This document shows, in pieces, positions 1 through 35,023 of a DNA stretch of 35,023 nucleotides (its first letter is position 1; every line of letters starts with the position of its first letter). The notes beneath the pieces were generated by a model. That model worked only from the letters and a program-made list of their open reading frames with translations. It ran no database searches and was not told the DNA's origin. Where the stretch lies: the NCBI GenBank assembly GCA_003584895.1, contig QVQF01000114.1, forward strand, positions 1 through 35,023, written 5' to 3'. The DNA comes from Methylococcales bacterium. GTDB taxonomy: Bacteria; Pseudomonadota; Gammaproteobacteria; Methylococcales; Methylomonadaceae. Both the position numbers and the translations under genes were made by a program.

Positions 1-2556
1 CGGTGCAATACTAATCAACAATGTCAATAAAGCAGCCACATAAGGCACCGCCTGTACCGATAAAACAGCGATCCATAAGCGACCGCTTAAGTTATCGAAA
101 TGTTCTATGGAGCACATCGCTGCTATAGCCGAACTCAACAATATCAATAAGAACAACTCTTGCCTAATGGTCATTAATCCAGAAAACAAAGGTCCTTGTT
201 TTTCATATTTAGGGGTACGCATAAAAGGCTTACCTGAAGTAAACAAGCCTTGTATAGTGCCTCTTGCTACAGTGTGCGTTAAAGATAGTCCTGTTAAAGC
301 AGCACCTAGTGACTTCCATACTGAGCAAGGAACTCTAGCCTGATAAAGCCATAAGCCTCGTAAAATTTTAAAGCTAAATAAACCAACAGTGGGTAATAAA
401 AACACATTAGCCGGTAACTCACTGTGTATGGGATCAGTCAATATGATTCCTGTTAACACCAAACTAGCTGTCGTAAAGAATAAAGCGAGCGCATCAGAAA
501 ACCAAGGTAACCAACCAGCAATAAAATAATAACGTTGTGCAGCTGTTAATGGGGATTTTTGACCCGGCAAAAAGCTAGTCCAATGACCTTTAATAATCTG
601 CATCGCTCCATAAACCCAACGAAAGCGTTGTGTCATATAACCGGACATAGTGTCAGGCATCAAGCCGCGACCAAAAGAATCCTTCACATAAACCGAATCA
701 TAGCCGGCTTCATACAAACGCAAACCTAGCTCGCTATCTTCACAGATGCACCATTCCGCCCAATTGCCTACTTCCAACAAGGCTGACTTTCTAATCATAG
801 TCATCGTGCCATGCTGGATAATCGCGTTATATTCGTTGCGCTGCACCATACCGATATTAAAAAATCCAGCATATTCCCAATAACAAAAAGATTTAAAGGC
901 GCTTTGATCACGGTCGCGATAATCTTGTGGTGATTGCACAAAACCAACATTTTTATTATCGAAATAAGGCACCATACACTTAAGCCAATCGGGTGACAAC
1001 ACATAGTCACTGTCGATAACGGCAATAATTTCTGCATCTTCTGCGGTTTGTTCCAGCGCATGATTAATCGCCCCTGCCTTAAAGCCAGGCCAATTTTCCA
1101 AATGGAAAAACCGAAACATTGGCCCTAGACGTTCACAATCATCTCGTACTGGCTCCCAAATGGCAGGGTCTTTAGTATTGTTATCCATCACCAATACTTC
1201 TAAATTGGGGTAATCTACCTTAGCTAAAGCTTCCAACGTTTTGCGCACCATCATCGGTGGCTCGTTATGGATAGGCAAATGCAATGATACTTTAGGATAT
1301 TTAAAATCAGCGCTGGGCGTTAATGGCTGAAAGGTTCTAGCTGTTTTTTTATGCCAAATAACTTCGGCGATTTCCAAAGCTTCTATTAACAAGATAACGA
1401 CGGCCATAATCTGCATCAGCAACATTAGACCCAAAAATAACACGCTGAGCTTGGTTTGATATTGCTGCGCCCCTGTAGACGCCGACCAAAAAATAACAGA
1501 TACCGCCAAATTAGCGATTAAACCAAAAAACACCACACCCGGTAATTTTAAGGTAGTCCGAGTAAACAAGAACAAACCCATTAATACCATACTGAAAGCT
1601 GCAGCCCCAGTTGCCCAATTGCGCCAACTAGGCATAGTCAGCACTTCACCATCCATAGGATATTTAGCTTGGCGGTCAGCATTGAAAATACCCCAATAAG
1701 CACCGGCAGAACCTTCTATAGATTTCTTCCACGGCTGATCAAAGGCTTCAACGATATAGTAATTAACTTTTTCGGCATCAGCTCGGTTAAGAAATTCGCG
1801 CAAGAAAGTGGCTTGATTAGAAACTGAAGCGGTCGCATGTTTAAAAGGTTGACCATCTGAAGGCCAGCCTACTTCGGTAATAATGACGGGTTTATTAGGG
1901 TAAGCCTGCTGCACATCATGATACCTAGCAAAAACATAATCAACCGCTTCGTCAGCTGCGATACCTTCCCAGAAGGGTAGAACGTGTATAGCGATAAAGT
2001 CGACTTCATCAACAAGATCAGGATTTTTTAACCAGACATCCCAAGTCTCAGAAGTACTGACAGGATGCCAACTGTTCTTTTTAACTTCACGGATATAATC
2101 AATCAGCGCGGCTTTAGTAATATCGGCACGCAATAACACCTCATTACCGACCATCAAGCGGATAATTTTAGGGTTACTCTGACGACCAACTTCAATTAAC
2201 TTATCGACTTCTAGGCGATTCTTTTCCAGATTACCGTCTATCCACGCGCCTAAGGTCACATTCAGATTATGTTTAGCAGCCAATTCTGGAATCTTATCTT
2301 GGCCTTTAAGCATACTGTAAGTTCTGACGGCATGAACCTTATCTGCCAGCAAGGTTAAATCACTATCCATATCCTCAATACTAGGATAGGTATTACCGGT
2401 TTGCGTATCTTGCTTACGCATGGGATCGTAAGTAACGCCCATGGTAGTTTTAGTCCACGACTGCAGTTGTAATGGGTTATTAATGTAGCTCCAAATGCTA
2501 AAATTAACGGCAAAGAGCAATACAACTACAAATATTATGGCTAGCTTTCTTTTCAT
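1..2556 (-). CDS. GH17-like domain fused to a GT2 membrane glycosyltransferase (NdvB/beta-1,3-glucan synthase-like); 3' end beyond the left edge
   Basis: Hand translation of the minus strand from ATG at 2556: MKRKLAIIFVVVLLFAVNFSIWSYINN..., then GVTYDPMR, VGNEVLLR, VIITEVGWPS (GH17-like), then TM segments and GT2 motifs (VSLHLPIHNEPPMMVRKTLEAL, VIDSDYVL, CEDSELGLRLYEAGY, QRFRWVYGAMQ). Absent from the ORF track because it has no stop in the window. Confidence 0.85.
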   Translation of the reverse strand, partial: MKRKLAIIFVVVLLFAVNFSIWSYINNPLQLQSWTKTTMGVTYDPMRKQDTQTGNTYPSIEDMDSDLTLLADKVHAVRTYSMLKGQDKIPELAAKHNLNVTLGAWIDGNLEKNRLEVDKLIEVGRQSNPKIIRLMVGNEVLLRADITKAALIDYIREVKKNSWHPVSTSETWDVWLKNPDLVDEVDFIAIHVLPFWEGIAADEAVDYVFARYHDVQQAYPNKPVIITEVGWPSDGQPFKHATASVSNQATFLREFLNRADAEKVNYYIVEAFDQPWKKSIEGSAGAYWGIFNADRQAKYPMDGEVLTMPSWRNWATGAAAFSMVLMGLFLFTRTTLKLPGVVFFGLIANLAVSVIFWSASTGAQQYQTKLSVLFLGLMLLMQIMAVVILLIEALEIAEVIWHKKTARTFQPLTPSADFKYPKVSLHLPIHNEPPMMVRKTLEALAKVDYPNLEVLVMDNNTKDPAIWEPVRDDCERLGPMFRFFHLENWPGFKAGAINHALEQTAEDAEIIAVIDSDYVLSPDWLKCMVPYFDNKNVGFVQSPQDYRDRDQSAFKSFCYWEYAGFFNIGMVQRNEYNAIIQHGTMTMIRKSALLEVGNWAEWCICEDSELGLRLYEAGYDSVYVKDSFGRGLMPDTMSGYMTQRFRWVYGAMQIIKGHWTSFLPGQKSPLTAAQRYYFIAGWLPWFSDALALFFTTASLVLTGIILTDPIHSELPANVFLLPTVGLFSFKILRGLWLYQARVPCSVWKSLGAALTGLSLTHTVARGTIQGLFTSGKPFMRTPKYEKQGPLFSGLMTIRQELFLLILLSSAIAAMCSIEHFDNLSGRLWIAVLSVQAVPYVAALLTLLISIAP

Positions 2557-2942
2557 CAGAGTATGCAAGTTTAACGAAATGGTTAAGTAATTAGGGTTGT
2601 TGAGTGGCATTTATACTAACGCTTATCGATATTTAAATTAGCCTAGCGTTATTATTTTTTTTATAAGCTGCCGATCACCACTGAAATGCGGCCTATATTA
2701 AGTTTATTTCCGCACGAAAATCAAGCAACTATTAAATTATAGTAGATACCAAAACTCGAGCAAGCCAGACAATCGCTCTATCCTTACTCAACATGCAGAT
2801 ATCGGAAAGTATGGAACCAACTAACATGACAAAGATTTTCTATTTTTAAGCAGGTGTTAAATCTAATATTTTCGATATCAGATCTATTTTATGGAATAAT
2901 TCCTATAGCCACTTTGTACCCTCTACACAACCGAGTCATGCA

Positions 2943-3560
2943 ATGAAAAAATTAATCGCTGTTTTAACCACCATTTTCTTAACAGGCTGCAGTGTGTTTG
3001 GCTTACGAACGGCAGATCAACCAAGTTATCAAGTACTTAATGATTATGGGAACATTCAGATCAGACACTATCCAGACTTGCTTATCGCTGAAACTGAGAT
3101 AGTCGCCGATTATAAAAATGCTAGTACCCAAGGCTTTCAACGCCTTGCCGGATATATTTTTGGCAATAATCAAAAACAGCAAACCCTAGCGATGACAGCA
3201 CCTGTTATTCAGGAACAACAAACTGAAACTCTAGCCATGACGGCTCCCGTTATTCAGCAAAAATCTGAAGATCGATGGCTAATGGCGTTTGTGCTCCCTA
3301 AGGGTTATTCCATCACAACTGCGCCTATCCCTAATGATAAAGCGGTCACTATTAAAGAACTACCGGATAAAAAAGTCGCAGTTATTCAGTATACGGGCAG
3401 TCTTTGTGAATCAGGTATTGAAAAAAATGCCGGCATCTTAAGTATCTGGCTTAATCAGCAAGGTTTTAAGGCCTTATCTCCCGCACGTTCTGCAGCTTAC
3501 GATCCACCTTGGACACTACCGTTTCTTAGGCATAATGAAGTACACATTGATATAGAGTAA
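2943..3560 (+). CDS. SOUL family haem-binding lipoprotein
   Basis: Lipobox-like signal (LTTIFLTGCSVFG), YQVLNDYGNIQIRHYPDLLIAET, LAMTAPVIQ motifs typical of SOUL proteins. Confidence 0.85.
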   Translation: MKKLIAVLTTIFLTGCSVFGLRTADQPSYQVLNDYGNIQIRHYPDLLIAETEIVADYKNASTQGFQRLAGYIFGNNQKQQTLAMTAPVIQEQQTETLAMTAPVIQQKSEDRWLMAFVLPKGYSITTAPIPNDKAVTIKELPDKKVAVIQYTGSLCESGIEKNAGILSIWLNQQGFKALSPARSAAYDPPWTLPFLRHNEVHIDIE

Positions 3561-3727
3561 TGGGAGTTGCCAAATGTTTTTTTGCTTAAAGACTATTAGA
3601 AAAATCATCACCATATTTATACTGGACAATGCGCATTTTTAAGGTAAGTTCTAAATTAGCCGATTAAAAACCACAGGGTATTTATACTCAGCTTTCAATC
3701 AATTTTTTTAATATAGTGGAGCGCATC

Positions 3728-3871
3728 ATGGGACCTTATTCTCAACATACAACACATGGTATAGGGGCAACTTTTGATTTACTTTATCAGTATCCAATTT
3801 TAATGGTTATCTTTATAGTTGGCAGTATCGCTGCAGGTGTTTATTTTTGGCGAAAAAACAAAACCCAATGA
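3728..3871 (+). CDS. Small (47 aa) single-TM hypothetical protein
   Basis: ORF MGPYSQHTTHGIGATFDLLYQYPILMVIFIVGSIAAGVYFWRKNKTQ, preceded by a purine-rich stretch (tagtggagcgcatc); one clear TM helix with a basic C-terminus. Confidence 0.5.
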   Translation: MGPYSQHTTHGIGATFDLLYQYPILMVIFIVGSIAAGVYFWRKNKTQ

Positions 3872-3986
3872 GAGCGCTAGTTAAAACTCACTGAGCACTC
3901 CGTCAACATAACGTAGCGCTATTCGAATCGTTAGCTCCAAAATACTGATTTTATTAAGCGTCCTTTAATCTGATATAGCACTCCAT

Positions 3987-4059
3987 CAATCTTGCTGAGG
4001 CCTTATGCCATTTGTTAAGGAGCACTCGCTAATCATTTGATGAGTGCTTAGCAAGATTG
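3987..4059. other. Predicted three-way-junction secondary-structure element
   Basis: Perfect outer stem CAATCTTGCT (3987-3996)/AGCAAGATTG (4050-4059) enclosing CCTTA (4001-4005)/TAAGG (4016-4020) and AGCACTC (4021-4027)/GAGTGCT (4042-4048). Confidence 0.45.
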
Positions 4060-4554
4060 CATGACAATTCAACCAGATCAACGTAGTAGTCAGCAAGATT
4101 AGCCGTTAACTCCAACACAAGAAATTAGCCACCATAAAGTTCCCACTATTCCTTAGCAGTACTTACAGAGCACTTTTAATGCATTTTGTATGCGCTCTAT
4201 TATTAATAAAACAGGTCACACATACTTAATACTGCTGTAGTTAAAACAAAGAAACACCTACTTTCAGTAGCTGAAAAATTGAATCTTACCTTAAGCTTAT
4301 GGCTATATCATTAAACGAAATGAACACTTAAACAGTGACATTAACGCTCCTCTATTTTAAATAACCAGCAGTTATCGCATCACTCCAAAACGGTCATTCT
4401 AAAATAACTATCTACCTTACAAATAGCAAGTATTTTTATGTTGCTAGTTTTCAACAAAAGAACTACCTTATGTGGGGTATTTTCTATGCAGCATTTAACG
4501 TTAGCATATAACTCATATAGGTCAGCTTCTTTTGAAATCAATGACTAAAATTTA

Positions 4555-4591
4555 ATTGTTACGAACTGTTCATTAAATCGCTCGTAACAAT
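4555..4591. promoter_or_regulatory. Perfect 10-bp inverted repeat just upstream of narK (operator or 5'UTR stem-loop)
   Basis: ATTGTTACGA (4555-4564) and TCGTAACAAT (4582-4591), 17-nt spacer, ending 36 nt before the narK ATG. Confidence 0.5.
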
Positions 4592-4627
4592 AAAGACTCA
4601 CTATTTTACCCGTCAACAAGGCTTATC

Positions 4628-7312
4628 ATGTCTACCACTAATGATGTTACACCTAACCAGCAATCACGGGCACTCGCCTTAAGTACTGTTGCCTTCACCA
4701 CCTGCTTTGCCGTATGGACTATCTTTTCCATCATCGGCCTGCAAATTCAAAAAGACTTAGGCTTAAGTGAAACCGAATTTGGTTTGCTGATAGGTACGCC
4801 AATACTCTCTGGCTCCTTAATTCGGCTGGTATTAGGTATATGGAGCGACCAATACGGTGGCCGGATTATCTATACGATAGTTATGGTGACCTCAGCTATC
4901 GCTACCTTTCTATTAACGACCGTTGATACTTACCTGATGTACTTAGTAGCCGCACTAGGTATTGGTGTTGCAGGGGGTTCTTTTGCTGTAGGTATCGCCT
5001 ATACTTCATGCTGGTTTCCTACCGAAAAACAAGGCACGGCCTTGGGTATTTTCGGTTTGGGTAACATCGGTGCTGCCATCACAAAATTTACCGCACCGTT
5101 TGTGATGATTGCCTTTGGTTGGCATGCTGTCGCGCAACTATGGGGAGCAGTTTTATTGCTGATGGCAATCGTTTTCTGGCTTTTTAGTGACGATGACCCT
5201 ATGCTCAAAGCGAGGCGTTTATCGGGTGCCAAGCCAGACTCCTTTATAAAACAACTAGAGCCTCTTAAAAACATTCAAGTTTGGCGCTTTTCACTGTATT
5301 ACTTTTGTGTATTTGGCGCCTTTGTCGCCTTAGCGCTGTGGTTACCTCGTTATCTGGTAGGTGCTTACGGCTTTGATATTAAGGTCGCAGGTATGCTGGC
5401 GGCCTTGTTTTCGATTTTTGCCAGTTTGTTTCGAGCCGTAGGTGGTTGGTTAGCAGATCGCTACGGCGCCCGCTTAATCATGTACTGGACATTTATTGTC
5501 GCAGCCATCTGTACTTTTTTTCTGTCCTATCCACCTACCGATTATTTGATACATGGCATTAAGGGTGATATCAGCTTTAGCCTAGCCATGGGACCTGCGG
5601 GCTTTATCTTTCTGACATCGGTGTTAGCGCTGTTTATGTCTTTTGGTAAAGCTGCCGTCTACAAACATATCCCAGTTTATTACCCCAATAATATCGGTGC
5701 TGTAGGCGGTGCCGTCGGTATGATCGGAGGTCTAGGCGGCTTCTTACTCCCATTGACGTTCGGCATGTTGAATGATTTGACTGGCATCTGGAGTAGTTGC
5801 TTCATGCTATTGTTTGCTTTAGTCATTATCGCACTTACTTGGATGCACTTTTCTATTGCCAGAATGGAGCGCCGCGTTGTACCTGAATTAGCTAGAGTTT
5901 CAACTGACTTACCTGAACTAAGTCACCCTTCTTCATTGATATTGACGGATTGGAGTCCTGAAGAGCCCGGCTTCTGGGAAAAAACGGGGAAACATATTGC
6001 CACACGCAATTTATGGATCAGCATACCCGCCTTATTATTAGCCTTTGCTGTATGGATGGTCTGGAGCGTGGTGGTTATTAATTTACCCAGTATCGGTTTT
6101 AAATACACCACTAATGAATTGTTCTGGTTGACAGCATTGCCGGGCTTATCTGGAGCGACCTTACGGATTTTCTATTCCTTTATGGTGCCTATTTTTGGTG
6201 GCCGTCGTTGGACAACTATTAGTACGCTATCGTTATTATTGCCGTCGATCTGGATAGGCTTTGCCGTACAAAATACTGAAACGCCTTATATTTTAATGGC
6301 GGTATTAGCTTTATTATGCGGCTTTGGTGGTGGTAACTTTGCCTCCAGCATGGCGAACATTAGCTTTTTTTATCCACAAGCACAAAAAGGCACAGCGCTG
6401 GGCTTAAATGCCGGCTTGGGTAATTTAGGCGTCAGTACCGTGCAGTTTGTAGTGCCGTTGGTTATTGCTATGAGCGTATTCGGTTCATGGGGCGGCGAGC
6501 CACAACTGTGGGTTAAGGCAGAGGTAACTAAAAACATCTGGTTACAAAATGCTGGTTTTATTTGGGTGCCATTTATTATTGCGACCAGTATTGCCGCTTG
6601 GTTTGGCATGAATGATATCGCCTCAGCTAAAGCCTCCTTTAAAGAGCAATCCGTCATTTTTAAACGTAAACACAATTGGTTGATGTGCTGGCTCTATACC
6701 GGAACTTTCGGTTCTTTTATTGGTTATTCAGCGGGTTTCCCCATGTTAATCAAAATCTTGTTTCCTGACATTAATCCAACCCAATACGCCTTTTTAGGCC
6801 CTTTGGTTGGTGCTTTAATTAGACCCGTCGGTGGCTGGTTGGCCGATAAACTGGGCGGCGCACAAGTCACCTTGTGGAACTTCTTCATCATGATAATGGC
6901 AGTATTGGGCGTGTTGCATTTCATGCCGGCTGAGGGAAATCTAGGTAATTTCTGGGGCTTTCTTGCCATGTTTATGCTGTTATTTATCACCACAGGCATT
7001 GGTAATGGTTCAACATTTCGGATGATTCCCGTTATTTTTATGACCGAACGTTTGTGCGCTGTCAAAGGACAAGCCGCAGACATTCTGGCTCAAGCACGAA
7101 AAGACGCTGCTAAAGAAGCGGCGGCAGTCTTAGGCTTTAGTTCGGCGGTCGCTGCTTATGGTGCATTTTTTATTCCTAAGAGTTACGGTACTGCAATCAG
7201 CATGACGGGTAGACCGGATGCTGCCTTGTATTGCTTTATTGCTTTTTACATCATTTGCATAGCGATTACCTGGTGGAATTACGCACGTAAAACAGCGGCT
7301 ATGCCGTGTTGA
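4628..7312 (+). CDS. narK: Fused nitrate/nitrite transporter with two MFS (NarK) modules
   Basis: 894 aa with two consecutive MFS halves; GxxxRLVLGIWSDQYGGR and GGWLADRYGAR in half 1, GALIRPVGGWLADKLGG in half 2; immediately upstream of narG. Confidence 0.93.
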   Translation: MSTTNDVTPNQQSRALALSTVAFTTCFAVWTIFSIIGLQIQKDLGLSETEFGLLIGTPILSGSLIRLVLGIWSDQYGGRIIYTIVMVTSAIATFLLTTVDTYLMYLVAALGIGVAGGSFAVGIAYTSCWFPTEKQGTALGIFGLGNIGAAITKFTAPFVMIAFGWHAVAQLWGAVLLLMAIVFWLFSDDDPMLKARRLSGAKPDSFIKQLEPLKNIQVWRFSLYYFCVFGAFVALALWLPRYLVGAYGFDIKVAGMLAALFSIFASLFRAVGGWLADRYGARLIMYWTFIVAAICTFFLSYPPTDYLIHGIKGDISFSLAMGPAGFIFLTSVLALFMSFGKAAVYKHIPVYYPNNIGAVGGAVGMIGGLGGFLLPLTFGMLNDLTGIWSSCFMLLFALVIIALTWMHFSIARMERRVVPELARVSTDLPELSHPSSLILTDWSPEEPGFWEKTGKHIATRNLWISIPALLLAFAVWMVWSVVVINLPSIGFKYTTNELFWLTALPGLSGATLRIFYSFMVPIFGGRRWTTISTLSLLLPSIWIGFAVQNTETPYILMAVLALLCGFGGGNFASSMANISFFYPQAQKGTALGLNAGLGNLGVSTVQFVVPLVIAMSVFGSWGGEPQLWVKAEVTKNIWLQNAGFIWVPFIIATSIAAWFGMNDIASAKASFKEQSVIFKRKHNWLMCWLYTGTFGSFIGYSAGFPMLIKILFPDINPTQYAFLGPLVGALIRPVGGWLADKLGGAQVTLWNFFIMIMAVLGVLHFMPAEGNLGNFWGFLAMFMLLFITTGIGNGSTFRMIPVIFMTERLCAVKGQAADILAQARKDAAKEAAAVLGFSSAVAAYGAFFIPKSYGTAISMTGRPDAALYCFIAFYIICIAITWWNYARKTAAMPC

Positions 7313-7343
7313 TTTTCGCAAAACTTGCAGCTTTAGCTACCAC

Positions 7344-7367
7344 ATTCCCAAGCTTGCGTTTGGGAAT
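7344..7367. repeat. Intergenic hairpin between narK and narG
   Basis: ATTCCCAA (7344-7351) / TTGGGAAT (7360-7367), 8-nt loop; no following T-tract. Confidence 0.5.
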
Positions 7368-7399
7368 CAGTAAAACTCTAAAATTATAGGTCAATCATT

Positions 7400-10300
7400 A
7401 TGAGTCACTTCCTCGATCGCTTGCTGTTTCTCAAGAAAAAAGTAGACACGTTCTCCGGTGATCACGGGGTAGTGACTAATGAAGATCGTAGCTGGGAAAA
7501 CAGTTATCGATCACGCTGGCAACACGACAAAATTGTGCGCTCTACGCATGGCGTCAATTGTACGGGTTCTTGCAGCTGGAAAATCTATGTTAAAAATGGG
7601 CTAGTGACTTGGGAAACCCAACAGACCGATTATCCGCGTACGCGTCCTGATTTACCCAATCACGAACCACGAGGATGCTCTCGCGGTGCCAGTTATTCTT
7701 GGTATTTATATAGCGCCAATCGCCTCAAATACCCCATGATACGCGGCCGTTTGGTCAGACTATGGCGTGAAGCTAGATTAAGCTTAGATCCCGTTGATGC
7801 TTGGGCATCCATCGTTGAAGATCCTATAAAAAGCACTGAATATAAATCCAAACGCGGCTTAGGGGGCTTGGTTCGCGCCAACTGGGCAGAAGTCAACGAG
7901 ATTATCGCTGCGGCCAATATTTATACGGCAAAAACCTTCGGCCCCGATCGTATTATTGGTTTTTCGCCTATACCCGCCATGTCTATGGTGTCTTATGCCG
8001 CCGGTAGTCGTTATTTGTCGCTGATCGGCGGCGTGAGTATGAGCTTTTATGACTGGTATTGCGATTTGCCACCGGCATCCCCGCAAACTTGGGGCGAGCA
8101 AACCGATGTCCCTGAATCAGCCGATTGGTATAACGCTGGCTTTTTGATGTTATGGGGCTCAAACGTCCCGCAAACTCGAACGCCTGATGCGCACTTCATG
8201 ACCGAAGCGCGTTATAAAGGTGCCAAGATTGTCGTGGTCAGCCCTGATTATTCAGAAGCCAGTAAATTTGCCGATTTGTGGTTGCACCCCAAACAGGGTA
8301 CCGATGCGGCATTGGCGATGGCGATAGGACACGTTATCCTCAAAGAATTTCATGTTGAGCGCCAAAGCCCTTATTTTAATCAGTATGTCCGTGAGAATAC
8401 CGACCTGCCCTTTCTAGTGATACTTAAAGAACAGGACGGCGCTTATGTGCAAGATCGCTTCTTGAGGGCATCCGACTTTATAGGCAACTTAAGTCAAGAT
8501 AATAACCCTGATTGGAAAACAGTCGCTTATGATGAAATCAGTGGCCAGATTGTTCCGCCTTGTGGCTCTATCGGCTTTCGCTGGGGTGAAAGCGGGCATT
8601 GGAATATAGAACAAAAAACCGTAGACAATCAGCCTATCAGCTTGCGCTTAAGCTTGATTGATCATAAAGATGCGACTGCTAGTGTCGGCTTTCCTTATTT
8701 TGGTGGTTCCGAACATCCACATTTCACCCATTCCGCTCATGACGCTATTCAAAAACGCCATGTGCCCGTTAAAAAAATCACCCTAGCCGATGGCACAGAA
8801 GTCTTAGCCACTACGGTATTTGATTTGCTGGTGGCTAACTATGGTATAGATCGTGGTTTGGGTGGTGGCAATGTCGCGAGCTCTTATGATGAAGATGTTC
8901 CGTACACGCCAGCGTGGCAGGAAAAAATCACCGGTGTTACTCGGAAAAATGTCATTGCAGTGGCGCGGGAATTTGCGACTAATGCCGAAAAAACTCAAGG
9001 TCGTTCGATGGTGATACTGGGTGCCGGCATTAATCATTGGTATCACATGGATATGACTTATCGCGGCATCATGAATATGTTGATGCTTTGCGGTTGCGTC
9101 GGGCAGTCCGGTGGCGGTTGGGCGCATTATGTAGGCCAAGAAAAACTCAGACCTCAAACGGGTTGGTTACCGCTCGCCTTTGGTTTGGACTGGAAACGTC
9201 CGCCTAGACAAATGAACAGCACCTCGTTTTTCTACAGTCACACAAGTCAATGGCGTTACGAAACCCTTAAAGTCAGCGAGATTTTATCGCCGACTGCCAA
9301 GCCTGAAGACTGGCAAGGCAGTTTGATCGACTTTAACGTTAAATCTGAACGCATGGGCTGGTTACCCTCAGCGCCACAATTACAAACCAATCCTTTACAA
9401 GTGGTGCGCGATGCGGAAGTCGCTGGTATAGCACCGATTGATTATGTCGTGAATAGCCTGAAAGACGGCAGTTTGAAAATGTCCTGCGAAGACCCTGATA
9501 ATCCCAAAAACTTTCCACGCAATATGTTTGTGTGGCGCTCCAATTTATTAGGCTCTTCAGGCAAAGGCCATGAATACTTTTTAAAGTATTTACTAGGCAC
9601 AAAGCATGGTATACAAGGCAAAGACCTAGGTGATGATGAGGGTGAAAAACCCTCGGAAGTGCTCTGGCATGAAACGGCCGCAGAGGGAAAACTCGACTTA
9701 CTGGTAACACTGGATTTTCGGATGTCCACAACCTGTTTGTATTCGGATATCATTTTACCGACGGCAACTTGGTATGAGAAAAATGACCTCAATACCTCAG
9801 ATATGCACCCGTTTATCCACCCCTTGTCCAAAGCGGTTGATCCCGCATGGGAATCACGTTCTGATTGGGATATTTACAAAGGTATCGCCAAGAAATTCTC
9901 AGAACTCACTGTAGGTCATTTAGGACTAGAAAAAGATATCGTCGCCGTACCGGTGCTACATGACACGCCCGGAGAACTGGCCCAGCCCTTTGATGTCAAG
10001 GACTGGAAGAAAGGTGAATGCGAGCCGATTCCGGGAAAAACCATGCCGTCACTGGTGATTGTTGAGCGTGATTATCCCAATACTTACAAAATGTTCACCT
10101 CATTGGGGCCCATGCTGAGTAAAGTTGGTAATGGCGGTAAAGGTATTGCTTGGAATACCGAAACTGAAGTCCAGCAACTGGGTGAGCTAAATCGATTAGT
10201 GACAGATGAAGGCATCAGTAAAGGTCTGCCTCGCATTGAATCGGATATTGATGCGACCGAAGTGATTTTGATGCTAGCACCCGAAACCAATGGCCATGTT

Positions 10301-11134
10301 GCCGTTAAAGCCTGGGAAGCCTTGAGTAAAATTACCGGACGCGACCATACCCATTTAGCGCTACCTAGAGAAGACGACAAAATTCGTTTTCGTGACGTAC
10401 AGGCGCAGCCCCGCAAGATCATCTCTTCACCGACTTGGAGCGGTCTGGAATCTGAGCAAGTTTGCTACAACGCTTGTTATACCAATGTCCATGAACGCAT
10501 TCCATGGCGCACCCTAACCGGTCGCCAACAGTTTTATCAAGATCATAGCTGGATGCGCGCTTTTGGTGAGACCTTGTGCGTTTATAAACCGCCGGTAGAT
10601 ACTCGTTCTATCAAACCCATTTTAGGTCAAAAGCCCAATGGTAATGATGAACTGGTGTTGAATTTTCTGACACCTCATCAAAAATGGGGCATACACAGCA
10701 CCTACACCGACAATCTACTCATGCTGACCTTATCACGCGGTGGACCTATCGTATGGATGAGTGAAATTGATGCCACAAAAGTGGGCATTAAAGACAATGA
10801 TTGGATAGAAGCCTTTAATGTGAATGGCGCACTGGTTGCTAGAGCCGTAGTCAGTCAACGAGTACCCGAAGGCTTATGCATGATGTATCACGCTCAAGAA
10901 AAAATCGTCAATATGCCAGGTTCAGAAACCACGGGTGGACGCGGTGGTATACAAAACTCGGTGACCCGTGCAACCCTTAAACCCACGCACATGATCGGCG
11001 GTTATGCTCAATTAAGTTATGGCTTTAACTATTACGGCACGGTAGGATCAAATCGAGATGAATTTGTCATTATCCGCAAAATGAGCAAAGTGGATTGGCT
11101 GGAAGAACAAACCGCGTCGGGAGAGGCACAATGA
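7400..11134 (+). CDS. narG: Respiratory nitrate reductase alpha subunit
   Basis: 1244 aa; [58 protein letters not shown], molybdopterin oxidoreductase features. Confidence 0.98.
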   Translation: [1244 protein letters not shown]

Positions 11135-12693
11135 AAATTCGCGCACAAATAGGTATGGTATTAAATCTGGACAAATGTATCGGTTGCCATACTTGCTCGG
11201 TGACCTGCAAAAACGTTTGGACTTCCCGTAAAGGCGTGGAATATGCGTGGTTTAATAATGTTGAAACCAAGCCAGGTATCGGTTTTCCACAGCAATGGGA
11301 AAATCAGGATAAGTGGAATGGCGGATGGATACGAAAAATCAATGGCAAGATAGAGCCGCGCCAAGGCAGTAAATACAAAATCATGCGCAATATTTTCGCC
11401 AATCCTGATTTACCCGAAATTGACGATTATTACGAACCGTACGATTTTGATTACCAGCATTTGCATACCAGTAAAGAATCGAAAAACCCACCGACGGCAA
11501 GGCCCTATTCGGTGATTACTGGCAAGCGCATGGAAAAAATTGAAGGCGGCCCGAATTGGGAGGAGATTCTGGGTACGGAATTTTCATCTCGTTCGCGTGA
11601 TATCAATTTCGATAACATCCAAAAAGACATGTATGGTGAGTTTGAAAACACCTTCATGATGTATTTGCCTCGCTTATGTGAACACTGTTTAAATCCTACC
11701 TGTGTAGCGGCCTGCCCTAGCGGTTCGATTTACAAGCGTGAAGAAGACGGCATTGTCTTGATTGATCAAGACAAATGCCGCGGCTGGCGCATGTGCGTTT
11801 CCGCCTGTCCTTATAAAAAAATCTATTACAACTGGGAGACCGGAAAGTCGGAAAAATGCACCTTCTGTTATCCACGCATCGAAGCCGGTGAGCCTACCGT
11901 GTGTTCAGAAACCTGTGTAGGGCGCATCCGTTATTTAGGCGTATTGCTGTATGACGCAGATCGTATCGAGGAAGCCGCCAGTTGCGAAAATGAACAAGAT
12001 TTATATCAGCAACAGCTAGATGTATTTCTCAATCCCTTTGACGAACAGGTACTCGCTCAAGCGCGAGCCGAAGGTATTCCAGAGTCTTGGTTAACAGCCG
12101 CACAAGCCTCACCGGTTTATAAAATGGCCATAGATTGGAAAGTGGCCTTCCCGTTGCACCCTGAATTTCGCACCCTGCCAATGGTCTGGTACGTACCTCC
12201 ACTATCGCCTATCCAATCAGCGGCGGAACACGATCAAATTGGCATGGATGGCGATATACCTGACGTGCGTTCTTTACGCATTCCTGTGCAATATCTGGCC
12301 AATTTACTCACCGCAGGCAAAGAAGAACCGGTGGTCTTAGGCTTGGAACGTATGCTGGCCATGCGCGCTTATATGCGTAGCAAAACCGTTGAGGGTGTCA
12401 TTAATACCTCGGTATTGGAACGTGTAGGTTTGACTCAGCAGCAAGTTGAAGACATGTATCACACCATGGCCATTGCTAATTATGAAGATCGCTTTGTCAT
12501 TCCAAGCAGTCATCGCGAATACGCCAGCTCCACCTTTGATGCTTATGGTGAGCAAGGCGGCTGTGGCTTTAGTTTTGGTAGCGGCTGTTCGTCTGGCAAT
12601 AGTGACACCAACCTATTTGGTGGCAACACAAAGCCACAACGTGGTGCTGGCATTCCCATCAAAATTCCTATTAAAGTGGAATCGGTAAAATAA
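11131..12693 (+). CDS. narH: Respiratory nitrate reductase beta subunit
   Basis: Probable start MKIRAQIGMVLNLDKCIGCHTCSVTCKNVW at 11131 (ATGA overlap with narG stop); further Cys clusters CEHCLNPTCVAACP, CRGWRMCVSACP; C-terminal GGCGFSFGSGC. The track's upstream start (11095) is judged too early. Confidence 0.97.
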   Translation: MKIRAQIGMVLNLDKCIGCHTCSVTCKNVWTSRKGVEYAWFNNVETKPGIGFPQQWENQDKWNGGWIRKINGKIEPRQGSKYKIMRNIFANPDLPEIDDYYEPYDFDYQHLHTSKESKNPPTARPYSVITGKRMEKIEGGPNWEEILGTEFSSRSRDINFDNIQKDMYGEFENTFMMYLPRLCEHCLNPTCVAACPSGSIYKREEDGIVLIDQDKCRGWRMCVSACPYKKIYYNWETGKSEKCTFCYPRIEAGEPTVCSETCVGRIRYLGVLLYDADRIEEAASCENEQDLYQQQLDVFLNPFDEQVLAQARAEGIPESWLTAAQASPVYKMAIDWKVAFPLHPEFRTLPMVWYVPPLSPIQSAAEHDQIGMDGDIPDVRSLRIPVQYLANLLTAGKEEPVVLGLERMLAMRAYMRSKTVEGVINTSVLERVGLTQQQVEDMYHTMAIANYEDRFVIPSSHREYASSTFDAYGEQGGCGFSFGSGCSSGNSDTNLFGGNTKPQRGAGIPIKIPIKVESVK

Positions 12694-12699
12694 GGATAC

Positions 12700-13407
12700 A
12701 TGATGCGTACTCTAAAAGTTTTATCCTTATTATTAAGCTATCCAGAAGCCGAAATGCTAGCCGCACTCGATGAGATGGCTAATGTTATTGAGCAAGAAAA
12801 TCTATTATTGGCCGCGCATAAAAAATCAGTGCTGGCACTGATTGACACTTATCGCGACGTTGATCTGCTCGATGTACAAGAAGCTTATGTAGCCTTATTT
12901 GATCGAGGACGGTTTTTGTCTTTGCATATTTTTGAACATGTACACGGCGAATCTCGCGATCGCGGCCAAGCGATGGTTAATTTGTTACAGATGTACGAAG
13001 CTCATGGCTTTGAGCTCTCTACGCATGAATTACCCGATTACATCCCCTTGTTTTTGGAGTTTCTTTCGCAACAAGAACAGGCAGAAGCTGTGCAATTATT
13101 ACACGATGCTATGCCAGTATTAAGTTTGTTAGGCGCAAGACTCACTGAACGTAGCAGTCCCTTTAACGCTATTTTTGAGGCATTAGCGGGCTTTGCAGGC
13201 GAACCTGAAGCACTGGCAGATATCTTACATCTAGCGGCTACCGAAGGCGAAGACCAAACCTTAGTCAATATGGATGAAATCTGGGAAGAAGAAGCCGTCA
13301 GTTTTATGGGCGCAAAAGACGCGTGTAACAGCCAAACAGCTACCGTCAGTCCAATAACTATCACGCCGCGCGATCAATATTTAAAAGCGCAACATCGTTC
13401 TCTTTAA
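12700..13407 (+). CDS. narJ: Nitrate reductase molybdenum cofactor assembly chaperone
   Basis: LKVLSLLLSYPEAEM, LFDRGRFLSLHIFEHVHGESRDRGQAMVNLL, DYIPLFLEFLS; lies between narH and narI. Start may be 12700 or 12703. Confidence 0.95.
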   Translation: MMRTLKVLSLLLSYPEAEMLAALDEMANVIEQENLLLAAHKKSVLALIDTYRDVDLLDVQEAYVALFDRGRFLSLHIFEHVHGESRDRGQAMVNLLQMYEAHGFELSTHELPDYIPLFLEFLSQQEQAEAVQLLHDAMPVLSLLGARLTERSSPFNAIFEALAGFAGEPEALADILHLAATEGEDQTLVNMDEIWEEEAVSFMGAKDACNSQTATVSPITITPRDQYLKAQHRSL

Positions 13408-13417
13408 GGAGTCTATC

Positions 13418-14095
13418 GTGAATTATCTTAATACCTTACTATTTGGTTATTACCCCTATATAGCGATCAGCGTATTTATAGTCGGCAGCATAGCGCGTTA
13501 TGATCGCGACCAATACACTTGGCGCACGGGCTCTAGCCAGTTTTTACGCGCCAAAGAATTACGACTGGGCAGCAATTTATTTCACATAGGCATACTGCTA
13601 TTGTTTGTCGGACATTTCGCAGGCTTACTCACGCCACCGGCTGTTTACCATAGCTTGGGATTGTCTACTTCGGGTAAGCAAATACTAGCCGTAGTTGCTG
13701 GCGGGGTATTTGGTGGGATTTGTGCCAAAGGTATTTATATACTCATACGTCGTCGATTAACCGATGCCCGCATACGCGCCACCAGTAGTCGTATGGATAT
13801 TTTTATTTTATTGCTGATAGCCGTGCAATTAGCCTTGGGCTTATTGACCTTGCCTATCTCCATTTATCACAGCGACGGTTCTAATATGTTATTGCTATCG
13901 GAATGGGCGCAACGCATAGTCACCTTTCGTAGTGGGGCGGCAGATCAAATCAACAACATAGGTCTACTTTTTAAATTGCACTTAGTGTTAGGGCAAACAC
14001 TCTTTTTAGTCTTCCCCTTCAGTCGTCTGGTGCATGTATGGAGTGTTCCGTTTGGCTATATCTCTCGCCCCTATCAGGTGGTACGAAGACGATAA
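13418..14095 (+). CDS. narI: Respiratory nitrate reductase gamma subunit (cytochrome b)
   Basis: MNYLNTLLFGYYPYIAISVFIVGSIARYDRDQYTWRTGSSQFL, several TM helices, LVFPFSRLVHVWSVP. Confidence 0.96.
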   Translation: MNYLNTLLFGYYPYIAISVFIVGSIARYDRDQYTWRTGSSQFLRAKELRLGSNLFHIGILLLFVGHFAGLLTPPAVYHSLGLSTSGKQILAVVAGGVFGGICAKGIYILIRRRLTDARIRATSSRMDIFILLLIAVQLALGLLTLPISIYHSDGSNMLLLSEWAQRIVTFRSGAADQINNIGLLFKLHLVLGQTLFLVFPFSRLVHVWSVPFGYISRPYQVVRRR

Positions 14096-14167
14096 GTTAT
14101 TTGGCCATTTTATTTTCATCAAGGCATCAATAGCCGATTAACCTAATTTATAAGAGATAAAAATCTA

Positions 14168-14707
14168 ATGTTAGCAACTGAGCACTTAATGAAAGAACAC
14201 CAACTTATTTTAAAATACGTCGCTTTACTGGAAAGCTATGTTGAACTCAGCACTAAAAACCGCGAGCCTTCTTTGTTATTTGAAAAAGCCCCTGTCTTTC
14301 TTCAGTTTATCCATGAGTTTGCTGACGAATTTCATCATGCGAAAGAAGAAACTATTCTATTTCGTTATCTTGAACAGCCGGGTGTTCTGACCCACTGCAA
14401 TCCGATTCCACAAATGTTAAATGAACACGGTAAAGCTAGGGAATTGGTACTGAATATGGAAAATGCCTTGCTCAGCAACGATATCGATAAATTAGCGATC
14501 AATGGTGTTGAGTACGCACGACTTTTAAAAGAGCATATCTATAAGGAAGACAACATTCTGTATCCAATGGGGGAGCGTGGACTTTCTGATATAGCTAAAT
14601 CCTCTTTATTAAAAGAATATGCCGAGACTGATGAGCGCTTAGATAGCCAAAGCATTTGGTGTCAATATGAAGCACTGGCTGCTGATCTTGAAAGTCAGTT
14701 AAACTGA
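14168..14707 (+). CDS. Hemerythrin-like (HHE) domain protein
   Basis: LMKEHQLI, EFADEFHHAKEETILF, LNEHGKARELV, LLKEHIYKEDNILYPMGER: diiron hemerythrin ligand pattern. Confidence 0.88.
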   Translation: MLATEHLMKEHQLILKYVALLESYVELSTKNREPSLLFEKAPVFLQFIHEFADEFHHAKEETILFRYLEQPGVLTHCNPIPQMLNEHGKARELVLNMENALLSNDIDKLAINGVEYARLLKEHIYKEDNILYPMGERGLSDIAKSSLLKEYAETDERLDSQSIWCQYEALAADLESQLN

Positions 14708-14726
14708 CTATAACAGAGATAAATAT

Positions 14727-15887
14727 ATGAATATTTTCAACAGATCGACCGTTATTTTTATAGTCTTAAGTAGCTTGATCAGTGCTTGCTCTGATGAAGC
14801 AAAGAACAAGGCGATGGCCGAAAAATACAACGCAGTTCAAGTAGAGAAAATAAAGCACAAAGCGATGTCGGCCGAAGAAATGTCCGCGCATTCAGGTGAA
14901 GAAATGCATCATGCCACGCCTATGGCTAATGAAACGACAACTACGCCAAAAATAGATACCGATGAAATCGGCCGTCGAGCGGATGACTTACCGCCGCCGA
15001 TTAATCGTAGGCAGTCACAACGGGTGAGTATTGATCTTTATAGCGATGAAGTAGTCGCAGAAATGATGCCTGATGTGACTTACCAATATTGGACTTATAA
15101 CGGTAAAGTACCTGGGCCGTTTATCAGAGCCAGAACGGGCGATCAAATAGACATAAATTTAAGTCACGGTAAACCAGGCCTTGCTCATGAAGCCCATAAT
15201 CAGCACACCTCGTCTGAACATACTGCCGCAGGTCATTCGGCTCATTCTATCGATTTGCATGCCGTTGTTGGTCCTGGTGGCGGCGCACCATTAATGCAAG
15301 TCGCTCAAGGTGAACAAAAAAGCTTTAGTTTTAACGCCACGCATCCGGGTATTTATATTTATCATTGTGCAAGTCCCCATGTACCCACTCATATCGCCAA
15401 TGGCATGTATGGCATGATTCTGGTCGAACCGGAACAAGGCCTGTCAAAAGTCGATCGTGAGTTTTACGTGATGCAAGGCGATTTTTACACCCATGGTAAA
15501 TATGGCGATAAAGGGCTACAAGCCTTTAGTAAAGAAAAGCTGTTAAATGAGCATCCTGAATATTTTTTATTCAATGGTCGAGTTAACTCGCTCAGCGGTG
15601 AACGTGCTTTGAAAGCCAAAGTGGGTGAAAAAATCCGTCTATTTGTAGGCGTTGGTTCTCATATCGCGTCTAATTTTCATATCATCGGCGCTATATTCGA
15701 TAACGTCTATCAATACGGAGCGATTACGAATCCGCCACTCAAAAACGTTCAAACTACAATCATAGCGCCCGGCTCTGCCGTTATGATCGAGTTTACTGCT
15801 GAAGTTCCTGGCAAATACCTGCTGGTTGATCATAGTCTGACTCGTGCCATTGACAAAGGCGCGCTGGCAGAGTTGGTCATAGAATAG
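14727..15887 (+). CDS. nirK: Copper-containing nitrite reductase, AniA-like, predicted lipoprotein
   Basis: Lipobox LISACSDE; Cu ligand motifs HSIDLHAVVGPGGGA, YIYHCASPHVPTHIANGMYGMILVEP, NFHIIGAIFDNVY, VDHSLTRAIDKGALAEL matching the AniA-type pattern. Confidence 0.93.
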   Translation: MNIFNRSTVIFIVLSSLISACSDEAKNKAMAEKYNAVQVEKIKHKAMSAEEMSAHSGEEMHHATPMANETTTTPKIDTDEIGRRADDLPPPINRRQSQRVSIDLYSDEVVAEMMPDVTYQYWTYNGKVPGPFIRARTGDQIDINLSHGKPGLAHEAHNQHTSSEHTAAGHSAHSIDLHAVVGPGGGAPLMQVAQGEQKSFSFNATHPGIYIYHCASPHVPTHIANGMYGMILVEPEQGLSKVDREFYVMQGDFYTHGKYGDKGLQAFSKEKLLNEHPEYFLFNGRVNSLSGERALKAKVGEKIRLFVGVGSHIASNFHIIGAIFDNVYQYGAITNPPLKNVQTTIIAPGSAVMIEFTAEVPGKYLLVDHSLTRAIDKGALAELVIE

Positions 15888-16021
15888 TCGATTGAAGGCC
15901 GTAAGATGGGTAGAGGCAAAAACCGAAACCCCTTTAGTTTGGGTGGATCAATACGCCTACAATATACAGAAAAATAACTAAGCCACCAGCTTATGAACAC
16001 CCAAACTGTCACGCTTAGCTT

Positions 16022-16261
16022 CTAGTGCCATAAATCATAAGCCGCTTGTGCTGCAAGCCAAGATTCGGCACTTTTCCCAAACACCAACTCTAATCGCAAG
16101 GCCATTTCTGGGCTAATGGCTGTTTTTCCATTAACCAGAGCAGATACCGTTTTTCGGGTTACATTTAAATTTTTAGCGGCTTGGGTAATTGTCAGTTTAA
16201 GAGGTTTTAACCACAGTTCAGCTAATATTTCACCAGGATGTGGTGGATTAAACATACGCAT
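16022..16261 (-). CDS. higA: HigA-family (XRE) antitoxin-like regulator; no HigB detected alongside
   Basis: [78 protein letters not shown] is the characteristic HigA/VapI pattern. Confidence 0.85.
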
Positions 16262-16317
16262 AAAATATCTGCTCGATTAACGTTTAAAGCTTGATAGTAT
16301 CATACAGAATGAATTAT

Positions 16318-19300
16318 CTAGACTGATCTCAGTACAGAAAAATGCCTAAATAATTCAATCGGCATGGCCGCCTTAAGCTCCCATGTAATTGAAATGGGGC
16401 GCTCACCTTCTGCTTTAATTAATAGTGCTTCACCCAGTGCAGCAAAGGCAGCATTTTTGTTTTCACGAACAAATAAAAAGAACCTCCAGCCATTGGCCAA
16501 AGGTTCTGCAACGCTATTTAAATAGCGAAGTCCGGTATTATTAGTGGAGCTGGCAACATTTTGAGATTGCCAGTGAAACAATTTCGGGCTAATCGCATAA
16601 TCATGATATTGAACACGCTCATCAAAACCTTCGCTTTTATCTAAAGTCACAAACATTAATTCTATTTTACTGTCCGAAATAGCTAAACAACCCTCCCTAA
16701 ATGCCGGACGTTTAGTCGCATTAGCATAAGAAATCGCGGTAATAATATCCGATCTTGAGTAGCGATTATGTAATGAAAGTACCCATGAAGACGGAGTTCC
16801 ATCAAGATGACAATAAGGCTGTATTGATTGCTCTATACGCCACTCTATAACTTCGATTAACTCGTCTTTGATCGCTGGATGTTGCTCAATTAATAACATG
16901 AACTGAGCTGGGTTAATTAATTCAGATTGACGAACTAAAAATGTATGAGCAAGTATTTGAACCCTAGTTGCATCAATCTTTTTATGTACTAAAGCTTGGT
17001 GCCAAGCGTTTAAAATTTCAATATCATCAACGTATAAAATACTGGCAACTCTTCGTGATAATTCATCTTCCCTAACTCCCTTTGCCAGAGTTGGAAGATG
17101 CGCCAATCGTTTAAGTTCAGTCCAATAATGATTCCCTGAATAAATATCCGAAATATCTATCTCATTCTCAAGTAAGAATTCTTTTAATGTAATTTTCGTA
17201 TGGTCTTTGGCTGTTGCCCAAGCAACTAATTCTGCAGTGAGACGAGTCACATTTAGTTTTAGAGAAGATTTAAGACTCGCTAATACTCGCTCCCTAGCCA
17301 CTCTATCGAACTGAATATGACAACCTGTAGGCAATGAGCCAAAACCTTTATCAACAGAGTCTTTTATAGCCAATCTATTTTGGCCTGTTAAAGCTCTCAA
17401 CAATATATCAAATCTAAAATCTTGTGAGTATGTTCCAACAAAATCTAAAACCAAGCAACTCTGTTTACCTAATGATAACCGTAACCCCCGACCAATTTGC
17501 TGCTGAAACACGACTGGACTTTGGGTTGGCCTTAGCAATAACAAGGTGTTTACATCGGGTATATCAACGCCTTCATTAAATAAATCACAAGTGAATATTA
17601 CTTTTAGTCTGCCATGCTTTAGTTCATTAATCGCATGTTCTCGCTCTGTTTGATTATGTTCCCCTGTAATTGATTTTGAAGGCAATCCATGTGAATTAAA
17701 ATACGCAGCCATGAATTCCGCATGGCGCACACTGATGCAAAAACCGATAGCTTTGAGCTTTGCTAAATCACTAACATAGGTTTCAACAGCTTGAAGTGCT
17801 GAGCGAGCACGTATATCACTGGCCGAAATTATATTATCAAGCTGCTCAACAATGGTGTTTTTTTTCCATTGAATACTTGTTAAATCAATGTCGTCGTGGG
17901 TTGCATAATATTCAAAAGGAGCGAGTAACTCCTGATCAAGAGCATCCCATAATCTTAATGTTACGGCAGGTGAGCCATCAGGTCTTGTATCGAAGTATTG
18001 ATTTAAACTTTTACCATCTGCACGTTCTGGTGTAGCAGTTAATCCCAAAAGAACAGCAGGCTTAACCGATGATATGAATTTATCAAACGAATTAGCCGGT
18101 AAATGATGAGCCTCATCAATTATGACCATATTCCAGAAACTTGCACCATGCTGAGCTACCAAGTCACGGTTATGAGCCGTATTAATGGTTACAAATAAAT
18201 GCTCATGTTGGCTAGCTTCATTATTGCCATCTAATAACTCGCCAAAATTTGAATCACGTAACACTTGCCGAAAAGTGTTCATAGCCTGTATTAGTATCTG
18301 CACCCGATGAGCAACAAACAATAAACGCGGCTGCCCGCCTTTTTCTTTTGTCAAGCGCCCATAATCAAAGGCCGCAACAACGGTTTTGCCTGTACCAGTC
18401 GCTGCAACAACTAAATTTCGATAACGATGATGCGTTCTTTCTGCAGCCAATCGATCAAGCATTTCTTGTTGATAAGGTTTAGGGCTTAAATCGAACCATG
18501 TTTGTATTGCAATTAATTCAGAACTACTTTGATTAGTTTTTCCGTGCCTTGATTCTGCATATAAAGCTTTTTCTAAGGCATTACGATGATCTTGATTGCA
18601 CGGATCATAATGGAGAAATTCACCATCATTCCAAAGCGTTTCAAAATGTGCCTGAGCATTTTTGAAAATAGCTTCGTTTGAGCACTGTGTTAACTTAACT
18701 GTCCATTCAATGCCGCTGATTAAGGCAGACTCAGATAAATTAGCACTGCCTATAAAGGCTGTACCAAAACCACTATTGCGATTAAAAATCCAAGCTTTAG
18801 CATGTAAGCGCGTACGCCTACCGTCTAATGAAATTCTTAATTCAACATTAGGCAACTCAGCTAATGCATTGACGGCTCTTGCTTCTGTTGCACCAATGTA
18901 TGTCGTCGTTAAAATGCGAAACTTTGTTCGAGATTTCCCCGTCGCATCAATGGCAGTCGCTTGTTTCAATACATCAATTATTTTTCTTACGCCGCTCCAA
19001 GTAATAAAACTTACCAATATATCAACGGTATCGACTGCTTGTAATTCTGCAATGAGCTCGTGTAATAAAGAAGGCTCACTGCGTGAAGAACTAAATAGCC
19101 AAGGTGTACGCAAACCAGTAACCGGAAAAATGCCCGGCATTTCAGGTTCGTGTATAGATCGTAAAACTTGTGGGGGTTCTACTATAAAATCAATTTCAAG
19201 CTCAGCTTTTGCTTCTAGTCTTGCATTTTTTAATACGGTCGAAATTAACTGAATTTCAGCTAGATTCTTTTCAGAACTACTATCTTTTGATGCAGAAATC

Positions 19301-19473
19301 TCATCTAAAAGCTCAGGTAATCTATTCAATAGATCACTTAATAAATACTCTCTATTTTCAATATACGATGGCGTTTTAACAGTTGCCCTCCCTTCAAAAA
19401 TCAGCTTATTTATTTCTGCTAATTCATCTTCATGAATCAAGCGATCGTATAAGCCTTTTGATAATTTTGTCAT
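16318..19473 (-). CDS. PLD-like nuclease + SF2 DEAH helicase + DUF3427-like C-terminus
   Basis: N-terminal HxK/GSANLS pattern (RLHAKAWIFNRNSGFGTAFIGSANLS), Walker A VVAATGTGKTVVAAF, Walker B IIDEAHH, TATPERADG, motif VI QQQIGRGLRL; C-terminal region resembles DUF3427 (NHYWTELKRLA, AISPKLFHWQSQN, ALLIKAEGERPISITWEL). Confidence 0.88.
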   Translation of the reverse strand: MTKLSKGLYDRLIHEDELAEINKLIFEGRATVKTPSYIENREYLLSDLLNRLPELLDEISASKDSSSEKNLAEIQLISTVLKNARLEAKAELEIDFIVEPPQVLRSIHEPEMPGIFPVTGLRTPWLFSSSRSEPSLLHELIAELQAVDTVDILVSFITWSGVRKIIDVLKQATAIDATGKSRTKFRILTTTYIGATEARAVNALAELPNVELRISLDGRRTRLHAKAWIFNRNSGFGTAFIGSANLSESALISGIEWTVKLTQCSNEAIFKNAQAHFETLWNDGEFLHYDPCNQDHRNALEKALYAESRHGKTNQSSSELIAIQTWFDLSPKPYQQEMLDRLAAERTHHRYRNLVVAATGTGKTVVAAFDYGRLTKEKGGQPRLLFVAHRVQILIQAMNTFRQVLRDSNFGELLDGNNEASQHEHLFVTINTAHNRDLVAQHGASFWNMVIIDEAHHLPANSFDKFISSVKPAVLLGLTATPERADGKSLNQYFDTRPDGSPAVTLRLWDALDQELLAPFEYYATHDDIDLTSIQWKKNTIVEQLDNIISASDIRARSALQAVETYVSDLAKLKAIGFCISVRHAEFMAAYFNSHGLPSKSITGEHNQTEREHAINELKHGRLKVIFTCDLFNEGVDIPDVNTLLLLRPTQSPVVFQQQIGRGLRLSLGKQSCLVLDFVGTYSQDFRFDILLRALTGQNRLAIKDSVDKGFGSLPTGCHIQFDRVARERVLASLKSSLKLNVTRLTAELVAWATAKDHTKITLKEFLLENEIDISDIYSGNHYWTELKRLAHLPTLAKGVREDELSRRVASILYVDDIEILNAWHQALVHKKIDATRVQILAHTFLVRQSELINPAQFMLLIEQHPAIKDELIEVIEWRIEQSIQPYCHLDGTPSSWVLSLHNRYSRSDIITAISYANATKRPAFREGCLAISDSKIELMFVTLDKSEGFDERVQYHDYAISPKLFHWQSQNVASSTNNTGLRYLNSVAEPLANGWRFFLFVRENKNAAFAALGEALLIKAEGERPISITWELKAAMPIELFRHFSVLRSV

Positions 19474-19497
19474 TGAAGTTTAGGTAAAGTCATTTGG

Positions 19498-19650
19498 TTA
19501 AAAACTATAGATAGCGGCAAAAGGCGTAAAGTCATAAGCCAGTGCATGTAGCCATTGATGCGCCACGGCTTTGGCTTCTGTGCCTACAGGCGCATAGTTA
19601 ACAGCGGTAGGCAGCAAGGCTTCTACTGTTCTTTGAAAAAAAGAGTTCAT
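19498..19650 (-). CDS. 50-aa ORF carrying copy A of a duplicated coding segment
   Basis: Minus-strand translation MNSFFQRTVEALLPTAVNYAPVGTEAKAVAHQWLHALAYDFTPFAAIYSF*; 112 bp of it is repeated at 20378-20489. Confidence 0.45.
   Translation of the reverse strand: MNSFFQRTVEALLPTAVNYAPVGTEAKAVAHQWLHALAYDFTPFAAIYSF
19515..19626. repeat. ~112-bp direct repeat, copy A
   Basis: Near-identical (about 7 substitutions) to 20378-20489; the pair flanks the VapBC genes. Confidence 0.9.
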
Positions 19651-19708
19651 TATTATTTTAATTAAGTTACAAGCTAGCTTGTTGCCAGCTAATAGTTTAC
19701 TGATGCCA

Positions 19709-20128
19709 TCAAACCCAAGGATTAAGTATTTTTACACCTGTTGGTTTAAAATCTACGACATTGCGTGTAACCACGGTCATATTATGCACGATAGCAGTGG
19801 CGGCAATGAGCGCATCACGATCTGAACGAGGATCTGGGACATGTAACTTTCCACAACAAAGTGCTACAGCCGCATCGATAACAAGAATACGTCCTTCAAA
19901 AGCAGGTAATACATGATGATTAAGCCAAGTACGAAGCATCACCGCTTGTGCTATATCGCGTCGTTCAATTAAACCAATGCCCATTTCTAACTCAAGCAAC
20001 GTCACCACTGATAAATATAAATCAGTCGGTGCAACTTTATCCGCCCAAGCTTTTACATGAGGATTTATTTTAGTTGTTTTTGCTTTTCTTAGTTCAGAAA
20101 CGACGTTGGTATCTAGCAAACATTTCAT
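19709..20128 (-). CDS. vapC: PIN-domain toxin, VapC/FitB-like
   Basis: MKCLLDTNVVSELRKAK, LYLSVVTLLELEMGI, PDPRSDRDALIAATAIVHNMTVVTRNVVDF: PIN-domain acidic residue pattern. Confidence 0.93.
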   Translation of the reverse strand: MKCLLDTNVVSELRKAKTTKINPHVKAWADKVAPTDLYLSVVTLLELEMGIGLIERRDIAQAVMLRTWLNHHVLPAFEGRILVIDAAVALCCGKLHVPDPRSDRDALIAATAIVHNMTVVTRNVVDFKPTGVKILNPWV

Positions 20129-20349
20129 TTCAAATCAGCCGGATGAAACATAGTTGACGCTAAGCGGGGCGGATCAAAGTCAATATCAGCACCATCTGGC
20201 ATTGCCAGTAACTCAGCAATATTGGCTTGATTTTTATGTTGCTGTATATAGTCGGTTAATATTTTAACGATAGCTTCTTGAGCATTATGATAATGACTAA
20301 CAGTAATCACTTCATTAATTAAGGCGTCATCTAAGGTAATAATAGTCAT
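20125..20349 (-). CDS. vapB: VapB-like antitoxin
   Basis: 74 aa, MTIITLDDALINEVITVSHYHNAQEAIVKILTDYIQQ; ATGA overlap with the PIN toxin gene. Confidence 0.75.
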   Translation of the reverse strand: MTIITLDDALINEVITVSHYHNAQEAIVKILTDYIQQHKNQANIAELLAMPDGADIDFDPPRLASTMFHPADLK

Positions 20350-20489
20350 TATTTACTCCGTATGTTCAAGAAATATTCGGCAAAGGGCGTAAAGTCATAA
20401 GCCAGTGCATGTAGCCATTGATGCGCCACGGCTTTGGCTTCTATGCCTTCAGGTGCATAGTTAACAGCAGTAGGCAACAAGGCCTCTAT
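20349..20489 (-). pseudogene. Copy B of the duplicated coding segment; appears 5'-truncated by a palindromic repeat
   Basis: Minus-strand reading frame EALLPTAVNYAPEGIEAKAVAHQWLHALAYDFTPFAEYFLNIRSK*, stop TAA overlapping the vapB ATG (TAATG). Confidence 0.5.
20378..20489. repeat. ~112-bp direct repeat, copy B
   Basis: Matches 19515-19626. Confidence 0.9.
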
Positions 20490-20493
20490 GCCA

Positions 20494-20514
20494 GTCGGGG
20501 TTTGCAACCCCGAC
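20494..20514. repeat. Palindromic repeat GTCGGGGTTtgcAACCCCGAC
   Basis: Perfect 9-bp stem, 3-nt loop. Confidence 0.75.
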
Positions 20515-20592
20515 CGAAACGTTTGAATGCTTAAATCATTCCTGAAACGTTAAACATTAGGGAGATCTTATCGCGTTAACGCTACCGAGCGT

Positions 20593-20796
20593 TTGCTAGA
20601 CTTATTAAAGCACTTATAGTGTCTATCTGTCGATTGCTAGACCTATTCAAGCACTCATAGGGTCTATTTGTCGCTTGCTAGACCTATTCAAGCATTTATA
20701 AGGTCTATTTGTCGCTTGCTAGCCCTATTAATGCAGATTTAGGGCTAACTAGCGTTTGATAGACCTACTTAAAGCAATTTTAGTGCATAGGTACTG
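20593..20796. repeat. Tandem array of five ~41-bp hairpin-forming repeats
   Basis: Units start at 20593, 20634, 20675, 20716, 20756; consensus TTGCTAGACCTATTCAAGCAnTnATAGGGTCTATTTGTCGC; units 1-4 contain TAGACCTAT/ATAGGGTCTA-type inverted repeats; fifth unit is degenerate. Confidence 0.85.
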
Positions 20797-20870
20797 AACA
20801 AAGTGAAACGCATCATTTATAAATAATACGGCTCCTAGCGTCGGCAGCTATACACTGTATTTCATGGAGA

Positions 20871-22259
20871 CTACTTGCTGACTGATACTGAGTTAAGTAT
20901 GGCGTCTTTAAACCTAGCCTTGGTACTATCGCTTTCAAAGGCATGATCAATAATGGGTGCTGGATATGAGCCAGACTGATGTTTTTTATGCCATTGATGA
21001 ATGATTTTCGGAGTATAGGCTTTAAGCTCAGGTATCCATCGGTAGATATACTGGCAATCTGCATCAAATTTTTGTTGCTGCAACCAAGGATTAAATATTC
21101 GAAAGTAGGGCTGGGCATCACAACCTGTTGATGCCGCCCACTGCCAATTGCCATTATTAACACAGGGATCATAATCAACTAAATGCTGGGCAAAATAACG
21201 CTCGCCCCAACGCCAACTCACATGTAAGTCTTTCACTAAAAAAGAAGCGACGATCATTCTGACGCGATTGTGCATAAATCCCGTCGCATTAAGTTCACGC
21301 ATACCGGCATCAACGATAGGAAAGCCAGTTCTCCCATCCGCCCAAGCCTGAAAATAGTCCAGATTATTATCCCAATGCAGATTAGCAAACTTTTCTAAAA
21401 AAGCCTTACCAAATACCCTAGGGTAGTGATAAGCAATATGCGTAAAAAAATCACGCCAATAAAGCTGTCTTATTAAAGGGTGCTCACTACCCAAAGCATT
21501 GATTAGCGCATAATAAACTTCTCGCACTGAACAGGTACCAAACTTTAAATGCGCAGATAACTTACTCGTGCTATCCAAAACCGGAAAATCTCGAGTATTC
21601 AGGTAATCGGCCTGCTCAGCAAGCTGTTCAAGTATGCCTAGCGCTTGCAATCGACCACCTTTGCTTATCTCCACAGTAGCTTTACTAAACGACAAAGCTA
21701 CTTGTTCAATACTCACTTCAGAGGCTATAGACAAAAAGCGCTGCGCACTTAAGGCTTGCGGCAAGGCAACTGGAATCTGTCGGGCATTATTATAAAAAGC
21801 AGTAAACACTTTATAAGGCGTTTGGTCACTTTTTAGCGCCTGCTCAGGCTCAGTAAGAAGTGCATCTGCTAAGATATATAGCGACAAGCCTAGTTTTTGA
21901 CAAGTCTCTGCCAGCTCTGCATCACGCCGCCTGCTAAAAGGCGTGTAATCACGATTAATAAATACCGCTTGAATGGATTGCTGCTTTAATGCACAGGCAA
22001 TTACTTGATCAGGCAAGCCCTTATAAAGCGTTAGATTGCCACCGACGCTTTGCAATTGCTGATCAAGATCTGCAATTGACTGCAACATAAAATGCAGTGC
22101 GGGTTGGCTTTGATAAGGATGAGCGTCTATTTGTCTGGGGTCAAAAATGAAACAGGGCAAGACTTGCTTAGAAAGGCGTAAAGCTTCATTCAGCGCGGTA
22201 TTATCCTGCAAGCGTAAATCACGCCGAAAAATAAATAGGGATTTGTTGTAGACAGGCAT
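20871..22259 (-). CDS. phrB: Deoxyribodipyrimidine photolyase
   Basis: LFIFRRDLRLQDNTALNEAL; WRDFFTHIAYHYP; FPIVDAGMRELNATGFMHNRVRMIVASFLVKDLHVSWRWGERYFAQHLVDYDPCVNNGNWQWAASTGCDAQPYFRIFNP. Confidence 0.97.
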   Translation of the reverse strand: MPVYNKSLFIFRRDLRLQDNTALNEALRLSKQVLPCFIFDPRQIDAHPYQSQPALHFMLQSIADLDQQLQSVGGNLTLYKGLPDQVIACALKQQSIQAVFINRDYTPFSRRRDAELAETCQKLGLSLYILADALLTEPEQALKSDQTPYKVFTAFYNNARQIPVALPQALSAQRFLSIASEVSIEQVALSFSKATVEISKGGRLQALGILEQLAEQADYLNTRDFPVLDSTSKLSAHLKFGTCSVREVYYALINALGSEHPLIRQLYWRDFFTHIAYHYPRVFGKAFLEKFANLHWDNNLDYFQAWADGRTGFPIVDAGMRELNATGFMHNRVRMIVASFLVKDLHVSWRWGERYFAQHLVDYDPCVNNGNWQWAASTGCDAQPYFRIFNPWLQQQKFDADCQYIYRWIPELKAYTPKIIHQWHKKHQSGSYPAPIIDHAFESDSTKARFKDAILNSVSVSK

Positions 22260-22352
22260 TAACAGAGGCTAATCAAGCTGGTTTACGATTCATTTCAAGC
22301 CTTGAAATTCGGACATAGAACCTGCTTGGGAACGATGTGTAAGAGCTTCCTG

Positions 22353-22424
22353 TAGGTTGGGCTAACGGCTTTATCGTTAACCCAACATTGATGTTGGGTT
22401 GCGAAAAGCACGCAGCCCAACCTA
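22353..22424. repeat. Branched REP-like palindromic element
   Basis: Outer arms TAGGTTGGGCT (22353-22363)/AGCCCAACCTA (22414-22424); internal AACG/CGTT and AACCCAAC/GTTGGGTT hairpins. Confidence 0.8.
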
Positions 22425-22913
22425 GTAAAACAATTTATTGAAAAAGCTTTTTTCTTCTTTAGGCTTAGGTGCATTAAAGATAGTAAAGCCTTTATTTACT
22501 ATAGGTGCTTGTGTGCAATGGTAAGCGGCTGCATCGAATTTGATTTGTAAAGACCTAGGATTTTCATGTTCGGTCAGGTATTTTTCAACCTCTTCATCCG
22601 TTAAATCTTTTACCATATGATGAGCAATACAACTACAAGGCTTGGCGGCGCTTTCAGCATCTACGTCTTTATTAACAGAGTTTTTAATTTCTCTGGCCAC
22701 ACATTGAGCTGCGAAAGCATCTTCAAACTTATGCTTTTCGACCGCTGTTACCGTGCCATCATGACTATGATCAAAAGGATTAAACACCGTTTTCACGGGG
22801 GCCGCTTTAGCCGCTTTTTCTTTATCGTCTGAACAACCGACTACCAATAACGCCATTAGACTGATTGTTAACACAGCAAAACAAGATTTTTTTATAAATA
22901 CAGGTGCTTTCAT
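22422..22913 (-). CDS. Lipoprotein with one EF-hand-like motif and clustered cysteines
   Basis: Lipobox MALLVVGCSDD; DHSHDGTVTAVE fits an EF-hand loop; CVAREI, KPCSCIAHHM, AYHCTQ. Confidence 0.65.
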   Translation of the reverse strand: MKAPVFIKKSCFAVLTISLMALLVVGCSDDKEKAAKAAPVKTVFNPFDHSHDGTVTAVEKHKFEDAFAAQCVAREIKNSVNKDVDAESAAKPCSCIAHHMVKDLTDEEVEKYLTEHENPRSLQIKFDAAAYHCTQAPIVNKGFTIFNAPKPKEEKSFFNKLFY

Positions 22914-23053
22914 AAAGTTACATCGTAAAGGTTAAAGGGCTCAAGACTTAACTATCATGCCTTGAACTGGTCATTCAAAAGAGCAGAACTTTACCATTTT
23001 ATTAAAATGCATTCTAGTTCTGTTGCTGTTGTTATTAAATAACTGACATTACG

Positions 23054-23252
23054 TATCGTTCCCACGCTCTGCGCTCATCGTTATACACATCTCATAGTCG
23101 CGTAAGATGGACAGTTATGTAGGGTGGATAAGCTGCGCGCATCCACCGTTTATATCGGCAAAGGATGGGCATTTTAAAACAGCTGAAGCTGTTTTACTCC
23201 AAGCACACAGAATACTTGTGTATAACGATGAGCGCTCTGCGTGGGAACGATA
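23054..23252. repeat. MITE-like element with 36-bp terminal inverted repeats
   Basis: TATCGTTCCCACGCTCTGCGCTCATCGTTATACACA (23054-23089) vs inverse of 23217-23252, 33/36 matches; internal hairpins GGTGGAT/ATCCACC and AAAACAGC/GCTGTTTT. Confidence 0.75.
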
Positions 23253-23279
23253 AATTAAGCGCATCCTATAGCTCTAAAT

Positions 23280-23349
23280 GCTGGGATTCGTACCTCATCC
23301 CAGCCTACATCATACGTAGGCTGGGATGTAGCGAAAGCGGAATCCCAGC
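23280..23349. repeat. Nested palindromic REP-like element
   Basis: Outer GCTGGGATTC/GAATCCCAGC and inner 13-bp CATCCCAGCCTAC/GTAGGCTGGGATG perfect arms. Confidence 0.8.
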
Positions 23350-23401
23350 AATCGGAGTGCGGGAACGATATAAGAGCATCAAGCCAAACTAAGTGATGTT
23401 A

Positions 23402-24865
23402 TTAAATAGACAAACTTTCCCACATCGCATCAACTTTACTAATCACCTCAGGTGACATCACCATAGGTCGTCCCCACTCCCTGTTAGTTTCTCCTGGCCA
23501 TTTATTAGTGGCATCAAAACCCACTTTAGAACCTAAGCCTGACACGGGCGAGGCAAAATCAAGATAATCAATAGGCGTATTTTCTAAGATCGTTAAATCT
23601 CTAGCGGGATCCATACGGGTGGTAATTGCCCAAATCACATCTTGCCAATTACGGACATCAATATCTTCGTCAACGACAATAACAAATTTGGTGTACATAA
23701 ACTGGCGTAAATAAGACCAAGTGCCAAGCATCACTCGCTTAGCATGACCGGCGTATTGCTTTTTCATACTGATCACGGCCATACGGTAAGAACAACCTTC
23801 AGGCGGCAAATAAAAGTCAACGATCTCTGGAAATTGTTTTTGTAAAATCGGCACGAATACCTCATTTAAGGCCACACCCAAAACAGCTGGCTCATCAGGT
23901 GGTCTGCCAGTAAAAGTGCTGTGATAAATGGGCGCGACTCGCTGGGTAATTCTTTCTATGGTAAAGACCGGAAACTCGTCTACTTCATTGTAATAGCCGG
24001 TGTGATCGCCAAATGGGCCTTCTGGCGCTGTTTCACCCGGATAAATAAACCCTTCAAAGACGATTTCAGCACTGGCAGGCACTTGTAAATCATTAATCAA
24101 ACAATTAGCGACTTCAGTTTTACTCCCACGTAATAAGCCAGCAAAGGCATATTCTGACAAGGTATCAGGCACGGGAGTTACGGCCGCTAAGATGGTGGCA
24201 GGATCAGCGCCCAAAGCCACAGAAACCGGAAACGGTTTACCCGGATAAGCCTTTTGCCATTCTCTAAAATCTAAAGCCCCACCTCGATGCGCTAACCAAC
24301 GCATAATGACTTTATTTTTACCGATAACTTGTTGGCGATAAATACCTAAATTTTGTCGGTCTTTATTCGGGCCTTTAGTAATCACTAACGGCCAAGTAAT
24401 CAAAGGCGCAGCATCATCTGGCCAACAGGTTTGAATGGGATAATCGCTTAAATCGATTTCATCGCCCTCTCTAACCAATTCTTGGCAAGGTGGTGAACTC
24501 ACCAATTTAGGTGCCATATTCAACACTTGCTTGAACACTGGAAACTTTTCCCACGCGTCTTTCATGCCTTTAGGCGGCTCTGGCTCTTTTAACATAGCCA
24601 AGAGTTCACCTATGCCCCGCAATTCAGTAACCGATTCAGCGCCCATACCCATAGCCACACGCTTAGGCGTGCCAAACAAGTTAGCGAGCACAGGGATGTT
24701 ATAACCAATAGGATTTTCAAACAATAAGGCAGGGCCGCCTTGTTTTAAGGTGCGATCACAAATCTCGGTCATTTCCAGATAAGGATCAACCGGTACCGTA
24801 ATGCGTTTTAATTCACCTTGTTTTTCTAGTTGCTTGATGAAATCGCGTAAATCATGATATTTCAT
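23402..24865 (-). CDS. ubiD: UbiD family decarboxylase (3-octaprenyl-4-hydroxybenzoate carboxy-lyase)
   Basis: [46 protein letters not shown]-like [10 protein letters not shown], full-length 487 aa. Confidence 0.96.
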
Positions 24866-26898
24866 GCCGCAATTCCGCTGTGTCTGAGCAAAGCATCTAT
24901 ATTTGGTTGACGACCACGGAAATTGATAAACAAATCCATAGCATCTTGGCTGCCGCCTTGTTCCAATATTTGTGTCAAAAAGGCCTGTCCAGTTTCCCTG
25001 TCAAAAATACCGTTTTCTTCGAACAAAGAAAAGGCATCGCTAGATAATACTTCCGCCCATTTATAACTGTAATAACCTGCCGCATAGCCGCCGGCAAAAA
25101 TATGCGAAAAACTATGCGCAAAACGATTGAATTCGGGCGGTGACATCACAGCAACTTGCGCTCTTATTTGCCCTAGGGTTTCATAGATACGTCCGCCTAG
25201 TTCAGGGTTATAGTCTTTATGAATTCTAAAATCGAACAGACTAAACTCTAACTGTCTGACCATAATCATGCCGGCCTGAAAGTTTTTCGCCGCGAGCATT
25301 TTCTTAAAAAGACTATCAGGTAAAACCTCACCAGATTGATAATGCCCTGAAATCAAGGCCAATGCCTCTTGCTCCCAACACCAGTTTTCCATGAATTGGC
25401 TAGGCAGTTCAACCGCATCCCATTCCACGCCATTAATGCCAGAAACGCCTAAATGGTCAACTAAAGTGAGCATGTGTTGTAGGCCATGACCAAACTCATG
25501 AAATAAAGTAATCACATCATCATGTGTGAGTAACGCGGGTATATCGGCCGTAGGTGCTGCAAAATTACAGGTTAAATAAGCGACTGGGATTTGAATATCG
25601 CCGCCTTTATTTTTACGACCGACACAATCATCCATCCAAGCGCCGCCACGTTTTTTAGCGCGGGCATATAGATCAATATAGAACTGTCCACGTAGCAAAC
25701 CGTTTTCGTCATGAATCTGGAAGAAGCGCACATCCGCATGCCAGGTGTCGAAATCCGTTATCTCGGTAATATTTAAGCCATAGAGTTTTTCTACTACTGC
25801 AAACAAACCTGGTAAAACTCGACTAATCGGGAAGTAGGACTTCACCTCTTCTTGGGATAGCTGATAATAATGCTGACGCATTTTTTCTGAGACGTAACCT
25901 ACGTCCCAAGATTGCAAATCATCAATGCTGCAATATTGCTGGGCAAAATCACGTAACTCTGCAAGATCTTTGTGTGCTTGTGGCCCTGATTTTAGCGCTA
26001 AATCTTCCAGAAAATGTATGACATCATCGGGTTTATTAGCCATTTTGGTCGCCAACGATAGCTCGGCATAATTGTTAAATCCCAATAGCTGGGCTTTTTC
26101 ATAACGCAACGCCAAAATCTGCTCCATGAGTTCAGTATTATCCCACTGTCCTGCCTGTGGGCCACGATCTGAAGCGCGAGTGGCATAAGCTTCATAATGC
26201 TCACTACGCAAGGTTCTGTCATCAGCGTAAGTCATTACCGCTTGATAAGAAGGGCTATGTAAAGTGATCAGCCAGCCTTGTTGATCTTGGCTTTCAGCGG
26301 TCTGTTTAGCGCTGGCTTTTGCCGATTCAGGTAATCCTGCTAAATCGTTTTCATCAGTGATGAGCTTAGACCAAGCATTGGTAGCATCGAGAAGATTTTC
26401 TTCATAGAGACTTGCAAGCTTAGATAATTCCTGGCTAATGTCTTTATAGCGCAGTTTTTTGTCAGACTCCAAATCAACACCTGACAATTTAAAGTCTCTT
26501 AAAGCATTGTTAAGCACTTTCTGTTGAGCCGGCTCTAGCGTCTTAAATTCATCACTATCGACCAGCATTTGGTAGGCATTACACAACTGAGCGTTTTGCC
26601 CCATTTCTGTAGAGTAAGCGCTAAGCATAGGTAAGCAGGCATTATAGGCTTCACGTAGTTCATCACTATTGACCACAGAATTTAAATGGCTCACCGGAGA
26701 CCAAGCTTTATTAAGCTTATCTTCAGCCTCTTCTAAGGGTTCAACCAGATTATTCCAAGTATATTGACTGGTCGCTTGTAATTGCTGATCGACAACTGCA
26801 CGCGCCTCAGCCAACAACTGGCTAATAGCAGGTTCAATGTGTTCAGGCTTAATCTCAGAAAATAAAGGCAAAACTGTCGTCGTTAATAAAGGATTCAT
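24862..26898 (-). CDS. prlC: Oligopeptidase A (M3 metallopeptidase)
   Basis: [11 protein letters not shown] zinc motif, [23 protein letters not shown]; 678 aa. Confidence 0.96.
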
Positions 26899-26985
26899 AA
26901 GTAAGCGGATAATAGTTGACTGCGTTGATGCGTTTTATAACACAAAGAGAGATTTATTGACTAGGACAGACTGACTATTCAGCCT

Positions 26986-27453
26986 TTACTTTTTTTGTTG
27001 GGGATTATAAAACACGGTTGTTTTTGATAAATGGTCATGCCAGCCACGACGGTCTTTATCAATCAATATCCATAAATAACCTAAACCGAAAAACCCCAAA
27101 GAAACGCTAGCAGTTACAAAGCGAACTAAGGCTTGAGTCCAGTTGAGTGTTTTTTTATCTTGCGTGAGTACTGTCAGTTTCCATGCGCGCAAACCCAAAG
27201 TTTGTCCGCCATGTGTCCAAAACCAACCATAAAAAAAGAAACTCACAACGACCAAATAGATACGATAAATCAGTGTGTGTTGATCAGTAACTGCCATGCC
27301 GGCAGTAAAAGGAAGTAAAAGTGCTGTTGCGAGGAATAAAAGAGCAATCAGCAGCAGAAAATCATAAGTTTGTGCCGCTAAACGACGCCAAAAGCTAGGT
27401 GCAGATAAAATATCGTGCCCTGGCTTTTGCTGTTTATTTATTTTCGAGGACAA
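26986..27453 (-). CDS. RDD family membrane protein
   Basis: FWRRLAAQTYDFLLL, WTHGGQTLGLRAWKLTVL, LIDKDRRGWHDHLSKTTVF. Confidence 0.9.
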   Translation of the reverse strand: MSSKINKQQKPGHDILSAPSFWRRLAAQTYDFLLLIALLFLATALLLPFTAGMAVTDQHTLIYRIYLVVVSFFFYGWFWTHGGQTLGLRAWKLTVLTQDKKTLNWTQALVRFVTASVSLGFFGLGYLWILIDKDRRGWHDHLSKTTVFYNPQQKK

Positions 27454-27632
27454 TTAACTTTGAATAAAGCTAGTTTTTGACCGAAATACATGCACATTGC
27501 CATTAAAGACCCCAGCATCACTAAAGAAAATAAGAATGGAGGCCTATGAAACAGAAGAATAAAAAAATCTGTTACAAAAATACTGGTTAATACTGGCTGG
27601 TCAATTAAGGCATTAAGAATCTTTTTTAACAT
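27438..27632 (-). CDS. Hypothetical small membrane protein
   Basis: 64 aa with two hydrophobic segments, overlapping the RDD gene start by 16 bp. Confidence 0.45.
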   Translation of the reverse strand: MLKKILNALIDQPVLTSIFVTDFFILLFHRPPFLFSLVMLGSLMAMCMYFGQKLALFKVNCPRK

Positions 27633-27879
27633 AACTACACCGTCCGGTATGCAAATAATAACTGCGAAAATTTAAAAAAATGGTTGCCTGATGTTTTATC
27701 TGTTTCTTGTACAATCGGTACTTGTAAAAATCAGTAGACAGATTTTACTATATCTAAAAGGGTAATGTAAAAGAAAAGAAAACAAGATTGATGGTAGGAT
27801 ACTCATATCTAATGATATGATTGCGCTATAACAGAAAACAAACAGGAATAACAACATTTTAAACTTTTTTAAAAAACTG

Positions 27880-29226
27880 ATGACATCAACCAAAAGTAGC
27901 GTTGAACCAGTCACCACAAAAGTCAAAATCTATACGCGCTCTGAGCACAATATTTCACGCCGCCAAATCAGTGATAACGCCCTAAAGGTTTTGTATAAAC
28001 TACAAAAGGAAGGTTACGATGCCTACCTAGTAGGTGGCTGTGTGCGTGATTTATTATTAGGCCGAGAACCTAAAGACTTTGATGTGGTCACCAATGCCGA
28101 ACCTGAAGACATTAAAAAAGTATTTCGCAATTGCCGACTCATAGGTCGACGTTTTCGCTTAGCACATGTACATTTTGGTAGAGAAGTTATCGAAGTAGCT
28201 ACCTTTAGAGGCGCTGGCGAAGCTAAAAATGATGAACAAGTCCTGAATAAAGAAGGTCGCTTATTAAGAGACAATGTCTATGGCACTATTGAAGAAGATG
28301 TTTGGCGCCGAGATTTCACTGTTAATGCACTGTATTACAACATCAAAGATTTTTCAGTAGTCGATTATGTAGGCGGTATGGCTGACCATAAAGCCGCCAC
28401 ACTTCGTTTAATCGGTGATCCAGAAACGCGTTTTCGTGAAGATCCTGTTCGTATGCTACGCGCAGTGCGCTTTGCCGTTAAACTTGGCTTTAACTTGCAT
28501 CCTGATTGTGAAGCCGCGATGCACCAAGTCGCCGAACTATTGTCGCGCATCCCTTCTGCCCGACTTTATGATGAAACATTGAAACTATTCATGTTTGGTT
28601 ATGCTTTGCAAACATTTGAAATGCTCAGACATTATGGCCTTTTTCAAGTATTGTTTCCCTCTACAGAAAACTGTTTATCACTAGAAGAAAATGGCTTTCC
28701 ACGCCTACTGCTAGCAAAAGCCTTAGCAAACTCTGATAACAGAATTACTGACGGTAAAACCGTCACTGCTTATTTTTTGTTTTCAGCCTTTTTATGGGAG
28801 TCTGTGCAGCTTTTAGCCCAACAAAAAATGCGTAAAGGTGCCATTGAATTTCTCGCTTATCAAGAAGCGGCTAATGAAATTATTAGCAAGCAAGTTAAAA
28901 GCACTGCGCTACCTCGCCATATTACCTTAGCCATGCGAGAAGTATGGAGTCTACAACCTAAGTTCAATGCCCGCTATGGCTCTAAACCCAGTCGCCTAAT
29001 CACTCACCCTCGCTTTAGAGCTGGCTATGACTTTTTATTGCTACGCGCAGAAACTGGCGGAGCCGATTCTGAAATTGCAGAGTGGTGGGGAAAGTATCAA
29101 GTTGCTGACGACAATGAACAACGTAAAATGACTCAGCCTCCTCGCAAAGGTACAAATAGCAAACCTGCTCGTAAAAGAAACTATCGGGGAAAAGCCAAGG
29201 TAAGTCCTGCAGGCACCGAAGCTTAA
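27880..29226 (+). CDS. pcnB: Poly(A) polymerase I
   Basis: YLVGGCVRDLLLGREPKDFDVVTNAEPEDIKKVF, RRDFTVNALYYNI, basic C-terminal tail; followed by folK-panB-panC. Confidence 0.96.
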   Translation: MTSTKSSVEPVTTKVKIYTRSEHNISRRQISDNALKVLYKLQKEGYDAYLVGGCVRDLLLGREPKDFDVVTNAEPEDIKKVFRNCRLIGRRFRLAHVHFGREVIEVATFRGAGEAKNDEQVLNKEGRLLRDNVYGTIEEDVWRRDFTVNALYYNIKDFSVVDYVGGMADHKAATLRLIGDPETRFREDPVRMLRAVRFAVKLGFNLHPDCEAAMHQVAELLSRIPSARLYDETLKLFMFGYALQTFEMLRHYGLFQVLFPSTENCLSLEENGFPRLLLAKALANSDNRITDGKTVTAYFLFSAFLWESVQLLAQQKMRKGAIEFLAYQEAANEIISKQVKSTALPRHITLAMREVWSLQPKFNARYGSKPSRLITHPRFRAGYDFLLLRAETGGADSEIAEWWGKYQVADDNEQRKMTQPPRKGTNSKPARKRNYRGKAKVSPAGTEA

Positions 29227-29229
29227 CTA

Positions 29230-29251
29230 GTAAGGTCTTTTAGCACCTTAC
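29230..29251. repeat. Hairpin after pcnB
   Basis: GTAAGGT (29230-29236)/ACCTTAC (29245-29251); no clear T-tract, so not called a terminator. Confidence 0.4.
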
Positions 29252-29279
29252 GCCTATATCTGTCACTCTTGGAATAACA

Positions 29280-29777
29280 ATGAATCGCCCTGAAACAGCT
29301 ATTGCATATATCGGCCTAGGTAGTAACCTTGCCGACCCTGTCGCCCAACTTAAATCCGCACGCACTGCAATTCGTGCTCTAAAAGGCATACATGAATTAG
29401 CTTTTTCCAGCTTGTACTATAGCTTACCTATGGGGCCTCAAGACCAGCCCGACTATTTCAATGCGGTTATTGCCGTAGAGACTACATTATTGCCGATGGT
29501 CTTATTACGAGCCTTACAAACCATAGAAAATGCTCAGGGCAGAATAAGAAAAACTGAACGCTGGGGCGCTAGAACACTAGACCTAGATATCTTATTGTAT
29601 AACGACCAAACCATCGACTTACCAGATTTGACAGTACCCCATTCAGGCATCACTGAACGCGCCTTTGTTTTGTATCCGTTATTTGAAATTGCTCCGCACC
29701 TACAAGTGCCTGGCCATGGTGCTCTTGCCGATTTGCTTAGCCAGTGCCCTTTGGCTGGATTAAAACGCATCGACTAA
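29280..29777 (+). CDS. folK: 2-amino-4-hydroxy-6-hydroxymethyldihydropteridine pyrophosphokinase
   Basis: AYIGLGSNLADP, QDQPDYFNAV, RWGARTLDLDILLY. Confidence 0.96.
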   Translation: MNRPETAIAYIGLGSNLADPVAQLKSARTAIRALKGIHELAFSSLYYSLPMGPQDQPDYFNAVIAVETTLLPMVLLRALQTIENAQGRIRKTERWGARTLDLDILLYNDQTIDLPDLTVPHSGITERAFVLYPLFEIAPHLQVPGHGALADLLSQCPLAGLKRID

Positions 29778-29778
29778 C

Positions 29779-30594
29779 ATGAAGCCAATGACCCAAGACT
29801 GTACCCCAACTCCTTTAAGCATTAATGATTTGCAAGCCATGAAGCAACGTGGCGAAAAAATAAGCTGCTTAACCGCTTATGATGCTAGCTTTAGTGCCTT
29901 AATTAACAAAGCAGGAATCGACGTTATATTGGTCGGTGACTCTTTAGGCATGGTTATTCAAGGACACCAAACCACGCTACCTGTTTCTATTAGTGACATG
30001 ATTTATCATGCCCGTTGCGTTACTCAACCTAATCAACGAGCGTTTGTCATTGCTGACTTACCCTTTATGAGCTATTCCACGCCAATTATTGCGGCGGAGA
30101 ATGCAGCTAAACTCATACAACAAGGTGGCGCACAAATGGTAAAACTAGAAGGTGCTCGCGTTGAAACGGTACGCTTTTTAGTCGACCAGGGCATTCCCGT
30201 TTGTGGTCACCTAGGATTATTGCCGCAATTAATTAATCAATTAGGTAGTTATCAGGTTCAAGGTAAAACACCTGCGGATGCAGAAAGAATTCTCACCGAA
30301 GCCCATCAATTAGAAGACGCAGGCGCTACACTACTAATCTTAGAATGTGTTCCCGCTACACTGGCCAAAGAAATTAGCGCTCAACTCAGCATACCAGTGA
30401 TTGGCATTGGTGCAGGTGTGCATTGCGATGGTCAAGTGCTGGTACTTTATGACATGCTTAATATAAGCATCACTAAACGCCCACGTTTTTCTAAAAACTT
30501 TATGCAAGGCTCGCTCTCTATTGAAGCTGCGATAAGCGCCTATCATCAGGCCGTTAAGCAAGCCCTATTCCCCAGTATCGAACATAGCTTTTAA
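29779..30594 (+). CDS. panB: 3-methyl-2-oxobutanoate hydroxymethyltransferase
   Basis: KISCLTAYDASFSALINKAGIDVILVGDSLGMVIQGH, DLPFMSY; start may be 29788. Confidence 0.97.
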   Translation: MKPMTQDCTPTPLSINDLQAMKQRGEKISCLTAYDASFSALINKAGIDVILVGDSLGMVIQGHQTTLPVSISDMIYHARCVTQPNQRAFVIADLPFMSYSTPIIAAENAAKLIQQGGAQMVKLEGARVETVRFLVDQGIPVCGHLGLLPQLINQLGSYQVQGKTPADAERILTEAHQLEDAGATLLILECVPATLAKEISAQLSIPVIGIGAGVHCDGQVLVLYDMLNISITKRPRFSKNFMQGSLSIEAAISAYHQAVKQALFPSIEHSF

Positions 30595-30599
30595 GTACC

Positions 30600-31442
30600 A
30601 TGATTATCGTTAACAGCATCTTAGATTTACGCACAGCTATTAGCGCATGGAAGCAAAGCGGACTAAGCGTTGCGCTGGTTCCGACCATGGGTAATTTACA
30701 TGCTGGCCACTTAAAACTAGTCAATAGCGCCAAGCAGAAAGCCGATAAAGTCGTAGTCAGTATTTTTGTTAACCCCACACAATTTGGCGTGAATGAAGAC
30801 TTTTCAAGCTATCCTCGTACTGAACAAGAAGATCAGCTAAAACTAGCGACCGAAAACGCTGACTTATTATTCTTACCTGCTATTACTGATATTTATAGCG
30901 CTAACACGCTAACGGCAGTGAACGTTACTGGATTGTCAGACATCTATTGCGGCGCATCCAGACCCGGACACTTTAGCGGCGTTGCCACCATCGTTTGTAA
31001 ATTATTTAATTTAGTACAGCCCGATATTGCTGTCTTTGGCCTAAAAGACTTTCAGCAATTCACTGTAATTAAAACAATGGTTAGGGATCTCAATATCCCT
31101 ATTGAGTTGATAGGTGTTGATACACAAAGAGAAGAAAATGGCTTGGCCATGAGCTCAAGAAACAACTACTTAACAGACCTAGAAAGACAGCTTGCACCCC
31201 AACTTTATCAAGCCTTAGGTATTGCCCAATCGGCTATTCTAGTAGGTCAGCACAGTTACGCGGATATTGAACAGCAAGTGCTACAAACGCTAAAAAATGC
31301 CGGATTCATACCCGACTACTTTGCTATTTGTTGCAGCCATGATCTAAGCCCAGCAACCAAGCAAGATAAAGATATCGTCATATTGGCCGCAGCCAAGCTT
31401 GGTACAACTAGGTTAATTGACAATATTTACTTTTCTTTATAA
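30600..31442 (+). CDS. panC: Pantothenate synthetase
   Basis: VPTMGNLHAGHLKLV, SIFVNPTQFGVNEDF, GHFSGVATIVCKLFNLVQPDIAVFGLKDFQQ. Confidence 0.97.
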   Translation: MIIVNSILDLRTAISAWKQSGLSVALVPTMGNLHAGHLKLVNSAKQKADKVVVSIFVNPTQFGVNEDFSSYPRTEQEDQLKLATENADLLFLPAITDIYSANTLTAVNVTGLSDIYCGASRPGHFSGVATIVCKLFNLVQPDIAVFGLKDFQQFTVIKTMVRDLNIPIELIGVDTQREENGLAMSSRNNYLTDLERQLAPQLYQALGIAQSAILVGQHSYADIEQQVLQTLKNAGFIPDYFAICCSHDLSPATKQDKDIVILAAAKLGTTRLIDNIYFSL

Positions 31443-31481
31443 GCGCATTTTACTCAAAAACCCTGCTATTTCGAAATTGAT

Positions 31482-33542
31482 ATGAAACAAATCATTATTC
31501 GCTTAATTTTGTTAATGCTCATCACTAAATTCTCAATTGTGATAGCGGATGATCGTTTAGATATTAACAATAATGTGCAGCCATCCATTTCACTGACCAG
31601 CTATTTAGGTCTTTTAGAAGATAGTAGCCAACAATTAACATTTGCCGATATACAGCAAGAAAACATAAAGCCCCTCTTTAAAACAAATCTACCACCGCAA
31701 AAATCTATCAATTTATCCTATACATCGTCAGCTTATTGGCTACGCTTAATAATAGAAAACAGCAGTGATCTGACTATTGAGAAAATTATTGAGCTTAATC
31801 ACCCTTTACTGAAAAACGTAGATTTTTATTGGCAAATTGACCACAAAGATCATCAAACTATTCACACCGGCTACGCACTTCCTTTCGAGAATCGCGCCTA
31901 TAAAAGTAATATTTTTGCATTTCCAGTGCAATTTCCTGCACACAGTCATAATGTTATTTATTTAAGAGTTGCCTCCCCTAACGCCATGTTCATAATGGCT
32001 AATTTATGGGAACCCATGGCGTTTCAACAAAGAGAACGTAATGGCTATGCTTTTCAGGCCTTATATTTTGGTATTGTAATTGCCATCTCCTTGTTTAGTT
32101 TGGGCTTAGCGATAGCGACAAAAGAAACAATCTTTTTTATCTACTTTTACATGGTTTTTTTTATTGCTTGCGGGTTTCTAGCTAATAAAGGATTAGGAGC
32201 TGAATTTATTTGGCCGAACTATCCTTGGCTATCGCAAAGAGGGTCATTAATCTTTGGCGCATCCGCTTTATCAGCAATTTTATTGTTTATACGTGGAATA
32301 CTCAGCACCCAAAAACTAATGCCAAAAGTTGATTTGATGATTAAAGCACTCATAGGCCTACTTCTTATGATGGTTTTGTTACTTTTACTGACATTTGCAT
32401 TAGCTAAATTTACTATGATCCTGTTTGCTGTTACTGCAATTTCTATATTAATACCTGTGGTAATAGGTGTCATACAAAAACAACGCGCAGCTTATTTTTT
32501 AGCGATAGGTTTTTCTTTACTCGCTATTGGAATCGTAATTCGTGCGCTCCATGCTGTTGGACTCATTCAGGGCAGTTATTATTCGCTAAACGGCATTCAA
32601 ATTGGCTCAGCATTTGAATTATTAATGTTCACCTTGCTTTTAACCGATCGCTATCGCGCTATCCAGCAAGAAAAACTACATGGTGAAGTGCTCATAAAGC
32701 ATACCCATAATCAATTACTGACTAAAACTGAAGACCATAAAGCCGCGATCAATCATCAATTAGTACTAACTAATCAAGTCTATCAAATGCAAAAGCTCGA
32801 AAGCATAAGTCAACTCACTTCAGGCATTGCTCATGATTTCAATAATATTCTAGGGGCTATGGTTGGCTATAACGACTTAAACACCCTAGCAGCAGAAACC
32901 TGCCCAGACCCAAGTTTAAAGGACGAACTATTATTCAATACACAACAAATTGATACCGCAAGCCAACATGCTTTAAATCTGATTAAAAAAATGCTGGCGT
33001 ATTCGCGTCAACAACCCCTCGATAAGGCAATAGACCTAAGACCCAGCCACGAAGTTATTGATGAGCTATTAATCATCCTGCGTCCTGGCTTAACGACATC
33101 ATTTCAAATCAACACTGACATAGACCTAGACGTTACTATTCAAATAGATGCCACGCATTTAGGACAAATTTTAACTAATCTACTGGTTAACGCTCGTGAT
33201 GCTATGAAAGATCAGATGGGGGCGATATCTATCTCACTCAAGAAAATAACGGTGCATGAAGCTATTTGCAATAGCTGTGCACAAACGCTAGAAGGTGACT
33301 TTATAGAGTTGCGTATAGCCGACAATGGCATAGGCATGGAAGAAAACATCATTAAGCATATTTTTGATCCCTTCTTTACCACCAAAGACCTAGACAAAGG
33401 CACGGGGCTTGGACTTTCTATCGTCAGCAGTATGGTACATGACTCAGAGGGGCATATTGTGGTTGAATCTAATACGAGCCAAATGCATCAAGGCACTACC
33501 TTTCGATTATTCTTTCCATTAAATCTAAATAGGGGAAATTAA
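31482..33542 (+). CDS. 7TMR-DISM-type sensor histidine kinase
   Basis: Signal peptide, DISMED2-like periplasmic region (SSAYWLRLIIENSS), seven-TM region, H-box SGIAHDFNNILGAMVG, N-box LVNARDAM, G-boxes RIADNGIGM and GTGLGLSIV. Confidence 0.92.
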   Translation: MKQIIIRLILLMLITKFSIVIADDRLDINNNVQPSISLTSYLGLLEDSSQQLTFADIQQENIKPLFKTNLPPQKSINLSYTSSAYWLRLIIENSSDLTIEKIIELNHPLLKNVDFYWQIDHKDHQTIHTGYALPFENRAYKSNIFAFPVQFPAHSHNVIYLRVASPNAMFIMANLWEPMAFQQRERNGYAFQALYFGIVIAISLFSLGLAIATKETIFFIYFYMVFFIACGFLANKGLGAEFIWPNYPWLSQRGSLIFGASALSAILLFIRGILSTQKLMPKVDLMIKALIGLLLMMVLLLLLTFALAKFTMILFAVTAISILIPVVIGVIQKQRAAYFLAIGFSLLAIGIVIRALHAVGLIQGSYYSLNGIQIGSAFELLMFTLLLTDRYRAIQQEKLHGEVLIKHTHNQLLTKTEDHKAAINHQLVLTNQVYQMQKLESISQLTSGIAHDFNNILGAMVGYNDLNTLAAETCPDPSLKDELLFNTQQIDTASQHALNLIKKMLAYSRQQPLDKAIDLRPSHEVIDELLIILRPGLTTSFQINTDIDLDVTIQIDATHLGQILTNLLVNARDAMKDQMGAISISLKKITVHEAICNSCAQTLEGDFIELRIADNGIGMEENIIKHIFDPFFTTKDLDKGTGLGLSIVSSMVHDSEGHIVVESNTSQMHQGTTFRLFFPLNLNRGN

Positions 33543-33917
33543 ATGGCGGAACAGAAAATAAAGTTATTGGTTGTTGAAGATAATAAAATAATACGCAATT
33601 TAATTCGCATGACTTTTATACGCGAACCCGAAATTGAAGTATTTGAAGCCGAAAACGGTGCAGATGGCTTTAAATTATTTCAAGAACTGCATCCTGACAT
33701 TGTGTTGTCAGATATTATGATGCCCGGAGAAATGGATGGCTTAAGCTTATGTAGGGAAATTAAAGCGAGTAACAACCCTTGTTATGTCATTTTAGTTTCA
33801 GGTAATGGGCAACAAAATGATATCGATTTAGGCATGCAAGCGGGTGCCGATTTATACAAAGTTAAGCCGATTAGACCTACCGAGTTAATTAGTATCGTTA
33901 AAGCATATCTTGATTAA
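33543..33917 (+). CDS. Single-domain (CheY-like) response regulator
   Basis: LLVVEDNKIIRNLIR, PDIVLSDIMMPGEMDGL, YKVKPIRPTEL; starts directly after the kinase stop. Confidence 0.93.
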   Translation: MAEQKIKLLVVEDNKIIRNLIRMTFIREPEIEVFEAENGADGFKLFQELHPDIVLSDIMMPGEMDGLSLCREIKASNNPCYVILVSGNGQQNDIDLGMQAGADLYKVKPIRPTELISIVKAYLD

Positions 33918-33924
33918 AATCTCA

Positions 33925-35023
33925 TGCAAAAACCTCTCCCTGTTAGTTTTAGCGACGCCTTCCGCTTCTGGCTCAAACTCGGCTTTATCAGCTTTGGAGG
34001 ACCTGCCGGACAGATCGCCATCATGCATCAAGAATTAGTCGAGCGAAGGCGCTGGATTTCAGAACAGCGATTTCTACATGCACTCAATTACTGCATGTTA
34101 TTGCCGGGACCCGAAGCACAGCAACTAGCTATTTATCTAGGCTGGTTAATGCACAGAACTTGGGGCGGCGTGGTCGCCGGGCTATTATTCATTTTGCCCT
34201 CACTGTTTTTGTTGATCTTACTCAGTTGGATTTATCTGAGCTATGGTCATCTTCCTGCCGTTGCTGGTGTACTTTATGGCATTAAACCTGCTGTTACCGC
34301 CATTGTGTTGTTTGCAGCGCATCGCATAGGCTCACGCACTTTAAAAAACAGCCTATTATGGAGTTTAGCGGCATTAGCCTTTTTCGCCATCTTTGTATTG
34401 CATGCACCATTTCCATTAATCGTCTTGATCGCCGCTAGCCTTGGCGCGATTGGGGGACGATTTGCTCCTGATAAGTTTGCTATGGGTGGCGGCCATACTG
34501 CTGCCAAACATCACTATGGCCCTGCGCTTATTGATGACAATACACCCATTCCAGAGCATGCGAAGTTTCGTTGGAGCCACTTATTTAAAATCATCGCGGT
34601 GGGTTTGTTTTTGTGGACTAGCGTAATGAGTTATTTAACTATTCATTATGGTTGGAACGGTGCGCTTACCCAGATGGGCTGGTTTTTTACCAAAGCAGCG
34701 TTACTGACTTTTGGTGGAGCCTATGCCGTACTACCTTATGTCTATCAAGGTGCAGTAGATCATTACCATTGGCTAAGTGCTACCCAGATGATTGATGGCC
34801 TAGCCTTGGGCGAAACCACACCCGGCCCACTGATTATGATTGTCACTTTCGTTGGCTTTTTAGCCGGTTGGAGCCAATTACCCCTTGCTTCATCAACAGC
34901 TCTAATATCAGGTCTGGCTGGAGCTATAGTGGTCACCTATTTCACTTTTCTACCTAGTTTTCTGCTGATTCTGGCAGGCGGCCCTTTAGTAGAATCTACC
35001 AGAAACAATCTAAAATTTACCGC
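33925..35023 (+). CDS. chrA: Chromate transporter (ChrA family), truncated at right edge
   Basis: Hand translation from ATG 33925: MQKPLPVSFSDAFRFWLKLGFISFGGPAGQIAIMHQELVERRRWISEQRFLHALNYCMLLPGPEAQQLAIYLGW...; second half FFTKAALLTFGGAYAVLPYVYQGAV, GLALGETTPGPLIMIVTFVGF. No stop in the window. Confidence 0.92.

Follow-up and report, generated by a model that had tools for sequence, protein, structure and literature searches.

A SauUSI-like Type IV restriction enzyme gene seems to have taken the place of an m5C restriction-modification operon in a Methylococcales bacterium

Six closely packed open reading frames on a Methylococcales contig (QVQF01000114.1) combine a large nuclease-helicase gene with antitoxin genes of two families and two copies of a short repeat. 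Is this block a working defense module, or is it what remains of something else? We analyzed the block within the window, meaning the whole stretch of 35,023 nt, where an ORF check placed all six ORFs on the minus strand at 16022-20507. Our re-derived coordinates agree with the packing given in the initial annotation, with gaps of 58, 24, and 56 nt, a 4-nt overlap of vapB and vapC, and one base shared by the stop codon of the second repeat copy and the vapB ATG. Profile matches to PIN, VapB_antitoxin, HigA, ResIII, and DUF3427 likewise bear out its domain calls, and the block does lie between a respiratory cluster and a photolyase gene. The features are as follows.

Ending at 15887: nirK-like gene of the respiratory cluster, one flank of the block
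16022-16261, minus strand: HigA antitoxin, orphan (TIGR02607, 105 bits; cut-off, 47.7)
16269-16294, minus strand: higB relic of 26 nt in the spacer between HEL and higA
16318-19473, minus strand: HEL, SauUSI-like Type IV restriction enzyme of 1051 aa, assigned from PADLOC, SauUSI 7clg, and DUF3427 matches
16339-16806, minus strand: DUF3427/SRA-like domain of HEL, aa 890-1045, assigned from profile, AlphaFold2 model, and Foldseek
19498-19650, minus strand: ORF A, what is left of an m5C DNA methyltransferase gene (its first ~45 codons, own ATG kept)
19709-20128, minus strand: VapC toxin, PIN domain (PF01850, 40.7 bits; cut-off, 23.6)
20125-20349, minus strand: VapB antitoxin (PF09957, 28.6 bits; cut-off, 23.4)
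20349-20507, minus strand: ORF B, second methyltransferase 5' relic (homology at 20378-20488), original ATG gone
20871-22259: photolyase (phr), the other flank

HEL consists of a PLD nuclease domain (approximately aa 119-281), an SF2 ATPase (approximately aa 329-680), a coupler, and a DUF3427 domain (approximately aa 890-1045). It matched the PADLOC model mREase_IV PDLC03659 with an E value of 1.5e-185 and SauUSI (7clg) with an E value of 3.8e-82, and the ResIII profile scored 123 bits. The HxK motif of the PLD domain is intact, as HAK aligns with H119/K121 of SauUSI, and H224 and K226 are invariant across 18 homologues. The SF2 motor is complete, with ATGTGKT as Walker A, DEAH as DExH, and QQIGRGLR as motif VI. 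Comparison with five relatives gave dN/dS values of ~0.05-0.13, indicating purifying selection. On sequence grounds, HEL is classed among the SauUSI-like Type IV restriction enzymes, which depend on modified cytosine. This supports a defense role, which had been proposed from the pairing of a PLD nuclease with an SF2 helicase.

The DUF3427 profile scored 77.8 bits on HEL (cut-off, 27.7). Sequence similarity between the target-recognition domains (TRDs) of HEL and SauUSI is weak; the family profile itself matches the SauUSI TRD with an E value of 2.7e-7. When the HEL domain was modeled using AlphaFold2 (pLDDT 84.7), Foldseek returned SauUSI 7clg first (E = 1.1e-6), followed by AspBHI, AbaSI, and the SUVH5 SRA domain. 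D958 and W968 are invariant across the 18 homologues. The m5C pocket of SauUSI is formed by Met829, Tyr831, Phe841, Ile842, Asp858, and Trp868, of which HEL keeps the Asp, Trp, and Phe and has Val for Ile, Cys for Tyr831, and Glu for Met829. In both sequence and predicted fold, the domain matches the SRA reader of SauUSI. Because Tyr831, the residue touching the methyl group in the model of SauUSI, is Cys in HEL, the modified base or its context may differ.

The mechanism of SauUSI (PMC7913695) serves as the model for HEL. HEL would likely dimerize via its PLD domains, a modified cytosine, either m5C or hm5C, would be read in its flipped state by the C-terminal SRA-like domain, the SF2 motor would translocate, and the incoming modified DNA would be shredded. 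HEL probably acts in this way on foreign DNA carrying methylated cytosine, and we infer that its cleavage in this organism is m5C dependent. A cognate methyltransferase was sought in the organism's own genome (96% complete), and no PF00145 match was found.

The repeat ORFs had been taken for a peptide belonging to the module, a view that did not survive comparison with relatives (named here by our genome numbers). The repeat spans 111 nt with 94% identity between 19515-19625 and 20378-20488, is present in the genome at these two places only, and had no match on plasmids. ORF A is 91% identical to codons 1-46 of a methyltransferase ORF in G025, and the family is represented at full length in G008 (416 aa; PF00145, E = 7.8e-95). 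The junction between the relic and vapB seen at ORF B recurs in G030, there with an intact ATG. A conserved peptide family and a dispersed repeat are both ruled out by the two genomic copies and their homology to the methyltransferase N-terminus. Judged by this homology, the two copies represent the 5' portion of an m5C methyltransferase gene that has since been lost.

In relatives, this methyltransferase gene heads a restriction-modification (R-M) operon that also encodes a McrB-like AAA protein and a McrC-like DUF2357 nuclease; all three genes are intact in G008 and G016. The window holds no intact m5C R-M operon of this type (PcaRCI type), only the methyltransferase 5' relics. One might suppose that HEL was itself once the partner of the adjacent methyltransferase, which later decayed, as in classical modification-blocked R-M. 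The relics do lie directly upstream of HEL, and PLD and SF2 parts are also found in R-M systems of the CglI/NgoAVII type (PMC7913695). However, the intact methyltransferase is partnered by McrB-like and McrC-like proteins rather than by HEL, and none of the HEL homologues examined in other species has an intact methyltransferase beside it. Moreover, the HEL TRD is SRA-like, not B3, and a classical enzyme left without any methyltransferase would cut its own genome. We consider this origin very improbable.

Remains of the R-M operon recur around HEL in other genomes. HEL is preceded by a methyltransferase stub in the window and in G015, G034, and G026, and it is followed by McrC-like relics in G015, in G029, G014, and G021 (3-26 nt past the stop codon), and in G011. 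The VOC-NUDIX site carries an intact R-M operon in G016 and HEL in G032, and on its NUDIX side there is a McrC fragment in G012. In G515, a Z1 ATPase gene is interrupted by HEL and neighbors a broken m5C methyltransferase gene, representing a second kind of m5C R-M operon. Between HEL loci, homology mostly sets in no more than ~40 nt ahead of the ATG and does not extend past the stop codon. Separately, a match of 26 aa to McrC-like proteins, which looks genuine, lies 17 nt past a distant HEL homologue in G073, at a contig end. The assemblies of G030, G015, and G011 also have contig breaks at these loci.

Defense islands gather broken genes, and HEL could have come to lie among R-M relics through neutral shuffling, with methyltransferase conflict irrelevant. 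The islands are plainly fluid, as seen in their TA genes, relics, and rearranged flanks, and one HEL genome (G027) retains a full-length m5C methyltransferase gene. HEL also occurs without an R-M relic in G027, G516, and most distant homologues. Against chance, HEL abuts remnants of m5C R-M operons, which are of two kinds, in about 9 of 16 close loci, a further locus (G032) sits at the site of such an operon, and 5 of the 6 fragmentary McrC matches in the genus adjoin HEL. We regard neutral shuffling as possible though doubtful. Within the genus, methyltransferase-positive genomes make up 1 of 12 with HEL versus 10 of 23 without it, a difference that is only suggestive of avoidance (two-sided P = 0.055, phylogeny not controlled); we do not treat it as proof.

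The initial annotation had proposed a module in which VapBC and HigA accompany the nuclease. In such an addictive, co-expressed module, the TA genes would serve to stabilize or regulate the nuclease, with a peptide supplied by the repeat ORF. The tight co-directional packing fits this idea, as does the low dN/dS of HigA (~0.06-0.08, based on few changes) although it is an orphan. Scanning the locus for sigma-70 promoters and terminators was uninformative, with sites not above shuffled sequence. HigA and VapB accompany HEL in two sister genomes only, the closest ones (enzymes 97-98% identical), and both have lost VapC; VapB is kept upstream of HEL without VapC at L040 and L041. Many HEL loci of the genus are close to some TA gene, but the family differs from locus to locus, and since the genome holds eight PIN genes, VapC among them, TA genes are common neighbors. 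Tabulating the neighbors of HEL homologues yielded no stable set: other relatives have unrelated TA neighbors, and in distant homologues the gene is mostly solitary. On the basis of this survey we reject a stable TA-restriction module, and with the repeat being a methyltransferase relic and HigB deleted here, we view the addictive reading as very unlikely.

The vapB gene overlaps a PIN toxin gene, with both profiles above cut-off. We read VapBC as an independent selfish cassette without a conserved link to HEL, now situated between two methyltransferase relic copies. HigA shares 96% identity with its counterpart in G025, which belongs to a HigB-HigA pair; R-M and HigBA share one locus there. 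In the window, the upstream HigB is reduced to the 26-nt relic (23/26 identical to G025 higB), past which the alignment jumps by deletion to the higA ATG. To judge from this alignment, HigA is the remnant of a HigBA pair.

Taken together, our results favor, with a probability of roughly 0.8, reading the locus as the remains of an m5C R-M operon whose place its antagonist has taken, where we infer both the direction of replacement and conflict as the cause. HEL would hold the place of the three-gene operon; the two would be incompatible because marks set by the methyltransferase would expose the host chromosome to cutting. This reading draws on the family membership, intact motifs, and purifying selection of HEL, on the two-sided relics in relatives, and on sites common to HEL and R-M operons. 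We searched the retrieved photolyase relatives for a clean empty nirK-phr site and found none; nirK lies 3' of the photolyase gene in none of them, the flank being very short in some. More tentatively, HEL may move as a nearly bare ORF. Cells receiving it would survive only by losing the methyltransferase, and the gene would therefore be retained mainly at sites where it ruins m5C R-M operons, acting on these systems as a "genetic assassin" and taking over their promoters.

Conflict between McrBC and an incoming methyltransferase has been demonstrated in the laboratory (PMC2614495), and natural silencing is represented by one case of methyl-dependent nuclease and R-M conflict (PMC8989522). Here the outcome of such conflict can be read in DNA, as one and the same Type IV gene is flanked by m5C R-M relics at multiple sites and across several genomes, and one site exists in three states: R-M, Type IV, and, on one flank only, relic. 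Eviction of m5C R-M systems by Type IV enzymes thereby becomes testable with sister genomes. The locus also advises caution: when defense genes are accompanied by short "repeat ORFs" or by orphan antitoxins, these may be left over from displaced systems.

Among known systems, SauUSI of Staphylococcus aureus (7clg, PMC7913695) shares with HEL the single chain of PLD nuclease, SF2 ATPase, coupler, and SRA-type TRD (Pfam DUF3427), the HxK motif, and the pocket Asp, Trp, and Phe. HEL differs in having ~100 extra N-terminal residues, a TRD of only distant similarity, Cys at Tyr831 (Val in most homologues), and Glu at Met829, and SauUSI belongs to another PADLOC subfamily (PDLC03658). The TA genes resemble known VapBC and HigBA in domain families and in the overlapping vapBC arrangement, except that HigB is lost here and no TA gene has a conserved link to the restriction gene. 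In immigration control regions, such as those where E. coli McrBC is replaced by Eco94GmrSD (PMC12707154) or the Listeria ICR (PMC10059834), different restriction systems likewise take turns at a single chromosomal position close to TA genes; in our case, displaced methyltransferase and nuclease relics flank the newcomer on both sides, at several sites. A further parallel is PcaRCI/PcaRCII of Pectobacterium (PMC8989522), where an m5C methyltransferase with McrBC-like R-M also stands against a methyl-dependent nuclease, and the operons of G008 and G016 are built from the same three genes as PcaRCI. However, PcaRCI silences the PcaRCII nuclease and the two coexist at different loci, whereas here the nuclease gene apparently replaces the R-M operon and the methyltransferase is a stub.

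The six closely packed minus-strand ORFs described in the initial annotation (HigA, the enzyme, ORF A, VapC, VapB, and ORF B) were recovered with the same overlaps and spacings, and their domain names were borne out against curated cut-offs. The features discussed here, in window coordinates, are as follows.

16318-19473, minus strand, 1,051-aa SauUSI-like PLD/SF2/DUF3427 protein (the enzyme)
19498-19650, minus strand, repeat ORF A
20349-20507, minus strand, repeat ORF B
20590-20753, a 41-nt unit in four tandem, imperfect copies in the vapBC-photolyase interval
23054-23252, 36-nt inverted repeat, 92% complementary, arms 127 nt apart
4628-7312, 894-aa protein upstream of the nitrate reductase cluster

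The restriction or defence role proposed for the PLD-helicase protein held up. Its top PADLOC model was PDLC03659, a Type IV methyl-directed restriction enzyme (E = 1.5e-185, residues 109-1044), and its closest solved relative was SauUSI (PDB 7clg, E = 3.8e-82). It has an intact PLD HxK motif, Walker A, DExH box, and motif VI, all of them kept in 24 homologues, and dN/dS values of about 0.05-0.13 point to purifying selection on the gene. Our first sequence alignment to SauUSI ended short of DUF3427. When a profile was built from the C-terminal part of the family, it matched the target-recognition domain (TRD) of SauUSI (E = 2.7e-7), and a structure search with an AlphaFold2 model of the DUF3427 domain (pLDDT 84.7) returned SauUSI first (E = 1.1e-6), followed by the SRA-type AspBHI, AbaSI, and SUVH5. 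The SauUSI TRD has an SRA fold, with m5C flipped into a pocket (PMC7913695). Compared with that pocket, the Asp and Trp are invariant across 18 homologues and the Phe is nearly so, whereas the enzyme has Glu in place of Met829 and Cys in place of Tyr831, a position where most homologues have Val. The enzyme thus joins a known family as a new member and, with a probability of roughly 0.8, restricts modified-cytosine DNA in the manner of SauUSI: the SRA-like domain would read the mark, the motor would translocate along DNA, and the paired PLD domains would make breaks. Such an enzyme would require a host lacking m5C methyltransferase; consistent with this, no such gene was found in the window's own genome (96% complete).

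The two repeat ORFs had been taken for a peptide of the module. The underlying repeat (111 nt, 94% identity between copies) is restricted to this locus in a search of the genome (2.6 Mb, 96% complete). When searched in relatives (G numbers), the 50-aa peptide matched the beginnings of longer proteins. These were 175 aa long in both G025 and G017, whereas G008 and G036 had full-length methyltransferases of 416 and 427 aa, respectively. The G008 protein has m5C methyltransferase identity (PF00145, E = 7.8e-95), and its gene is followed by AAA (McrB-like) and DUF2357/PDDEXK_7 (McrC-like) nuclease genes. The two repeat ORFs are therefore what remains of the 5' end of a methyltransferase gene from such a restriction-modification (R-M) operon. 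Where the methyltransferase is shortened to 175 aa (loci L070 in G017 and L069 in G025), the McrB-like gene is still open, as is the McrC-like gene in L070, so that these R-M operons lack the modification enzyme.

Of 16 loci with a close homologue, about 9 border on remnants of m5C R-M operons. The enzyme is immediately preceded by a methyltransferase stub in the window, G015, G034, and G026, and a McrC-like relic follows its stop by 3-7 nt in G014, G029, and G021, by 26 nt in G015, and by 812 nt in G011. Both operon ends are present in G015, split over two contigs. The McrC relic (G011) or gene (G017) adjoins one common transporter family. A 26-aa DUF2357 (McrC-like) stretch also lies 17 nt after a homologue of only 35% identity, at a contig end (L104 in G073, 9778-9893), a hint that the association may extend well beyond the enzyme family. 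Separately, the distant homologues in L105 and L108 adjoin similar proteins of 567-575 aa; the neighbouring protein in L105 combines a SAM-methyltransferase domain with an HNH-like stretch.

One NUDIX-linked site occurs in three states. Between the same VOC and NUDIX genes lie an intact methyltransferase-McrB-McrC operon in G016 (L147), whose methyltransferase differs from that of G008, and the SauUSI-like enzyme in G032 (L149); in G012 (L151), the same NUDIX gene is preceded by a McrC fragment only. In G515 (contig C51, L165, reverse strand, about 2566-5721), a Z1 ATPase gene is split by an 84% identical enzyme copy with one internal TGA; a broken, frameshifted m5C methyltransferase lies alongside, and a PD-(D/E)XK-like ORF comes next. 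The m5C R-M operon at this site is of another, second type.

The proposal of a conserved toxin-antitoxin and restriction module did not survive comparison. HigA and VapB accompany the enzyme only in two sisters (97-98% identity), both with VapC deleted; at other enzyme loci the neighbours are ParDE, zeta toxin, Phd-PIN, or MNT-type nucleotidyltransferase genes, and most distant homologues stand by themselves, surrounded by ordinary genes. The window's own genome holds eight PIN genes. A HigB-HigA pair comes after the truncated methyltransferase and McrB-like gene of G025; its HigA is 96% identical to that of the window, where a 26-nt piece of higB remains ahead of higA. VapBC is flanked by the two methyltransferase relics, and one relic-to-vapB junction is common to G030; insertion with target duplication is a possible origin.

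The sister contigs belong to methanotroph genomes (Crenothrix polyspora MAGs, Methylobacter psychrophilus, and uncultured Methylococcaceae). Arrays related to the 41-nt unit lie upstream of the module in the sister L041 (1989-2550). Part of the inverted repeat, possibly a small dispersed element, matches both closest sisters (L040 and L041). The 894-aa protein resembles a fusion of two MFS nitrate/nitrite transporters.

A resident m5C methyltransferase would not be compatible with the arrival of the enzyme; the R-M operon would therefore be lost, with possible reuse of its promoter region. The main rival, which we consider less likely, is that genes were shuffled by chance in defence islands, as a cause of the arrangement and not of the relics. 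The avoidance statistic between enzyme and methyltransferase is weak in the genus, and G027 retains both. In the open-access literature searched, we found no account of a Type IV gene that recurs within m5C R-M relics. That restriction genes can replace one another at a single site is already known (PMC10059834; PMC12707154). Conflict between a methyl-dependent nuclease and a methyltransferase is established for McrBC (PMC2614495), and the same logic for PcaRCI/PcaRCII (PMC8989522), of which PcaRCI has the same three-gene make-up as the G008 operon.
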